Shown piece by piece: positions 1-64,000 of a DNA stretch of 64,000 nt. Numbering within the stretch: the stretch's first letter is position 1; each line of letters begins with the position of its first letter. The stretch is from NCBI GenBank assembly GCA_021776685.1, contig JAJFFJ010000018.1, positions 1 to 64,000 on the forward strand, given 5' to 3'. The notes beneath the pieces were generated by a model. The model saw only the letters and a program-made list of their open reading frames with translations, made no database searches and was not told the origin of the DNA. The position numbers were made by a program, and so were the translations under genes. This DNA is from Alphaproteobacteria bacterium. GTDB lineage: Bacteria; Pseudomonadota; Alphaproteobacteria; Bin65.

Positions 1-1002
1 GGATCGGTGCTGATGCTGGTGGCGATGTTCGTCATCTATAGCGAGGCGAAGACAACCGACATTCCGGCGTTGATGGCGTTTGCCACCAAGACGGGCTTCG
101 ACAAGGACCTGCAGATCTGGCTGTGGCTGGCTTTCTTTGCCAGCTTTGCTGTGAAGGTGCCCATGTGGCCGGTCCACACCTGGCTGCCGGACGCACATAC
201 GGAGGCGCCGACCGCGGGTTCGGTGATTCTGGCGGGCGTGCTGCTGAAATTTGGCGGCTATGGATTTCTGCGTTTCTCCCTGCCGCTGTTCCCGGATGCA
301 TCCCTCTACTTCACGCCCTTCATCTATGTACTGAGCGTGATTGCGATTATCTACACGTCACTCGTGGCTCTGGCCCAGGAGGACATGAAGAAGCTGATCG
401 CCTATTCCTCGGTCGCCCATATGGCCTTCGTGACCATCGGCATCTTCGCGGCCACTGCACAGGTGGCCGGCGACGGCGTGCTCGGGACACAAGCGGTTAC
501 GGGCGCCATTTTCCAGATGCTGTCTCACGGCATTGTCTCCGCGGCGCTCTTCCTCTGTGTTGGCGTTGTCTATGATCGGATGCATACCCGCATGATCGAC
601 CGCTATGGCGGGCTCGTGAAGCGAATGCCCATCTACGCGGCCGTCTTCATGGTCTTCATGCTCGCGTCGGTCGGCTTGCCCGGCACCAGCGGGTTCGTCG
701 GTGAATTCCTCGTCCTGATGGGCACATTCCAGGCAAATGTCTGGGTCGCTGCCCTGGCGACCACCGGCATCATCCTGGGCGCCACATACATGCTGTATCT
801 CTACCGCCGGGTGATTTTCGGTGAGCTGACCAAGGATGATCTCAAGGACATGCTCGACCTTAACCGGCGGGAAATCACGATCTTTGTGCCGCTGATCATT
901 CTGGTGATCTGGATGGGTGTCTATCCGAAGCCGTTCCTGGACGTGATGGATGCCTCGGTTCAGCAGCTTCTTGTCAACCTCAAGCAAGCCTTGATGCGGT
1001 AG
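1..1002 (+). CDS. nuoM: NADH-quinone oxidoreductase subunit M (5' truncated)
   Basis: C-terminal two thirds (about 333 codons) of the proton-pumping NuoM subunit in the membrane arm of respiratory complex I. The reading frame is open to the left edge, so the true start lies outside the window; the family is usually near 500 residues. The protein is almost wholly transmembrane and carries the conserved antiporter-family stretch [20 protein letters not shown], with the Lys/His-rich [10 protein letters not shown] helix further on. It is followed after 9 bases by nuoN, the standard order at the end of nuo operons. The internal GTG at 7 is only the first possible start inside the window. Confidence 0.97.
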
Positions 1003-1011
1003 GGGGACAGG

Positions 1012-2460
1012 ATGGGATTTACCTTCACAGAGATTATGCCGGCCTGGCCAGAGATCTTCCTGGCCTGCGCCGCGATGGGCCTGTTGGTGCTGGGCGTCTT
1101 CATGAAGACGGGCGCGGCACGGTCTATCAGTTGGCTTTCAGTACTGGCGCTGGTGGCGACTGGGATCCTCGAAATTGTGGTCGTGCCGGACGGCGGCCGG
1201 GTACACATCTTCAATCAGCTGTTCGTGGCAGATGTTTTCACCACCTTCGTCAAATGCCTGATCCTGGGTGCGTCTGCCGTCGGCATCATCATGTCCCTCG
1301 GCTACAACGACCGGGAAGACATTGCCCGGTTCGAATTTCCGATCCTCATCCTGCTTGCGACCCTCGGCATGATGATGATGGTCTCTGCCGCGGATCTTAT
1401 CTCGCTTTATGTGGGCCTGGAGCTGCAGAGTCTCAGCCTCTATGTGATCGCAGCGTTCCGGCGCGATTCCGTCAAATCGTCTGAAGCCGGTCTCAAATAT
1501 TTCGTTCTCGGCGCGCTGGCGTCTGGCATGCTGCTTTATGGCTCGTCGATGATCTATGGCTTCAGCGGCAGCACCAATTTCCTGCAGCTCGCCAAGGTCT
1601 TGGACGCGGATGCGTCGGCCGGCATCATCGTTGGTCTGGTGTTTGTGATGGTGGGCCTGGCCTTCAAGATTTCGGCCTTTCCGTTCCATATGTGGACACC
1701 CGATGTCTACGAAGGCGCGCCGACACCGGTTACGGCCTTCTTCGCCGCGGCGCCGAAAATGGCGGCGATGGCGCTGTTCATCAGCGTTCTGGTCGGCCCC
1801 TTCGGCAATCTGGTCGCACAGTGGCAACAGGTGCTGGTACTGATCGCCATTGGCTCCATGTTGCTCGGCGGCTTCGCAGCCATCACCCAGAGCAACATCA
1901 AACGTCTGCTGGCCTACAGTTCCATCGGCAATATGGGCTATGCGTTGATCGGCCTGTCCGCTGGCACCAAGGATGGCTACAGCGCAGTGCTGATCTACAT
2001 GTCCATCTATCTGGTAATGACAGTCGGCGCGTTTGCGGTCGTCCTGTGCATGCGCCGCGAAGGCCGCATGGTGGAGGAGGTCAAGGATCTCGCAGGTCTC
2101 TCCAAGACCCAGCCCGCCATGGCGGCACTGATGGCCTTGTTCATGTTTTCAATGGCCGGGATTCCACCCCTCGCAGGTTTCTTCGGCAAATTTTACGTGT
2201 TCCTCGCCGCTATCGAGGCCAAGCTCTATATCCTCGCCATTATCGGTGTGCTGGCCAGTGTGGTCGCGGCCTACTATTACCTGCGCATCGTGATGACCAT
2301 GTATTTCACCGAACCCGTGGAAGATCTGGACCGCAATGTCGGACCGGAGCTCAGCACCATTCAGGCGATTGCCGGTGCGTTCGTGCTGTTCTTTATCCTG
2401 TTCGCGGAGCCGGTGGTTCAGATGACCAACCAGGCGATCGCCAGTCTGACATCGGGATAG
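1012..2460 (+). CDS. nuoN: NADH-quinone oxidoreductase subunit N
   Basis: Last subunit gene of complex I; the 482-residue polytopic inner-membrane protein is an antiporter-like proton channel. The family segment [20 protein letters not shown] (around residues 220-240) and [16 protein letters not shown] (around 300) are present and the length is normal. ATG at 1012 follows a GGGGACAGG ribosome-binding stretch. It is cotranscribed with nuoM upstream, and birA starts 9 bases after its stop, so the operon probably continues into the cofactor genes. Confidence 0.97.
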
Positions 2461-2469
2461 GCGGGCCGG

Positions 2470-3225
2470 GTGGACGGAACTCCAGATCTGCCCCAGGGAT
2501 ATCGGCGGCTTCATCTTCCGGAAATTGACAGCACCAATGACGAAGCGCGTCGCCGCGCAGAGTCGGGCGCTGATGGTGGGCTGGTAGTCACTGCCGACCG
2601 CCAGACTGCCGGACGCGGACGGCGGGGGCGCAACTGGAATTCGCCCGACGGCAACCTTTACTGCTCAATTCTTGTGAGGCCGGAGATCGCACCCGCTGAA
2701 GGCGCGCAAGCTGGCTTTGCCGTCTCGCTTGCCGTCGCCGATATTGTCGCCGACGCGCTGGCTCACGCGCTGCCGGTACACTGTAAATGGCCCAACGACG
2801 TGCTGGTGAGTGACCAGAAGGTATCCGGGATCCTGATAGAATCGGCCTCCGGCGCCGGTCGTTCGGTGGACTGGCTGATCATCGGCATTGGCATAAATGT
2901 GACTTCACATCCCGACTTTGCGGAGAAACCGGCAACGAGCCTGGCGGCATGCGGTGTGACAGCCCAACTGGACGACCTGCTGGCTCAACTTGTGGCGGCT
3001 TTAGACCTTCGCCTGACCCAATGGCTCGAACAGGGCTTCGACTCGATCCGCAACGCCTGGATGGAGCGCGCCTGGCGCCTTGGTGAGCAGGTCGACCTTA
3101 TGACGGGGCAGGATCAAGTCACCGGTGCGTTCCGAGGCCTGGATGAGACCGGCGGAATCGTCCTGGAACTGGCAGGTGGCGAGCGACGCAATCTGGGCCA
3201 CGGCGAACTGGTTGCGCAGGGCTGA
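2470..3225 (+). CDS. birA: Biotin--[acetyl-CoA-carboxylase] ligase
   Basis: Activates biotin with ATP and transfers it to the carboxyl carrier protein of acetyl-CoA carboxylase and other biotin enzymes in the cytoplasm. The 251-residue protein has the biotinyl-AMP loop GRGRRGRNW (about residues 50-58) and the catalytic KWPNDVLVSDQKVSG segment. It lacks the N-terminal DNA-binding domain of E. coli BirA, so it is a ligase only, not a repressor. The start is GTG, 9 bases after nuoN. The stop is followed one base later by the coaX start, so the two are translationally linked. Confidence 0.95.
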   Translation: MDGTPDLPQGYRRLHLPEIDSTNDEARRRAESGADGGLVVTADRQTAGRGRRGRNWNSPDGNLYCSILVRPEIAPAEGAQAGFAVSLAVADIVADALAHALPVHCKWPNDVLVSDQKVSGILIESASGAGRSVDWLIIGIGINVTSHPDFAEKPATSLAACGVTAQLDDLLAQLVAALDLRLTQWLEQGFDSIRNAWMERAWRLGEQVDLMTGQDQVTGAFRGLDETGGIVLELAGGERRNLGHGELVAQG

Positions 3226-3226
3226 T

Positions 3227-3997
3227 ATGCTGCTCGCTATTGATTCCGGCAATACCAACGCCACCTTCGCAGTCTATCAGGATGACGAGAAGCAGGCGGA
3301 GTGGCGGAGTTCCCGCGCCAGCGGGCGCACGGCAGATGAATACGCCGTATGGCTGCTCCAGATGATGGCCATGGAGAATGTCACACCCGAGGGGATCAAC
3401 GGCGCCATCATCGCCAACGTGGTGCCAGCGTCGGCCTATGACCTGCGCATGTTGTGCGTTCGCTATTTCAACAGCGAACCTCTGGTCGTAGGTGAGCCGG
3501 GCGTTGAGTTGGGGATCGAAGTCCTCACTGATTCACCTACTGAAGTAGGAGCGGACCGTCTCGTCAACGCCGTCGGCGCCCATGAGAAATATGGTGGGCC
3601 GCTAATCGTGGTCGATTTCGGCACCGCGACGACTTTTGATGTGATCGATACTGATGGCAACTATCGCGGCGGGGTGATATCCCCGGGCGTGAACCTGTCG
3701 CTGGAAGCTTTGCAATCCACCGCGGCGCAGTTGCCGCGCATTGCGATCTCAAAGCCTGAGACAGTTATCGGCAGGGCCACGGTGCCCGCCATGCAATCTG
3801 GAATCTACTGGGGCTATGTAGGCCTAATCGAAGGCGTCACACGGCGCCTTCAGGAAGAACAGGGTGAACCGATGACTGTCGTTGCAACGGGTGGGCTGGC
3901 GCCGCTCTTCTCCCAGGCGACCGACGCAATCGATCACCTGGATCGAGACCTGACCCTGCGAGGCCTGATCAGCATTTACAGGCGCAACCAAACCTGA
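3227..3997 (+). CDS. coaX: Type III pantothenate kinase
   Basis: Catalyses the first step of coenzyme A synthesis (pantothenate to 4-phosphopantothenate). The ATP-binding N-terminal motif IDSGNTNATFAVY and the second phosphate motif DFGTATTFDVID are present in a 256-residue product, normal for CoaX. The frame is open 34 codons further upstream, but that stretch lies inside birA. ATG 3227 was chosen because the canonical N-terminus MLLAIDSGNTN begins there and the birA stop is one base before. The next gene (rnj) overlaps its stop by one base. Confidence 0.95.
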   Translation: MLLAIDSGNTNATFAVYQDDEKQAEWRSSRASGRTADEYAVWLLQMMAMENVTPEGINGAIIANVVPASAYDLRMLCVRYFNSEPLVVGEPGVELGIEVLTDSPTEVGADRLVNAVGAHEKYGGPLIVVDFGTATTFDVIDTDGNYRGGVISPGVNLSLEALQSTAAQLPRIAISKPETVIGRATVPAMQSGIYWGYVGLIEGVTRRLQEEQGEPMTVVATGGLAPLFSQATDAIDHLDRDLTLRGLISIYRRNQT

Positions 3998-5667
3998 TGC
4001 CCACAGATACAGTCACTTCGACCGACGAGCTGCTGTTTCTGCCGCTCGGCGGCGCCGGCGAAATCGGCATGAATCTCAATCTGTTTGCGGTCGATGACCA
4101 ATGGCTAATGGTCGATCTGGGCGTCACCTTTGGCGACGATACGATGCCGGGCGTCGACGTGGTCATGCCCGACCCTGCATTCATTGAGGCCCGCCGTGAC
4201 AAGCTGATTGGGCTTGTGCTGACCCACGCCCACGAAGACCATTGCGGGGCTGTACCTCACCTCTGGTCACGATTGCGTTGCCCCATCTATTGCAGCCCGT
4301 TCACCGCCTCGATCGTCCGCCGCAAGCTGACGGAAGCCGGTTTGCAGAACGAGGCCGAAATCACCGTTGTGCCGCTGGGTGGACGTCTGGATATCGGTCC
4401 CTTCGATATCGAGCTGATCACGCTGACCCATTCGATCCCGGAGCCGAGCGCACTGATCATCCGCACCCGACACGGTACTGTCCTGCATACGGGCGACTGG
4501 AAATTCGATCCAACGCCGTTGCTGGGAGATCCGCCGGATGAAGCGGCGCTCCGCCGTATCGGCGATGAAGGCGTTCTGGCCCTGATCGGCGATTCCACCA
4601 ATGTCTTCCAGAAAGGTGTCTCCGGATCGGAATCAGCTGTCCGCGACAGCCTGATTGATGTGGTGGGGGAGCTGGAAAACCGAGTTCTGATCACCTGTTT
4701 CGCGAGCAACGTAGCGCGCCTGCAAACACTGGCCGAAGTTGCGAAGGCGACGGGCAGGGAACCCGCGCTGGTGGGCCGCTCGCTGACCCGCATGTATGAG
4801 GCGGCACGGGAGAACGGCTATCTGACCGATGTGTTCTTCCTTGGCGAGCACGAAGCGCCGCTGCTGCCGCGGGACGAAGCCTTGATTATCTGCACAGGAT
4901 CGCAGGGCGAACCGCGGGCGGCGCTCTCTCGCATCGCGTCAGGAAGTCATCCTGCCGTCCAACTGGAGTCTGGTGATTCGGTGGTCTTCTCCTCGAAGAT
5001 CATTCCCGGCAATGAACGGTCCATCGGGCGGCTTCACGATCTGTTGGTTCAGCAGAATGTGCGCGTCATCGACGAGCACGACGCCTTCATTCATGTGAGC
5101 GGTCACCCATGCCGGGATGAACTTGCGCAGATGTTTTCCCATGTGCGTCCTCACACCGTGGTCCCGGTCCATGGAGAGGTGCGGCATCTCTATGAACATG
5201 CGGCACTGGCCACGGCCTGCCAGGTGCCACATACCGTGGTCGCCACCAATGGTCGCGTTGTGCGTCTGGCGCCGGGCACGCCCCAAATCATCGATGCAGT
5301 GGAGAATGGCCGGCTCGCGTTGGACGGTGAACGGGTTATTTCCCTCGACAGCGTCGTCCTGCGCGAACGGCGGCGCGTGATGTATCAGGGCTCGGTGGTG
5401 GCCAGTCTGGTGGTCGATGTGAAGGGCAACCTCCTGGCCGACCCCAAGCTGACCCTCACGGGGTTGGCAGATGCCGACAACGAAGATCAACTGATCGAGG
5501 CCATACTGGACGCCATTGAAGATGCTGTTGATCAACTGCCACGGGCGCGCCTGGTCAACGACGGCGCGATGGAGGAGGCGGCGCGGCTGGCAATCCGCCG
5601 CACGGTAAATGGCCTTGTGGGCAAGAAGCCGACCACCGATGTACATCTGGTGCGTATCGAGGATTAA
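3997..5667 (+). CDS. rnj: Ribonuclease J
   Basis: Metallo-beta-lactamase/beta-CASP ribonuclease with endo- and 5'-exonuclease activity in RNA maturation and decay. The zinc motif H77-x-H79-x-D81-H82 (LTHAHEDH) is visible, followed by the CASP domain and a C-terminal domain; at 556 residues the length matches the family. ATG overlaps the coaX TGA by one base, so translation is probably coupled. Genes for RNase J in this position, between coaX and mce, are typical of alphaproteobacteria. Confidence 0.95.
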   Translation: MPTDTVTSTDELLFLPLGGAGEIGMNLNLFAVDDQWLMVDLGVTFGDDTMPGVDVVMPDPAFIEARRDKLIGLVLTHAHEDHCGAVPHLWSRLRCPIYCSPFTASIVRRKLTEAGLQNEAEITVVPLGGRLDIGPFDIELITLTHSIPEPSALIIRTRHGTVLHTGDWKFDPTPLLGDPPDEAALRRIGDEGVLALIGDSTNVFQKGVSGSESAVRDSLIDVVGELENRVLITCFASNVARLQTLAEVAKATGREPALVGRSLTRMYEAARENGYLTDVFFLGEHEAPLLPRDEALIICTGSQGEPRAALSRIASGSHPAVQLESGDSVVFSSKIIPGNERSIGRLHDLLVQQNVRVIDEHDAFIHVSGHPCRDELAQMFSHVRPHTVVPVHGEVRHLYEHAALATACQVPHTVVATNGRVVRLAPGTPQIIDAVENGRLALDGERVISLDSVVLRERRRVMYQGSVVASLVVDVKGNLLADPKLTLTGLADADNEDQLIEAILDAIEDAVDQLPRARLVNDGAMEEAARLAIRRTVNGLVGKKPTTDVHLVRIED

Positions 5668-5682
5668 GCGAGAGATCGGCCG

Positions 5683-6087
5683 ATGATCGGAAATCTCAAC
5701 CATGTGGCCATTGTTGTCCCGGACCTGACGGCGGCAGCCGATGTCTATCGGAAGACTCTGGGGGCCGATGTCTCTGAACCGATTGACTTGCCGGACCATG
5801 GGGTGACGACGATCTTTGTCAACCTGCCCAATACGAAGATCGAACTTTTGCACCCGCTGGGCGAAGGATCGCCCATTGCAAAGTTCCTTGAGACCAACCC
5901 GTCCGGCGGCATGCATCACATCTGTTATGAGGTGGACGATATTCGTGCAGCACGTGACCATTTGGTGGCAGAAGGCGCTCGGGTATTGGGAGACGGAGAA
6001 CCCCGGCCCGGCGCGCATGACAAGCCGGTGCTTTTTTTACACCCGAAAGATTTCTGCGGCACTCTGGTGGAAATCGAGCAGGTCTGA
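5683..6087 (+). CDS. mce: Methylmalonyl-CoA epimerase
   Basis: 134-residue VOC-fold protein that interconverts the methylmalonyl-CoA epimers in propionyl-CoA degradation. It starts with the typical LNHVAIVVPDL and has the metal and active-site segments IELLHPLGEGSPIAKFLE, GMHHICYEVDDI and GTLVEIEQV. Length and domain order are those of the single-domain epimerase. It lies 15 bases after rnj, preceded by an AGAGA-type binding site, and is part of the nuo-birA-coaX-rnj gene train. Confidence 0.93.
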   Translation: MIGNLNHVAIVVPDLTAAADVYRKTLGADVSEPIDLPDHGVTTIFVNLPNTKIELLHPLGEGSPIAKFLETNPSGGMHHICYEVDDIRAARDHLVAEGARVLGDGEPRPGAHDKPVLFLHPKDFCGTLVEIEQV

Positions 6088-6090
6088 TTC

Positions 6091-6333
6091 ATGAGCTGGG
6101 TAACCGGCCTTCTGGTTTTTGTTGTCCTGTGGTGGCTTGTCCTTTTTGCTGTTCTGCCATGGGGCGTCCGGACCAATGATGGGCGCGAGTCGGGTCATGA
6201 TGCAGGCGCGCCAGTAAACCCCGCGCTCTGGCGCAAGGCTGCTGTTACCACATTGATTGCAGGCGTGATTTTCGGGGCAGTTTATTGGACCGTCGATTCG
6301 GGCGTGTTCGACCACCTGATCCATCGCAAGTAG
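6091..6333 (+). CDS. DUF1467 family membrane protein
   Basis: 80-residue protein with two hydrophobic helices (about residues 4-25 and 50-68) joined by a polar loop with WGVRTNDGRESGHDAGAP. It matches what I know of DUF1467, a small protein of unknown function found next to mce and proS in alphaproteobacteria. It starts 3 bases after mce, so it is the last gene of the operon, and a strong terminator follows about 36 bases after its stop. I cannot assign a function. Confidence 0.85.
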   Translation: MSWVTGLLVFVVLWWLVLFAVLPWGVRTNDGRESGHDAGAPVNPALWRKAAVTTLIAGVIFGAVYWTVDSGVFDHLIHRK

Positions 6334-6361
6334 GCCCCGGCGGTAGCAACCGCCTGTTCGG

Positions 6362-6408
6362 AAAAAAACAAGGCCGGCCGCAATGACGCGACCGGCCTTT
6401 CTTTTTTT
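6362..6408. terminator. Bidirectional intrinsic terminator
   Basis: An 8-bp stem, AAGGCCGG (6370-6377) with CCGGCCTT (6392-6399), is followed by seven T (6402-6408) and preceded by seven A (6362-6368). Read from either strand the stem is followed by a U tract. It can therefore end the nuo...DUF1467 operon on the plus strand and the permease transcript arriving from the minus strand. About 200 bases between it and the permease stop hold no gene I can support. Confidence 0.85.
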
Positions 6409-6605
6409 GCTGTCTCCAGACCGGACTGACGAGCCTTCAGGCTACCAGTCCTGTCCTGTGGTCATGCAGCGAACTGCAATCCCACCGGAAACAGCGCCTC
6501 CCCAGACTTGGGCCTCGTGTTTCGTGGCCCATAGGCGGATGGAATTCTACACATTCCACCGCCCTGCGCCACTGCCAAAGCTCACGAGCCCCGCCTCATG
6601 CTCGT

Positions 6606-7988
6606 CTACAAATACGCCAGGATCTTCTTCAGGATCGAGGGCGCAAAGTAGAGAGCAAAGATGATACCGACCACAAGAACCGCAACGTTAAGATCGCGGA
6701 AGCGGAAGGTCAGAACCTTGATTGCGATATAGCTGAAGAACCCGATGCCGATACCGGCCGTAATCGAGAATGTCACCGGCATTGCCAGGGCCATCAGGAT
6801 CGCGGGCACATAGTCCGTCGGGTCGTCCCAGTTAAGTTCACCAAGAGCGCGGGCCATGACCGCCGCCACGAACAGGATCGCTGCTGCAGTGGCGTAAGAA
6901 GGGATCGACTGTGCCAGTGGCGCAAAGAAGAGCGCGGCCAGGAACAGGATTCCGACAACCACGGCGGTCAGGCCAGTCTTGCCACCGGCTTCGATGCCGG
7001 ATGCACTCTCGATATATGTTGTGACAGTTGAGGTGCCGAGCGCGGCGCCTGCGACGGTACCGACGCTGTCTGCCACCAACGGGCGTCCCAGCCCTTCCAT
7101 CTGATAGTTTTCGTCCAGCAGCTTGCCCTGGTGAGCAAGGCCCACAATGGTGCCTGCCGAGTCGAACAGATCCACCACCAGGAAGGTGAAAACGAGGGTG
7201 ATCAGAGGCAGCAGCGCGAGCTGGAATAAGCCCTCCAGATCCATCTTCAGGAGGGTCGCAGAGGGATCTGGCGGCGCCGATGCGATCTTGCTTAAGACCG
7301 GGACGATGCCCTTGGCGTCTGGCAGCTGGAAGGCGATCCCGACGGCGGTCAGCCCCAGGATCACCAGAAGAATACCGCCAGGGACCCTGAAATGATGGAA
7401 TACGGCCATGGCGACCAGTCCAGCCCCGGTCAGCAGGATCGGCCAGACGGCAAAATCTTTGGGCGCGGTGACCAGGGTCGCCGGATGATCGACGACGACG
7501 CCGGCGCTCTGCAGCGCGATCATGCCCAGGAAAAAGCCAATCCCGGCCGCCATAGCGAGCTTTAGCGATGGCGGGATTGAATTGATCAGCCAGCGCCGGA
7601 ACGGCACCAGACTCAAGGCCAGAAAGATCAGTCCCGCGACGAAAACCGCAGCCAGCGCAATTTCCCAGCTGAGGCCCATGCCCTTGACCACGCCGAAGGT
7701 AAAGAAGGCGTTGATGCCCATGCCCGGCGCCAGGCCGGCTGGGAAGTTGGCGAAGAAGCCCATGATAAAGCAGGCGATGGCTGAAGCCACGCATGTGGCC
7801 ACAAAGACAGCGCCAAAGAATTCGTCCTTGGTGCTCTGTCCATCTTTCGCCACGTCGATCACACCCGACAGAATCGCCGGGTTGACGAAGACGATGTAAG
7901 CCATGGTCAGAAACGTGGTTACGCCCGCCAGTACCTCAGTGCTGAATGAACTGCCCCGAGCCCGGTAGTCGAACATCCGGTCAAGCAT
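6606..7988 (-). CDS. NCS2-family (AzgA-like) guanine/hypoxanthine/adenine permease
   Basis: Inner-membrane proton-driven purine uptake protein. The N-terminus MLDRMFDYRARGSSFSTEVL, followed by AGVTTFLTMAYIVFVNPAIL, is the AzgA subgroup signature, which points to purine bases rather than uracil or xanthine. 461 residues with about 12 or more membrane segments is normal. ATG 7988 was chosen over the upstream ATG 8009 because GGGAGAGGGG lies about 9 bases before it and the conserved N-terminus begins there. It stands alone between the DUF1467 operon and proS. Confidence 0.9.
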   Translation of the reverse strand: MLDRMFDYRARGSSFSTEVLAGVTTFLTMAYIVFVNPAILSGVIDVAKDGQSTKDEFFGAVFVATCVASAIACFIMGFFANFPAGLAPGMGINAFFTFGVVKGMGLSWEIALAAVFVAGLIFLALSLVPFRRWLINSIPPSLKLAMAAGIGFFLGMIALQSAGVVVDHPATLVTAPKDFAVWPILLTGAGLVAMAVFHHFRVPGGILLVILGLTAVGIAFQLPDAKGIVPVLSKIASAPPDPSATLLKMDLEGLFQLALLPLITLVFTFLVVDLFDSAGTIVGLAHQGKLLDENYQMEGLGRPLVADSVGTVAGAALGTSTVTTYIESASGIEAGGKTGLTAVVVGILFLAALFFAPLAQSIPSYATAAAILFVAAVMARALGELNWDDPTDYVPAILMALAMPVTFSITAGIGIGFFSYIAIKVLTFRFRDLNVAVLVVGIIFALYFAPSILKKILAYL

Positions 7989-8206
7989 GTTTGGGAACCC
8001 CTCTCCCATATTCGCCCTAATTTGGTCTTTTTGATTTCCATAATTGCATACTTCAACCGGCGGTCTGGTGAAAATTTACAAACATGGTAAACGCCCGCTG
8101 AATGCAGGCAGATTGACACGTTGTCTTGCGTTGGCAGGATGCCTTTCCTAGAGTGCGTCGCCCGCGCATTTCCGCCATACGGGCCATCGCCCACACCAGA
8201 GGGACC

Positions 8207-9520
8207 ATGCGTCTATCCCGCTATTTTCTGCCGACGCTCAAGGAAACACCGAGCGACGCACAGATCGTTTCGCATCGTTACATGCTGCGCGCCGGAATGG
8301 TGCGTCAGGCTTCCGCCGGCATCTACTCCTGGCTGCCATTAGGCCTGCGCGTGCTGCGCCGGATTGAGCAGATCGTGCGTGAAGAGCAAGATGCTACGGG
8401 TGCGCGAGAAATCCTGATGCCGACCATCCAGCCAGCCGACCTGTGGCGCGAATCCGGCCGCTACGACGACTATGGCAAGGAGATGCTGCGCATCACCGAC
8501 CGGCACGACCGGGACATGCTCTATGGCCCGACCAACGAAGAGCTGATCACCGATATTGTCCGGCGCGAGATCAAGAGCTACCGCGACCTGCCTCAAAATC
8601 TCTATCACATTCAATGGAAGTTCCGGGACGAGGTGCGCCCAAGATTTGGCGTGATGCGCGGACGGGAATTCCTGATGAAGGACAATTACTCCTTCGATCT
8701 GAACTACGAAGGCGCGCGCCACAGCTATAACAAGATGTTCGTCAGCTATTTGCGCACCTTCGCGCGGATGGGGCTGAAAGCGATTCCCATGCGGGCCGAG
8801 ACGGGGCCCATCGGCGGCGACCTCAGCCACGAGTTCATCATTCTGGCGGATACTGGCGAGAGCGCCGTCTATTGCCACAAGGATCTGCTCGGTTTCGATA
8901 TCACCGATCAGGACATCGATTTCGATGCGGACCTTCAGCCAATTGTCGATCACTGGACCAGCCTCTATGCAGCCGCAGATGAGATGCACGATCCCGATAG
9001 CTGTCCAGTGGCAAAAGAGGATCTGCTGGAGGCGCGCGGGATTGAGGTCGGCCACATTTTCTATTTCGGCACCAAATATTCTGACGCCATGAATGCCAAG
9101 GTCACAGGCCCTGATGGAAATGAGGTGGCTGTGGAAATGGGCTCCTATGGTATCGGCGTGTCGCGTCTGGTCGGTGGCATTATCGAGGCAAGCCACGATG
9201 ATCGCGGCATCATCTGGCCGGATGCTGTTGCACCATTCCACGTGGGTTTGATCAATTTGCGCGTTTCAGACGACGCCTGTAACGCCGCCTGTGAAGACAT
9301 GTACGCCAAGCTGATGGCTGCAGGGATAGAGGTGCTTTACGACGAGCGCGACGCAAGCGCGGGCGCAAAGTTCGCGGACATGGACCTGATCGGACTGCCC
9401 TGGCAGGTGATTGTTGGGCCTAAGGGCATCGGCGCCGGCACGGTGGAGGTGAAACGCCGGGCGACCGGCGAGACCGAAAACCTGTCGCCAGAACAAGCCA
9501 TCGCCAAGCTGGCCGGTTGA
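8207..9520 (+). CDS. proS: Proline--tRNA ligase (short type)
   Basis: Charges tRNA-Pro. The 437-residue enzyme has class II motifs: [19 protein letters not shown] (motif 1 region), [20 protein letters not shown] (motif 2) and [16 protein letters not shown] (motif 3), followed by the anticodon-binding domain. It is well below the roughly 570 residues of E. coli ProS because the editing (INS) insertion between motifs 2 and 3 is absent, as is known for alphaproteobacteria. ATG 8207 fits the family N-terminus [13 protein letters not shown]; the frame upstream of it is non-homologous. Confidence 0.95.
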
Positions 9521-9533
9521 AGGACCTTCGCCC

Positions 9534-10853
9534 TTGAGTACAGCTGCCTCGCCAAAGCCGCCCCGCAATACCGCGCCCTTCTCGGCGTTTGAGCGGATGA
9601 TTGCCTGGCGCTATCTTCGGCCCGGGCGCAAGGAAGGCTTCATCTCGGTCATTGCCGGCTTTTCATTTCTGGGCATTGCACTGGGCGTGGCGACCCTCAT
9701 CATTGTCATGTCGGTGATGAATGGTTTCCGCCACGAACTGCTATCCCGGGTACTTGGCTTCAACGGGCATGTGTTTGTGTTGGGGGTGGGCGGCAAGGTT
9801 GGCGGCTATGATCCCATGGCAAAGCGCATCGCCAAATTGCCCGGCGTGACCAGTGTCCAGCCTGTGGTTGACGGTCAGGTGCTGGCTGCCGCGAAGAACC
9901 AGCAGACGGGCGCCTTCGTCCGGGGTATCCGGCTGGCCGACCTGAACCGACTGTTGAAACCGTCTGTCAAAGGGCTAAGCGGGAAGCAGCGCCGTGACTC
10001 CTTGCTGTCAGCAGGTTCTACCAAGAACTTCCGCGGCAAAACCGTGATTGTCGGCTATCGGATGGCGATCAGGCTGAACATCCGAGTCGGCGATGCGGTT
10101 CGTCTGATCTCGCCAAGAGGGCCGCCAAATCCGCTGGGCGCGCCTTTGCCGCGCATCGGCACCTTCCGGGTGATTGGCACCTTCGATTTCGGCATGTCGG
10201 AATATGACCGCGGTTACGTCTTTATGCCGCTTAAGACCGCGCAGGTGTTCTTTTTCCACCGGGGCACGGTGTCCAACATCGAAGTGCGTGTGGCAAAGCC
10301 TGTGGAGGCAGAAGCGATCGCGCAGCAGATCGTCAACCTTCGCCTCCGTAACGTCCGCATCCGTACCTGGCAGGAGGTGCATTCCACATTCGTGGGTGCA
10401 CTCAAGGTGGAACGGAACGTTATGTTCCTGATTCTGACCCTGATTATCGTCGTGGCGGCCTTCAACATCATCTCCAGCCTGATCATGCTGGTGAAGGACA
10501 AGACCCAGGCCATCGCCATCCTGCGGACCATGGGCGCAACCCGTTTGTCAATCATGCGGATATTCTTCCTCAGCGGCGCCAGTATTGGCATTTTGGGCAC
10601 CTTGATTGGCGCAGCCATGGGGCTGGCGGTCACAGACAACATTGCCGACATCAAGGAATGGCTCGAAGGAGTTATCGACAACAAACTCTTCCCCTCCGAG
10701 GTGTATTTCCTGTCACGGCTGCCGGCACTCATTGACTGGTCCGAAGTCTCTCAGGTGGTGGGCATGGGCTTGGGACTGTCTTTCCTGGCGACCGTATATC
10801 CTTCCTGGCGGGCGGCGCGGCTCGATCCTGTCGAAGCGCTACGGTATGAATAA
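9534..10853 (+). CDS. lolC: Lipoprotein-releasing ABC transporter permease, LolC/LolE family
   Basis: Inner-membrane subunit that extracts outer-membrane lipoproteins and hands them to LolA. It has an N-terminal membrane helix (FISVIAGFSFLGIALGVATL), a large periplasmic MacB-like domain (about residues 60-280) and three C-terminal helices, 439 residues in all. Only one permease gene is present beside lolD, so the complex is probably a homodimer of this protein. The assigned start is TTG 9534, after AAGGAC; ATG 9597 would cut part of the normal N-terminal segment. Its stop lies 3 bases before lolD. Confidence 0.93.
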   Translation: MSTAASPKPPRNTAPFSAFERMIAWRYLRPGRKEGFISVIAGFSFLGIALGVATLIIVMSVMNGFRHELLSRVLGFNGHVFVLGVGGKVGGYDPMAKRIAKLPGVTSVQPVVDGQVLAAAKNQQTGAFVRGIRLADLNRLLKPSVKGLSGKQRRDSLLSAGSTKNFRGKTVIVGYRMAIRLNIRVGDAVRLISPRGPPNPLGAPLPRIGTFRVIGTFDFGMSEYDRGYVFMPLKTAQVFFFHRGTVSNIEVRVAKPVEAEAIAQQIVNLRLRNVRIRTWQEVHSTFVGALKVERNVMFLILTLIIVVAAFNIISSLIMLVKDKTQAIAILRTMGATRLSIMRIFFLSGASIGILGTLIGAAMGLAVTDNIADIKEWLEGVIDNKLFPSEVYFLSRLPALIDWSEVSQVVGMGLGLSFLATVYPSWRAARLDPVEALRYE

Positions 10854-10856
10854 GCG

Positions 10857-11591
10857 ATGAGCGACTCCAGAATACCGACCGGCAGCGGGCCGTCACTTGA
10901 GCTGCACCACGTGAGCAAGATCTACAAGCAGCCGCGCGGTGAACTGGTTGTGCTGAAGGACGTCACGCTGGGAATCAGCCCGGGCGAAATGGTGGCGCTG
11001 GTCGGCCCATCGGGATCAGGCAAGTCGACGCTTTTGCATATTGCGGGCCTGCTCGACCGTCCTACCGCGGGTGAGGTGGTGCTGCGCGGCGAGGTTTGCA
11101 GCAAGCTGTCGGATGCTGATCGCTCCCGACTGCGCCGTCGGGGCCTTGGCTTTATCTATCAGTATCATCACTTGATGCCGGAGTTCTCCGCGCTGGAGAA
11201 TGTGATTATTCCTCAGATGATCGCCGGCGTTCACAAACGTGTGGCCAAGGCAAGGGCGCGCGAATTGCTCCAGGCGCTGGGCCTGAAAGATCGGGAAAGT
11301 CACCGGCCATCGCGACTGTCGGGGGGCGAACAACAACGCGTCGCCATTGCCCGTGCAGTGTCTAACGGGCCGTTCTGTCTGCTGGCGGATGAGCCCACCG
11401 GCAATCTCGATCAGGTCACCGCCAACACGGTTTTTTCGGCGTTGCACAGCCTGGTCCACGTGGCTGGCATCGCTGCCCTTGTAGCCACCCACAATATGGA
11501 ATTGGCGCACCGCATGGACCGAATCGTCGTCCTGCACAACGGCACACTGGTGGAGCACGACCCGGCGGAAACGCCGCCATCCGAAATCTGA
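10857..11591 (+). CDS. lolD: Lipoprotein-releasing ABC transporter ATP-binding protein
   Basis: ATPase that drives LolC/E-mediated lipoprotein release. The 244-residue product has Walker [10 protein letters not shown], the signature [15 protein letters not shown] and Walker [12 protein letters not shown] with the H-loop ATHNMEL. It begins 3 bases after the permease gene. The pair lies between proS and dnaE, a usual alphaproteobacterial arrangement. Confidence 0.96.
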
Positions 11592-11697
11592 CGATCTTTT
11601 CTGGGGAAAACGCGGATATGGGCGGCGGCGGCTACTGACCCCGGCGCCCACCTGTGGCACGCTCACGCAGCTGGTCACCGCCGCACGGGTCCCTGAT

Positions 11698-14600
11698 ATG
11701 AGCCACGCTGAATTCGTTCACCTGCGGGTCCATTCCGCTTACTCACTCCTTGAAGGCGCGCTACGCATCAAGGATCTGGTGAACCTGTGCAGGGCGAACA
11801 AGATGCCCGCGGTGGCCATCACGGACACCAACAATCTGTTCGGCGCGCTGGAATTTTCCCAGGCCTGCATGGGCGCGGGTGTTCAACCGATCATCGGCTG
11901 CCAGCTGGACATCGTGGTCGATCCACAAGAGACACCAGGCACGCCCCTCGTTGCCGATCCGCTCGTCCTGTTGTGCAGAGACGAGGCTGGCTACGGCAAC
12001 CTTCTGAAACTCGTCAGTGCGGCGCATCTGACCACCGACGCCGGCGACTCACCGCATGTGACCCTTGAACGATTGCGAGAGCATTCAGAAGGCTTGATCG
12101 CTCTAAGCGGTGGGGTGGGCGGCCCACTGGGCCACCTTCTGGCCAACGGTCAACTAGAGAAAGCCGAAGCGGTGGCGGCAGAGCTCGCGTCAATATTCGA
12201 CGGCGCGTTCTACCTGGAATTATCCCGGCGTGGACTGACTGTCGAAGCTCAGACAGAAGCTGCTGTTTTTGACCTGGCAGACAAACTGAACTTGCCACTG
12301 GTCGCGACCAACGAGGCATTTTTCGGCGACACAAGTGAGTATGAAGCCCACGATGCCTTGTTGTGTGTAGCCGGCGGCACCTATGTGGGGGAACAGGAAC
12401 GGCGCCGGGTGACGCCCGAACACCGGCTTCGTTCAGCTGCGGAAATGCGGTCAATTTTTGCCGATATCCCGGAGGCGCTCGACAATACGCTGGCGATCGC
12501 CCGGCGGTGTGCGGTGATGGCCGAACCGCGCGACCCCATCCTGCCCCGGTTCCCGACCGAAAAAGGCCTGTCAGAGACAGATCAACTTGCCAAGGACGCT
12601 GCAGACGGGCTGGACGTCCAGCTTGAGATCCACGTGTTCACCGCCGAGATGGACGACTCCGCCCGGGCGGAGGCCGCACAGCCCTATCGTGAGCGGTTGG
12701 AATTTGAACTTGGCGTGATCGGTGAAATGGGCTTTCCCGGTTATTTCCTGATCGTCGCAGACTTCATCAAGTGGGCGAAAGAAAAGGGCATCCCTGTAGG
12801 TCCCGGACGAGGGTCCGGCGCGGGCTCGGTTGTCGCCTGGGCCCTGACAATCACGGACCTGGATCCGCTGCGCTGGGGACTGCTCTTTGAACGCTTCCTC
12901 AATCCGGAACGGGTGTCCATGCCGGATTTCGATGTGGATTTTTGTCAGGAACGCCGGGACGAAGTGATCCGCTACGTGCAGGACAAATATGGCGTCAATC
13001 ATGTGGCGCAGATCATCACGTTCGGAAAGCTGCAGGCGCGAGCGGTCCTTCGCGATGTGGGACGCGTGCTGCAGATGCCTTACGGTCAGATTGACCGTAT
13101 CTGTAAACTGGTGCCGAATAATCCGGCCAGTCCGGTGACCCTCCAGGAAGCGATAGACGGCGAGCCCATGCTGAAGGACATGCGGCGGGAAGACGATTCC
13201 GTCGCGCGCCTCATGGACATGGCCCTTCAACTCGAAGGTCTCTACCGGCACGCTTCGACCCACGCAGCCGGCGTGGTCATTGGCGATCGACCACTGGACG
13301 AGTTGATCCCGCTCTACCGCGATCCCCGCTCGGACATGCCTGTCACCCAGTTCAACATGAAGGATGTTGAGAAAGCCGGACTGGTGAAGTTCGATTTTCT
13401 GGGCCTCAAGACATTGTCGGTGCTGCAGCGCGCCGTCGAGCATCTGCGCGACAGGGGGGTTGATCTTGATCTGTCGACCCTGCCGCTGGACGACCCCGCC
13501 AGCTACGAAATGATGTCCCGCGGAGACACTACCGGGGTGTTCCAGCTGGAAAGTACGGGCATGCGCGACGTCCTGCGCCGCCTAAAACCCGACCGTTTCG
13601 AGGACATCATCGCCGTCGTCGCGCTCTATCGGCCAGGGCCGATGGAGAACATCCCTAGCTACATCGCCCGCAAACATGATGAGGAAGTAGTCACCTACCA
13701 GCATGACCTTCTTGAGCCAGTTCTCAAAGAGACCTTTGGCATCCCGATCTATCAGGAACAGGTGCAGCAGATGGCCCGCGATCTGGCCGGATACACTCTT
13801 GGGGGCGCCGATCTGCTGCGACGCGCAATGGGCAAGAAGATCAAGGCGGAGATGGATGCCCAGAGGGAAACCTTCGTCAACGGGTGTGCGGAGCACAGCA
13901 AGATCGGCAAGCCACTGGCGGAGCGGATCTTCGATACCATGGCTGCATTTGCAGGCTACGGTTTCAACAAATCCCATGCGGCGGCCTATGCGCTGGTCGC
14001 CTATCAGACTGCCTATCTGAAGGCGAATTATCCGGTCGAATTCCTGGCCGCATCCATGACCTTTGATATGGGCAACACCGACCGGCTAGCGGGCTTCAGG
14101 CGCGAGCTGATGCAACAGGGTATTGATCTGCTGCCGCCGGATATCAACGCCTCCGATGCGCGCTTTACGGTGGAGGAGGGCGCTGTCCGCTATGCCTTGG
14201 GTGCCCTGAAGAATGTCGGTGTTCAGGCCATGGCAGAACTGGCCGCGGAGCGCCGCGCCAACGGCCCGTTCAAGTCACTCGGTGATCTGGCGGGACGGCT
14301 CGACCCCCAGATTCTCAATAAGCGGCAGATGGAAAACCTTGTGCGCTCGGGCGCGTTCGATCCGCTCATGCCCAACCGGAAGCGCCTGTTTGAAGGGCTC
14401 GAGCGGGTGCTTAAACTGGCCAGCAGCGCCGCCCGCGACCGGAATGACGCCCAGGAAAACCTGTTTGGTGATGCCGCGGAAACTGCAGAAGCCCATCTTG
14501 ACCTGCCGGATATGATCGACTGGCCTGAAATGGACCGCCTGCGTCACGAATTCGATGCGGTCGGTTTCTACCTTTCCGCCCATCCTCTCGATAGCTATGC

Positions 14601-15165
14601 CGCTAACCTGAAGCGCCTGAAGGTCCTTCGCTATGCAGACCTGGCAGCACAGACGGAGCGGGGCGTTCAGCCCGGCGCTGCGCGGTTGGCGGGAACGGTG
14701 ACGGGCTGGCGGGAGCGTCGATCCGCGCGCGGAAACAAGTTCGCATTTATCCAGTTGAGCGACAGCAGCGGCATGTATGAGGTGACGGCCTTCTCCGAAG
14801 TGCTGTCGGCGGCGCGGGAACTGCTGGAGGAAGCGTCGGGGTCTGGGGTGCCGGTATTGATCACCACTGAAGTGAAGCGGGAAGAAAACGCGCCCCGGCT
14901 GCTCGCAAGCGCCATTGTCCGGCTGGACTCGGCAATGGACAACATCAGCACCGGCATCCGGGTGGTGGTTGCCAATGCGGACGCCGTCGCGGCCCTGAAG
15001 TCTGTCCTTGAACGTGACCGTGATGGCCGCGGCGAGGTAACCGTGATTGTACCGGATGGCGCCCGGGAGATCGAAATGACCCTTCCCCGAAAATTCACCA
15101 ACGCGCCGGCCACCCGGCAGGCAATCAAATCCCTGCCAGGCATTCAGCACGTAGAAGAGGTGTGA
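11698..15165 (+). CDS. dnaE: DNA polymerase III subunit alpha
   Basis: Catalytic replicative polymerase, 1155 residues. In order: PHP domain from residue 1 (HLRVHSAYSLLEGAL), palm/fingers with GPGRGSGAGSVVAW and the catalytic acidic triplet D410-x-D412-x-D414 in MPDFDVDF, helix-hairpin-helix region (about 800-880), OB fold near residues 985-1060 and a short C-terminal domain. This is the replicative DnaE1 type, not the imuB-linked DnaE2. The 106 bases before it hold only a GC-rich inverted region; the ATG has a weak ribosome-binding site. Confidence 0.97.
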   Translation: MSHAEFVHLRVHSAYSLLEGALRIKDLVNLCRANKMPAVAITDTNNLFGALEFSQACMGAGVQPIIGCQLDIVVDPQETPGTPLVADPLVLLCRDEAGYGNLLKLVSAAHLTTDAGDSPHVTLERLREHSEGLIALSGGVGGPLGHLLANGQLEKAEAVAAELASIFDGAFYLELSRRGLTVEAQTEAAVFDLADKLNLPLVATNEAFFGDTSEYEAHDALLCVAGGTYVGEQERRRVTPEHRLRSAAEMRSIFADIPEALDNTLAIARRCAVMAEPRDPILPRFPTEKGLSETDQLAKDAADGLDVQLEIHVFTAEMDDSARAEAAQPYRERLEFELGVIGEMGFPGYFLIVADFIKWAKEKGIPVGPGRGSGAGSVVAWALTITDLDPLRWGLLFERFLNPERVSMPDFDVDFCQERRDEVIRYVQDKYGVNHVAQIITFGKLQARAVLRDVGRVLQMPYGQIDRICKLVPNNPASPVTLQEAIDGEPMLKDMRREDDSVARLMDMALQLEGLYRHASTHAAGVVIGDRPLDELIPLYRDPRSDMPVTQFNMKDVEKAGLVKFDFLGLKTLSVLQRAVEHLRDRGVDLDLSTLPLDDPASYEMMSRGDTTGVFQLESTGMRDVLRRLKPDRFEDIIAVVALYRPGPMENIPSYIARKHDEEVVTYQHDLLEPVLKETFGIPIYQEQVQQMARDLAGYTLGGADLLRRAMGKKIKAEMDAQRETFVNGCAEHSKIGKPLAERIFDTMAAFAGYGFNKSHAAAYALVAYQTAYLKANYPVEFLAASMTFDMGNTDRLAGFRRELMQQGIDLLPPDINASDARFTVEEGAVRYALGALKNVGVQAMAELAAERRANGPFKSLGDLAGRLDPQILNKRQMENLVRSGAFDPLMPNRKRLFEGLERVLKLASSAARDRNDAQENLFGDAAETAEAHLDLPDMIDWPEMDRLRHEFDAVGFYLSAHPLDSYAANLKRLKVLRYADLAAQTERGVQPGAARLAGTVTGWRERRSARGNKFAFIQLSDSSGMYEVTAFSEVLSAARELLEEASGSGVPVLITTEVKREENAPRLLASAIVRLDSAMDNISTGIRVVVANADAVAALKSVLERDRDGRGEVTVIVPDGAREIEMTLPRKFTNAPATRQAIKSLPGIQHVEEV

Positions 15166-15342
15166 CCATTTCGCACCTGCGAAAACGCCTTGTTTTTTGG
15201 GCTAGTGAGGCGTAAGAAACCGCTCGATTTCTGATCCCACACGTGGTCTCGCGGCGCGTTGCACATCAACGTGTCGCTCCGGTGCCTGTATTTCCGATGC
15301 AGGTGTTTCGACCGCGGAGGCTTAACCGGAAAAGGACAAGAC
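15166..15342 (+). promoter_or_regulatory. dnaE-rpsB intergenic region and rpsB leader
   Basis: 177 bases without a gene. The inverted pair ACGCCT (15185-15190) and AGGCGT (15208-15213) brackets a T6 run, a weak terminator-like arrangement after dnaE. A short CCTG/CAGG pair lies close to the rpsB start. rpsB mRNA leaders bind S2 or are otherwise regulated in many proteobacteria, so a control element here is plausible, but I see no motif I can name. The rpsB ribosome-binding site is AAAGGACAAG just before the ATG. Confidence 0.35.
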
Positions 15343-16245
15343 ATGACCATGCCTTCTTTCACCATGCGTCAACTGCTTGAGGCTGGCGTACATTTTGGCC
15401 ACCGCACCCGTCGGTGGAACCCGAAGATGTCTACCTACATCTTCGGTGCACGCAACAATGTCCATATTCTGGACCTGCAGCAGACGGTGCCCATGTTGCA
15501 TCGTGCGATGCAGGCCGTACGCGACGTGGCAGCGGCCGGCGGCCGTATTCTGTTTGTCGGCACAAAGCGTCAGGCCAGCAGCTATATCCGCCAGTCGCGG
15601 GAACGCTGCGGCCAGTTTTACGTGGATCATCGCTGGCTCGGCGGCATGCTGACCAACTGGAACACGATCCGCGCGTCGATCACCCGCCTGAAAGAGCTTG
15701 AGGAACGCCTGTCCAATGAGCAGGAAACCCTCGGCCTGACCAAAAAAGAACTGCTGCAGCTGACCCGCGAACGGGACAAGCTGGACCGGGCGCTGGGCGG
15801 CATCAAGGACATGACCGCACTGCCGGACATTGTGGTGATCATCGATACCAACAAAGAAGACATCGCAGTGGCCGAAGCAAAAAAGCTCGGCATTCCGATT
15901 GTCGGGGTCATCGACAGCAACTCCAATCCGGATGGCATCGATTTCCCGGTTCCGGGCAACGATGATTCGCTGCGGGCGATCGAGCTCTACTGCGAACTTC
16001 TCTGGGGCGCGGTTCTGGACGGCCTCGCGGAAGAAGTTGCGGCCTCCGGAGGCGACCCGGGTGAAGCTGAAGCTTTGCCGGTAGAAAATTTGGAAGTGGC
16101 TGAAGCCCCGGCGGAAAAGGCTGGTGCTGAAGCGGCTGCCCCGGTGGAAGCCGCACCAGCTGCAGAAGCAGCTGTCCCTGCTGAAGCCGCTCCGGCGGCC
16201 GAGGCGGCAGAAGAAAAACCGGCCGAAGAAGCGGCCGCTAGCTGA
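15343..16245 (+). CDS. rpsB: 30S ribosomal protein S2
   Basis: Small-subunit protein needed for S1 assembly. The N-terminus [20 protein letters not shown] and the following [15 protein letters not shown] are diagnostic. ATG 15343 was taken in place of the longer open frame from 15259 because the S2 homology starts there after AAAGGACAAG. The protein is 300 residues: a normal core to about residue 235, then roughly 65 residues of Ala/Glu/Pro-rich low complexity (repeated EAAPAAEAA). tsf follows after 45 bases containing a hairpin. Confidence 0.97.
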
Positions 16246-16251
16246 ACATGA

Positions 16252-16271
16252 CCGGGCCATATTCGGCCCGG
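16252..16271 (+). promoter_or_regulatory. rpsB-tsf intergenic hairpin
   Basis: Perfect 7-bp stem CCGGGCC (16252-16258) / GGCCCGG (16265-16271) with a 6-base loop, 6 bases after the rpsB stop and 19 bases before the tsf start. There is no U tract, so it is more likely a processing, pausing or partial attenuation element than a full terminator. A transcript drop between rpsB and tsf is known in E. coli; the same role here is inference. Confidence 0.6.
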
Positions 16272-16290
16272 CAGATCTCACGGAGATACC

Positions 16291-17217
16291 ATGGCTGAAG
16301 TCACGGCATCGCTGGTCAAGCAACTGCGCGAGATGACCGGCGCCGGAATGATGGATTGCAAGAAGGCGTTGGGCGAGGTCGATGGCGACGTCGAAGCAGC
16401 GGTCGAATGGCTGCGCAAAAAAGGCCTGTCCGCAGCGGCGAAAAAGTCCGACCGCGTGGCGGCGGAAGGTTTGGTGGGAGTTGCCACAGAAGGCGCCGCC
16501 GGTGCGCTCGTTGAAGTCAATAGTGAAACCGATTTCGTCGCCCGGAACGAAACCTTCCAGGGTTTCGTTTCAACGGTTGCCAACCTGGCGCTCGCCGCCA
16601 ATGGCGACATGGCCGTGCTGACGCAGACGGATTATCCCGGCAGCGGCCGCAACGTGGAAGAGGAGCTCACCCATCAGATCGCCACGATCGGCGAGAATAT
16701 GGGTCTTCGCCGCGCTGCTGTGGTCAAAGCAGATCCAGGTGTTGTCGCCAGCTACGTCCATAACTCCGTTGTGTCAGGCCTCGGCAAGATCGGCGTTCTG
16801 GTTGCGATCAAGTCTGAAGGCGACGCCGATGTGCTGACCGCCCTTGGAAAGCAGATCGCCATGCACGTCGCGGCAACCAACCCTCAGGCCGTGTCTGTGG
16901 ATGATCTTGATCCCACGGTTGTGGAAAAAGAACGCCAGATTCTCAGCGAACAGGCGAAAGACAGTGGCAAACCTGATGATATTATCCAGAAGATGGTCGA
17001 TGGCCGTATCAGGAAGTTCTATGAAGAGGTGGTGCTGCTGAACCAGATATATGTCATCGATGGCGAATCAAAGGTTTCAAAGGTTCTGGAAGCCGCCGCC
17101 GGTGACGCAGGCGCACCAGTGGAAATTGCCGGGTTCCTCCGGTTCCAGCTGGGTGAAGGCATTGACAAGAAAGACGACGATTTCGCAGCGGAGGTGGCGC
17201 AACTCGCAGGTGAATAG
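16291..17217 (+). CDS. tsf: Elongation factor Ts
   Basis: Guanine-nucleotide exchange factor for EF-Tu. The 308-residue protein begins with the UBA-like [19 protein letters not shown] and has the exchange motif [12 protein letters not shown] (about residues 77-88), followed by two core subdomains. The length is normal. GGAG just upstream serves as ribosome-binding site. It is the second gene of rpsB-tsf-pyrH-frr. Confidence 0.97.
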
Positions 17218-17230
17218 CTGCGTTGCCGCC

Positions 17231-17251
17231 AGCCTGCCAGCGAGGCAGGCT
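17231..17251 (+). promoter_or_regulatory. Hairpin covering the pyrH ribosome-binding site
   Basis: Perfect 8-bp stem AGCCTGCC (17231-17238) / GGCAGGCT (17244-17251) with loop AGCGA, ending 2 bases before the pyrH ATG at 17254. The only Shine-Dalgarno-like GAGG (17242-17245) lies in the loop and right arm, so folding would hide it. The absence of a U tract argues against a terminator. A role in setting pyrH translation is inference. Confidence 0.6.
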
Positions 17252-17253
17252 CA

Positions 17254-17979
17254 ATGACAGACTCCGACGCCTACCGGCGTATTCTGCTGAAAATTTCCGG
17301 CGAGGCCCTGATGGGCGCGCAGGAATATGGAATCGACCCGGAATTTCTGGGTCGCGTCGCTGCGGAAATAAAGTCGGTTCATACTCTTGGTGTTGAAATC
17401 TGTCTGGTCGTGGGCGGTGGCAACATCTTTCGCGGCATTCAGTCAGCGGCCCAAGGGGTTGAGCGCGCCACCGGCGACTATATGGGCATGCTCGCCACGG
17501 TGATGAACTCTTTGGCCGTGCAGGCGGCACTTGAGCGGATCGATGTGCCGACGCGGGTTCTCTCTGCTATTCCCATGGCGACTGTGTGCGAGCCGTATAT
17601 CCGCCGGCGCGGCATCCGCCACCTTGAAAAGGGGCGGGTGGTAATCTTCGCGGCAGGGACCGGAAACCCGTTCTTTACTACCGATACAGCGGCCGCCTTG
17701 CGCGCTTCAGAGATGAACTGCGAAGCGCTTCTCAAAGCAACCAAGGTGGATGGCGTATACAGCGCTGATCCGATGGTCGAGCCCGATGCCAAACGCTACG
17801 AGCGGATGACCTTCCATCAGGTTCTCGCGCGGGATCTGAAGGTCATGGATGCGTCGGCAATAGCGCTTTGCCGTGAAAACCGAATTCCGATTTTGGTATT
17901 TTCGTTACAGAATTCAGGGGCAATTGCCGAAGTGGTCCAGGGAAACGGCCAGTTCACGTTGATCAGGAACGAGGAATAG
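17254..17979 (+). CDS. pyrH: Uridylate kinase
   Basis: Bacterial UMP kinase (amino-acid-kinase fold), makes UDP for nucleotide and cell-wall precursors. The 241-residue product has the phosphate-binding [11 protein letters not shown] at the start, [10 protein letters not shown] and the nucleotide site [20 protein letters not shown]. Length and order are normal. It sits between tsf and frr with 36 bases upstream that fold into a hairpin over its ribosome-binding site. Confidence 0.97.
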
Positions 17980-17983
17980 TCTG

Positions 17984-18541
17984 GTGGCAAATCCAAATAT
18001 CAAAGACATCAAGCGGCGGATGGACGGTGCCGTCGAGGTTTTGCGGAACGAATTTAGCGGGCTACGCGCCGGCCGCGCGTCCACCAGCTTGCTGGAGCCG
18101 GTTCAGGTAGATGCCTATGGCGCCAAAATGCCGATGGGCCAGGTGGGTACGATTTCCGCACCAGAGTCGCGGCTCCTGACCGTTCAAGTATGGGACAATG
18201 GACTTGTGGCGTCGGTTGAAAAGGCGATCCGCGAATCGGATCTGGGCCTGAATCCGCAGACCGAAGGCCAAGTCATTCGGATTCCCATTCCTGAACTCGA
18301 TGAGGAACGCCGCCAGGAACTGGTCAAGGTGGCGCACAAATACGCCGAGCAGGCGCGGGTGGCGGTACGCAATGTCCGGCGTGACGGTATGGAGACCCTC
18401 AAGAAGCTGGAAAAGGACGGCGAGATATCCAAGGATGAACATCACGCCTGGTCTGACGACATCCAGAAAGTTACGGATGAGCATGTGTCCGGAATCGACG
18501 AGGCGCTGCAGAGTAAAGAACAGGAAATTATGCAGGTTTGA
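17984..18541 (+). CDS. frr: Ribosome-recycling factor
   Basis: Releases ribosomes from mRNA after termination together with EF-G. The 185-residue protein begins near the typical [25 protein letters not shown] and has the [22 protein letters not shown] loop region and the long coiled domain. GTG 17984 is preceded by GAGGAATAG and lies 4 bases after pyrH. uppS follows after 4 bases. Confidence 0.97.
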
Positions 18542-18545
18542 GCGA

Positions 18546-19280
18546 ATGACCGCACTGCCGTCTCATCCCTCCAGTCAGGAAGACCTCGTCCATGTAGCCA
18601 TCATCATGGACGGTAATGGCCGCTGGGCGACCCAACGGGGATTGCCGCGTGCGGCGGGGCATCGCCAGGGTATGGAGGCGGTGCGTGCCACCGTCGATGC
18701 GTCGAAGGAACTCGGTATAGGGTATCTGACGCTTTATGGCTTTTCCTCTGAAAACTGGAAACGGCCGGAGTCGGAAGTTCGCGACCTCATGGGGCTACTC
18801 CGTCTGTACCTTCGCCGTGAGATCAGGGAACTCCACGAAGGCGGTGTGCGCCTGCGGTTCATCGGCAACCGTGACCGGCTGGCCAAGGACATCGTGCGGT
18901 TGATTGATGAAGCAGAAGCAATGACCCAATCAAACGCGCGACTGAATTTGACCATTGCGTTGAGCTATGGCAGCCGTGACGAAATTCTGGGAGCCGTGCG
19001 TGAGACGGTGGCGAAGGTCCAGGCCGGCGAGCTGTCGGTTGAAGCGCTGGACGAGCATACATTCTCGCGAATGTTGTCGACTGTCGAAATTCCTGATCCG
19101 GATCTGGTGATCCGCACCAGTGGCGAGCAGCGCCTGAGTAACTTTCTGCTGTGGCAGTCGGCCTATGCGGAATTGATTTTCACGGAATGCTATTGGCCAG
19201 ACTTCGGCCGTGAGCAGTTGAGCCAGGCAATGGAAGAATATCGGGGCCGCGAGCGCCGGTACGGAGCAGCGATTGCCTGA
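18546..19280 (+). CDS. uppS: Undecaprenyl diphosphate synthase
   Basis: Cis-prenyltransferase that makes the C55 lipid carrier for peptidoglycan. The motifs IIMDGNGRWATQRGLPRAAGH (catalytic Asp at about residue 23) and DLVIRTSGEQRLSNFLLWQSAY are present. The frame is open far upstream inside frr; ATG 18546 was chosen because homology begins just after it and it lies 4 bases after the frr stop. 244 residues is normal. The cdsA start overlaps its last codons. Confidence 0.96.
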   Translation: MTALPSHPSSQEDLVHVAIIMDGNGRWATQRGLPRAAGHRQGMEAVRATVDASKELGIGYLTLYGFSSENWKRPESEVRDLMGLLRLYLRREIRELHEGGVRLRFIGNRDRLAKDIVRLIDEAEAMTQSNARLNLTIALSYGSRDEILGAVRETVAKVQAGELSVEALDEHTFSRMLSTVEIPDPDLVIRTSGEQRLSNFLLWQSAYAELIFTECYWPDFGREQLSQAMEEYRGRERRYGAAIA

Positions 19281-20130
19281 CGCGCTTGCAGGCCCCGTGG
19301 CCGTATCAGGCCGCTCGCTGACATCACCGTCGCTGGGCGTCCGGGCAGCATCTGGGATTGTACTAGCGGCCTTGGGCGTCGCCAGCGTCTGGGGCGGCTG
19401 GCCCTGGTTTTCAATCATGGTGTTTCTCGGCGGCTCGCTCATGGGCTGGGAGTGGGGCCGCCTTTGCGGGGGCGGGCGCCACGGCGCCGCTGGCGCCGCC
19501 GTTACAGTCATGGTTATGGCTGTCGGGGGTGTCGGAATCTTTGGCTACTTCGGTCTCTCACTGGCGCTGGCAGTGGTAGGCTTCCCCTTAGTATGGGGTC
19601 TGGCTGTATGGGCGCGTGAACCTTCGCCGGTGTGGCAGGCGTCAGGAATGCTATGGATCGCTGGACCAATCACGGCGATGCACTACATCTTCCAGGCTGA
19701 CCCGGCCCACGGTCAATTTACGGCCGGCTGGGTGATGCTCATTGCGTTTGCCTCAGACATCGGCGGCTATTTTGGCGGGCGATGGATCGGTGGACCCAAG
19801 CTCGCACCCCGCATCAGTCCGGCAAAAACCTGGGCTGGACTGTTTGGGGGCATGATTTTCGCCGTATCGGTGGCGGTTGCTGCTGCCTACCTCTATGATC
19901 CGGGACTGGTTCTCTCTGCGCTCGTTTGCGGAATAGTAGTGGGCTGCGCCGCGCCGACCGGTGATTTGTTCGAATCCCATGTTAAACGTCAATTCAGGGT
20001 CAAGGACTCCAGCGGCTTTATTCCGGGCCATGGTGGCGTGCTTGACAGATTTGACGGGCTGGGCGCCGCGGTGACCGCGGCGTCGCTGATTGCGCTTTTC
20101 AACGAAGGAAGCATCTGGTTATGGCAGTGA
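19273..20130 (+). CDS. cdsA: Phosphatidate cytidylyltransferase
   Basis: Integral membrane enzyme forming CDP-diacylglycerol from phosphatidate and CTP. 285 residues with about seven hydrophobic helices and the CdsA signature SHVKRQFRVKDSSGFIPGHG, continuing as GVLDRFD (about residues 234-262). The start is TTG 19273, which overlaps uppS by 8 bases; no ATG lies near enough to keep the N-terminal helices. dxr starts 10 bases inside its 3' end. Confidence 0.93.
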   Translation: MPDALAGPVAVSGRSLTSPSLGVRAASGIVLAALGVASVWGGWPWFSIMVFLGGSLMGWEWGRLCGGGRHGAAGAAVTVMVMAVGGVGIFGYFGLSLALAVVGFPLVWGLAVWAREPSPVWQASGMLWIAGPITAMHYIFQADPAHGQFTAGWVMLIAFASDIGGYFGGRWIGGPKLAPRISPAKTWAGLFGGMIFAVSVAVAAAYLYDPGLVLSALVCGIVVGCAAPTGDLFESHVKRQFRVKDSSGFIPGHGGVLDRFDGLGAAVTAASLIALFNEGSIWLWQ

Positions 20131-21308
20131 GTTTGGAGCCGGTCGCGGTCGTCGAACCGAAATCCATAACCATCCTTGGGTCAACGGGATCTATTGGTTG
20201 CAGCACCATTGATCTGGTCGAGCGCAATCCCCAGGATTTTCGGGTCGAGGCGCTGACTGCGTTTCGCAACGTAAAGGAACTGGTCGCGCAGGCTCGCAAA
20301 CTGAACCCTGCCGTGGTTGTGATCGGCGACGCCGAGAAGTACAGCGAGTTGAAGGCGGAACTTGGTGGAACCGGCATTGAAATCGCTGCCGGTGAGAGTG
20401 CGATTGTCGAGGCTGCAGCCAGGCCGGTTGATCTGATCATGGCCGGCATCGTTGGCGCCGCCGGGCTTGCGCCCACGTTGGCGGGCATTCGTCAGGGCAC
20501 TACTGTCGCGCTGGCCAACAAGGAAACGCTGGTCTGTGCCGGTGACCTGGTGTTGCGGGAGATCAGGGATCACAATTCGACGTTGCTGCCCGTCGACTCT
20601 GAGCATAATGCAATATTTCAAGTGTTTGATTTCGAGCAGCCCGACCGCGTCTCAAGGGTAATATTGACCGCATCCGGTGGGCCCTTCCGGGAATGGTCGA
20701 AAGAGAAAATGGCCGCCGCCACGCCGGCCCAGGCTGTTGCCCATCCCAACTGGGACATGGGCGCAAAAATATCCGTCGACTCCGCGACGTTGATGAACAA
20801 GGGCCTGGAAGTTATCGAGGCCTTCTACCTGTTCCCTGTGACGCGGGAGCAGGTTGAGGTCGTGGTCCATCCACAGTCCGTTATCCATTCAATGGTCGAA
20901 TATGTGGACGGCTCCGTCCTGGCGCAGCTCGGCACGCCGGATATGCGGACGCCAATTGCGTACGCGATGAGCTGGCCGGCGCGGATGGAGGCGCCATCTG
21001 CCAAGCTCGATTTCGCGACTATGGGCGCGCTGACCTTTGAACAACCGGACATCGACAGATTCCCGGCGCTCGGGCACGCCTTTGACGCCCTGGCTGCCGG
21101 TAAGTCGGCGCCAACAGTGCTCAATGCCGCCAACGAAGTTGCTGTTCATGCCTTTCTGAATGGCAAGATTGGCTTCCTCGATATTGCCAAAATTGTAGGT
21201 CAAACACTTGAGCAGGTACCCGTGACCAGCATCGATTGCCTGGATACGGTCGCTGAGATTGACCTGGAAGCACGGAACCGGGCGGCAGAATTCGCAGCAA
21301 GGTGTTGA
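20121..21308 (+). CDS. dxr: 1-deoxy-D-xylulose 5-phosphate reductoisomerase
   Basis: NADPH-dependent second step of the non-mevalonate isoprenoid pathway. The 395-residue protein has the dinucleotide motif ILGSTGSIGCSTIDLVERNP, ALANKETLVCAG, the metal/substrate segment PVDSEHNAIFQ and GGPFREWSKEKM. It overlaps cdsA by 10 bases. A 10-bp inverted repeat covers its stop codon. Confidence 0.97.
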   Translation: MAVSLEPVAVVEPKSITILGSTGSIGCSTIDLVERNPQDFRVEALTAFRNVKELVAQARKLNPAVVVIGDAEKYSELKAELGGTGIEIAAGESAIVEAAARPVDLIMAGIVGAAGLAPTLAGIRQGTTVALANKETLVCAGDLVLREIRDHNSTLLPVDSEHNAIFQVFDFEQPDRVSRVILTASGGPFREWSKEKMAAATPAQAVAHPNWDMGAKISVDSATLMNKGLEVIEAFYLFPVTREQVEVVVHPQSVIHSMVEYVDGSVLAQLGTPDMRTPIAYAMSWPARMEAPSAKLDFATMGALTFEQPDIDRFPALGHAFDALAAGKSAPTVLNAANEVAVHAFLNGKIGFLDIAKIVGQTLEQVPVTSIDCLDTVAEIDLEARNRAAEFAARC

Positions 21309-21329
21309 ATTTTAAGTCGAAAATTCAAC
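21304..21329 (+). promoter_or_regulatory. 10-bp hairpin over the dxr stop codon
   Basis: GTTGAATTTT (21304-21313) pairs perfectly with AAAATTCAAC (21320-21329) around loop AAGTCG. The TGA stop of dxr (21306-21308) is inside the left arm. No U tract follows, so it may mark a 3' end for processing or weak termination before rseP. A smaller CGCCG/CGGCG pair lies at 21359-21377. Confidence 0.6.
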
Positions 21330-21338
21330 CGGCCGTTA

Positions 21339-21353
21339 TTAAGTAAGTATTAC
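21339..21353 (+). promoter_or_regulatory. Possible CtrA-like site upstream of rseP
   Basis: TTAA (21339-21342), seven bases, TTAC (21350-21353) matches seven of eight fixed positions of the alphaproteobacterial CtrA consensus TTAA-N7-TTAA. It lies about 80 bases before the rseP start, in a 124-base gap where a promoter for rseP-bamA-skp could sit. Such motifs arise by chance in AT-rich gaps, so this is weak. Confidence 0.25.
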
Positions 21354-21432
21354 CTATTCGCCGTTAACTTCGCGGCGGGTCGGGTTCACGGGCTATCCCT
21401 GCCAGGCAAAATCAATAAAAAGCGGTGCGCTG

Positions 21433-22824
21433 ATGGACATTCTCTGGACCTATATCCTGCCTTTCCTGATCATTCTTGGAATTCTCGTGTTTGTGCACGA
21501 GTGGGGCCACTACATTGTTGCCCGCTGGAACGGCGTGAAGGTCGAGGTGTTTTCGATCGGTTTCGGCCGGGAATTGTTCGGCTGGACCGACAAGACCGGG
21601 ACCCGCTGGAAAGTCAGCGCCATTCCGCTCGGCGGCTACGTCAAGATGTATGGCGATGCGGGCGCCGCAAGCACGCCGGATGGCAGCGTAAAAGAAATGT
21701 CGCCATCCGAGCGCAAGCAGTCCTTTCACCACAAGTCACTTGGCCAGCGCGCGGCAATCGTATTTGCCGGTCCGTTTATCAACTATCTGTTTGCGATCCT
21801 GGTCTTGGGGACCCTGTTCGCGACCGCGGGTCAACAATATACGCCGCCGGTCCTTGGGCGGGTCGCGCAGGGAGGTGCAGCGGCGAGCGGAGGGCTCAAA
21901 CCGGGCGACAAGATTCTCTCCTTCAACGGCACAAGAATCGACCGATTTGAAGAGGTCCTGCAAATTGCAGCCCTCAGGCCGAATGAATCTCTGCCAATTG
22001 TAGTTCAACGGAGCGGCAGAAAGCTGTCGCTGACCGTCAAGCCGAAGTCGCGTTTCCTTAACAGGAGGCAGACTGAAGGGCAGGGTATTGGCGATCTTGG
22101 CATTACCCCCTTGATCCAGCCAGTCATTGGCGAAGTGTTGCCGGGAAGCGCTGCTGCGCGGGCGCTGTTACAGGCCGATGATCGGTTCGAACGGGTGAAT
22201 GGTAAGTCGGTGGTGACATTTGAAGATGTGCGCCAACAGGTTTTGCCAAACGCCGGCAAGCCACTGCGCGTGGATGTGCGCCGGGGCAAGACACTGATTT
22301 CCGTTACGGTGACGCCAAAGGCGCACCAACTGAAAGACAAGACAGGAAAAGTCGTACGAACAATTGGCCTTCTGGGCGTCCGTGCCAAGCCACGGCCGAA
22401 ACGCGTGTACGGACCGTTGGAAGCAACATGGAAGGCGGTTGAAGAGACCTACACCCTGGCTGTGACCACCGGCGTCGCCATTGGCCAGATGATTTCCGGC
22501 ACCCGCAGCTCACGGGATCTTGGGGGTCCGCTCAGGATCGCCGAGATGTCCGGCAATATGGCGCAGATCGGGCTCTACGCTTTTGTCTGGTTCCTGGGTG
22601 CGCTGTCGCTCCACTTGTGCCTGATAAATCTGCTGCCCGTGCCTTTGCTTGATGGCGGTCACTTGTTGTTTTACGGAATCGAACGCCTCCGCGGCAAACC
22701 GCTCGGAGACCGGGCGCAGGAATATGGTTTCCGAATCGGGCTCGCTTTGGTATTAACCCTCATGATTTTCGCGACTTGGAACGACCTGCTTCACTTCAGG
22801 ATCTTTGACTTCCTGAAGTTTTAG
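21433..22824 (+). CDS. rseP: RIP metalloprotease RseP (site-2 protease)
   Basis: Inner-membrane zinc protease for regulated intramembrane proteolysis, for example of anti-sigma factors, and signal-peptide remnants. The zinc motif H22-E-x-x-H26 (HEWGH) lies in the first helix and LLPVPLLDGGHLLFYGIERL in the last membrane part. PDZ-like segments occupy about residues 130-280. 463 residues is usual for the family. It precedes bamA, the normal pairing. Confidence 0.95.
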   Translation: MDILWTYILPFLIILGILVFVHEWGHYIVARWNGVKVEVFSIGFGRELFGWTDKTGTRWKVSAIPLGGYVKMYGDAGAASTPDGSVKEMSPSERKQSFHHKSLGQRAAIVFAGPFINYLFAILVLGTLFATAGQQYTPPVLGRVAQGGAAASGGLKPGDKILSFNGTRIDRFEEVLQIAALRPNESLPIVVQRSGRKLSLTVKPKSRFLNRRQTEGQGIGDLGITPLIQPVIGEVLPGSAAARALLQADDRFERVNGKSVVTFEDVRQQVLPNAGKPLRVDVRRGKTLISVTVTPKAHQLKDKTGKVVRTIGLLGVRAKPRPKRVYGPLEATWKAVEETYTLAVTTGVAIGQMISGTRSSRDLGGPLRIAEMSGNMAQIGLYAFVWFLGALSLHLCLINLLPVPLLDGGHLLFYGIERLRGKPLGDRAQEYGFRIGLALVLTLMIFATWNDLLHFRIFDFLKF

Positions 22825-22847
22825 CTGAATAAATCCAAGTCAGTTAT

Positions 22848-22874
22848 GGCGGGAGCCAAGAAATGGCTCCCGTT
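22848..22874 (+). promoter_or_regulatory. Hairpin enclosing the bamA ribosome-binding site and start codon
   Basis: CGGGAGCCA (22850-22858) pairs with TGGCTCCCG (22864-22872) around loop AGAAA; two G-T wobbles extend the stem to 22848/22874. The Shine-Dalgarno GGGAG (22851-22855) is in the left arm and the ATG of bamA (22863-22865) is in the loop and right arm, so the folded RNA hides both. Translation control of bamA is inference from this geometry. Confidence 0.65.
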
Positions 22875-25178
22875 TGCATGAGACTTTTGGGGGTTTCGAT
22901 TTTGCGCGTAATTGCTCTTTTGCTTTTCTGCGCGCTGGGGGCTGGCGGCATCCTTGTCGTTCAGCCTGATCCGGTGAGTGCACAGCGTGCCAAACGTATT
23001 CAGCGAGTTATCGTTGAAGGGACCAACCGAATCGAGGCGCGGACGGTCGGGACATACCTGCGCCTGAGCGTTGGCGACCCATTCGATGCCAGCAAGATTG
23101 ATGACTCAATCAAGTCCCTGTATGCGACCGGCCTTTTCAAGGATGTTTCAGTCAGACGAGAGGGTGACAATCTGGTTGTTCGCGTCGTTGAGAATCCGAT
23201 CATCAATCGCATTGCCTATGAGGGTAACAAAAAGATTGAGGACGGTGACCTCGCGGCAGAAGTTCCGTTGCGGCCACGTTCGGTATACACGGCCACCCGG
23301 GTGCAGGAAGCTGTCCGCCGCATGCTGCAGCTGTATCGCCGGCAAGGTCGGTTCGGCGCCACCATTACGCCCAAGATCATTCAGAGGACGCAGAACCGGG
23401 TCGACCTGGTCTTTGAGATCAACGAAGGCGCGGTCACGGGCATCCGTCGCATCAGCTTCATCGGCAACAGCAACTATTCTGATTCATCGCTTCGCGGCGT
23501 GATTTCCACCAAGGAAAGCGCCTGGTGGCGATTCTTTGGGTCGTCCGATGTCTACGATCCAGACAAGCTCAATTTCGACAAAGAATTGCTTCGACGCTTC
23601 TACCTGTCACGCGGCCACGCTGAATTTCGCGTACTCTCTGCGGTGGCAGAGTTGACGTCAGACCGGAAGGGATTCTTCGTCACGTTCACTGTGGTCGAAG
23701 GCCCACGCTACCGGTTCGGTAAGTCCCGGGTGCGGGTCCGGCTACCGAATGTGCCGCGAAAACGGTTTGTTCGCGCAATCAGTTACCGCGAGGGGCAGAG
23801 ATACGATGCGGGCAAACTTGAGCGGGTAATCAATCGTATGACGGACATTGCCGGCGCTGCCGGTTATGCCTTTGCCCGTGTGCGCCCGCTGACGCGTCTC
23901 GATAAGAAAAAGAAGACTGTCAATATCACCTTCGATGTACGTGAAGGCCCACGAGTATTTGTCGAACGAATCGAAATTGTCGGTAACCTCCGCACACGCG
24001 ATGAAGTCATCCGCCGCGAAGTGCGAATCGCCGAGGGCGACGCCTTCAATACTGTGCGTATTCGGCAATCCCGCAGACGGCTGACCAACCTGGGATTCTT
24101 TGAAAAGGTCACGATCACCAACCGGCGTGGATCTGCACCGGATAAAGTCATCATCACGGTCCGGGTTGTTGAAAAGGCGACAGGTGAGTTGAGCCTTGGC
24201 GCCGGTTTCTCAACCCAGGACGGCGTTCTGGGTACGGTCGGCCTGCGGGAAAAGAATTTCCTGGGGCGTGGTCAGGATGTGAACCTGACCTTTACGCTGT
24301 CCCAGCGCAGCAATCAGCTCAACTTCAGCTTTACGGAGCCCTATTTTCTGAACCGGAACCTGTCCTTCGGAATTGATGCCTTCCGCGTCGACCGAAGCTT
24401 CCAGGATGAGAGTGGCTTCGACCAGCTGGACATGGGCGGGGCGCTGCGTTTCGGATTCCGGATAACAGAAAATTTCACGCAGCGTATCTTCCTGAATTTT
24501 TCGGACAAAGAGATCAACGATGTCAATTCGACGTCGCCGCTGATTCTACGCGATCAGGGCAAAAGTACGCGTGTCATCTTTGGTAGTGAACTCAGATACG
24601 ATACGCGGAACAGCAGGTTCGATCCGACAGATGGGTATGTGGTGTCTCTGACCGGTGAGATTGCCGGTCTTGGCGGATCGGAAAGATTCGCTCGCGGATT
24701 GCTGCGGGGCGCCTATCATTGGAGTATATTTGAAGGGGTAACGCTGAGTTTCATCGGCGAAGCCGGTATGGTCGAGGGGATCGGAAAGCGGGTCCGTCTG
24801 GAAGACAGGTTCTATCTGGGTGGTAACAATTTTCGCGGTTTTGCTTTCGCGGGCGTTGGTCCCCGGGATCGGATTACCGATGATGCCGTTGGCGCCAACA
24901 AGTACTATGTTTTGTCGGTGGAATTAGCATTCCCCATTGGATTGCCAAAAGAATTGGGGGTCCGCGGGCGTGTATTCGCCGATTTTGGTAGTTCATTCGA
25001 CGTTGATGTCAGCGGGCCGACGTTATTCGATCAGAGCAGTCCCCGGGCGACGATTGGTGTTGGCATATCCTGGCGCTCGCCGCTGGGACCGATTCAGATC
25101 GATCTTGGTTTTGCCATCCTGAAAAACCGGCTGGATGATACCCAGTTGGTCAACTTCCGATTCGGAACAAGGTTCTAG
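22863..25178 (+). CDS. bamA: Outer membrane protein assembly factor BamA
   Basis: Core of the BAM complex that inserts beta-barrel proteins into the outer membrane. The 771-residue protein has a signal peptide (hydrophobic LRVIALLLFCALGAGGILVV, Ala-Gln near residue 41), five POTRA repeats (about residues 45-430) and the Omp85 barrel ending in FRFGTRF with terminal Phe. ATG 22863 has GGGAG 7 bases upstream; ATG 22878 is an in-frame alternative without a binding site. skp follows after 10 bases. Confidence 0.95.
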   Translation: MAPVCMRLLGVSILRVIALLLFCALGAGGILVVQPDPVSAQRAKRIQRVIVEGTNRIEARTVGTYLRLSVGDPFDASKIDDSIKSLYATGLFKDVSVRREGDNLVVRVVENPIINRIAYEGNKKIEDGDLAAEVPLRPRSVYTATRVQEAVRRMLQLYRRQGRFGATITPKIIQRTQNRVDLVFEINEGAVTGIRRISFIGNSNYSDSSLRGVISTKESAWWRFFGSSDVYDPDKLNFDKELLRRFYLSRGHAEFRVLSAVAELTSDRKGFFVTFTVVEGPRYRFGKSRVRVRLPNVPRKRFVRAISYREGQRYDAGKLERVINRMTDIAGAAGYAFARVRPLTRLDKKKKTVNITFDVREGPRVFVERIEIVGNLRTRDEVIRREVRIAEGDAFNTVRIRQSRRRLTNLGFFEKVTITNRRGSAPDKVIITVRVVEKATGELSLGAGFSTQDGVLGTVGLREKNFLGRGQDVNLTFTLSQRSNQLNFSFTEPYFLNRNLSFGIDAFRVDRSFQDESGFDQLDMGGALRFGFRITENFTQRIFLNFSDKEINDVNSTSPLILRDQGKSTRVIFGSELRYDTRNSRFDPTDGYVVSLTGEIAGLGGSERFARGLLRGAYHWSIFEGVTLSFIGEAGMVEGIGKRVRLEDRFYLGGNNFRGFAFAGVGPRDRITDDAVGANKYYVLSVELAFPIGLPKELGVRGRVFADFGSSFDVDVSGPTLFDQSSPRATIGVGISWRSPLGPIQIDLGFAILKNRLDDTQLVNFRFGTRF

Positions 25179-25188
25179 GAGTAGCTTC

Positions 25189-25806
25189 GTGAAACGTAGA
25201 GGTATCCACCTAACGGCAATTGCCGCCTTCGCGGCGTTGTCTGCTATCGCTCCGGCCAACGGCCAGGAGAAAAAGCAGAATGTGATCATTGCTGTTGTCG
25301 ACACGCAGACGATTTTGCGTTCTGCGACGGCGGTAAAGGGTCTGGTTGCGCAGCGCGACCGCATCATCAAACGCTTTCGTGCTGAAGCTGTTAAGGAACA
25401 GAACCGGTTGCGACGCGCCTATTCCCAGCTTGATCGCCAATGTGCGGCCCGGTCAATTCAGTGGTGCCGCCGCGAGCGGGTCAAGCTTGCTGATCAGGTG
25501 AACCAGATTCGCCGCCTTAACAGGATTCGCCGCCAGCAGGTGGCCCGGAGTTGGCAAATTTCAGTTGGGCAGCTGCTCAAAGAAGTGAGCACCGTTGTAA
25601 AGGCGATGGCGATCGAGCGCGGCTTTACGGTGGTGATGCTGCGCCGCAATCTGGTTCACTATTCGCCGGATTATGACATCACAGCCGAAGTCTTGAAGCG
25701 ACTTAACAAGGCCATGCCGAAGTTGAAATTCCAGTTTCCGCCGAAGGGGAGTCGCCGCGGTGTTGCACCGCGCCGGACGCCCACAAAGAAACCAGCAAAA
25801 AAGTAG
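25189..25806 (+). CDS. skp: Periplasmic chaperone Skp/OmpH family protein
   Basis: Holds unfolded outer-membrane proteins on the way to BamA. GTG 25189 follows a clear AGGAG (25177-25181). Residues 1-26 form a signal peptide ([15 protein letters not shown]), then [18 protein letters not shown] and a long basic, coiled-coil-rich middle. At 205 residues it is longer than E. coli Skp because of a very basic C-terminal tail ([18 protein letters not shown]). It lies between bamA and fabZ. Confidence 0.88.
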
Positions 25807-25847
25807 GCATCCCGCCAAACGCAATCAGAGGTCAAAGACGTACGCCC

Positions 25848-26315
25848 ATGAAGGACGACGCACCAACCGCCGGCGCGACGACCATCGATATTCACCGGAT
25901 CATGGAGCTGTTGCCCCACCGGTATCCTTTCCTGTTGGTCGATAGAATGATCGATGTGGTGCTGGGTGAAAGCGCCACTGGCATCAAGAATGTTACAGCC
26001 AACGACAATTTCTTTCAGGGCCATTTTCCCGCCCGTCCTGTGATGCCGGGTGTCCTGATCGTCGAAGCCATGGCGCAAACAGCGGGCGCGCTGGTGATGG
26101 AAACGCTTGAGCTTGCCAACACCGGCAAACTGGTTTTCTTCATGTCGGTTGAGAACGCAAGATTCCGGCGGCCGGTTGGTCCGGGCGATCAACTTCACCT
26201 GCGCGTGGCGAAAGTCCACCGCCGCGGGAATGTCTGGAAATTTAAAGGGTATGCCGAAGTCGAGGGACAGATCGTGGCGGAGGCGACCTATTCGGCCATG
26301 ATCATGGACGGCTGA
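25848..26315 (+). CDS. fabZ: 3-hydroxyacyl-ACP dehydratase FabZ
   Basis: Dehydrates 3-hydroxyacyl-ACP in fatty-acid elongation, and so competes with lipid A synthesis for 3-hydroxyacyl-ACP. The hot-dog fold active-site segments [14 protein letters not shown] (catalytic His) and [18 protein letters not shown] (catalytic Glu) are present; 155 residues is normal. It follows skp by 41 bases, where lpxD would be expected, and precedes lpxA by one base. Confidence 0.96.
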
Positions 26316-26316
26316 C

Positions 26317-27117
26317 ATGGCCAAAATTCATCCGACGGCCATCGTCGAAGATGGCGCGCGGTTGGGCCAGGATGTGGAGATCGGCGCTTATAGTATTGTA
26401 GGCCGAGATACTGTTCTGGGAGACGGCGTCAGGCTTATTTCCAACGTTGTTATCAACGGTCATACCAAGATCGGCTCGAATAGCCGGATTTTTCCGTTTG
26501 CCTGCCTCGGGTTTGAAGGTCAGGACACCAAAAGCACCGAAAGCGATACCCAGTTGGTGATTGGCGCCAACACGGTAATTCGCGAACATTGCACAATTCA
26601 TCGTGGCACGCCCGGCGGCGGCGGGATTACCCGCGTTGGTGACAACGGCTACTTCATGGTCAACAGCCATGTAGCCCATGATTGCCAACTGGGCGATCAT
26701 GTTGTCTTCGCGAACAATGCCACCGTGGCGGGGCATGTCACAGTTGGCGACCATGTCATCCTGGGTGGTAACTCGGGTGTCCATCAGTTTGTGCGAATTG
26801 GCCACCATTCCATGCTGGGCGGCCTTTCCGGTGCTGAGAATGACATTATCCCCTACGGCCTGGTATACGGGAACCGCGACGGTCTATCTGGACTGAATTT
26901 CGTGGGTCTGAAGCGGCGGGGATTCAACCGCAAAGAAATATCGGAGCTCCGGCGCGCATATCGCATGTTGTTTGAAGGTGGCGGCACCATGGCTGAACGT
27001 TTGGCGGCGGCGGCCTCCGAATTCGCTGAGAATGCGCACGCTATGGAGATAATTGATTTCATCAACGCCGATGCTCCTCGCCCCATCATGATGGCCCGGC
27101 CCAACCGTGCCCGGTAA
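26317..27117 (+). CDS. lpxA: UDP-N-acetylglucosamine acyltransferase
   Basis: First step of lipid A synthesis, transferring a 3-hydroxyacyl chain from ACP to UDP-GlcNAc. Hexapeptide repeats of the left-handed beta helix fill residues 1-190, including the active-site stretch NSHVAHDCQLGDHVVFANN (His) and GGNSGVHQFVRIG. The C-terminal helical part is present; 266 residues is normal. ATG is one base after fabZ, and the gene overlaps lpxI by 11 bases. Confidence 0.97.
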   Translation: MAKIHPTAIVEDGARLGQDVEIGAYSIVGRDTVLGDGVRLISNVVINGHTKIGSNSRIFPFACLGFEGQDTKSTESDTQLVIGANTVIREHCTIHRGTPGGGGITRVGDNGYFMVNSHVAHDCQLGDHVVFANNATVAGHVTVGDHVILGGNSGVHQFVRIGHHSMLGGLSGAENDIIPYGLVYGNRDGLSGLNFVGLKRRGFNRKEISELRRAYRMLFEGGGTMAERLAAAASEFAENAHAMEIIDFINADAPRPIMMARPNRAR

Positions 27118-27955
27118 CGCGACCAACCTTCCCAAACTTGGAATTGTCGCCGGTGGCGGCGATTTGCCAGCCCGGCTGATCGAGGCCTGCCAGGAAAGTG
27201 GCCGGCCCTTTTTTGTGCTGGCAGTCAATGATCATACGGATATTCCCCTGACCGACAGTATTCCGCATGGCTGGACCCGTATGGGGAACGCCGGCAATTC
27301 TGAAAAGTTGATGCGCGATGCGGGTGTCCAGGAGATCGTCCTTGCAGGAACGATCCGGCGACCATCGATCAAGGATATCATGCCTGATTTACGGGTAACG
27401 AAGGTATTGCTGAAGGCCGCTACGCTGGGGCTGGGGGACGATGGCTTGCTGGGGCTGGCCGTTCGGGAAGCAGAAAAAGCCGGTTTCACCATTGTTGGAG
27501 CGCATACAATCCGACCGGATTTGCTCGCGCCGAAAGGTCCGCTGGGCCGACGCACACCCGACAAGCGTGCCATGGCAGACATTGCACGAGGCATCGACGT
27601 CGTTCAGGGACTGGGAGGATTGGACATCGGACAGGCATGCGTTGTCCAACAAGGCATCGTTCTGGGCGTCGAGGCCATTGAGGGAACAGATGGCCTGATC
27701 AGGCGAACCGCGGATCTGAAGCGGCGGGGCCGGGGAGGGGTTCTGATCAAGATGAAGAAACCGGATCAGGATGAGCGTTTCGACATGCCGACGATCGGTG
27801 AGAGAACCCTGGAAGAAGCCCGCGAGGCCGGATTGACCGGCATCGCCGTCGAGGCCGGAGCCACCATCGTTCTGGACCAGGAAGCCGTTGCCGCGGCCGC
27901 TGATAAAGCCGGCTTGTTTGTCGTCGGTGTCACGGGCAGATCGGCAATGGCGTGA
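27107..27955 (+). CDS. lpxI: UDP-2,3-diacylglucosamine pyrophosphatase LpxI
   Basis: DUF1009-type LpxI, which hydrolyses UDP-diacylglucosamine to lipid X in alphaproteobacteria, replacing the LpxH of enterobacteria. Typical segments are LGIVAGGGDLPARLIEAC, GHTIRPDLL-like AHTIRPDLLAPKG and IAVEAGATIVLDQEAVAAAA; 282 residues. The start is GTG 27107 inside the lpxA 3' end. Its TGA overlaps the lpxB GTG. Confidence 0.92.
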   Translation: MPGNATNLPKLGIVAGGGDLPARLIEACQESGRPFFVLAVNDHTDIPLTDSIPHGWTRMGNAGNSEKLMRDAGVQEIVLAGTIRRPSIKDIMPDLRVTKVLLKAATLGLGDDGLLGLAVREAEKAGFTIVGAHTIRPDLLAPKGPLGRRTPDKRAMADIARGIDVVQGLGGLDIGQACVVQQGIVLGVEAIEGTDGLIRRTADLKRRGRGGVLIKMKKPDQDERFDMPTIGERTLEEAREAGLTGIAVEAGATIVLDQEAVAAAADKAGLFVVGVTGRSAMA

Positions 27956-29154
27956 AATCGCTGATTTACTTGATTGCAGGGGAACCTTCTGGTGACCAAC
28001 TCGGTGCTCACCTGATGCGGGCGCTCAAGGAAATTACGAAGGGTGAGGTTGAGTTTGCAGGGGTAGGTGGCGAACGCATGATCGCTGAGGGCTTGCAGAG
28101 CCTGTTTCCCATGCGCGAGATTTCATTCATGGGTGCGGATTTTCTGCCTCACCTCCGCAATATTCTCAGGAGGATTTCCCAGACAGTTGACGACATAGTG
28201 GCCAAGAAGCCGAGTGCCCTCGTCACAATCGACGCGCAAACATTTTCCAAACATATCGGTCGTCGTGTTCGTTCTCGTACCGAAATACCGATCATTCACT
28301 ATGGGGCGCCGACGGTCTGGGCCTACAAGCCGGGCCGGGCCCGCAAGGTTGCGAAGTATCTTGATCGCATTCTGGCAATTTTCCCGTTCGAACCGCCCTA
28401 TTTTGAACGCCATGGTCTGGAGACGACCTTCGTAGGGCATCCTGCGGCTGAAGCGGTGGACGCTCCAGCGGATGGCGCGGCACTGCGGCAATCACTTGGG
28501 ATCGACCCTGCTCAGCTCGTCATTTGTGCATTGCCTGGCAGCCGAAAAGCGGAATTGGAGCGGATCGGACCGTTGTTTCAGAAGGTATTGGCCCGTCTCA
28601 CAGATAATTTCGGTGACATCCATTGCCTGTTGCCGACGGTCGACGATGTTGCCGAGCAGGTAACCGCGATTGCGAACACTTGGCCTTGTCCCACGACGGT
28701 ATTGCGGGAACCAAAGGAGAAATACGCGGCCTTTGCAGCTGCCAATGTTGCCTTGGCCACATCAGGAACCGTTGCCGTCGAGGCCGCATTTGCCAGATTG
28801 CCGACGGTGGTTGTCTACCGAACCAACCCGCTTGCCTGGGCCTTCGTCAGGGGGTTGCGGATCCTTAAGCTGAAGCAAGTGTCTGGCGTAAATCTTGTGC
28901 TGGGCCGGGAAGCCATGCCGGAGTTTCTTGGACCCAGAGCGAAACCGGATGCGGTCGGTGCGGCCGTCGAGAACCTATTGCGGGACCCAGCGGCCCGGGA
29001 TGCCATGGCGGCTGACCTGGAGGAAGCCTGCAGGCTCTTTCAGGTAGATACTGAGAAGCCGGCTGAGGTCGCTGCCCGCGCAATTCTGGACGAGATCAAT
29101 CGCTTCCCGAAAGGGCGGCGGGCGGCCAATTCGACTGTGGATGAGAGGGAGTAG
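27952..29154 (+). CDS. lpxB: Lipid-A-disaccharide synthase
   Basis: Membrane-associated glycosyltransferase that joins UDP-diacylglucosamine and lipid X. It has LIAGEPSGDQLGAHLMRAL at the N-terminus, HYGAPTVWAYKPGRARK in the middle and the donor site region ATSGTVAVEAAFARLPTVVVY; 400 residues. GTG 27952 overlaps the lpxI stop by four bases, so the two are coupled. gloA follows by 3 bases. Confidence 0.96.
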   Translation: MKSLIYLIAGEPSGDQLGAHLMRALKEITKGEVEFAGVGGERMIAEGLQSLFPMREISFMGADFLPHLRNILRRISQTVDDIVAKKPSALVTIDAQTFSKHIGRRVRSRTEIPIIHYGAPTVWAYKPGRARKVAKYLDRILAIFPFEPPYFERHGLETTFVGHPAAEAVDAPADGAALRQSLGIDPAQLVICALPGSRKAELERIGPLFQKVLARLTDNFGDIHCLLPTVDDVAEQVTAIANTWPCPTTVLREPKEKYAAFAAANVALATSGTVAVEAAFARLPTVVVYRTNPLAWAFVRGLRILKLKQVSGVNLVLGREAMPEFLGPRAKPDAVGAAVENLLRDPAARDAMAADLEEACRLFQVDTEKPAEVAARAILDEINRFPKGRRAANSTVDERE

Positions 29155-29157
29155 CCC

Positions 29158-29559
29158 ATGGGTACCAGTGAATTTCGCCTGCTGCATACGATGTTGAGGG
29201 TGCGCGATCTCGATAAGTCGATCGATTTCTACACCCGCCATCTCGGCATGAAGTTATTGCGCCGGACCGACTTTGACGGAGGCCGCTTCACGCTGGCGTT
29301 CGTCGGATATGGCGAGGAGAAAGAGCAAACCGTCCTGGAACTGACCCACAACTGGGATCAGGAACAGCCCTATGACCTGGGGGATGCCTATGGCCACATC
29401 GCAATCGGCGTGCCGGACATCTACGGGGTGTGCGACGGGCTGGTGAAAGAGGGCGTGTCTATTCCCCGCCCACCGGGGCCCATGAAATTCAGTTCGACCG
29501 TGATGGCCTTTATCGAGGATCCGGATGGTTACAAGGTTGAACTGATCGAGCGCAGTTAG
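29158..29559 (+). CDS. gloA: Lactoylglutathione lyase (glyoxalase I)
   Basis: Metal-dependent VOC enzyme of methylglyoxal detoxification. The 133-residue protein matches the short bacterial type: [18 protein letters not shown] (metal His), [20 protein letters not shown] and a C-terminal [15 protein letters not shown] with metal Glu. ATG lies 3 bases after lpxB. Its TAG overlaps the gltA stop from the other strand by a few bases. Confidence 0.93.
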
Positions 29560-30884
29560 CGCTGATCGAGCTGGGTATAGCTTCGCAGGTCCGGTCCGGT
29601 ATAAAGCTGCCGCGGCCGGCCGATCTTCTGCACCGGATCTTCGATCATTTCTTTCCACTGGGCGATCCAGCCGGCCGTGCGGGCCAGCGCGAACAGCACG
29701 GTGAACATGGACGTGGGGAAACCCATCGCCCGCAGGATGATACCCGAGTAGAAATCCACGTTGGGGAAGAGCTTCTTTTCGGCGAAATACTCGTCTTCCA
29801 GGGCGATCCGCTCCAACTCGCGCGCCAACTCCAGCAGCGGCTCGTTCTCGATACCGAGTTCGTCCAGCACTTCATGGGCCGACTTGCGCAAAACGCCGGC
29901 GCGCGGGTCGTGGTTCTTGTAGACCCTGTGACCGAAGCCCATGAGCCGGAAAGGATCGTCCTTGTCCTTGGCCTTGTCCAGGTATTCGGGGATGCGGTCG
30001 ACCGAGCCGATCTCCATCAGCATGTTCAACACCGCCTCGTTGGCGCCGCCATGGGCCGGACCCCAGAGAGATGCGATGCCTGCGGCGATACAAGCAAAGG
30101 GGTTTGCGCCGGAAGATCCTGCAAGGCGTACGGTCGATGTGGAAGCGTTCTGCTCATGGTCCGCATGCAGGATGAAAATCCGGTCCATGGCGCGCGACAG
30201 GGTCGGGCTTATCTCATATTTCTCGCATGGCACTGCGAAAGTCATATTGAGAAAGTTCTCAGCATATTTGAGATCGTTCCGCGGATACTGGAACGGTTGG
30301 CCAATCGAGTATTTGTAGGCCATCGCCGCAATGGTCGGCATTTTTGCGATCAGGCGGTGCGAGGCGACCATCCGCTGATGCGGATCATTGATGTCCGTGC
30401 TGTCGTGATAGAAGGCGGACATGGCGCCAACGACGCCCACCATGATTGCCATGGGGTGGGCATCACGCCGGAATCCCCGAAAGAACTGCGCCATCTGATC
30501 GTGCAGCATGGTGTGCCGCGTGATGGTGTTCTCGAAGGTGTCCTTCTCGTCCCGGTTCGGCAGGTCTCCATAGAGCAGGAGATAGCAAACTTCCATGAAG
30601 TCGCTGTTTTCCGCCAGGTCCTCAATCGAGTATCCCCGGTGATGGAGTACGCCGCGGTCTCCGTCAATAAAGGTAATTTTTGATTCACAACTACCGGTTG
30701 AGGTAAAGCCGGGGTCGTAGGTGAAGATACCCGCTTCAGCGTAGAGTTTACGGATATCGACAACCGGCGGTCCATCGGTGCCGGTCTGCACGGGAAGCTG
30801 AAAGCTCCGTCCTGTGCGGTTGTCTGTTAGCGTGAAGGTTTCAGACGCTTCCCCGGTGGATTCCTTAGCCGGCATCTCGTTCAT
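29556..30884 (-). CDS. gltA: Citrate synthase
   Basis: First step of the TCA cycle. The 442-residue type II enzyme has [36 protein letters not shown] (catalytic His region) and [14 protein letters not shown] with the second catalytic His, followed by the catalytic Asp in the FYSG region. ATG 30884 is preceded by GGGGAG. It ends against gloA with overlapping stop codons. Confidence 0.97.
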
Positions 30885-30903
30885 TGATACTCCCCAACGT
30901 CAG

Positions 30904-30919
30904 GAAACCCATGGGTTTC
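30904..30919. promoter_or_regulatory. 16-bp perfect palindrome upstream of gltA
   Basis: GAAACCCATGGGTTTC reads the same on both strands. It ends about 20 bases before the gltA start, between the ribosome-binding site and the gltX stop, so it is either an operator for a dimeric regulator or a short hairpin in the gltA leader. I do not recognise the motif. Confidence 0.45.
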
Positions 30920-31000
30920 ACCGGTTTTCTTTTGCTTAGCTGTTGCGTAGCACAAAAATAGGCCTCGCGGGAGGTCATGGCAATTGGCGCCTTCGGGACG

Positions 31001-32401
31001 TTACGCCGCAACATCGCCCAGTCTGGCTATGGTTTCTTCCTTTCCGAAGACGGCCATCACATCGAATATTCCGGGTGAAACGGTTGTCCCTGTGAGCGCA
31101 GCGCGAAGCGGTTGTGCAACTTTACCGAGTTTTACGCCAACATCTTCTGCATAGGCTTTGATCGATTTTTCGAGGATATCTACCTGCCACTCTCCCAATT
31201 TAGAAAGACGCTCAGCGATTTCACCGAGCCGGTGGCGTGCTTCCTCGTCCAGCAACCCTTCCGCCTTCGGATCAAAACTGAGCGGCCGCGGTCGTACATA
31301 GATTGCCGCTGCGGTGGCCAGTTCCAGCAGAGTCTTTGCCCGCGGTTTGAGGCCTTCTACGCCGGCGACGACCCGTGTTTGATCCTCTTTGGTGAGCGGT
31401 GCGTTCTTGTGGGTGGCGAGATCACTGGCGATCAATTCATAAAGTCGCTCATCGTCCGCTTCTTTGAGATAGTGGGAATTGACGCTTTCCAGCTTCGCCA
31501 TGTCAAAGCGGGCGGGGGATTTTCCGATACCGCCAAAATCGAACCATTCGGTCGCTTGGGATGTGGAGATGATTTCATCGTCGCCGTGGCTCCATCCAAG
31601 GCGCAGCAGGTAGTTACGCATGGCTTCAGGCAGAATGCCGGCGTCACTGTAGGCATCGACACCGAGTGCGCCGTGCCGTTTGGACATTTTTGCGCCATCT
31701 TGTCCGTGGATCAGCGGGATGTGGGCGAATTCCGGCGGCGTCCAGTCCAGGGCTTTGTAGATCTGAGTCTGGCGGAAGGCGTTGGTCAAATGGTCGTCAC
31801 CGCGGATCACGTGGGTGATGTCCATGTCATGATCGTCAACCACAACGGAGAGCATATAGGTGGGCGTGCCGTCTGCGCGCAGCAGGACCATATCGTCCAA
31901 TTGGTCATTCGCGACCGTAACGGCTCCCTGAACCTTGTCGTCCAGTACGGTTTCGCCGGTCTGCGGGGCCTTTAGCCGAACCACGGGCGCCACTCCTTCA
32001 GGCGCCTCCCCGGGATCGCGGTCCCGCCAACGGCCGTCATAGAGCGCCGTGCGGCCGTCCTGGCGCGCGGCATCGCGCATCTCAGCCAACTCTTCCGGGC
32101 TGCAATAGCAATGATAGGCGTGGCCTGCGGCCAGCAACTCCTGCGCGACCGCCGCGTGCCGATCCATACGGCTGAACTGATAGACCGGTTCATCGTCCCA
32201 GTCGATCTCCAGCCATTCGAGACCCTCGAGAATCGCCTGGGTAGCCTCGGGCGTGGAGCGTTTGCGGTCCGTGTCCTCGATGCGCAAAAGAAAACGCCCG
32301 CCGGTATGCCGCGCATACAGCCAGTTGAACAGCGCGGTTCGCGCGCCGCCGATATGCAGGAAGCCCGTAGGTGAAGGGGCGAAACGGGTCGTCGTGGTCA
32401 T
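31001..32401 (-). CDS. gltX: Glutamate--tRNA ligase
   Basis: Class I synthetase for tRNA-Glu. The HIGH-type motif is H16-I-G-G19 in the stretch [20 protein letters not shown], and KMSKRHG lies at about residue 237; the C-terminal anticodon-binding domain is complete at 466 residues. Alphaproteobacteria often have two GltX copies, one able to misacylate tRNA-Gln; which this is cannot be told from one gene. It is divergent from comEC with 103 bases between. Confidence 0.96.
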
Positions 32402-32504
32402 GGCTGGTGCACTGCGTGGCGGTCAGGGGGGCAGCAACCGTCTGGCGCACCCGTCAGGCTCCCTTTAGCATAGCGCCCGTTGGGACGCACCAGCGGGAAC
32501 AAAA

Positions 32505-34673
32505 ATGCCGCTTGGTCAATGGTCAGGCATGGCCGCCCGAAAAATCGGCGGGGGCTTTGCCACACGCCTGCTGCAGGAACGCAGCCGGTGGCCGCTCTGG
32601 CTGCCGGTAGGCATGGCTTGCGGTATCGGCCTCTATTTTTCTCTCAATGATGAACCTTCGCTGTGGACTGGCATAACCGTCCTGGCAACCGCCCTTGCTG
32701 CACTCTACCTATCGCGCCGGCAGCGATGGCTGCCGGTTGCCATGGGCATGATTGTTGCCATGTGCCTGGGTTTTGTCGCGATTCAGGTCCGGACCGCCAC
32801 GGTCGGCACCGAAATGATGACCCGTCGCGTTGGACCAGTGACCGTGACCGGCACCGTAATCGATATTACGCGGCGCGAGGGGCGTTATCGGCTCGTTATC
32901 GATCAACCGAACCTCAGCGGCCGCCGCGATACAGGCGTCCGGCCCCGGCGTATTCGCCTGAGCATCCGCGGAGACGCCCGCCCGGCGGAAATTGGCTCAG
33001 TTATCCGGGTTCGCGCGGTGCTGCTGCCTGTCCCGCCGCCGGTGGCGCCAGGTGCCTACGATTTCCAGCGCAGGTCTTTTTTTCGCGGCGTGGGCGCCAC
33101 CGGTTTTGCCATCGGACCGGTGCACCGGGTGCGTGCACCGCCATCCCGGAGCCCTGCCTGGATTGAGATGGAACGCATACGGTCGGCGGCGACGCGGTCG
33201 ATTATATCAGCGCTGCCAGGCGATACAGGCGCGGTCGCCGCCGCATTGCTTACCGGAAAGCGGGATCGGATTAGCCCCAAGGCGTTGGCAGCGATCCGCG
33301 ATTCCGGGCTGGCGCACCTCCTCGCCATATCCGGTCTGCACGTGGGACTGGTCGTCGGTGCGGTGTTCTTCATGCTTCGTTTGCTGCTGGCTCTATGGCG
33401 GCCTGTGGCGGCGCGGTATCCGGTCAAGAAGTGGGCAGCCATGGGGGCCCTGCTCGCGGGTCTTCTCTATGTCTTGCTCGCAGGTGCGCCAATCCCGACG
33501 CAGCGGGCCTTTCTGATGGTTGCCGTGGTGATGGTCGCCGTGATGATCGACCGGATAGGGATATCCATGCGTCTGGTGGCCGCTGCGGCAACCGTCCTCC
33601 TGCTTGTCTCACCCGAAGTGCTGGTGGAGCCAGGATTCCAGATGTCGTTTGCGGCAGTGATAGCGCTTATCGCCGTCTACGAGCGCTTCCGACGCCGCGG
33701 GCGGACAGGGCCGCGGCGGACATGGCAACGATATGCGCTCCTTTGGGTCGGCGGGATCATGCTGACCAGCCTGGTTGCGAACGCCGCAACAGCGCCATTT
33801 GCGCTGTTTCACTTTAACAGGCTCGCTGTCTATGGCTTGGCGGCCAATCTGGTAGCGGTGCCGGTGACCGCATTCTGGGTCATGCCACTGGGGCTCATCG
33901 CGCTGGTGCTGATGCCATTTGGACTCGAGATGTGGCCGTTGGCAGCAATGGGGTGGGGGATTGATGTCATCCTGGCGGTGGCTGCCGAGGTGACGTCATG
34001 GCCGGGCGCTGTGTCTCATCTTCCGCCGCCCACAATCGTCGGCATGCTGTTCCTGGCCGCCGGAGGGCTGTGGCTCACATTGTGGCAGGGGCGGTGGCGG
34101 ATTGCCGGCGTGCCGGTGATGTTGTTGGGCTTCCTGAGCCCACAACTGGTCACCCGGCCAGATATCCTGATTGCGCCGGACGGCCGCTTGATGGCGGTAA
34201 GATTGTCAGATCAGAGGTTATTGATCTCGTCTGTGCGCCGAAAAAGCTTTGTCGCCAGTGTCTGGACGCGGCGGGAAGGGGCGGTGGCGCCGGGTCGTTG
34301 GCCGCGCCGCGGTGTGCGAGACCGTTTGCGCTGCGATCGCGAGGGGTGCATTTACCGGCAGGGCGCCTATGTCGTCGCCCTGTCGAAAACCAGGATGGCT
34401 GTGGCAGAAGATTGTCCCGCGGTCACGCTCCTAATTTCACGGCTTCCAGTCGGCGACCGGTGTCCGGCGCCGCTGCGGATCATCGACCTGTATGATATGC
34501 GCGATTTTGGCGCCCATGCGATCTGGTTGGGGGGTGGCATCACCATTGCCACCGACCGGGCCATCCGGGGCAACCGCCCGTGGGTTGCTTTGCCGCCCGT
34601 GCGGTCACGAAGAGTCAACCTGGCCTTCCAAAAGCAGCGGGCGACGCGGGCACTGTGGCAGCGGGGGTGGTAA
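32505..34673 (+). CDS. comEC: ComEC/Rec2-family competence membrane protein
   Basis: Predicted inner-membrane channel for uptake of single-stranded DNA. 722 residues: N-terminal helices, a DUF4131/OB-like periplasmic part (about 60-200), and the Competence domain (about 235-510) with GLAHLLAISGLHVGLVVG and LLAGAPIPTQRAFLM. The C-terminal 200 residues show no HxHxDH metallo-beta-lactamase motif, so the nuclease-like domain of the Bacillus form is absent or degenerate. ATG 32505 is preceded by GGGAAC; ATG 32529 is an alternative. Confidence 0.88.
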   Translation: MPLGQWSGMAARKIGGGFATRLLQERSRWPLWLPVGMACGIGLYFSLNDEPSLWTGITVLATALAALYLSRRQRWLPVAMGMIVAMCLGFVAIQVRTATVGTEMMTRRVGPVTVTGTVIDITRREGRYRLVIDQPNLSGRRDTGVRPRRIRLSIRGDARPAEIGSVIRVRAVLLPVPPPVAPGAYDFQRRSFFRGVGATGFAIGPVHRVRAPPSRSPAWIEMERIRSAATRSIISALPGDTGAVAAALLTGKRDRISPKALAAIRDSGLAHLLAISGLHVGLVVGAVFFMLRLLLALWRPVAARYPVKKWAAMGALLAGLLYVLLAGAPIPTQRAFLMVAVVMVAVMIDRIGISMRLVAAAATVLLLVSPEVLVEPGFQMSFAAVIALIAVYERFRRRGRTGPRRTWQRYALLWVGGIMLTSLVANAATAPFALFHFNRLAVYGLAANLVAVPVTAFWVMPLGLIALVLMPFGLEMWPLAAMGWGIDVILAVAAEVTSWPGAVSHLPPPTIVGMLFLAAGGLWLTLWQGRWRIAGVPVMLLGFLSPQLVTRPDILIAPDGRLMAVRLSDQRLLISSVRRKSFVASVWTRREGAVAPGRWPRRGVRDRLRCDREGCIYRQGAYVVALSKTRMAVAEDCPAVTLLISRLPVGDRCPAPLRIIDLYDMRDFGAHAIWLGGGITIATDRAIRGNRPWVALPPVRSRRVNLAFQKQRATRALWQRGW

Positions 34674-34687
34674 CGCCTGCCGGCGAA

Positions 34688-35401
34688 CTAGAAGCTGCGC
34701 AGCAGTCCCACCAGACGACCCTGGATCCGCACCTGGTCAGGCCGGAAAATTCGAGTCTCATATTTGCGGTTGGCCGGCTCCAATGCAATCGATTGGCCTT
34801 TGCGGCGTAGCTTCTTCAGTGTCACCTCGCTTTCGTCCACGAGGGCCACCACAATGGTGCCATTGTCGGCCTTGTCACAGCGTTCGATCACCACCGTGTC
34901 GCCATCCATGATTCCGGCTTCCACCATCGAATCGCCTTCAACCTCAAGCGCGTAGTGCTCACCGCGGCCCATCATGCTGGGCGGCACCTCAACCGTGTTG
35001 GTCATGTCGCTCAACGCTTCGATGGGCGTACCAGCCGCGATCTTGCCGTAGAGGGGAAGTTCCACCGGCTCGGTTGGATGCACCACCGTTCGGCCGGCAA
35101 GTGGTTCCTGTTTCCCACCATCGATAACGCTCGGGTGGAATTTGCGGTTACGCCCGGGAGTTCCGCTAATTGTCCCGACAGCAGCGGTCTCCGGCAAACG
35201 CACCACCTCCAGCGCACGGGCCCGGTGGGGCAGGCGACGAATAAAGCCACGCTCTTCCAGGCCAGTGATCAGACGATGAATGCCGGATTTGGATTTCAGG
35301 TCCAGCGCGTCCTTCATCTCATCGAACGACGGCGACACGCCGGTGCGAGTCAGGTAGTCGTTGATGTACATCAGCAATTCATGCTGCTTGCGCGTGAGCA
35401 T
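34688..35401 (-). CDS. lexA: LexA repressor
   Basis: SOS repressor that cleaves itself when RecA is activated. 237 residues: winged helix-turn-helix (residues 1-65, [20 protein letters not shown]), linker, and S24 peptidase domain with cleavage bond A123-G124 (KIAAGTP), nucleophile S158 (EGDSMVEAG) and catalytic K196 (EVTLKKL). A canonical alphaproteobacterial LexA box lies 94 bases upstream, so autoregulation is expected. It converges with comEC. Confidence 0.97.
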
Positions 35402-35461
35402 TGATTTCCTCTCCCGAAAAACTTGCCGGAAAGCCGCAGTGTTGCGGTTTTGTCCAGGAAG

Positions 35462-35470
35462 TTATCCACA
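35462..35470 (+). promoter_or_regulatory. DnaA-box match in the lexA upstream region
   Basis: TTATCCACA is an exact match to the strong DnaA box consensus. It is a single site between the lexA start (35401) and the LexA box (35495-35509). One box is not an origin, but DnaA could modulate the lexA promoter. A 9-mer match can also occur by chance. Confidence 0.4.
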
Positions 35471-35494
35471 GATATTCCTCAAAAGATCACAAAC

Positions 35495-35509
35495 GTTCTA
35501 GTTTGGTTC
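35495..35509 (-). promoter_or_regulatory. LexA (SOS) box upstream of lexA
   Basis: GTTC (35495-35498), seven bases, GTTC (35506-35509) is a perfect match to the alphaproteobacterial LexA operator, a direct repeat GTTC-N7-GTTC rather than the E. coli palindrome. It is 94 bases upstream of the lexA start codon in the 153-base gap between lexA and moeA, and supports SOS autoregulation. Confidence 0.88.
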
Positions 35510-35554
35510 AGAGAAGGAATCAAGAATTAAATTAGAACATATTGGGGGTATTGG

Positions 35555-36766
35555 TCAGACCAAGGGCCTATCTAGGTCAAGCGGCAGCACAGATACCGTG
35601 TCGCCCGCGCGCCGCGGTGGGTCCTCGGGCGGCCTGATGATCAGGCACTCTGAGTGCGCCAGGAGAGATATCATTGAGCTGTCCTGGCGCCCGAATGGGG
35701 TCGCGATGGGCATGGCGCCCATCTGTCTCGAAAGACCGGCGCGAAGATAATCTTGCCGCTGGTCGTTAGCCTCGAGGTCGGAACCCAATTGGGCCGGCAC
35801 GGCTCCATCAGGCGTTACCCGTCCGAGCAGTGCATCCATGAGGGGGGCCAGGAAAATCAGGGCACAAACCATGGAGGAGACCGGATTGCCCGGCAGTCCG
35901 AGCACAGGTGTTTCGCCCAGGCGTCCGAACAGAAGCGGCTTCCCCGGGCGCATGGCGATGCGCCAGAAATCAAGCTCGAGCCCGATATCGCCAAGGGCGC
36001 TGCGGATCAGGTCATGCTTGCCGACAGAAGCGCCGCCGGTAGTAACAAGCAGGTCGGCCGCCGAGGCTGCCCCCGCCATGGCTTTCAGCGCTTCCGCATT
36101 GTCGGGCGCGATCCCCATATTGGTCGGAACGCCACCATTTGCGGTCACGAACGCCGCCAGTGCCCAGCCGTTAGACGAAACGATCTGCGTTTCCGCCCGC
36201 GGATCGCCCGGCATGACGATCTCGTCGCCGGTCGCCAGAATGGCAATGCGGGGCCGTCGCCGGACGGTTAGCCAGGGCACGTTCATGGCCGCGGCCAGCC
36301 CTATCTTCCTTGGCGTAAGCGTGGTTCCAGCCTTCAGCAGGGTATCGCCGGCGGCGAAGTCGAGTCCCGCCGGGCGCACATAGGTGCCGACTGTTACACC
36401 CTCCCGGATGGTGACCTTATCGTCGACCTGCTCTGTATTTTCCTGGATCACAATGGCGTCGGCGCCGGCAGGCAATGGCGCGCCGGTGAATATACGCACC
36501 ACCTCGCCGGCGGAGATCTCGCGATCAAACTGCTGACCCGCGGGCACCTCACCGACGCAGATGAGGGTCGCCGGCACCGTCGTCACATCCGCCGCACGTA
36601 CTGCATAGCCGTCCATGGCGGAGACAGCGGCGGGGGGCTGTGTCAGCCGCGCGGTCACATCCTGGGCCAGCACGCGGCCCAATGCGTCGGCCAGGCTGAC
36701 GACTTCGCTATCCAGGGGGTGAACGGCGCCTGCTATCCGCCCGCGTGCTTCATCGACCGAGATCAT
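35555..36766 (-). CDS. moeA: Molybdopterin molybdenumtransferase
   Basis: Inserts molybdate into adenylylated molybdopterin for the Mo cofactor. The 403-residue protein has the N-terminal [30 protein letters not shown] (about residues 94-108), [28 protein letters not shown] and the C-terminal [13 protein letters not shown]. The order of domains is normal. Its start overlaps the moaC 3' end by 4 bases, forming a moaC-moeA unit. Confidence 0.96.
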
Positions 36767-37242
36767 GATGGGCGGATGAACTCACCGGACCGGCCGCCCG
36801 CCTTGTGCTCCAGCTGGATATTGCTGAGCACCATGCCCCGGTCCACGGCCTTGCACATGTCGTAGACAGTGAGGGCGGCAACGCTCACGGCGGTCAATGC
36901 CTCCATCTCCACACCCGTGCGGCCGTTGGTTTTCACCGTTGCTTCAATGCGGATTGCCGAGGCGGCGTCATCGCAGGACAGGGCAACCGATACGGCAGAG
37001 ATTGGCAGGGGGTGGCAGAGCGGCACCAAATCTGCGGTCCGTTTTGCGCCCATAATGCCGGCCAGCTGCGCGATTGACAGAACGTCGCCCTTGGCGACTC
37101 CCTTGTCCTGGATCAGCTTGAGAGTGGCGGCTGCCACTTCGACCAGACCGCTGGCGGTCGCGGTCCTCTCCGTCTCCGGCTTGTCACCGACGTCAACCAT
37201 GACCGCGCGGCCCTGATCATCGAAGTGCGACAGGTCCCCCAT
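36763..37242 (-). CDS. moaC: Cyclic pyranopterin monophosphate synthase
   Basis: Completes the first stage of molybdenum cofactor synthesis after MoaA. 159 residues with [20 protein letters not shown] at the N-terminus, [13 protein letters not shown] and [19 protein letters not shown] with the active-site Lys in KAVDRGM. The open frame extends 37 codons upstream, but ATG 37242 matches the family start and lies 10 bases after ppiD. moaA is not in the window. Confidence 0.95.
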
Positions 37243-37252
37243 GGGTGATGTC

Positions 37253-39175
37253 CTAGCCGCCGACGCGTTGACGACGAAGCTGAAACAACTGGTCAATTCC
37301 CTCTGCGTCGATCTTGGCGGGGTATTTGGCAACCAGCGATTTCTGGAACGCATTCAGGATTGCGCCGCCGACTGAAGCCTCAATGGTTTCAAGGAGCTTT
37401 TTGCGGGCCGCTTTCGCGGTCTTCTCGTCGGGCTTCATCACCTTGGTCACTTTGGCGACGGCCCAGCCCGTGGGCGACCGCCCGACCACGACACCGCCGA
37501 CCTTGGCCCGGAACACAGCATCCTGGATATAGCTGTCGCCGGTGTTGCTGGCCTCAGATGCGCCGCGGACAAGCGGCCGGGTGATCTGGCTCTTGAGCTC
37601 GAATTGTTTGGCAGCGCCCGCGGCGGAGCGGCCTTCACGCATGGCCGCGGCAACCTTTGCCGCCAACGCTTTCGCCAGCTTGCGCCGCTCGGCCAAAGTC
37701 CAGTTTTCCGCAACGCGCGCCTTGATGTCCTTCAAGGGTGTGACTCGCGCCGGGGTCTCTTTGTCCACGCGAATAACGTAAAATCCGCCGTCATTGGGGG
37801 TGTCGACAATATCACCGGTTTCACCGGTCTTCTGATCGAAACTCAGGCTGAGGAACCGGCGCACGGCGGGCAGGCCGTCAATTTTTCCGCCTTTGGGGCC
37901 GCGGCCCTTGCTGTCCATGGCGGCAATTTTCGTGACCTTGATTTTGAGGGCCTTGGCGATTGCTTCCAGGCTGTCGCCGGCGGTGACGTCATCGTCGATG
38001 CGATCGCGCCACCGCGCCAGCAGCTTCGGCCGCTGACGCGCACGGATATCCTCGACAATTTTCGATCGTACCGAATCCAGTGGTTTGATCTTTGGCGCAA
38101 CGACGTCCACCAGAAGGATCAGGTGCCACCCGAAGGCTGATTTGTAAGGCCCGGCGACCTGGCCTTTTTCCAATTTGGGAATGCGGGTGCGCATAGCCGG
38201 AACCGGCAGGTTGGCGATTTGCGTCGGCGTGAGAAGGCCAAGGCTCTGTGCAGACACCTTGGCGACGTCTTTCGCCACGGTATCAAAATCGCGGCCTTTC
38301 TGGATGGCCTCCAGCGCCTTCTTTGCGACCGCTTCGTCCTTGACGACAATCTGGTGAACTTCGCGTTTCTCCGGATCGGAGTAGGCCGCCTTGTTGTCGT
38401 TATAGGCCTTTCGAATTTGGTCCCCTGTAACTTTGATATGGGCGTTCACATCCTTGGGCCGGACAATCAGAGCGGTGATCGCGCGCAGCTTGGGCACACG
38501 GTATTTGGAGGCATTTGCCTTGTGATAGGCGGCAAGCTGAGCGTCGGTGGGTTTCGCGACTTCCTTGATCGCGGTGATCGGCACCAGCACAACTTCGGCC
38601 ACACGGCGCTCATTGCGCAGCTTGTACAGCCGGTCGGCAATCGATTTGGGCACGCGGCCGACACGTCCAATGGCTTCCTGCAGCTGGGATTGGGCAATCA
38701 ACGTACGGACGCGAGAGATCGCGGCGCCCCGGTTCACACCCCCTTGCACCATTTGCCCGAACAGGTAGCGCGGGTCGTTGCGGCTCCGGATGGGATAGGC
38801 GATTTCCGACAGGTTGAGAATCTGTGCCACCGCTTCAAGCGGCACTTGAACGCCAAGGTTTTCCACTTCCAGGCGGGCGCGGGCATAGGCAATCAGGTTG
38901 TCATTGACCTGCTTGAGCAGCCCTTCCTTTTTTGCATCCTGGTAGGTGACGCGCCGGCGCTGCTCAGTGCTGATGCGGTTGGTGACGCGGCGGTATTCGG
39001 ACTCATACTCGCGGCCGTCTATGTCGCCGTCGCCAACGGTAATGACTGTCGACGTGGGCGTGGTCCCGCCACCGATAAATTCATTCATGCCGACAAAGCC
39101 GAACATGATCATCAGGAAGCCGGCGATGATGACGCCGACCCAGGTGCGGGAACCGCTGCGCATTTTTTGAAGCAT
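37253..39175 (-). CDS. ppiD: Membrane-anchored peptidylprolyl isomerase, PpiD/SurA_N type
   Basis: Periplasmic folding factor anchored in the inner membrane. One N-terminal helix (about residues 12-32, [18 protein letters not shown]), a chaperone-like SurA_N domain to about 260, a parvulin PPIase domain (about 265-370, with [11 protein letters not shown]) and a second degenerate repeat to the end. 640 residues is usual for the alphaproteobacterial form. It precedes moaC by 10 bases and is divergent from tpiA. Confidence 0.9.
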
Positions 39176-39256
39176 GGGGCTTAGGTGCTTTCATTCGTGG
39201 GTGCGAACAGGGTCTACACCGTGTTCGACGCAGGATCATATAAGTGCGCCCGGGAC

Positions 39257-39287
39257 GCGGCAAGGCGACGCGCTGGTAGCTTGCCGC
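39257..39287. promoter_or_regulatory. Inverted repeat in the ppiD-tpiA divergent region
   Basis: GCGGCAAG (39257-39264) and CTTGCCGC (39280-39287) form an 8-bp inverted repeat with 15 bases between. It sits midway in the 169-base divergent gap, so it could be an operator serving both genes or a leader hairpin of tpiA. No regulator can be named. Confidence 0.4.
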
Positions 39288-39344
39288 TTAATCTCGGGGC
39301 TGGCCGCTGATATTCAAGCGTATCCTCGATAAAGGTCCAATCAC

Positions 39345-40079
39345 ATGACTGTGCAGCCCTTGCCATTGATTGCCGGCAACTGGAAGATGAATGGCCTTGT
39401 GGCTGATGGATTGGCTCTGGCCTCGGCTTTGGGCGACCGGATGCGCGCCGCCTCACCGGCGCCCTGCACTATGGTTTTGTGCCCGCCGGCGACTCTTCTG
39501 GGCGCTGTCGCCGGTGTTCTGGAGGGCAGCGGTGTTCTGCTCGGCGGCCAGGATTGCCATTCCGAAGAAGCAGGCGCCTACACTGGTTCTGTCAGTACGG
39601 GAATGCTGGCGGATGTGGGCTGTAAATTCGTGATTGTTGGCCATTCGGAGCGGCGGCGTGACTTTGACGAAACCGATGAAATGGTCGCCGCCAAAGCGGC
39701 TGCCGCCCTGTCTAGGGGGCTGACGCCGATCATTTGCGTCGGAGAAACCCTGGATCAGCGGGAAGCAGGCCAAGCAATCGCCGTGGTGGAACAGCAGGTG
39801 AAGCAGTCCGTGCCCGCGGGCGGATCGGGCGTGGTTGTCGCCTACGAGCCTGTCTGGGCAATAGGCACAGGTCGGACCGCATCAACGGATGATGTGGCGG
39901 AGATACATGGCGCCATCCGCGGGGTGCTCGGTGAGGCGGCAATTCCGATCCTTTACGGTGGATCGGCCAATCCGGGGAACGCCGCGGAATTGCTGGCGAC
40001 GCCGGAAGTAGGCGGCCTCCTGGTCGGCGGCGCGAGTCTCGACGCTGAGTCTTTTTGGCAAGTGGCGACGGCAGGTTAA
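39345..40079 (+). CDS. tpiA: Triose-phosphate isomerase
   Basis: Glycolytic interconversion of dihydroxyacetone phosphate and glyceraldehyde 3-phosphate. 244 residues with the catalytic Lys in AGNWKMNG, the catalytic His in VGHSERR, and the catalytic Glu in AYEPVWAIGTG, then LYGGSANPGNA. All motifs are intact. It is divergent from ppiD and upstream of secG. Confidence 0.97.
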   Translation: MTVQPLPLIAGNWKMNGLVADGLALASALGDRMRAASPAPCTMVLCPPATLLGAVAGVLEGSGVLLGGQDCHSEEAGAYTGSVSTGMLADVGCKFVIVGHSERRRDFDETDEMVAAKAAAALSRGLTPIICVGETLDQREAGQAIAVVEQQVKQSVPAGGSGVVVAYEPVWAIGTGRTASTDDVAEIHGAIRGVLGEAAIPILYGGSANPGNAAELLATPEVGGLLVGGASLDAESFWQVATAG

Positions 40080-40113
40080 GGGACTTTTGGGATTGGCGCG
40101 GCAGTTGCCGCCA

Positions 40114-40142
40114 TTGACATTTCACGGATCGCCCTGATTTAT
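40114..40142 (+). promoter_or_regulatory. Predicted sigma70-type promoter for secG
   Basis: TTGACA (40114-40119), a spacer of exactly 17 bases, and ATTTAT (40137-40142) form a good -35 with a moderate -10, 65 bases before the secG ATG. It lies in the 127-base gap between tpiA and secG. It is predicted from consensus only. Confidence 0.5.
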
Positions 40143-40206
40143 CACTTCAAATCGCGCATGGCTCATTTTCGGATGCCGCGGCGCATTGTGGACAGACGGA
40201 AGCCCC

Positions 40207-40557
40207 ATGGAACTGATTATTCTGATCCTTCATTTGATGATCGCGATTGCGCTGGTCGGCATCATCCTGATGCAGCAGAGCGAAGGCGGCGCGCTCGGCC
40301 TTGGCGGCGGCGGCGGTGGCGGCGGTGGCATGAGCGGCTTCCTCACCGGACGCGCCGCGGCCAATATCATGACCCGCGTGACCACAGTATTGGGTGCAGG
40401 CTTCCTGGCCACCAGCATGGTCCTGGCGATGATGGCTGGCGGTAATGCGCCGGCCCGGCCGCCGGGCGCACAGCAGCCGCCGGCCACTAGCCAGCCCGCA
40501 ACGCCGCCCGCAAATACGCCTGCCAAGAAACCAGCGGCGCCCGCCGCGCCGAAGTAA
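40207..40557 (+). CDS. secG: Preprotein translocase subunit SecG
   Basis: Small membrane subunit of the SecYEG channel. Two hydrophobic helices (about residues 2-19 and 52-72) are separated by a glycine-rich loop with about nine Gly in a row, and the tail is Pro/Ala-rich. The phrase ALVGIILMQQSEGGALGLGG is typical for SecG. ATG 40207 matches family starts; an in-frame GTG at 40186 is less likely. 116 residues. Confidence 0.92.
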   Translation: MELIILILHLMIAIALVGIILMQQSEGGALGLGGGGGGGGGMSGFLTGRAAANIMTRVTTVLGAGFLATSMVLAMMAGGNAPARPPGAQQPPATSQPATPPANTPAKKPAAPAAPK

Positions 40558-40558
40558 C

Positions 40559-40636
40559 CACCGGCGCGCGGTGCTGGTCGGCATGTTGTCCACCGTTTTT
40601 TTAGGGTGAGACGCCGCGGACACTTCCGTGCGGCGT
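40559..40636 (+). promoter_or_regulatory. secG-pyrG attenuator-like leader
   Basis: Three elements follow the secG stop. CACCG (40559-40563) can pair with CGGTG (40569-40573). The same CGGTG can instead pair with CACCG (40591-40595), which is followed by seven T (40596-40602). A strong hairpin comes next, ACGCCG with CGGCGT (40611-40616/40631-40636) plus inner CGGA/TCCG. The two exclusive pairings with a U tract look like an attenuator or a terminator for secG. The pyrG ATG has no clear Shine-Dalgarno. Confidence 0.45.
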
Positions 40637-40640
40637 ATGA

Positions 40641-42290
<1,650 letters not shown>

Positions 42291-42471
42291 CAGGGCACTT
42301 CGGTTTGGCCGTCGGCCAAGTGCATTCTGCGCAACGCTTCCCCCTTTGGTACTCTCGACCCGTATCCAGTTGCCAATCCATTCAAGTTGATTGTCCTCCG
42401 CTGGACCTGGCGCACTGATTTGGGCTAGGCACGGGGCAGCATTTCATCCCTTTCCCTGACGGGACCATCTC

Positions 42472-43023
42472 ATGTCACAACTGGAACACCTGGGCGCCCG
42501 CGCCACGCTGCTGGATGTCTACAAAAAGAACAAGCCCATGGCCCGGCACATTCTGGGGCTCGCGCAGGCCGCCATGGACATGACCGATGAGGTGACGCCC
42601 GGCGAATTCGAGCTGATCGGTGTATATGTCTCCGGGCTGAACAAGAACGCCTATTGCCATGCCTTGCATTCAGAAGCGGCGGTTCAGGGTGGTATCCAGC
42701 GAGGCGCATTGCCAGAGCTGGCCGGCAGCGTCCCCCGGTACGGCGATGCGCGCTGGCGCGCTATCTATGCATATGTGGGCGCATTGACGACGTCGCCTGC
42801 CAACGTCTCGCCGGCGCATTTCGAGCAGTTGAAGGAAGCAGGCTGGTCGGAGCAGGCGGTTGTTCAGCTCGCCGCGATCTCGACTGTGTTCAGTCTGATG
42901 AACCGGCTGACGGATGGTCTCGGACTTCAGGGCGGCCCGAAATTTTTCAAGGAGACGGGTGCGCAGATTTCCAAGAAAGGTTACGCAGGGCTGGCCAAGT
43001 CACTGCGGCTGGGCACTGGATAG
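42472..43023 (+). CDS. AhpD/carboxymuconolactone decarboxylase-like protein
   Basis: 183-residue all-helical protein of the AhpD-like fold. The usual redox motif is ExxxxCxxCxxxH; here only the second Cys (C62) and the His (H66) remain, with Asn59 at the first Cys position. A thiol peroxidase mechanism is therefore doubtful. ATG 42472 follows a loose purine stretch. It converges with the SDR gene 13 bases away, and begins the accessory region after pyrG. Substrate unknown. Confidence 0.75.
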   Translation: MSQLEHLGARATLLDVYKKNKPMARHILGLAQAAMDMTDEVTPGEFELIGVYVSGLNKNAYCHALHSEAAVQGGIQRGALPELAGSVPRYGDARWRAIYAYVGALTTSPANVSPAHFEQLKEAGWSEQAVVQLAAISTVFSLMNRLTDGLGLQGGPKFFKETGAQISKKGYAGLAKSLRLGTG

Positions 43024-43035
43024 GCTGAAGCCCGA

Positions 43036-43824
43036 TCAGAAAAGCGGGCCTTTGTTGATCATGCCGCCGTCCACGGTGATGATTGTGCCGGTGGTGTAGG
43101 CGGACAGGGGTGAAGCCAGAAACGCGGTCATGTCTGCGATCTCTTCACAGGTCGCCACCCGCCCGAATCCGAAGGGTTCCATAAATTCTTCGTAGCGGGC
43201 CTCGTCGCCTAACTGGTCCCGTGCTCCTTTCTTCAGCATTGAAACGAGTTTTTCCGTCGCCACCGGCCCGGGGTTCAGTCCAACCACGCGCAGGCCATCT
43301 TTGGGTGCATCGCCACCCAGCGCACGGGTGAAAGCCATCAGCGCCGCGTTCCCGGTACTGCCGGCAATATAGTCGCTGACGGGTTTCTCACCGCCATTGC
43401 CGATGATGTTGATGATCACACCATCGCCCCGCGCTTTCATCTGGCCATAGAATTCCCGGCACAGGTTGATATAGCCGAAGACCTTCAGGTCCCAGACATC
43501 CCGCCATTGCGCCTCGTCGATCTCGTGGATCTTGCCTTTTGGAATGGCGCCGGCGTTGTTGATGAGAATGTCAGCGCCTTCGGCCGCTTTGGCGAGGGCT
43601 TGCTGGTCGGCGCTCTTGCTGAGATCGAGGGCAAGTGGCGTCACACGGACACCGTGGGCGTCCTTGATGGCGTTGGCCACTGCCTCGATTTTCGTTTGGG
43701 TCCGGGCGGCGATCCACAGATTCATGCCTTCCTCGCCGAGTTTTTCCGCCACCGCCTTGCCGATACCTTCGGATGCGCCGGTAATCACGGCTGTCTTACC
43801 TTTGAGATTGAGTTCAAGCGTCAT
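43036..43824 (-). CDS. Short-chain dehydrogenase/reductase
   Basis: NAD(P)-dependent oxidoreductase, 262 residues. The Rossmann motif is TGASEGIGKAV (TGxxxGxG), then NNAGAIPKG, and the C-terminal GTIITVDGG is typical of classical SDRs. The catalytic Ser/Tyr/Lys region reads IGNGGEKPVSDYIAGSTGNAA: Tyr is present, but Ser replaces Lys in the expected YxxxK spacing (YIAGS), so activity may be altered. ATG 43824 was chosen; the open frame running on to 44667 is antisense to hyuA. Divergent from hyuA. Confidence 0.85.
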   Translation of the reverse strand: MTLELNLKGKTAVITGASEGIGKAVAEKLGEEGMNLWIAARTQTKIEAVANAIKDAHGVRVTPLALDLSKSADQQALAKAAEGADILINNAGAIPKGKIHEIDEAQWRDVWDLKVFGYINLCREFYGQMKARGDGVIINIIGNGGEKPVSDYIAGSTGNAALMAFTRALGGDAPKDGLRVVGLNPGPVATEKLVSMLKKGARDQLGDEARYEEFMEPFGFGRVATCEEIADMTAFLASPLSAYTTGTIITVDGGMINKGPLF

Positions 43825-43938
43825 TCCGGCCTGCTCCACTGCTTTGTCTTTTACGCTTCTGTAAATTCGATATAAGCCTTGGGGAACGGGGCGGGGCAAC
43901 CGCTTTCCGGAGCATGGACTGAGGAAAAGAGCGCATAC

Positions 43939-46023
43939 ATGACCTACCGGATTGGTGTCGATGTGGGGGGGACCTTCACCGACTTTGTCCTGACGGACGG
44001 AGCGGCGGCGCAGATATTCAAGATCCTGTCCACGCCTGATGACCCGTCCGAAGCGGTGCTCGCTGGATTCGCCGAAATGGCGTCGGCGGAGGGGCTCGCC
44101 CTTGACGCCTTCATGGGGCAGGTCGACCGGATCGTTCACGGCACCACGGTGACCACCAACGCGGTGCTGACCGGCAATATCGCGACCACGGGCCTGCTGG
44201 CGACCCGCGGGTTCCGGGATGCGCTGGAGATGCGCCGCGGCATCCGCGAAGAGCTCTACAACAACAAGTTTGTGGCGCCGCAGCCGCCAGTGCCGCGTTG
44301 GCGCCGTCATCCGGTCACGGAGCGCGTCGATCATGCAGGGGCGGTGGTCACCGATCTGGATCTGGAAGATGTGGACACAGCGGCGGCAAGTCTGATCGAG
44401 GCAGGTGTGGAGGCGGTGTCGATCTGTTTCATGCACGCCTATGCAAACCCGTCCCACGAACAGGCGGCGGCAGCCCGGCTGAGAAAGCTGATGCCTGACG
44501 CCTATATCTCCGTATCTTCGGAGATCCTTCCCCAGGTGCGCTTCTACGAACGAACCAGCACGACGACCCTCAATGCCGCCGTTGGCCCGATCCTGAAACG
44601 CTATCTGGGGAATCTGGTCCAGCGCATAGAGGAGACCGGCTTTCAGGGCGTGCTTCTGGTGATGCAATCCAATGGCGGGGTTACGTCACCAGGTGTGGCG
44701 GCCCACCGCGCGGCAACGACGCTGCTATCAGGCCCGGCGGCGGGGCCAGTGGCCGGGCTCGGATATGCCGCGGCACAAGACAGCGACAGCTTCATCACCA
44801 TCGACATGGGCGGCACAAGCTTCGAAGCCTCGATGGTCCAGGGCGGATCGCTGGGTGTCACCACCGGCGCGCAGGTGAATCGTTTTGCCATGGCGCTTCC
44901 CTCTATGGACATCAAAACCATCGGCGCCGGCGGGGGCTCGATCGCCTGGATCGACGGCGGCGGCCTGTTGCGCATGGGACCGGAAAGCGCGGGCGCAAAG
45001 CCGGGGCCAGTCTGCTACGGACTGGGCGGCGAGCGGCCCACCTGCAGCGACGCCAACCTGGTGCTGGGCTACCTCTCGGCAGATTATTTCGCCGGCGGGC
45101 AGATGGTGCTGGATCGGGACGCAGCTGCCCGGGCCATCGATGCCCATGTGGGCGGTCCAATGGAGCTGGAGACCGTGGCCGCTGCCGCTGGCATGTATCG
45201 GGTCATGAACGTCAACATGGCGTCGGCCATCCGCGAGATTTCCATCGAACGGGGCCACGACCCCCGCGATTTCCTGCTGATCTGCGCCGGCGGGGCAGGG
45301 GCTATTCATGCGGCAATGATCGCGCGGGAATTGGGCATCACACGCATTCTGGTGCCGCGCGAGGCATCGGTTTTTTGCGCCGCCGGCATGCTGCACACGG
45401 ATCTCAAGCACGACTATGTCCGCTCCTATGCCACCGCATTTACGGCGGAAGGTCTCAACCATGGCCATCTGTTGTCGCTCTTGCAGGAAATGGAGACGGA
45501 AGCGAACGAGACCCTGGCGGGCGAGGGGGTTGCGCCAGAAGACCGGATATACCGCTATGCGCTCGACCTTCGCTATTTCGGCCAATATCACGAAGTGCGC
45601 GTAGAGGAGGTGCCCGAGACGGATATCAAGCAGATCAACCTGGAGTCGCTGAAGGCGCTGTTCCACGGTCTGCACGACCGCCTCTATGGCTACAACCTGG
45701 CGGCCGAAGATACGCTGGTGGAACTGGTCAATGTGCGCCTGACGGCGGTGGGCCAGACGGAAAAGCCGGCATTAGTGGAGTCCGCCCGGGTGGGCGCAGA
45801 TGTCGGCGGTACGGAAAAGGGGACGCGGCCGGTCTGGCTGCCCGACTCGCAGGCATTTGGCGAGGTGCCGGTCTTTGACGGCGACCTGCTTACACACGGC
45901 AATCAGTTGGCAGGGCCAGCCATTGTCGAAACCGCGGTCACCACCATCTTTGTCCCGCCCGGATTTGACCTGAGCGTCGACAAACTGGGCAGCTGCCTTC
46001 TGACCGATGGAGCGCAAGGATGA
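43939..46023 (+). CDS. hyuA: Hydantoinase/oxoprolinase family protein, subunit A
   Basis: ATP-dependent cyclic amidohydrolase subunit (N-methylhydantoinase A / 5-oxoprolinase type). The 694-residue protein starts with the sugar-kinase-like phosphate motif GVDVGGTFTDFVL, has VDRIVHGTTVTTNAVL, and in the middle TIDMGGTSFEASMV and IGAGGGSIAWID. ATG 43939 follows GAGGAAAAG and matches family starts. It overlaps hyuB by 4 bases. The ring substrate cannot be told from sequence; acetone-carboxylase-like activity is a distant alternative. Confidence 0.9.
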   Translation: MTYRIGVDVGGTFTDFVLTDGAAAQIFKILSTPDDPSEAVLAGFAEMASAEGLALDAFMGQVDRIVHGTTVTTNAVLTGNIATTGLLATRGFRDALEMRRGIREELYNNKFVAPQPPVPRWRRHPVTERVDHAGAVVTDLDLEDVDTAAASLIEAGVEAVSICFMHAYANPSHEQAAAARLRKLMPDAYISVSSEILPQVRFYERTSTTTLNAAVGPILKRYLGNLVQRIEETGFQGVLLVMQSNGGVTSPGVAAHRAATTLLSGPAAGPVAGLGYAAAQDSDSFITIDMGGTSFEASMVQGGSLGVTTGAQVNRFAMALPSMDIKTIGAGGGSIAWIDGGGLLRMGPESAGAKPGPVCYGLGGERPTCSDANLVLGYLSADYFAGGQMVLDRDAAARAIDAHVGGPMELETVAAAAGMYRVMNVNMASAIREISIERGHDPRDFLLICAGGAGAIHAAMIARELGITRILVPREASVFCAAGMLHTDLKHDYVRSYATAFTAEGLNHGHLLSLLQEMETEANETLAGEGVAPEDRIYRYALDLRYFGQYHEVRVEEVPETDIKQINLESLKALFHGLHDRLYGYNLAAEDTLVELVNVRLTAVGQTEKPALVESARVGADVGGTEKGTRPVWLPDSQAFGEVPVFDGDLLTHGNQLAGPAIVETAVTTIFVPPGFDLSVDKLGSCLLTDGAQG

Positions 46024-47774
46024 CCGTCACCATCGATCCCGTCCTGATCTCCGTTATGCAACGGCGTTTCAAGTCCATCACGGAGGAGATGGGCCTGACC
46101 CTGTTGCGCACCACCCGGTCGCCGATCCTCAACGAAGCGCGGGACTTCGTCACCGGACTCTACGACGCCAACGGCGACATGCTCGAGCAGACTGAATACA
46201 TCCCCGTCCTCGCGTTCGCCCTGCAACCTTGCTGCAAGGAAATCATTCGCTTCTTTGGCGATGACATCCATCAGGGCGACGTGATTCTGCACAACGACGT
46301 CTTCTCTGGCGGCAACCAGAACAATGATGTGGCGGCCTTCCGGCCTATTTTCCATGATGGGCAGCTTGTGGCCTGGTCGGCCACCAAGGGCCACCAGGCG
46401 GATATCGGCGGCGCCGTTTCAGGCGGCTACAACCCCGAAGCCCGGGAAGTGTGGCAGGAGGCGCTGCGCATCCCGCCGCTCAAGGTCTACGACCGGGGCG
46501 AACTGCGCAAAGACGTCTGGCGGATGGTTTTCGCCAACATCCGCTACCAGATTGTCGAAGAAGATATTCGCGCCCAGATCGGCGGTACATCGGTTGGCGA
46601 ACGCGGCGTCCTGGAATTGATTGAGCGCTATGGTCTCGACAGCTTCCTTGCCCACAAGGAGCATCTGTTCGATTCCACCGAGCAAATGGTGGCGCGGGAA
46701 ATTGAGCAAATCCCTGACGGCACATATCTGGGCGAGAGCACCGTCTTCTATGACGGCGTCACCGACGGCACCGAAATGGAAATCAAGCTGGCAGTGACCG
46801 TGGCCGGCGGAACCGTCACTTTCGACTTTACCGGCTCGTCGCCGCAGACCCCGGGTTTCGTTAATGCGCCTTTTTCGGCAACAGCCTCGGCGCTGATGCT
46901 CACCTTCCTGATGCTGATTGATCCGGATATTCCGCATAATGCAGGCATCCAGCGGCGCATCAATATCGTCAATCCAGAGGGCTCGTTCCTCAACGCGAGC
47001 TTCCCGGCAGCGACAACCTTCGGCAATTCGATCACTGGCCCCACAACCGATGCGATCATGAAGGCGTTTGCCCAGGCAGTGCCTAAAATCGTCACTGCAG
47101 GTTGGAACCGGTTTTTGGGATTTGCGATCACTGGGCAGGATCCGCGCAAGCATATGCCCTTCGTGGATATCCTGTTCCTGGCCCTGAAAGGCGGCTCAGG
47201 CGCCACCTGGGGGGCGGATGGCTATGACCATATCGGCTTGATCAACTGCGCCGGCGGCATTCTCGCGCAAGACTATGAAATGTTTGAAATCCAGAACCCC
47301 TTCCTTCTGGCCCGGCATGAATACCTGGTTGATTCGGCGGGGGCAGGGCAATGGCGCGGCGGACTTGGCACGGACACGGAATTCCTGATCGACGGGGAAG
47401 ATGTCATGGCCGTGGCATTCGGCGACGGCATCGAGGAAGCGGCACGCGCGTTCGGCCTTGAAGGCGGTGGGCGTGGATCGATCAACACGTCGGAAATCGC
47501 TGAGCCCGGTGGCCTGGTCCGGGTGCCCAAGTCAAAGCAGATCCTGCGTGACATCCCGAGAGGCGCAATCTTCCGGCAAAAGGCCGGCGGGGGTGGGGGT
47601 TATGGCGACCCCCTTCAACGTCCCGCGGGCAAGGTCGCCGAGGAAGTGCGCAACGGATTCATCAGCGCAGAGGCCGCTGCACGGGATTATGGTGTCGTGG
47701 TGGGCGCCGATGGTGTTTCAGTCGACATGGAAGCAACGGCGCGCCTGCGCGATGGCGGAAAGGAAGCTGGATGA
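46020..47774 (+). CDS. hyuB: Hydantoinase/oxoprolinase family protein, subunit B
   Basis: Partner of HyuA, 584 residues. Family features are the N-terminal RFKSITEEMGLTLLRTTRSP, GDVILHNDVFSGGNQNNDVA, the central GSFLNASFPAATTFGNS and the C-terminal GGGGGYGDPLQRP. ATG overlaps the hyuA stop by 4 bases, and its own stop overlaps the VOC gene by 4 bases. This indicates a three-gene translationally coupled operon. Confidence 0.9.
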   Translation: MTVTIDPVLISVMQRRFKSITEEMGLTLLRTTRSPILNEARDFVTGLYDANGDMLEQTEYIPVLAFALQPCCKEIIRFFGDDIHQGDVILHNDVFSGGNQNNDVAAFRPIFHDGQLVAWSATKGHQADIGGAVSGGYNPEAREVWQEALRIPPLKVYDRGELRKDVWRMVFANIRYQIVEEDIRAQIGGTSVGERGVLELIERYGLDSFLAHKEHLFDSTEQMVAREIEQIPDGTYLGESTVFYDGVTDGTEMEIKLAVTVAGGTVTFDFTGSSPQTPGFVNAPFSATASALMLTFLMLIDPDIPHNAGIQRRINIVNPEGSFLNASFPAATTFGNSITGPTTDAIMKAFAQAVPKIVTAGWNRFLGFAITGQDPRKHMPFVDILFLALKGGSGATWGADGYDHIGLINCAGGILAQDYEMFEIQNPFLLARHEYLVDSAGAGQWRGGLGTDTEFLIDGEDVMAVAFGDGIEEAARAFGLEGGGRGSINTSEIAEPGGLVRVPKSKQILRDIPRGAIFRQKAGGGGGYGDPLQRPAGKVAEEVRNGFISAEAAARDYGVVVGADGVSVDMEATARLRDGGKEAG

Positions 47775-48169
47775 CCAAGACTCGTATCGACCATATCGGC
47801 ATCATTGTTGCAGATCTGGAGGCCGCCATCGTTCAGTTCACCCTGCTGTTCGGCACGCCGAAGATGATCAAGGAAATGCCCGAAAATGGCCTGCGCGTAG
47901 CGGAATTCGATACCGAGAACGTGACCGTCGAATTGCTCCAGTATACCGGTGAGAACGATGCTTTCGCCCGCGAGGTTATGGGAGAACGCCTGGGCCTCAA
48001 CCATATTTCCGCAGCCGTACCTGATCTGGATCAATCGGTTGCCGACCTGTCCGGGGCAGGTTTCCGGATAATGGACGGTTTTCCGACGCAGGGCGCTCAT
48101 GGACAGGTCGCATTCTTTCACCCCGACGACACCATCGGACTGCTCTTCGAGGTCTGCCAGCCCGACTGA
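47771..48169 (+). CDS. VOC-family protein, methylmalonyl-CoA epimerase-like
   Basis: 132-residue glyoxalase-fold protein with [20 protein letters not shown] at the start, [32 protein letters not shown] and [16 protein letters not shown]. The metal His/Glu pattern resembles the epimerase group, but a true mce already lies at 5683-6087. Being coupled to hyuAB it more likely acts on the same substrate path, for example as a racemase. Function is inference. Confidence 0.75.
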
Positions 48170-48218
48170 ATCGGGGAAAAGCGATGGCGGCCAATATGGC
48201 GCAGCCGCGAAAATAGGG

Positions 48219-48273
48219 CGTGACGGAAAGGAAATCACAGGCCATATCTCTGCCAAGGGCGACGTGACGGAAA
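48219..48273 (+). repeat. 11-bp direct repeat upstream of hemA
   Basis: CGTGACGGAAA occurs at 48219-48229 and again at 48263-48273, 44 bases apart start to start, about four helical turns. Both copies lie in the 151-base gap between the VOC gene and hemA, which suggests paired binding sites for a regulator of hemA. The motif is not one I recognise. Confidence 0.4.
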
Positions 48274-48320
48274 CGGGCCGGAATGGTCACGATGGCCGCC
48301 CAAGCCGCACCCGCGGAGAC

Positions 48321-49550
48321 ATGGCCTTGATTGATTACGAAGCCCGGTTTGCCGAGGCAATTGCATCTGTGAAGGCGGAAGGGCGGTATCGCGTTTTCGC
48401 TGACCTTGAACGCGTGCAGGGCGCCTTCCCCCAGGCCGTCCGCCATTTGGACGATGGCGGGACCGAAGAAGTCACTGTCTGGTGCTCCAACGACTACCTG
48501 GGCATGGGTCAGCACCCTGAGGTGCTGGCGGCCATGCACGAGGCAATCGACCGGGTAGGCGCAGGGGCAGGGGGCACCCGAAACATTTCTGGCACCAGTC
48601 ATGTCCACGTATTGCTGGAACGGGAACTGGCGGACCTGCACGGCAAAGATGCCGCGCTGCTTTTCACGTCCGGCTACAATTCCAATGAAGCCGCGATCTC
48701 CACCATCCTGAAAGCGCTGCCTGGCTGTACGGTCCTGTCGGACGAGCTCAATCACGCGTCGATGATTCACGGCATCCGGTCGAGCGGATCGGCGAAATAT
48801 ATCTTTCGGCACAACGATCTGGCCCATCTCGAAGAGCTGCTTCAATCGCTGCCTCACGATGCGCCAAAGATGATCGCCTTCGAGTCGGTTTATTCCATGG
48901 ATGGCGATATTGCGCCGATCGCCGCGATCTGTGATCTGGCAGACCGCTACGGCGCCATGACCTATCTGGACGAAGTTCATGCGGTGGGGATGTATGGGCC
49001 TCGTGGCGGCGGAATTGCCGAGCGTGACGGCCTGATGGATCGCCTCACCGTAATCGAAGGCACGCTGGCAAAAGCCTTCGGTGTCGTCGGCGGCTATATC
49101 ACCGGTTCCACCAACCTGATCGATGTGGTGCGCAGTTTTGCGTCAGCTTTTATCTTTACCACCGCAATTCCGCCCCACGTGGCCGCAGGGGCCCTGGCCA
49201 GCGTTCGGCACCTGAAGGAGAGCCATGCAGAGCGCCAGGGGCAGCAGCATCGCGCCGCGACCCTCAAGCGCCGTCTGGCTGCCGCCGGTATTGCAACGAT
49301 CCAGAGCGAGAGTCATATCGTGCCGGTAATGGTCGGCGATCCTGTCTTGTGCAAGGCAGCCAGCGACCGCTTGCTGGACGTACACCGCATCTACGTGCAG
49401 CCGATCAACTACCCCACGGTGCCGCGCGGGACGGAGCGTTTGCGCTTCACGCCGGGGCCGTTGCACACCGATGCACATATGGATCATCTGATTGCGGCTC
49501 TGGGGGAAGTCTGGGCGAGCCTCAAAATCGCCTATCCCGCCGCCGCCTGA
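48321..49550 (+). CDS. hemA: 5-aminolevulinate synthase
   Basis: Pyridoxal-phosphate enzyme condensing glycine and succinyl-CoA, the first haem step in alphaproteobacteria. 409 residues; start ATG 48321 after GGAG. It has [48 protein letters not shown] and the PLP Lys K251 in [14 protein letters not shown]. These favour ALAS over the related ketobutyrate ligase. The longer upstream open frame was rejected because it overlaps the VOC gene. It may stand alone, as the cyclase begins 93 bases later. Confidence 0.93.
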
Positions 49551-49643
49551 GTGCCTCCCGAGACCTGCTTGCACCATCTGCCGGGCAGCCGTTAGGCTCA
49601 CCTTTGTTTCGAGCACCATGTTCCGGGCTTCGCGGGCGAATTC

Positions 49644-51866
49644 ATGTCAACACGACTTCAGCGCTGGATTTCGCGCGTTGTGCCCCTGCTGCTGCTGTTC
49701 GGCATGGTGGCGCTCCGGGCCGTGGACCCCTGGGTCATGGAGCAACTGCGCAACATCGTTTTCGACACCTATCAGAATATAAAGCCCCGAAGCCACGACC
49801 CGGCAAAGTCGCCGGTTCGTATTGTCGACATTGATGACGAGTCCTTGAGGCGGCTGGGCCAATGGCCGTGGCCCAGGACGATTATGGCGCGGTTGGTGCA
49901 GCGGTTGCACGAGGGCGGCGCAATCGTGGTTGCCTTCGACATCATTTTTGCCGAACCGGACAGGCTGTCGCCACGACAGGCGCTCAAGACATGGCCGGAT
50001 GTGCCAGAGCTGAAAGCGTTGCGCGACCGGGGCAATACTCTGCCGGACAATGACGAGATGCTGGCCAAGGCGATGCGCCGGGGTCGCACGGTTACCGCCT
50101 TCGCGCTGGTCAATCGCAAGACCAAGACATTGCCACAGGTAAAGACCGGATTTGGCTATGGAGGCTACAGTCCGCTGCCCTTCATCTATGCCTTCGACGG
50201 CGGCGTCTCGACCATCCCGGTGCTGACCTCCGCGGCGGCGGGCAACGGCGCCGCTAACTGGGTTCCCGACCGGGACCAGATCCTTCGTCGGGTGCCTACT
50301 GTGTTCCGGGTGGGTGAAACGATCTATCCGACCCTGTTTGCTGAAGTATTGCGGGTTGGCGTGGGCGCGGGCGGCTACAAGATTCGCACGACCGCGGCCA
50401 GCGGAGATACGACCGGTGGCGCAAAGACCGGGATCACGGCACTGCAGATCGGCAATGCCTCCGTGCCCACGGATGCAAATGGCCGGATGCTGCTGTATTT
50501 CGCGCCCCATGACCGGAGCCGCTACATCCCGGCCTGGCGGATTTTGGCTGGTGAAATACCCGCGAACCAGATCAAGGGACGGGTCTTCCTCATCGGGACC
50601 AGTGCTGCGGGCCTGCGCGATATTCGCGCCACACCCTTGAGTACCAGCGTCCCGGGCGTAGAGGCGCACGCCCAGGCCATCGAGCAGGTCATCACCGGTG
50701 TCTACCTGCTGCGCCCGGACTTTGCCGACGGAATCGAAATTGTGGTGCTGTTCCTGGCCGGTCTGGGGATCATCCTGTTGTTACCCAAGCTGGGCGCATG
50801 GATGGCCATGGCGATCTTCTTTCCCATTGTCCTGCTGCTGGCATGGGGAGGATGGTATCTGTTCGACCAGTACAGGCTTGTGCTCGACGGTATCTATCCC
50901 GCCGTGGGCGTGCTGGTGGTTTTTCTGTCGATGACCCTGGCGAACTTCCTGATGGCGGAGCGGCAGCGAAACCAGATCCGCAATGCGTTCAGCCATTATC
51001 TATCTCCGGATCTGGTCAAGCGGCTGGCGGATCAGCCCGGGCAACTGCGCCTGGGCGGCGAATCCCGGCGCATGAGCATCCTGTTTTCCGACGTGCGCAA
51101 TTTCACCAATATCTCGGAAAAGCTGGATGCCGAAGCGTTGGCCCAGTTCATGAACCGCTATCTGACAAAGATGACGGATGCGATTCTGCGCCATGGCGGT
51201 ACGGTCGATAAGTATATCGGCGACGCCATCATGGCTTTCTGGAACGCGCCTTTGGTGGACGATGACCATCCGTCTAATGCGTGCAAGGCGGCGCTGGCCA
51301 TGATCGAGGGGCTGGAGCAGGTAAATCAGGAGCTTAGAGCCCAGGAAGGCTGGCCACTGGAAGACGATATCCGCATCGGTATCGGCATCAACACCGGCCA
51401 TTGCAGCGTCGGCAATTTCGGCTCCGAGCAGCGCTTTGACTATTCCGTGCTGGGGGATGATGTAAACGTGGCGGCGCGTCTGGAAGGACTCTCCAAGACC
51501 TATGGTGTTTCAACCTTGATTGGCGAGGAGACGAGGGCGGCGACATCTGAATTTGCTGCAGTCGAGCTGGACCTCGTCCGGGTCAAAGGCCGTGCAGCCG
51601 CCAGCCGTATTTACCTGCTTGCGGGAGGTGAGGATTACGCGCAATCCCGGGAATTTACCGAATGGAACGATCGGCAGAAGTCGATGCTTTCGGCGTACCG
51701 GGGGCAGGACTGGAGCAAGTGCAAGGCAGCAATCGCGGCCTGCCGTGAGGCTTCCAATGGCCGGATTGACGGATATTATCGTTTGATCGAAGCCCGCATG
51801 GATGGTTTCATGGCTGAACCACCGCCGTCCGACTGGGATGGTGTTCATGTGGCAATGACAAAATAA
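49644..51866 (+). CDS. CHASE2-domain adenylate cyclase
   Basis: Transmembrane class III cyclase, 740 residues: a first helix (about 12-28), a periplasmic CHASE2 sensor domain (about 50-355, with VDIDDESLRRLGQWPWPR and GAIVVAFDIIFAEPDR), three helices (about 360-445) and a C-terminal cyclase domain. Metal Asp D483 and D527, Lys K523 and Asp D599 (adenine-specifying positions) and the transition-state N608/R612 are all present, so it should make cAMP. What CHASE2 senses is unknown. The next gene starts 76 bases on. Confidence 0.93.
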   Translation: MSTRLQRWISRVVPLLLLFGMVALRAVDPWVMEQLRNIVFDTYQNIKPRSHDPAKSPVRIVDIDDESLRRLGQWPWPRTIMARLVQRLHEGGAIVVAFDIIFAEPDRLSPRQALKTWPDVPELKALRDRGNTLPDNDEMLAKAMRRGRTVTAFALVNRKTKTLPQVKTGFGYGGYSPLPFIYAFDGGVSTIPVLTSAAAGNGAANWVPDRDQILRRVPTVFRVGETIYPTLFAEVLRVGVGAGGYKIRTTAASGDTTGGAKTGITALQIGNASVPTDANGRMLLYFAPHDRSRYIPAWRILAGEIPANQIKGRVFLIGTSAAGLRDIRATPLSTSVPGVEAHAQAIEQVITGVYLLRPDFADGIEIVVLFLAGLGIILLLPKLGAWMAMAIFFPIVLLLAWGGWYLFDQYRLVLDGIYPAVGVLVVFLSMTLANFLMAERQRNQIRNAFSHYLSPDLVKRLADQPGQLRLGGESRRMSILFSDVRNFTNISEKLDAEALAQFMNRYLTKMTDAILRHGGTVDKYIGDAIMAFWNAPLVDDDHPSNACKAALAMIEGLEQVNQELRAQEGWPLEDDIRIGIGINTGHCSVGNFGSEQRFDYSVLGDDVNVAARLEGLSKTYGVSTLIGEETRAATSEFAAVELDLVRVKGRAAASRIYLLAGGEDYAQSREFTEWNDRQKSMLSAYRGQDWSKCKAAIAACREASNGRIDGYYRLIEARMDGFMAEPPPSDWDGVHVAMTK

Positions 51867-51942
51867 GGCCTAAAGGCCTGAAAATACGGGAAATACTCCT
51901 GCTGCTGATAAACAAAAAATTGGCACAGGCGTCGGGGAGAAT

Positions 51943-53367
51943 ATGGATCGGTTTGGCACGAATCTGTCGTTGCTGGCGATATTCGTCTGTGCTCTGACAA
52001 GCGCGACGGCGTTTGCACAGACGACACTTGATCCTGCGCGAGAGAAACGCCGCGTACAGGAAGAACGGCGCAAGACCGGTGCGGTCCAGCGGGGCGTGAC
52101 CACATCCCAGTATCTGAACCGGTTAATGGGCCGAAAGGTGACCTATGAAGAGGTCCTGAAAAACCCGGACGACATTGACCTGAACCTTGCCTTTGCACGG
52201 ACACAGATACGTGCGGGCGACCTCAATGGCGCCTCTGCCACTCTGGAACGGGTGTTACTGATAAAGCCGGGTAATCTTGCCGTGCGCATCCTGTATGCGG
52301 TGATTCTGTACCGCCTGGATGCCCGAAATGACGCCGAGAGGGAAATCCGCAACATCCTGAAATATAGGCTGCGGCCTGGCGTTCGGGCTGAACTGACGGG
52401 GTATCTGGAGGATATTGCCTGGCGCAACAAGCGCACCCGGTGGGAGGCCCTGTTCCACACCAGCTACCAGTTTGAGACCAACCGGAACAGCGTGCCATCC
52501 GGCACCGTGCTGGCCTCGCCCGGAGGACCGGTACTCCTGAATGGGGAAAACCAGGCAACAGCGGACAGTGCCGTTCGCGGCCTGGTGCGTCTATCGCTGG
52601 AGCACAAGATCGGCGGGCACTTGGGTCACAAGCTTGTCGCCAGGGTGGGGCTTTACCATTCCGAGCAACTTCGGCTCGACCGCCTGACCCTCTCAGTTGC
52701 TGATTTCGAAGGCGGACTGGTGCTGGATCTGACGCCTGTGGAGCTGCGCATCCTGGCCTTTACGCAATATCTCCAACTGTCCCATGAACCGTTCCTGGTC
52801 AATGGCGGCGTAAAGGTGAAGGCCGATTGGTGGATTTCCAAGGAAACCACCTTGAGGAGCAGCGCAACTTTCGATTCCCAACATTTCAATGAACTGGAAG
52901 AAACCGTTGACCAGGCCCGGCGCACCGGCCCGCAGGTCAGTGGCACCTTTGCAGTTCGCCACAAGATTACCGCACGGCATATCGGCTCAGTCGGTCTGCT
53001 GGCGCTGCGAAAGACGGCCAACGCGAACTACTGGCGGTATTATGGCGCCGGTCTGTTCGCGCGGCACCAATGGTTCTTCGGACACGGCATGTATCTGCTG
53101 TCCACGGCTTCATGGACCTATCATATCCACGATGCGCCGCGGCTGACGGACAGCAGCCGGACCCGCTATCAGCATTTTCTGCGGTTTGGCACCAGCTTCG
53201 GTGTGCCGCTCGCGTCAATCGTCCGCGGGGGCGGTCTGCCGAAGGTGTTCCGCCCGGTCAATCTGTCAGTCGGCATGGGCTACGAACGGTCTTTCTCGAA
53301 TATCCGTAATTATCAGTATTCCAACTGGCGGTTCACATTGGGCCTGACGCGACGGTTTGCGTTTTAG
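51943..53367 (+). CDS. Slam-like TPR/beta-barrel outer-membrane protein
   Basis: 474 residues with a signal peptide (about 1-25, cleavage after TAFA), an N-terminal helical TPR-like part (about 60-160, LAFARTQIRAGDLNGASATL) and a C-terminal part of alternating aromatic strands ending in RRFAF, with the terminal Phe of outer-membrane barrels. This architecture resembles the surface lipoprotein assembly modifier (Slam, DUF560) family. Family membership is inferred from layout, not a search. It lies 46 bases before the FecR-domain gene. Confidence 0.65.
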   Translation: MDRFGTNLSLLAIFVCALTSATAFAQTTLDPAREKRRVQEERRKTGAVQRGVTTSQYLNRLMGRKVTYEEVLKNPDDIDLNLAFARTQIRAGDLNGASATLERVLLIKPGNLAVRILYAVILYRLDARNDAEREIRNILKYRLRPGVRAELTGYLEDIAWRNKRTRWEALFHTSYQFETNRNSVPSGTVLASPGGPVLLNGENQATADSAVRGLVRLSLEHKIGGHLGHKLVARVGLYHSEQLRLDRLTLSVADFEGGLVLDLTPVELRILAFTQYLQLSHEPFLVNGGVKVKADWWISKETTLRSSATFDSQHFNELEETVDQARRTGPQVSGTFAVRHKITARHIGSVGLLALRKTANANYWRYYGAGLFARHQWFFGHGMYLLSTASWTYHIHDAPRLTDSSRTRYQHFLRFGTSFGVPLASIVRGGGLPKVFRPVNLSVGMGYERSFSNIRNYQYSNWRFTLGLTRRFAF

Positions 53368-53413
53368 CCGCGTATAGAGGGAAAGGTTCAGCCAAGGAGC
53401 TGGGAAAATCGTC

Positions 53414-54334
53414 ATGAAACCCAACAAAAACCTCGCCATTGCCGCCGCTGCAGTTATTGCCGGGCAATGCCTGGTGCCGACACTTGTCCATGCCGCCGGC
53501 GAGCGTGCAGGTGTCGCGGCGGCCGTGCGCGGCTCTGTCAAACAGGTTTCTTTCAAGACGCCCACCGCCAAGATCGGGCGCGTTGTTTCGAGCGGCGACA
53601 CCATACGCCTGGGTGACCGCATCAATACGGGGTCAAAGTCAGGCCTGCAGATCATGCTGTTGGACCAGACGGTCTTCACCATCGGTCCCAATGCCTCGAT
53701 GGTCATCGACAAGTTCGTCTACAATCCAAAGTCGCCCAGTCGCGGTACCCTGCAGGCGCGTATTTTGAAGGGCACCTTTCGCTTCGTGTCGGGGAAGATC
53801 GCTCACAAGAACCCGAATGGTGTGAAGCTCAAGCTCAAGGTCGCCACGCTGTCGATCCGGGGCACCAACGTGGTTGGGCAGACCGGCGGCAAGGCTGACG
53901 TCGTGATCCTTTCCGGTACAGGCAACAACAACAATGGCGGCTCTCCCACCAGCGCCATCCAGATATCAGCGGGCGGTTTCAAGGTCGTGATTACATCGAC
54001 CGGCTATGGCGCGATCATTTTTGATAATGGCTCAGGGCCGGTGACCCAGTATTTCAGCGGCGCCGCGTTTGCCGCAATCCTTGCTGCGCTGGGAATCCAG
54101 CCTCCACCGCCCCCAGGTGGGGGAGGCGGCAATGGACAGCCGGTCGATATCACAACCGCCATCATCATCAGCTTTACCGGGCAGGGCATCGGAGCCGGCA
54201 TTCTGAGCATCCGGATTGGCAGTCAGGTCTTTACCTTCACCACCACCGCCCAGCCGCCCACCGTCCTGCCCCCGCATATTCCGCCACCGGCGCCCCCACC
54301 TTCGGGCGGCGGGTACTACGGGTCCCCGTTGTGA
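53414..54334 (+). CDS. Secreted FecR-domain protein
   Basis: 306 residues with a signal peptide (about 1-28, IAAAAVIAGQCLVPTLVHAA) and a FecR domain (about 40-155) with SSGDTIRLGDRINTGSKSGL and LLDQTVFTIGPNASMVIDKF. A Gly/Asn stretch follows, then two low-complexity linkers, PPPPPGGGGGNGQP and a Pro-rich tail ending GGGYYGSPL. It lacks the inner-membrane helix of FecR itself, so it is periplasmic or exported. ATG follows AAGGAG. It lies with the cyclase and barrel genes. Confidence 0.85.
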   Translation: MKPNKNLAIAAAAVIAGQCLVPTLVHAAGERAGVAAAVRGSVKQVSFKTPTAKIGRVVSSGDTIRLGDRINTGSKSGLQIMLLDQTVFTIGPNASMVIDKFVYNPKSPSRGTLQARILKGTFRFVSGKIAHKNPNGVKLKLKVATLSIRGTNVVGQTGGKADVVILSGTGNNNNGGSPTSAIQISAGGFKVVITSTGYGAIIFDNGSGPVTQYFSGAAFAAILAALGIQPPPPPGGGGGNGQPVDITTAIIISFTGQGIGAGILSIRIGSQVFTFTTTAQPPTVLPPHIPPPAPPPSGGGYYGSPL

Positions 54335-54400
54335 TTGCCGACCTGTTGACGCAAAAGTAGCGTGCTTGTGACACGGCAACCTGTAGACATTCCGGTGGTC

Positions 54401-54414
54401 AGGGCCTAGGCCCT
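54401..54414. promoter_or_regulatory. Perfect palindrome before ccmF
   Basis: AGGGCCTAGGCCCT is a 14-bp perfect palindrome in the 116-base gap between the FecR gene and ccmF. It could be an operator or a short GC-rich hairpin separating the two transcripts; no U tract follows. Confidence 0.35.
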
Positions 54415-54450
54415 AGGCTGGATTGACAGCTCGGCCGGAAGGTCGCTTGG

Positions 54451-56442
54451 ATGATCGCCGAAATAGGCCATTTTGCCCTGTTACTGGCGCTCGCGGTTGC
54501 GGTGTTGCAATCGGGCGCAGCGCTCGCGGGTGCTCATCGCAGGGACGCGAGCCTGATGGCCGTGGGCCGCACCGCCGCGGGCCTGCAGTTTCTGCTGATC
54601 GGCTTGTCATTCGGCTGTCTGGTTCACGCCTATCTCGTTTCCGATTTCTCGGTCGCGAATGTAGAAGCGAACTCTTCCACCGCCAAACCGCTGCTCTACA
54701 AGCTGACGGGCGCATGGGGAAACCACGAAGGCTCGATGCTTTTGTGGAGCACTGTCCTCGCCCTGTTCGGTGCCTGTGTGGCGTTTTTTGGTGGGAATTT
54801 GCCGTCGGGATTGCGTAGTAGGGTACTGGGAATCCAGGGCCTGCTGTGTATTGCTTTTTTGCTGTTCATCGCCCTGACATCAAATCCATTCGAGCGCATT
54901 GTGCCCGCGCCGATAGAGGGCAGGGGCCTGAACCCAATCCTTCAGGACCCCGGGCTCGCCTTCCATCCGCCGCTTCTCTATCTCGGCTATGTGGGCTTTT
55001 CTGTCACCTTCTCGTTCGCCATCGCGGCACTGCTGGAAGGCAAGGTAGACGCGGCCTGGGCCCGGTGGGTGCGACCATGGGCATTGGCCGCCTGGGGATT
55101 TCTGACCCTTGGCATCGCGCTTGGCAGCTGGTGGGCCTATTACGAACTGGGTTGGGGCGGCTGGTGGTTCTGGGACCCGGTGGAGAACGCCTCTTTCATG
55201 CCTTGGCTGGTCGGCACCGCCCTGTTGCACAGCGCCATTGTCGTGGAAAAACGGGATGCCCTGAAAAGTTGGACGGTGCTGCTCGCCATCCTGGCCTTTT
55301 CACTCAGCCTGCTGGGCACGTTCCTGGTGCGCTCCGGGGTGCTGACTTCCGTCCATACATTTGCCAGCGACCCGGCTCGTGGCCTGTTTATCCTATTGAT
55401 CCTGGCCGTGACCATCGGCGGGGCGCTCACCCTTTATGCGGTGCGTGCCCCCAGCCTCAAGGGTGGCGGCCTGTTCCGTCCCGTCTCGCGGGAAGGGGCC
55501 ATGGTGCTGAACAATCTGCTGATGGCCACGGCGGCGGCCACAGTTCTGATGGGCACGCTCTACCCCCTCGTGCTTGATGCGCTCGGCGGCGGTCGGATTT
55601 CCGTAGGGCCACCCTATTTCAACGCGACATTCCTCCCGCTGATGACGCCGATGTTGCTAGCCATGGGCCTGGCAGGGTTCATGCCCTGGAAGCGGGGGGA
55701 TATGGCGATTGTCTGGTCGCGCATGCGACTGGTTTTTGCGGTGACTGTGGTCGCCCTTCTTCTCACATTGGCATTGTCGGATTGGTCGGATTTCAGGGCT
55801 GCGGTCGGCTTCGGCCTCGCTGCGTGGTTGATCTCCGGCACGTTGCTGGAGGTCGCCGAGCGCATTCGCCTGTTCCGCATTCCTCTGGGGCAAAGCCTCC
55901 GCCGGGCCGCCGGGTTGCCCCGATCGGCCTGGGGTATGACCATTGCCCATAGTGCGGCGGGCCTGATGGTTTTGGGCATCACAGCGTCATCTGCGTGGCA
56001 AACCGAGCGCATCACCTACATGAAGCCAGGGCAAACCCTGAAGGTGGCGCACTATCAGGTGAAATTTGTCGGCGTTCGTCAGGTGCGCGGTCCCAACTAT
56101 GTTGCCCGTCAAGGCCGCTTCGAAGCCTGGCGCAGCGGCAGCCTCGTGACCGTGCTGGAGGCCGAAAAGAGGGTCTTTCCCCGCGAGCGCCAGACCACCA
56201 CAGAGGCAGCCATCCATGGGACCTTGCGCGGTGATCTCTACGTGGTGCTGGGTGACCCTGACAAGCAGGGCGGCTGGGCCGTGCGCATGTATTTCAATCC
56301 CCTGGTGGCTTGGATCTGGATTGGCGCCATTCTGATGTTCGTCGGCGCCGGCGTATCTCTGACTGACCGGCGCCATCGCGTCGGCGCGCCGCGCCCATCA
56401 CCGGCGCCGGCCCCTGCAGCCCCGGCGGTCCAGGACGCGTAA
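54451..56442 (+). CDS. ccmF: Cytochrome c-type biogenesis protein CcmF (haem lyase)
   Basis: Inner-membrane subunit that attaches haem to apocytochrome c. 663 residues, about 15 helices, with the haem-handling WWD motif in LGWGGWWFWDPVENASFMPW (about residues 233-252), upstream HEGSMLLW and FHPPLLYLGYVGF. Length is normal. The ATG overlaps no other gene; its stop overlaps the ccmG start by one base. ccmE and ccmH, usual partners on either side, are absent. Confidence 0.96.
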   Translation: MIAEIGHFALLLALAVAVLQSGAALAGAHRRDASLMAVGRTAAGLQFLLIGLSFGCLVHAYLVSDFSVANVEANSSTAKPLLYKLTGAWGNHEGSMLLWSTVLALFGACVAFFGGNLPSGLRSRVLGIQGLLCIAFLLFIALTSNPFERIVPAPIEGRGLNPILQDPGLAFHPPLLYLGYVGFSVTFSFAIAALLEGKVDAAWARWVRPWALAAWGFLTLGIALGSWWAYYELGWGGWWFWDPVENASFMPWLVGTALLHSAIVVEKRDALKSWTVLLAILAFSLSLLGTFLVRSGVLTSVHTFASDPARGLFILLILAVTIGGALTLYAVRAPSLKGGGLFRPVSREGAMVLNNLLMATAAATVLMGTLYPLVLDALGGGRISVGPPYFNATFLPLMTPMLLAMGLAGFMPWKRGDMAIVWSRMRLVFAVTVVALLLTLALSDWSDFRAAVGFGLAAWLISGTLLEVAERIRLFRIPLGQSLRRAAGLPRSAWGMTIAHSAAGLMVLGITASSAWQTERITYMKPGQTLKVAHYQVKFVGVRQVRGPNYVARQGRFEAWRSGSLVTVLEAEKRVFPRERQTTTEAAIHGTLRGDLYVVLGDPDKQGGWAVRMYFNPLVAWIWIGAILMFVGAGVSLTDRRHRVGAPRPSPAPAPAAPAVQDA

Positions 56443-56996
56443 TGGCCGGGCAATCCTCTCAGGTCAGGTTGGTTTTTTTCCTGCCGGTGCTGGTGTTTGC
56501 CTTTATCGCCGGCATCGCCGCGGTGTTTATGCTGTCCGGGAAGGACCCCCGGCAGGTGCAAAGCAACCTGATTGGCAAGCCTTCGCCGCCATTCGTGCTG
56601 GCTTCTTTGCCGGGCCACGGAAATGGCTTTGCCCGCAAAGATTTGGACGGCCAGGTGACTGTGGTCAACTTCTTTGCCTCCTGGTGCACGCCCTGCCTGA
56701 TTGAGCATCCCTTTCTGATGAAGCTGCGATCCATGCCCGGCTTTCGGCTTGTGGGCATCAACTACAAGGACAAGCCTGAGGCGGCGGCGGCCTGGCTCAA
56801 ACAGCATGGCAATCCCTATGCCCGCATCGGCGTCGACCGAGCGGGACGCACCGGGATCGATTGGGGGCTGTCAGGGGTGCCGGAAACTTTTGTCGTGGAT
56901 CGTCGGGGCGTGATCCGGTTTCAGCATATCGGTCCGCTTACGCCAACCGTCATCAAAGATAAACTAATGCCTGCGATTCGCAGTGTAACTAATTGA
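56442..56996 (+). CDS. ccmG: Cytochrome c biogenesis thiol:disulfide oxidoreductase (DsbE)
   Basis: Periplasmic thioredoxin-fold reductant for the haem-binding cysteines of apocytochrome c. 184 residues: membrane anchor (about 9-31), active site W81-C82-T-P-C85, GLSGVPETFVVDRRGVIRFQHIG with the cis-Pro loop. ATG overlaps the ccmF stop (TAATG). It converges with the MFS gene 18 bases on, so the ccm run ends here. Confidence 0.95.
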   Translation: MAGQSSQVRLVFFLPVLVFAFIAGIAAVFMLSGKDPRQVQSNLIGKPSPPFVLASLPGHGNGFARKDLDGQVTVVNFFASWCTPCLIEHPFLMKLRSMPGFRLVGINYKDKPEAAAAWLKQHGNPYARIGVDRAGRTGIDWGLSGVPETFVVDRRGVIRFQHIGPLTPTVIKDKLMPAIRSVTN

Positions 56997-57014
56997 TTTT
57001 AAGGTATTTGTTCT

Positions 57015-58259
57015 TCATGCAGGGGCGAGTCTTCCGCGCCCTCGAAAGCGCATCGTGAGGAACCAGATAGCGATGGACAGGTTGAGCAGGTTCCAGGCAA
57101 TGCCGTTCACAAAGGCCATTTCGTAGCTGCCGGTCCAGTCATAGATGCGGCCGGACATCCACCCGCCAAAGGCCATGCCGACAATCGTGGCCGTTACGGC
57201 CAGGCCAATCCGCCAACCAGCTTCCCGCGCCGGAAAAATCTCCCTGACGATCATGGCATAGCTGGGGACGATGCCACCCTGGGCCAGACCGAACAGCGCC
57301 GACACCACGTAAAGCCCTGTGAGCGAATCGAAGGGCAAATAAAGCAGCAGCGCCATGCATTGAAGGGTTGAACCCAGGATCAATGTGCCAACGCCTCCGA
57401 TCCGGTCGGCTATTGCGCCAGATGCCAGACGGCTGACGACTCCCAGGCCGAGCATGATCGCCAGCAGTTCAGCACCCACCACGGGCCCGAATCCCAAATC
57501 GGCGCTGTAGGCGACGATGTGCACCTGTGGCATCGACATGGCGACACAGCAGGCCACGCCGGCAACAATCAAAAGGGTCTGGATGGTCGCGGGCGAGGCC
57601 GGCGTGCCGCTGACAATACGGTGGGCAGCGACGGGCGCATCACTCTGGTCGACAACCGGCCGTCTGCGCAGCAACAGCGACAGCGGCAGCATGGTGCACA
57701 GACAGACGAGACCGATCCAGACATGCGCCTCCCGCCAGGTGGCGCCGTCGATCCAGTATTGCACGATAGGCGGCCACACTGTGCCGGCCACATAGTTGCC
57801 ACTGGCCACAATGGCCACGGCAATCCCCCGCCGTCGCACAAACCAGTGGGAAATATCCGCGACCATGGGTGCGAAAGTGGCGGAACTGCCAAGCATCCCG
57901 ACCAACAGGGCCTGACACAGCACCACCTGCCACAAACTGTCGGCATAGGATGACAGAACATAGCCTGCGCACAGCGCCACCCCCCCGATCGCCACCGGCA
58001 ACGCGACCCCAAACCGGTCGACGACCCGCCCCATGATCAGACCACCCACGGCAAATCCAAGCATCGTTGCCGCATAGGGGATCGATGCGTCACCGCGATC
58101 TATCTGGAATTCAGCACCAATTACCGGCAGCACGACCACGCTGGACCATAGACCAACGCCGCCAATGGCTGCGGCAAGCAGCGAGACCAGCAATCGCCAC
58201 CAGGAATAGGCGCTGTCAGGCGCGGTTGCGCCGTCGGTGCGGGGCGTAACACCCGACAT
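57015..58259 (-). CDS. Major facilitator superfamily transporter
   Basis: 414 residues with twelve predicted helices and the MFS loop motif GRVVDRFGVALPVAIGGVAL between helices 2 and 3, with a second copy RLASGAIADRIGGVGTLILG in the C-terminal half. The layout resembles the monocarboxylate/oxalate-formate group, but the substrate cannot be assigned. GTG/ATG context: ATG 58259 is preceded by GGAAAT. It stands alone between ccmG and the adhesin gene. Confidence 0.88.
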   Translation of the reverse strand: MSGVTPRTDGATAPDSAYSWWRLLVSLLAAAIGGVGLWSSVVVLPVIGAEFQIDRGDASIPYAATMLGFAVGGLIMGRVVDRFGVALPVAIGGVALCAGYVLSSYADSLWQVVLCQALLVGMLGSSATFAPMVADISHWFVRRRGIAVAIVASGNYVAGTVWPPIVQYWIDGATWREAHVWIGLVCLCTMLPLSLLLRRRPVVDQSDAPVAAHRIVSGTPASPATIQTLLIVAGVACCVAMSMPQVHIVAYSADLGFGPVVGAELLAIMLGLGVVSRLASGAIADRIGGVGTLILGSTLQCMALLLYLPFDSLTGLYVVSALFGLAQGGIVPSYAMIVREIFPAREAGWRIGLAVTATIVGMAFGGWMSGRIYDWTGSYEMAFVNGIAWNLLNLSIAIWFLTMRFRGRGRLAPA

Positions 58260-58398
58260 GGATATTTCCTATCGGTAGCAGATTGAAGGCCAAGTCACCT
58301 AAGGCCCCGTCCCGCGTCAGGTCAATGGCGGGATAATGATTGCTGGATCATTCGACTCCTGATCCTGGCTTACAATTCTTGTCATCGGAAGGAGAGCG

Positions 58399-58518
58399 AT
58401 GGCTTGGCCAGGGCAGGGTCCTGCCAACGACGGCCACACCGGGGCCGCGAATTCGTTAACCCGACCCCTAAGCATAAAGGATGCGTCGGGCACAAAGTTA
58501 ATGCTCATCTTTCCTTAA
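58399..58518 (+). CDS. Possible 39-residue small ORF upstream of the Calx-beta gene
   Basis: ATG 58399 follows a strong GGAAGGAG (58387-58394) at good spacing, and the frame runs 39 codons to TAA. The product begins MAWPGQGPANDGHTG and shows no signal, helix or motif I recognise. The hairpin at 58460-58490 lies inside it, so it might be a leader peptide for the large gene 138 bases on, in the same frame. The good binding site is the only evidence for translation. Confidence 0.35.
   Translation: MAWPGQGPANDGHTGAANSLTRPLSIKDASGTKLMLIFP
58460..58490 (+). promoter_or_regulatory. Bulged hairpin upstream of the Calx-beta gene
   Basis: CCCGAC (58460-58465) and GCAT (58472-58475) pair with ATGC (58481-58484) and GTCGGG (58485-58490), leaving a 6-base bulge and loop AAAGG. 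It is followed by the direct repeat TTCCTTAA (58511-58518 and 58535-58542, 24 bases apart). The rest of the 397-base gap between 58260 and 58656 holds nothing else I can name. Confidence 0.4.
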
Positions 58519-58656
58519 CTATAGCCGGGAAACCTTCCTTAAATCGGACGTGGCAGCCTGCCGTGTCACTGGTGGAAGAGTATATGCGGGGAGTGGGTCA
58601 GTCCCTTCCTGCATTTACCGCCACCGTCACACGGGGAGCCTTTCGGGGCGACAGGC

Positions 58657-61600
58657 ATGGAAAAATCAGGGCTCAGCACTGACCTGACGCAGTTGGCAGA
58701 CGCCGGAGGCATCGGCACGCCAGCTGATACAGGACCAGTCACACCGCCGTTGCCGCGCACAACGGTGGTGCATCCAATTTCAGTTTTGGTGGAACGGGGC
58801 ATCGCCTTTGACCCGGCATCCACCACCGCAGTTGTTACTGCGGACGGCAAGCTTCAGTTCCTGTTCCGTGATTTCCGACGCGTTGTATTTGATCTCAATG
58901 ACGATGGCGGCGACGCCGACATGTTCGACATGCGCCCCGGCATCGTCGACGATCCTGTTGAGCTGGTCTCCGTCATCACGGGCAAGCAGCCCGCCACGTA
59001 CCAAGATGCAGCCGTCAAAGAAAATGCCCTGGGGGACGACCCAGGCCTGCTGCAAGACATCAACCCCGACGCCGGCGACAAAATCGAAAAGCCGGCGGAA
59101 CCCCGCGATGTCGAATCGTCCGGCCGGTTCTTTTCCTCCGCTGACGTTGGGGATATGGGCGACGGCATTGGCCATCTTGACGGGCTCGGCAACGAAGAAT
59201 TGAATTTCGGGCTGATCGACCAGCCAGATGAAATTGCGGGTCCTGAGCCAGACGGCATCCAGGGTGATCTGCTGGACCTTCCGGTGGTCTCCATCGTCGC
59301 CAGCAGTGACGGTTCGTCAATTGTGACCACGACGGAAGGGATCGGCGGCTCTGGCGGTCACTCTGTGGGCTACACCATTCGCATCGACGAAGCCCAGCTG
59401 CGGGATTCGTATGTGCACTGGCAGACTGTTCAGCTGACCGCGACCAGCCTCGACTTCGAGCCACAGGACTGGTGGGCCATCATCAAGGCCGGCGAGACTG
59501 AGGTGGATGTCAGCGTGCGGGTCTATGACGATGATCTGACTGAGAACACGGAAGTATTTGCCGTGCGGGTCATCGATGTACGCGACGCCATGGACGGCAA
59601 CATTACCGGCCAGGTCAGCAATACCCAGAAACAGGTGCGTACCTTCATCCAGGATGATGATGCCGTCACCTTCTCGCTGGACGGTCCGGTTATCGTGACA
59701 GAAGGCACAGACCCCTTCGCCGTATTCACCGTGACCCAGCATGGCAGCCTGGATACCGATGCCAGCGCGTCTTTTGACTATTTTACCGCCAACGGTACGG
59801 CCACTGGCGGCCAGGATTTCGCGGACATCCTGGGGTCCATTACGCTGACCGGCACCGGAGACGGCTACACCCAGCAAATCAGCGTGCCGATCACCGACGA
59901 CAACATTGTTGAAGACGACGAAGAGTTCACGCTGTTCATCGATTATGGCGGCGGCATCGATTCTGCTGGCGGCACGATCATCGACAATGATTCGGCCACA
60001 TTTTCCCTCAGCGGACCTTCCTTCGTCACCGAAGGTGCGGACCTGTTCGCTGTCTACACCGTGACCCAGACCGGCGCGCTTGATGTCGGCTTCACTGCTG
60101 CTGTCGATTACGCGACGTCGAACCTGACCGCCATCGACGGTGCGGACTATACCGGCGCCAGTGGTGTCCTGACCTTTTCCGCCACGCCCTCCGGCGCCAC
60201 CCAGATTTTCCAGGTGCCGATCATTGATGACGCGATTTTCGAAAGCACCGAGAATTTCCGTGTCGAGATCACGCCGAACACGGCCAATGCCACCGTCGCC
60301 CCCGGATTTGGCGTCATCAATACCGATATCGTTGAAGGCGGTCCGGCCCCGGCCGTTCAGATCACCAATGGCAGCGCGGCGGAAGGATCCCCGGTCGAAT
60401 TTGGAGTCTCCCTGTCCCGTGCTGCAGATACGTCTATTACGCTTGATCTGTCGGCAGCCGATGGTTCGGCAACGGGCGGCGTCGACTTTGAAAATACCAG
60501 CTTTGAAATCAGTTTTGACGGCGGCACCACCTGGGTCAGTGCTGGCGGCGTAGATGGCACGGAAGTCACCTTTGCGGCGGGCCAAACTGCCGTCCTCGTA
60601 AGGGTCGATACCACAGATGACGCAGTATATGAGGGCAACGAGACCTTCACCCTTCAGGTAGACAATGTGGTCTCCGGTCCAATCAGCGATTTCAGCGATA
60701 CGGGCACCGGGACGATCATCGAAAATGAGGCGGCGCCGACCGTCTTTGTGTCGGACGCGGTTGCCAGCGAAGGCGACGCCGCGCTGTTCACGATCTCACT
60801 CTCCGGCGGCAGCGATGAGGCCATTGTCCTCGACCTGCAGACAACCGACGGCACTGCCACCGGCGGCGTCGATTTCGAGACCGGCAATTTCCGCTTTTCC
60901 ACGGATGGCGGGTTGACCTGGCAGGACGCCGGCGGCGCAGGCGGCACGGAAGTCACCATCCCTGCCAACGTCACCTCCATCTTCGTCGAGATCGAAACCA
61001 CTGAGGATGTGATTTTCGAAGGTGATGAGACTTTCGGGCTTGAGGTGGGCAATGTTGTTTCCGGCACGGTGGCTGATGCCAGCGACACGGGCACTGGCCT
61101 GATCAGCGAAGACGAAACTGCACCGGATATCAGCATTTCCGATGCCAGTGCCGCCGAAGGCAACCCCGCGGTCTTTACGGTCGCTATGTCTGGGGCGAGT
61201 AACGAGGACATTACGCTAGATCTCGGCGCGGTCGGTGTCTCCGCGACAGCCGGTTCCGATTTTGAGAACGCAGATTTCCGCTATTCCACGGATGGCGGCG
61301 TCACCTGGCAGAATGCGGGCGGTGTCAACGGTACGCAGGTCACATTTGCAGCCGGCGCCACGTCGGTTTTGGTTGAAGTGGACACCCTGCCTGACGGACT
61401 GTTTGAAGGCAGCGAGACATTTACCCTGGCTGTGAATGGCGTTGTAACCGGAACCGTTGGTGACACAACCGACACCGGGACCGGCACCATCCTGGAGGTG
61501 ACCCCCGCGCCGGACATCACCATTGGAGATACGTCTGCGACCGAAGGCTCGCCGCTGGTCTTTGACATCAACCTGTCCGGTCCATCGGTTGAAGACATCA

Positions 61601-64000
61601 CGATCGACCTGCTGGCCACCGGCATCAGTGCCACGAGCGGTACGGACTTTGAGCTCACGGACTTCCGTATTTCGACTGACGGCGGCGTAACCTGGCAAAA
61701 CGCCGGCGGCACGGATGGCACCGAGGTGACCATTCCCGCGGGGACTATATCCGTTCAGGTCGAAATCGACTCTCTGGACGACGCCGTCTATGAGGGCGAC
61801 GAGACCTTCGCCGTAAGTGTTGATGCTGTACTGACGGGCACCGTGGGCGACACGTCTGATTCTGGCATCGGCACGATTGTCGAAAATGAGGCGGCGCCGA
61901 CAGTCTTTGTTTCGGACGCAGTTGCCAGCGAAGGCGACGCCGCGCTGTTCACGATCTCCCTCTCGGGTGCGAGTGACGAAGCCATTGTTCTCGACCTGCA
62001 AACGACGGATGGCTCCGCAACGGGCGGCATCGATTTCGAGACTGGGAATTTCCGCTTCTCGACCGACGGCGGCGTGACCTGGCAGAGCGCCAGCGGGGCA
62101 GGCGGTACGGAAGTCACCATTCCCGCCAATGTCACCTCAATCTTCGTCGAGATCGAAACCACCGAAGATGTGATTTACGAGGGCGACGAGACGTTTGGCC
62201 TTCAAGTTGCGAATGTGATCTCCGGAACGGTGACCGACGCCAGCGACACGGGCACCGGCCTGATCAGTGAAGATGAAACGCCGCCGGATGTGACGATTTC
62301 CGATGCGGCAGCGACCGAAGGCAATCCGGCGGTGTTTACCGTCGCGCTTTCCGGTGCAAGTGCTGAAAATATCGTCCTGGACCTCCAGGCGAACGGCGCC
62401 ACGGCGACCGCGGGCCTGGACTTCGAATCCACGAGCTTCCGGTACTCACTCGATGGCGGCACCAGTTGGGCCAGCGGCGGCGGCGTCAATGGCACCCAGG
62501 TCACGATCCCTGCCGGTGACACGTCTGTGCTGGTTGAAGTCGATACATTGGGTGACGCCGTATTCGAGGGCACAGAGACCTTCACTTTCGCCGTTGGTGG
62601 GGTGGTCAGCGGTGTGGTCGGCGACATCACCGACACAGGTACCGGCACGATCCTGGAATCTGCAGCCGCGCCTGACGTGACAATCGGGAACGGATCCGGT
62701 GTAGAAGGCAGTCCAGCAGTATTCGCCGTTGATCTTTCCGGCCCGTCAGCCGCGACGATCACGCTTGACTTACAGGCCACGGGCGCCAGCGCCACGGCCG
62801 GCACGGATTTCGAAATCACCGATTTCCGTTACTCTGAAGATGGCGGTCTGACCTGGCAGAATGCCGGCGGCATCAACGGTACGGAGATTTCCTTCACGCC
62901 GGGCAACACCACGGTTCTGGTGGAAATCGACACCATCGACGATGTGATCTTTGAAGGTGACGAAACCTTCAACCTGGCGGTCAACGGGGTGGTCGCCGGC
63001 GTGGTTGGTGATACCAGTGACACCGCATTGGGCACGATCACGGAAAATGAAGCGGCCCCGGATGTGACCATCGCTGATGCCTCGGCAAGTGAGGGTAGCC
63101 CGCTCGTATTCACCCTGGACCTGTCCGGTGAGTCAGATGAAGCGATCACCCTCGACCTACAGGCCACTGGCGTCAGCGCGACAGCAGGGATCGATTTCGA
63201 GGTCACGAATTTCCGCTATTCCACGGACGGCGGCGCGAGCTGGAATAATGCCGGTGGCGTCAACGGGACGGAAGTCACCATGGATGCGGGCAGCACCACC
63301 ATGCTGGTCGAGGTCGATACGCTTGATGACGTAGTCTACGAAGGCGATGAGACATTCACCCTGAGTGTCAATGGCGTGGTCGCAGGTGCGGCCGGTGATA
63401 CGTCAGACACCGCGACCGGTACGATTGTCGAAAACGAAGCCGCGCCGGATGTGACCATTGCCGACACCAGCGCCACCGAGGGCAGCCCGGCGGTCTTTAC
63501 GATGACCCTGAGCGGGGAAAGCGACGAGAACATCATCCTTGACCTGCAGGCGACTGGCGTCAGCGCGACGGCGGGTACTGATTTTGAAATTACCGGTTTC
63601 CGCTTTTCAACCGATGGCGGCGCCACCTGGAACAACGCCAGCGGCGCCAATGGTACCGAAGTCACTGTGCCAGCCGGATCCACGTCAATCCTGATCGAAG
63701 TAGACACACTGGATGACGTCGTCTTTGAGGGTGACGAGACCTTCACCCTCAGCGTCAACAGCGTGATCTCCGGAACGGCTGGAGACACCAGCGATACCGC
63801 CACGGGTACGATTGTTGAAAATGAAACGGCCCCGGATGTCACCATTGCCGACGCCAGTGCGACGGAAGGTAATCCGGTCGTCTTCACCTTGGACCTGAGT
63901 GGTGAGAGCGATGAGAATATCGTTCTCGATTTGCAGGCGACTGGCGCGAGTGCCACGGCAGGAACCGATTTCGAAATCACCAACTTCCGCTATTCCGCAG
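58657..64000 (+). CDS. Giant Calx-beta repeat adhesin-like protein (3' truncated by window)
   Basis: Open for 1781 codons to the right edge with no stop. ATG 58657 is the first in-frame ATG after stops at 58516 and 58540; a weak AGG lies before it and GGGGAG is about 16 bases away. Residues 1-215 are unique, acidic and without a signal peptide. Three diverse Calx-beta-like domains follow (about 205-335, 341-445, 446-560), then 129-residue Calx-beta repeats from residue 566. Motifs such as EGDETF suggest Ca2+ binding. Lack of a signal peptide fits type I secretion, but no T1SS gene is in the window. Confidence 0.88.
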   Translation, partial: MEKSGLSTDLTQLADAGGIGTPADTGPVTPPLPRTTVVHPISVLVERGIAFDPASTTAVVTADGKLQFLFRDFRRVVFDLNDDGGDADMFDMRPGIVDDPVELVSVITGKQPATYQDAAVKENALGDDPGLLQDINPDAGDKIEKPAEPRDVESSGRFFSSADVGDMGDGIGHLDGLGNEELNFGLIDQPDEIAGPEPDGIQGDLLDLPVVSIVASSDGSSIVTTTEGIGGSGGHSVGYTIRIDEAQLRDSYVHWQTVQLTATSLDFEPQDWWAIIKAGETEVDVSVRVYDDDLTENTEVFAVRVIDVRDAMDGNITGQVSNTQKQVRTFIQDDDAVTFSLDGPVIVTEGTDPFAVFTVTQHGSLDTDASASFDYFTANGTATGGQDFADILGSITLTGTGDGYTQQISVPITDDNIVEDDEEFTLFIDYGGGIDSAGGTIIDNDSATFSLSGPSFVTEGADLFAVYTVTQTGALDVGFTAAVDYATSNLTAIDGADYTGASGVLTFSATPSGATQIFQVPIIDDAIFESTENFRVEITPNTANATVAPGFGVINTDIVEGGPAPAVQITNGSAAEGSPVEFGVSLSRAADTSITLDLSAADGSATGGVDFENTSFEISFDGGTTWVSAGGVDGTEVTFAAGQTAVLVRVDTTDDAVYEGNETFTLQVDNVVSGPISDFSDTGTGTIIENEAAPTVFVSDAVASEGDAALFTISLSGGSDEAIVLDLQTTDGTATGGVDFETGNFRFSTDGGLTWQDAGGAGGTEVTIPANVTSIFVEIETTEDVIFEGDETFGLEVGNVVSGTVADASDTGTGLISEDETAPDISISDASAAEGNPAVFTVAMSGASNEDITLDLGAVGVSATAGSDFENADFRYSTDGGVTWQNAGGVNGTQVTFAAGATSVLVEVDTLPDGLFEGSETFTLAVNGVVTGTVGDTTDTGTGTILEVTPAPDITIGDTSATEGSPLVFDINLSGPSVEDITIDLLATGISATSGTDFELTDFRISTDGGVTWQNAGGTDGTEVTIPAGTISVQVEIDSLDDAVYEGDETFAVSVDAVLTGTVGDTSDSGIGTIVENEAAPTVFVSDAVASEGDAALFTISLSGASDEAIVLDLQTTDGSATGGIDFETGNFRFSTDGGVTWQSASGAGGTEVTIPANVTSIFVEIETTEDVIYEGDETFGLQVANVISGTVTDASDTGTGLISEDETPPDVTISDAAATEGNPAVFTVALSGASAENIVLDLQANGATATAGLDFESTSFRYSLDGGTSWASGGGVNGTQVTIPAGDTSVLVEVDTLGDAVFEGTETFTFAVGGVVSGVVGDITDTGTGTILESAAAPDVTIGNGSGVEGSPAVFAVDLSGPSAATITLDLQATGASATAGTDFEITDFRYSEDGGLTWQNAGGINGTEISFTPGNTTVLVEIDTIDDVIFEGDETFNLAVNGVVAGVVGDTSDTALGTITENEAAPDVTIADASASEGSPLVFTLDLSGESDEAITLDLQATGVSATAGIDFEVTNFRYSTDGGASWNNAGGVNGTEVTMDAGSTTMLVEVDTLDDVVYEGDETFTLSVNGVVAGAAGDTSDTATGTIVENEAAPDVTIADTSATEGSPAVFTMTLSGESDENIILDLQATGVSATAGTDFEITGFRFSTDGGATWNNASGANGTEVTVPAGSTSILIEVDTLDDVVFEGDETFTLSVNSVISGTAGDTSDTATGTIVENETAPDVTIADASATEGNPVVFTLDLSGESDENIVLDLQATGASATAGTDFEITNFRYSA
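60352..64000 (+). repeat. Tandem 387-bp repeats coding Calx-beta units
   Basis: Unit starts, judged by the conserved strand before the SEG/TEG motif, are 60352, 60739, 61126, 61513, 61900, 62287, 62674, 63061, 63448 and 63835: nine full units of exactly 387 bp (129 codons) and a partial tenth. No unit differs in length. Units 2-4 resemble units 5-7 one-to-one, and units 8-10 resemble each other. The array continues past the window. Confidence 0.9.

What the first reader, a model, noticed from the sequence alone, without database searches (positions are those of the whole stretch)
49644..54334. CHASE2 adenylate cyclase, Slam-like barrel and FecR-domain protein in one cluster
Three genes on one strand with gaps of 76 and 46 bases join a periplasmic-sensing cAMP synthase, a TPR-plus-barrel outer-membrane protein and an exported FecR-domain protein with Pro/Gly linkers. 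FecR and CHASE2 are both extracytoplasmic domains. A working idea is that the barrel exports or displays the FecR protein, and that the cyclase reports the state of that assembly as cAMP. I know of no described system with this set; the functional link is inference from gene order.
Basis: partly seen in the sequence, partly recalled or inferred. Interest (0 to 1): 0.7.

Follow-up and report, generated by a model that had tools for sequence, protein, structure and literature searches.

The report
Outer-envelope sensor driving a cAMP cyclase
Three neighbouring genes encode an outer-membrane barrel, an exported FecR-domain protein and an inner-membrane cAMP-making enzyme; the same set recurs in bacteria of several phyla, which points to a relay that tells the cell about its outer surface, a relative of the known NsrA-CyaK sensor of rhizobia.

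Summary
In detail: a CHASE2 class III cyclase, a TPR plus 14-strand barrel protein and a signal-peptide FecR protein lie on one strand with gaps of 76 and 46 bases. The set is not chance. In 63 alphaproteobacterial genomes, FecR lies beside the best CHASE2 gene in 33 and a barrel in 14, with both in 13. None of 134 cyclases without CHASE2 has FecR nearby. The barrel is Slam/T11SS-like: TPR plus 14 strands in the model, and close relatives pass the SlipAM cut-off, but the window protein itself does not. In several relatives the FecR protein ends in an 8-strand barrel like TbpB, NHBA and hemophilin, the T11SS cargo domain; the window's FecR protein lacks it. The claim that no described system has this set is wrong: NsrA-CyaK of Sinorhizobium (FecR+TPR+barrel fused, beside a CHASE2 cyclase), a Campylobacterota CHASE2/FecR/TPR/PDE cluster and a FecR/CHASE2-kinase operon of Burkholderia are published. 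Best reading: an outer-membrane barrel/FecR assembly signals through the FecR domain to CHASE2 and sets cAMP. I found no description of the Slam-type barrel and cargo link or of the FecR-CHASE2 specificity. New variant of a known kind.

The parts
49644..51866 (+). CHASE2-domain class III nucleotide cyclase (predicted adenylate cyclase): TM, periplasmic CHASE2 (20-374), TM segments (about 359-439), cytoplasmic cyclase domain (476-659)
   Evidence: Pfam PF05226 and PF00211; invariant catalytic residues; hydrophobic segments
51943..53367 (+). TPR + 14-stranded outer-membrane beta-barrel protein, Slam/T11SS-like; N-terminal signal segment, C-terminal Phe
   Evidence: TPR_19; AlphaFold model; 38%-identical relative L023 passes PF04575 SlipAM cut-off
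53414..54334 (+). Exported FecR-domain protein (FecR 68-169) with Pro/Gly-rich C-terminal tail; no T11SS cargo barrel
   Evidence: PF04773; N-terminal hydrophobic segment and tail; alignment A4

Best explanation
This is an envelope-sensing cAMP module. The TPR-barrel sits in the outer membrane and holds (in relatives with a cargo barrel, probably exports) the FecR-domain protein. The FecR domain stays in or faces the periplasm and is the partner of the CHASE2 domain of the inner-membrane cyclase. A change in the outer-membrane assembly (ligand at the barrel, or completed or blocked export of the partner) is passed FecR -> CHASE2 -> cyclase, and cAMP acts through CRP-type regulators. It works like NsrA-CyaK of Sinorhizobium meliloti, with the FecR, TPR and barrel parts divided over two proteins. 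Shown: gene set, predicted folds, conservation, CHASE2-specific linkage, cargo-type C-terminus in relatives. Inferred: physical contact, direction of signalling, stimulus, cAMP as product.
For: Class sample: best CHASE2 gene of 63 genomes has FecR within about 6 kb in 33, barrel in 14, both in 13; 36 of 150 listed CHASE2 hits have a listed FecR within 8 kb against about 1.3 expected, 0 of 134 cyclases without CHASE2. Same order and strand as the window in L132, L140 and L118; other arrangements in Myxococcota, Elusimicrobia, Omnitrophota. NsrA is one chain FecR(85-179)-TPR-C-terminal barrel, ending at the start codon of the CHASE2 cyclase CyaK, and NsrA is needed for CHASE2-cyclase activation by an external signal (PMC7529298). 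FecR partner of L063: FecR fold like PupR's signalling domain plus 8-strand barrel like TbpB/NHBA/HpuA/hemophilin. Barrel and FecR distances follow CHASE2 distances after removing the cyclase-domain signal: r 0.32 (p 0.004) and 0.28 (p 0.0006), 28 non-redundant loci. FecR also pairs with CHASE2 histidine kinases (PMC5192318). Own genome has 8 cNMP-binding proteins.
Against: About half of the nearest cyclase relatives show no FecR in the fetched stretch (39 of 80 do), though many stretches are truncated. The window FecR protein lacks the cargo barrel. In S. meliloti the FecR protein beside CyaD1 (SMc02177) was not needed for perception of the one plant signal tested, which acts through CyaK (PMC5498481). 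The paralogous barrel-FecR pair of this genome (C85) has no cyclase beside it in the stretch read, so the pair may also act without one. NsrA's barrel is not related in sequence to this one. No experiment on this organism.
Confidence: 0.6

Rival explanations
1. Receptor without export: the barrel itself is the ligand receptor and the FecR protein is a soluble periplasmic messenger between its TPR domain and CHASE2; nothing is translocated.
For: Window FecR protein has no cargo barrel; NsrA precedent has FecR, TPR and barrel as one receptor chain.
Against: Relatives with the same barrel family carry T11SS-cargo-like C-termini on the FecR protein and SlipAM matches; in other genomes FecR proteins beside CHASE2 cyclases are giant RTX/cadherin proteins, some beside type I secretion genes, which points to exported partners.
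Confidence: 0.22
2. The barrel and FecR genes are outputs, not inputs: they make a surface protein whose expression is controlled by cAMP from the neighbouring cyclase, which senses something else.
For: In S. meliloti the FecR gene smc02177 and the TPR gene smb20495 are Clr/cAMP targets and were dispensable for perception of the signal tested (PMC5498481).
Against: FecR associates with CHASE2 proteins specifically, not with other cyclases, also when the output is a histidine kinase (PMC5192318), and its divergence follows the CHASE2 sensor rather than the catalytic domain. NsrA acts upstream of its cyclase (PMC7529298).
Confidence: 0.13
3. The barrel exports a polysaccharide (PgaA/BcsC/PelB type TPR-barrel) and the other two genes regulate it.
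For: Fold search finds PelB and BcsC among many porins; very weak PgaA TPR hits (14 bits against a cut-off of 367).
Against: No glycosyltransferase or synthase gene recognised beside it; 14 strands and relatives match SlipAM. I recall 16 strands for BcsC and PgaA (not tested).
Confidence: 0.03
4. Unrelated neighbours placed together by chance.
For: Short gaps also to the flanking hemA- and ccmF-like genes.
Against: Conservation of the set in many genomes, while no fetched locus outside the window holds the flanking hemA or ccmF genes.
Confidence: 0.01

Closest known systems
NsrA-CyaK of Sinorhizobium meliloti (outer-membrane barrel receptor and CHASE2 adenylate cyclase)
   Same: FecR domain, TPRs, outer-membrane barrel and an adjacent CHASE2 class III cyclase; FecR parts align (hhalign E 4.6e-6)
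   Different: NsrA is one 1219-aa chain; its barrel is not related in sequence to the window barrel; here FecR and TPR-barrel are separate genes
CHASE2 cyclase / FecR / TPR / phosphodiesterase cluster of Campylobacterota (PMC9239204)
   Same: CHASE2 adenylate cyclase, FecR-domain protein and TPR protein in one cluster; authors infer one pathway and transfer among phyla
   Different: A phosphodiesterase gene is part of that cluster and was not seen beside the window genes; that paper calls the FecR protein the outer-membrane protein and gives no Slam/T11SS link in the passages read
BiofilmReg operon of Burkholderia (LysM-FecR protein + CHASE2 histidine kinase + response regulator, PMC5192318)
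   Same: FecR-domain exported protein encoded next to a CHASE2 sensor
   Different: Output is a kinase; no barrel; FecR is fused to LysM
Slam / type XI (T11SS) outer-membrane translocons and their cargo (PMC8406197, PMC12282271)
   Same: TPR plus 14-strand barrel; relatives pass PF04575; relatives' FecR proteins end in a TbpB/NHBA-like 8-strand barrel
   Different: Window barrel and FecR protein themselves do not match PF04575 or the cargo domain; the two T11SS papers contain neither 'cyclase' nor 'FecR' by full-text count
FecR/PupR cell-surface signalling anti-sigma factors
   Same: FecR domain; fold match of a relative to PupR's signalling domain (6ovk)
   Different: No anti-sigma part; signal peptide instead of an internal membrane anchor; no sigma factor or TonB receptor gene recognised among the neighbours scanned

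Membership tests
CHASE2 class III adenylate cyclases (CyaD1/CyaK type) | Periplasmic CHASE2 domain plus class III cyclase domain with catalytic residues | tested here: met
   PF05226 7.6e-58, PF00211 8.4e-22; invariant residues
CHASE2 class III adenylate cyclases (CyaD1/CyaK type) | Makes cAMP | not testable with these tools
   Residue pattern only
Slam / T11SS outer-membrane proteins | PF04575 (SlipAM) match over cut-off | tested here: not met
   No match for the window protein at E<=10; relatives L023 26.8, L030 29.9 and L075 34.1 bits pass the cut-off of 22
Slam / T11SS outer-membrane proteins | N-terminal TPRs and 14-strand barrel | tested here: met
   AlphaFold model; strand number of Slam from general knowledge
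Slam / T11SS outer-membrane proteins | Neighbouring cargo with C-terminal 8-strand barrel | tested here: not met
   Window FecR protein lacks it; met in relatives L033, L045, L063 and others
Slam / T11SS outer-membrane proteins | Translocates its cargo across the outer membrane | not testable with these tools
   Needs surface-exposure assay
NsrA-CyaK receptor pair | FecR, TPR and barrel encoded beside a CHASE2 cyclase | tested here: met
NsrA-CyaK receptor pair | All receptor parts in one chain with a homologous barrel | tested here: not met
   Two genes here; barrels do not align
NsrA-CyaK receptor pair | Barrel protein required for activation of the cyclase | not testable with these tools
   Shown for NsrA by others (PMC7529298)
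Campylobacterota CHASE2-AC/FecR/TPR/PDE cluster | CHASE2 cyclase, FecR protein and TPR protein adjacent | tested here: met
Campylobacterota CHASE2-AC/FecR/TPR/PDE cluster | cAMP phosphodiesterase gene in the cluster | tested here: not met
   Neighbours are a glyoxalase-like protein, ALA synthase, CcmF and DsbE; no phosphodiesterase seen
FecR anti-sigma factors (FecIRA type) | Cytoplasmic anti-sigma part, TM helix, ECF sigma gene nearby | tested here: not met
   Only an N-terminal hydrophobic segment; no sigma factor gene recognised next to it

The most novel reading that the evidence does not exclude
FecR domains are the general cognate input of CHASE2 sensors, whose stimulus has been unknown, and these modules report the export or retention state of surface proteins: through Slam-like barrels with FecR-TbpB-type cargo here and in relatives, and through type I secretion with giant FecR-RTX/cadherin adhesins in Bradyrhizobium-like genomes. 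That would be secretion-coupled cAMP signalling.
Probability: 0.35. Interest if true: 0.8.

Novelty: new variant of a known kind. Interest (0 to 1): 0.6.

Why it matters
A paper on CHASE2 kinases states that what CHASE2 domains recognise is not known (PMC5192318), and the link between outer-membrane NsrA and inner-membrane cyclases is unresolved as far as I know. The comparative data name a concrete candidate, the FecR-domain protein, and a candidate cargo/translocon pair, so both questions become testable with gene deletions and contact assays in laboratory strains. If right, it extends the Slam/T11SS family from host-associated nutrient and adhesion proteins to signalling.

Tried and rejected
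Barrel as nucleotide-pattern query in GTDB contigs found nothing; the cyclase alignment worked. Direct PF04575 match for the window barrel: none. Polysaccharide-exporter reading: no synthase genes recognised, only weak PgaA TPR hits. FecIRA anti-sigma reading: no sigma factor or anti-sigma part recognised. NsrA barrel as homologue of the window barrel: not supported. Promoter/terminator scan was uninformative (1 promoter-like site, 1.9 expected). Gammaproteobacterial sample could not be run (handle type not accepted). Structure of the FecR-barrel or FecR-CHASE2 complex could not be modelled (single chains only). The founding NsrA paper is not held, so its domain make-up was read from the sequence.

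Full report
OBSERVATION. The three ORFs are at the stated coordinates on the + strand: 740, 474 and 306 aa, with gaps of 76 and 46 bases. Pfam gives CHASE2 + Guanylate_cyc for the first, TPR_19 for the second, FecR for the third. Catalytic-site residues of class III cyclases are invariant among nine relatives. The neighbours are a 5-aminolevulinate synthase upstream (gap 93) and CcmF and a DsbE-like protein downstream (gap 116) on the same strand. No fetched locus outside the window holds these flanking hemA or ccmF genes, whereas the three-gene set recurs.

THE BARREL. The window protein has no Slam (PF04575) match even at E<=10. A 38%-identical full-length relative that is itself beside a 54%-identical CHASE2 cyclase (L023), and the relatives L030 and L075, pass the PF04575 cut-off (26.8, 29.9, 34.1 bits against 22); several more are below it. 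An AlphaFold model from 17 sequences (pLDDT 82.6) shows helical hairpins at 68-161 and 14 strands from 165 to 473, the architecture I know for Slam. Fold search in the PDB returns porins, OmpG, PelB and BcsC, which are generic barrel matches. I therefore call it Slam/T11SS-like, not a member.

THE FECR PARTNER. The window protein is a FecR domain with an N-terminal hydrophobic segment and a Pro/Gly tail. In relatives the partner is often longer. L033, L035, L045, L046 and L057 and others show weak but repeated matches to TbpB_B_D or FHBP_C at the C-terminus (E 2e-4 to 0.02). A model of the 442-aa partner of L063 has a FecR domain (34-215), a disordered linker (217-306) and an 8-strand C-terminal domain (307-442) (mean pLDDT 68 because of the linker). 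Foldseek matches the N-terminal part to FecR-type anti-sigma domains (4m0h, PupR 6ovk) and the C-terminal part to TbpB, NHBA, HpuA and hemophilin. The profile search independently hits GNA2132/NHBA (E 1.8e-4). Such a C-terminal 8-strand barrel marks T11SS cargo (PMC8406197, PMC12282271). The FecR profile also matches entry 5ix9 (E 2.7e-5 and 9e-4), which from memory is the N-terminal part of the Marinomonas ice adhesin; this is a lead only.

CONSERVATION AND CONTROLS. In 144 genomes of the class, CHASE2 occurs in 72 and FecR in 75. Of 150 listed CHASE2 hits, 36 have a listed FecR within 8 kb in 26 genomes, 29 on the same strand, with about 1.3 expected under uniform placement. This is a lower bound, because the FecR list was cut at 150 rows and the window's own FecR is not on it. 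Of 134 listed cyclase domains without a recognised CHASE2, none has a listed FecR within 8.5 kb (Fisher p 2e-11). In a sample of 63 genomes, one CHASE2 locus each, FecR was found in 33, the barrel in 14, both in 13; among the 80 nearest cyclases in GTDB genomes the figures are 39, 19 and 18. The two samples overlap slightly (for example L032 and L120 hold the same locus), and many stretches are truncated. The order cyclase-barrel-FecR on one strand, as in the window, occurs in L132 and L140 and in a deltaproteobacterial contig, L118. Other arrangements occur in Myxococcota, Elusimicrobia and Omnitrophota contigs and on alphaproteobacterial plasmids.

CORRELATED DIVERGENCE. For 32 loci with all three genes (28 non-redundant), barrel and FecR distances correlate with CHASE2 distances after removing the catalytic-domain distances (0.32, p 0.004; 0.28, p 0.0006). 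The reverse partial correlations are weaker (0.20, p 0.04; 0.01, p 0.41). This is suggestive only: shared history is controlled by one domain alone.

VARIANTS. In Bradyrhizobium-like and some other genomes the FecR-domain protein beside the CHASE2 cyclase is 1000-2300 aa with cadherin, laminin-G, FG-GAP or RTX domains. Type I secretion genes (ABC and HlyD) lie between the two in L104, and a HlyD-type or outer-membrane efflux gene lies beside the cyclase in L085 and L089. Thus the FecR-CHASE2 pair is the constant part and the outer-membrane partner changes.

PRIOR ART. NsrA (S. meliloti pSymB) is FecR(85-179) + TPRs + C-terminal barrel in one chain whose gene ends where cyaK starts. It is required, with CyaK, for response to an external peptidic signal (PMC7529298). 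A CHASE2-AC/FecR/TPR/PDE cluster is reported for Campylobacterota (PMC9239204), a LysM-FecR + CHASE2 kinase operon for Burkholderia (PMC5192318), and a TPR protein followed by a CHASE2 cyclase gene in magnetotactic bacteria (PMC4439547). A full-text search found only three papers with both FecR and CHASE2, and neither T11SS paper mentions a cyclase or FecR, so I found no description of the Slam-like barrel and cargo aspect of this signalling set in the papers held.

MECHANISM. Most likely: the barrel and FecR protein form an outer-membrane-linked assembly whose FecR domain signals to CHASE2, changing cAMP synthesis. Shown are the parts, predicted folds, conservation and CHASE2-specificity; contact, direction, stimulus and product are inferred. 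Against it: SMc02177, the FecR protein beside CyaD1, was not needed for the signal tested, and this genome's second barrel-FecR pair lacks a cyclase in the stretch read.

Noticed in passing
L025 6939-9784 (own genome, contig C85): Second barrel (33% identical) followed 44 bases later by a 449-aa FecR protein, without a cyclase of the window type in the stretch read.
   Followed up: partly
L130 6483-8696 (own genome, contig C105): Second CHASE2 cyclase of the genome with no FecR or barrel gene detected beside it.
   Followed up: partly
L090, L101, L104, L112, L113, L119, L121, L123, L127, L129: Giant FecR-domain proteins (1300-2300 aa; cadherin, laminin-G and RTX domains in those scanned) encoded beside CHASE2 cyclases; in L104 type I secretion genes lie between them.
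   Followed up: partly
L044 376-6851; L046 743-15946: NHLP-type bacteriocin export genes and a cyclic-nucleotide-binding protein gene beside FecR-CHASE2 cyclase genes on Ensifer and Shinella plasmids.
   Followed up: no
L039 4954-6162: FecR protein whose C-terminal part looks by eye like a Hint (intein-like) domain (CFTADTKVLMADN ... VHN).
   Followed up: no
own genome, e.g. contigs C39 and C41: At least 21 class III cyclase domains in this genome, some in tandem, with 8 cNMP-binding proteins: a large cyclic nucleotide network.
   Followed up: no
literature, PMC4439547 (MtxA): Magnetosome-linked MtxA (Ig-like + TPR) is followed by a CHASE2 cyclase gene; the unsolved N-terminal part could be a FecR domain, which was not checked.
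   Followed up: no
L174, L183, L184, L185, L186: FecR genes beside CHASE2 proteins that do not match the window cyclase's CHASE2 region by BLAST; these may carry other outputs such as kinases.
   Followed up: no
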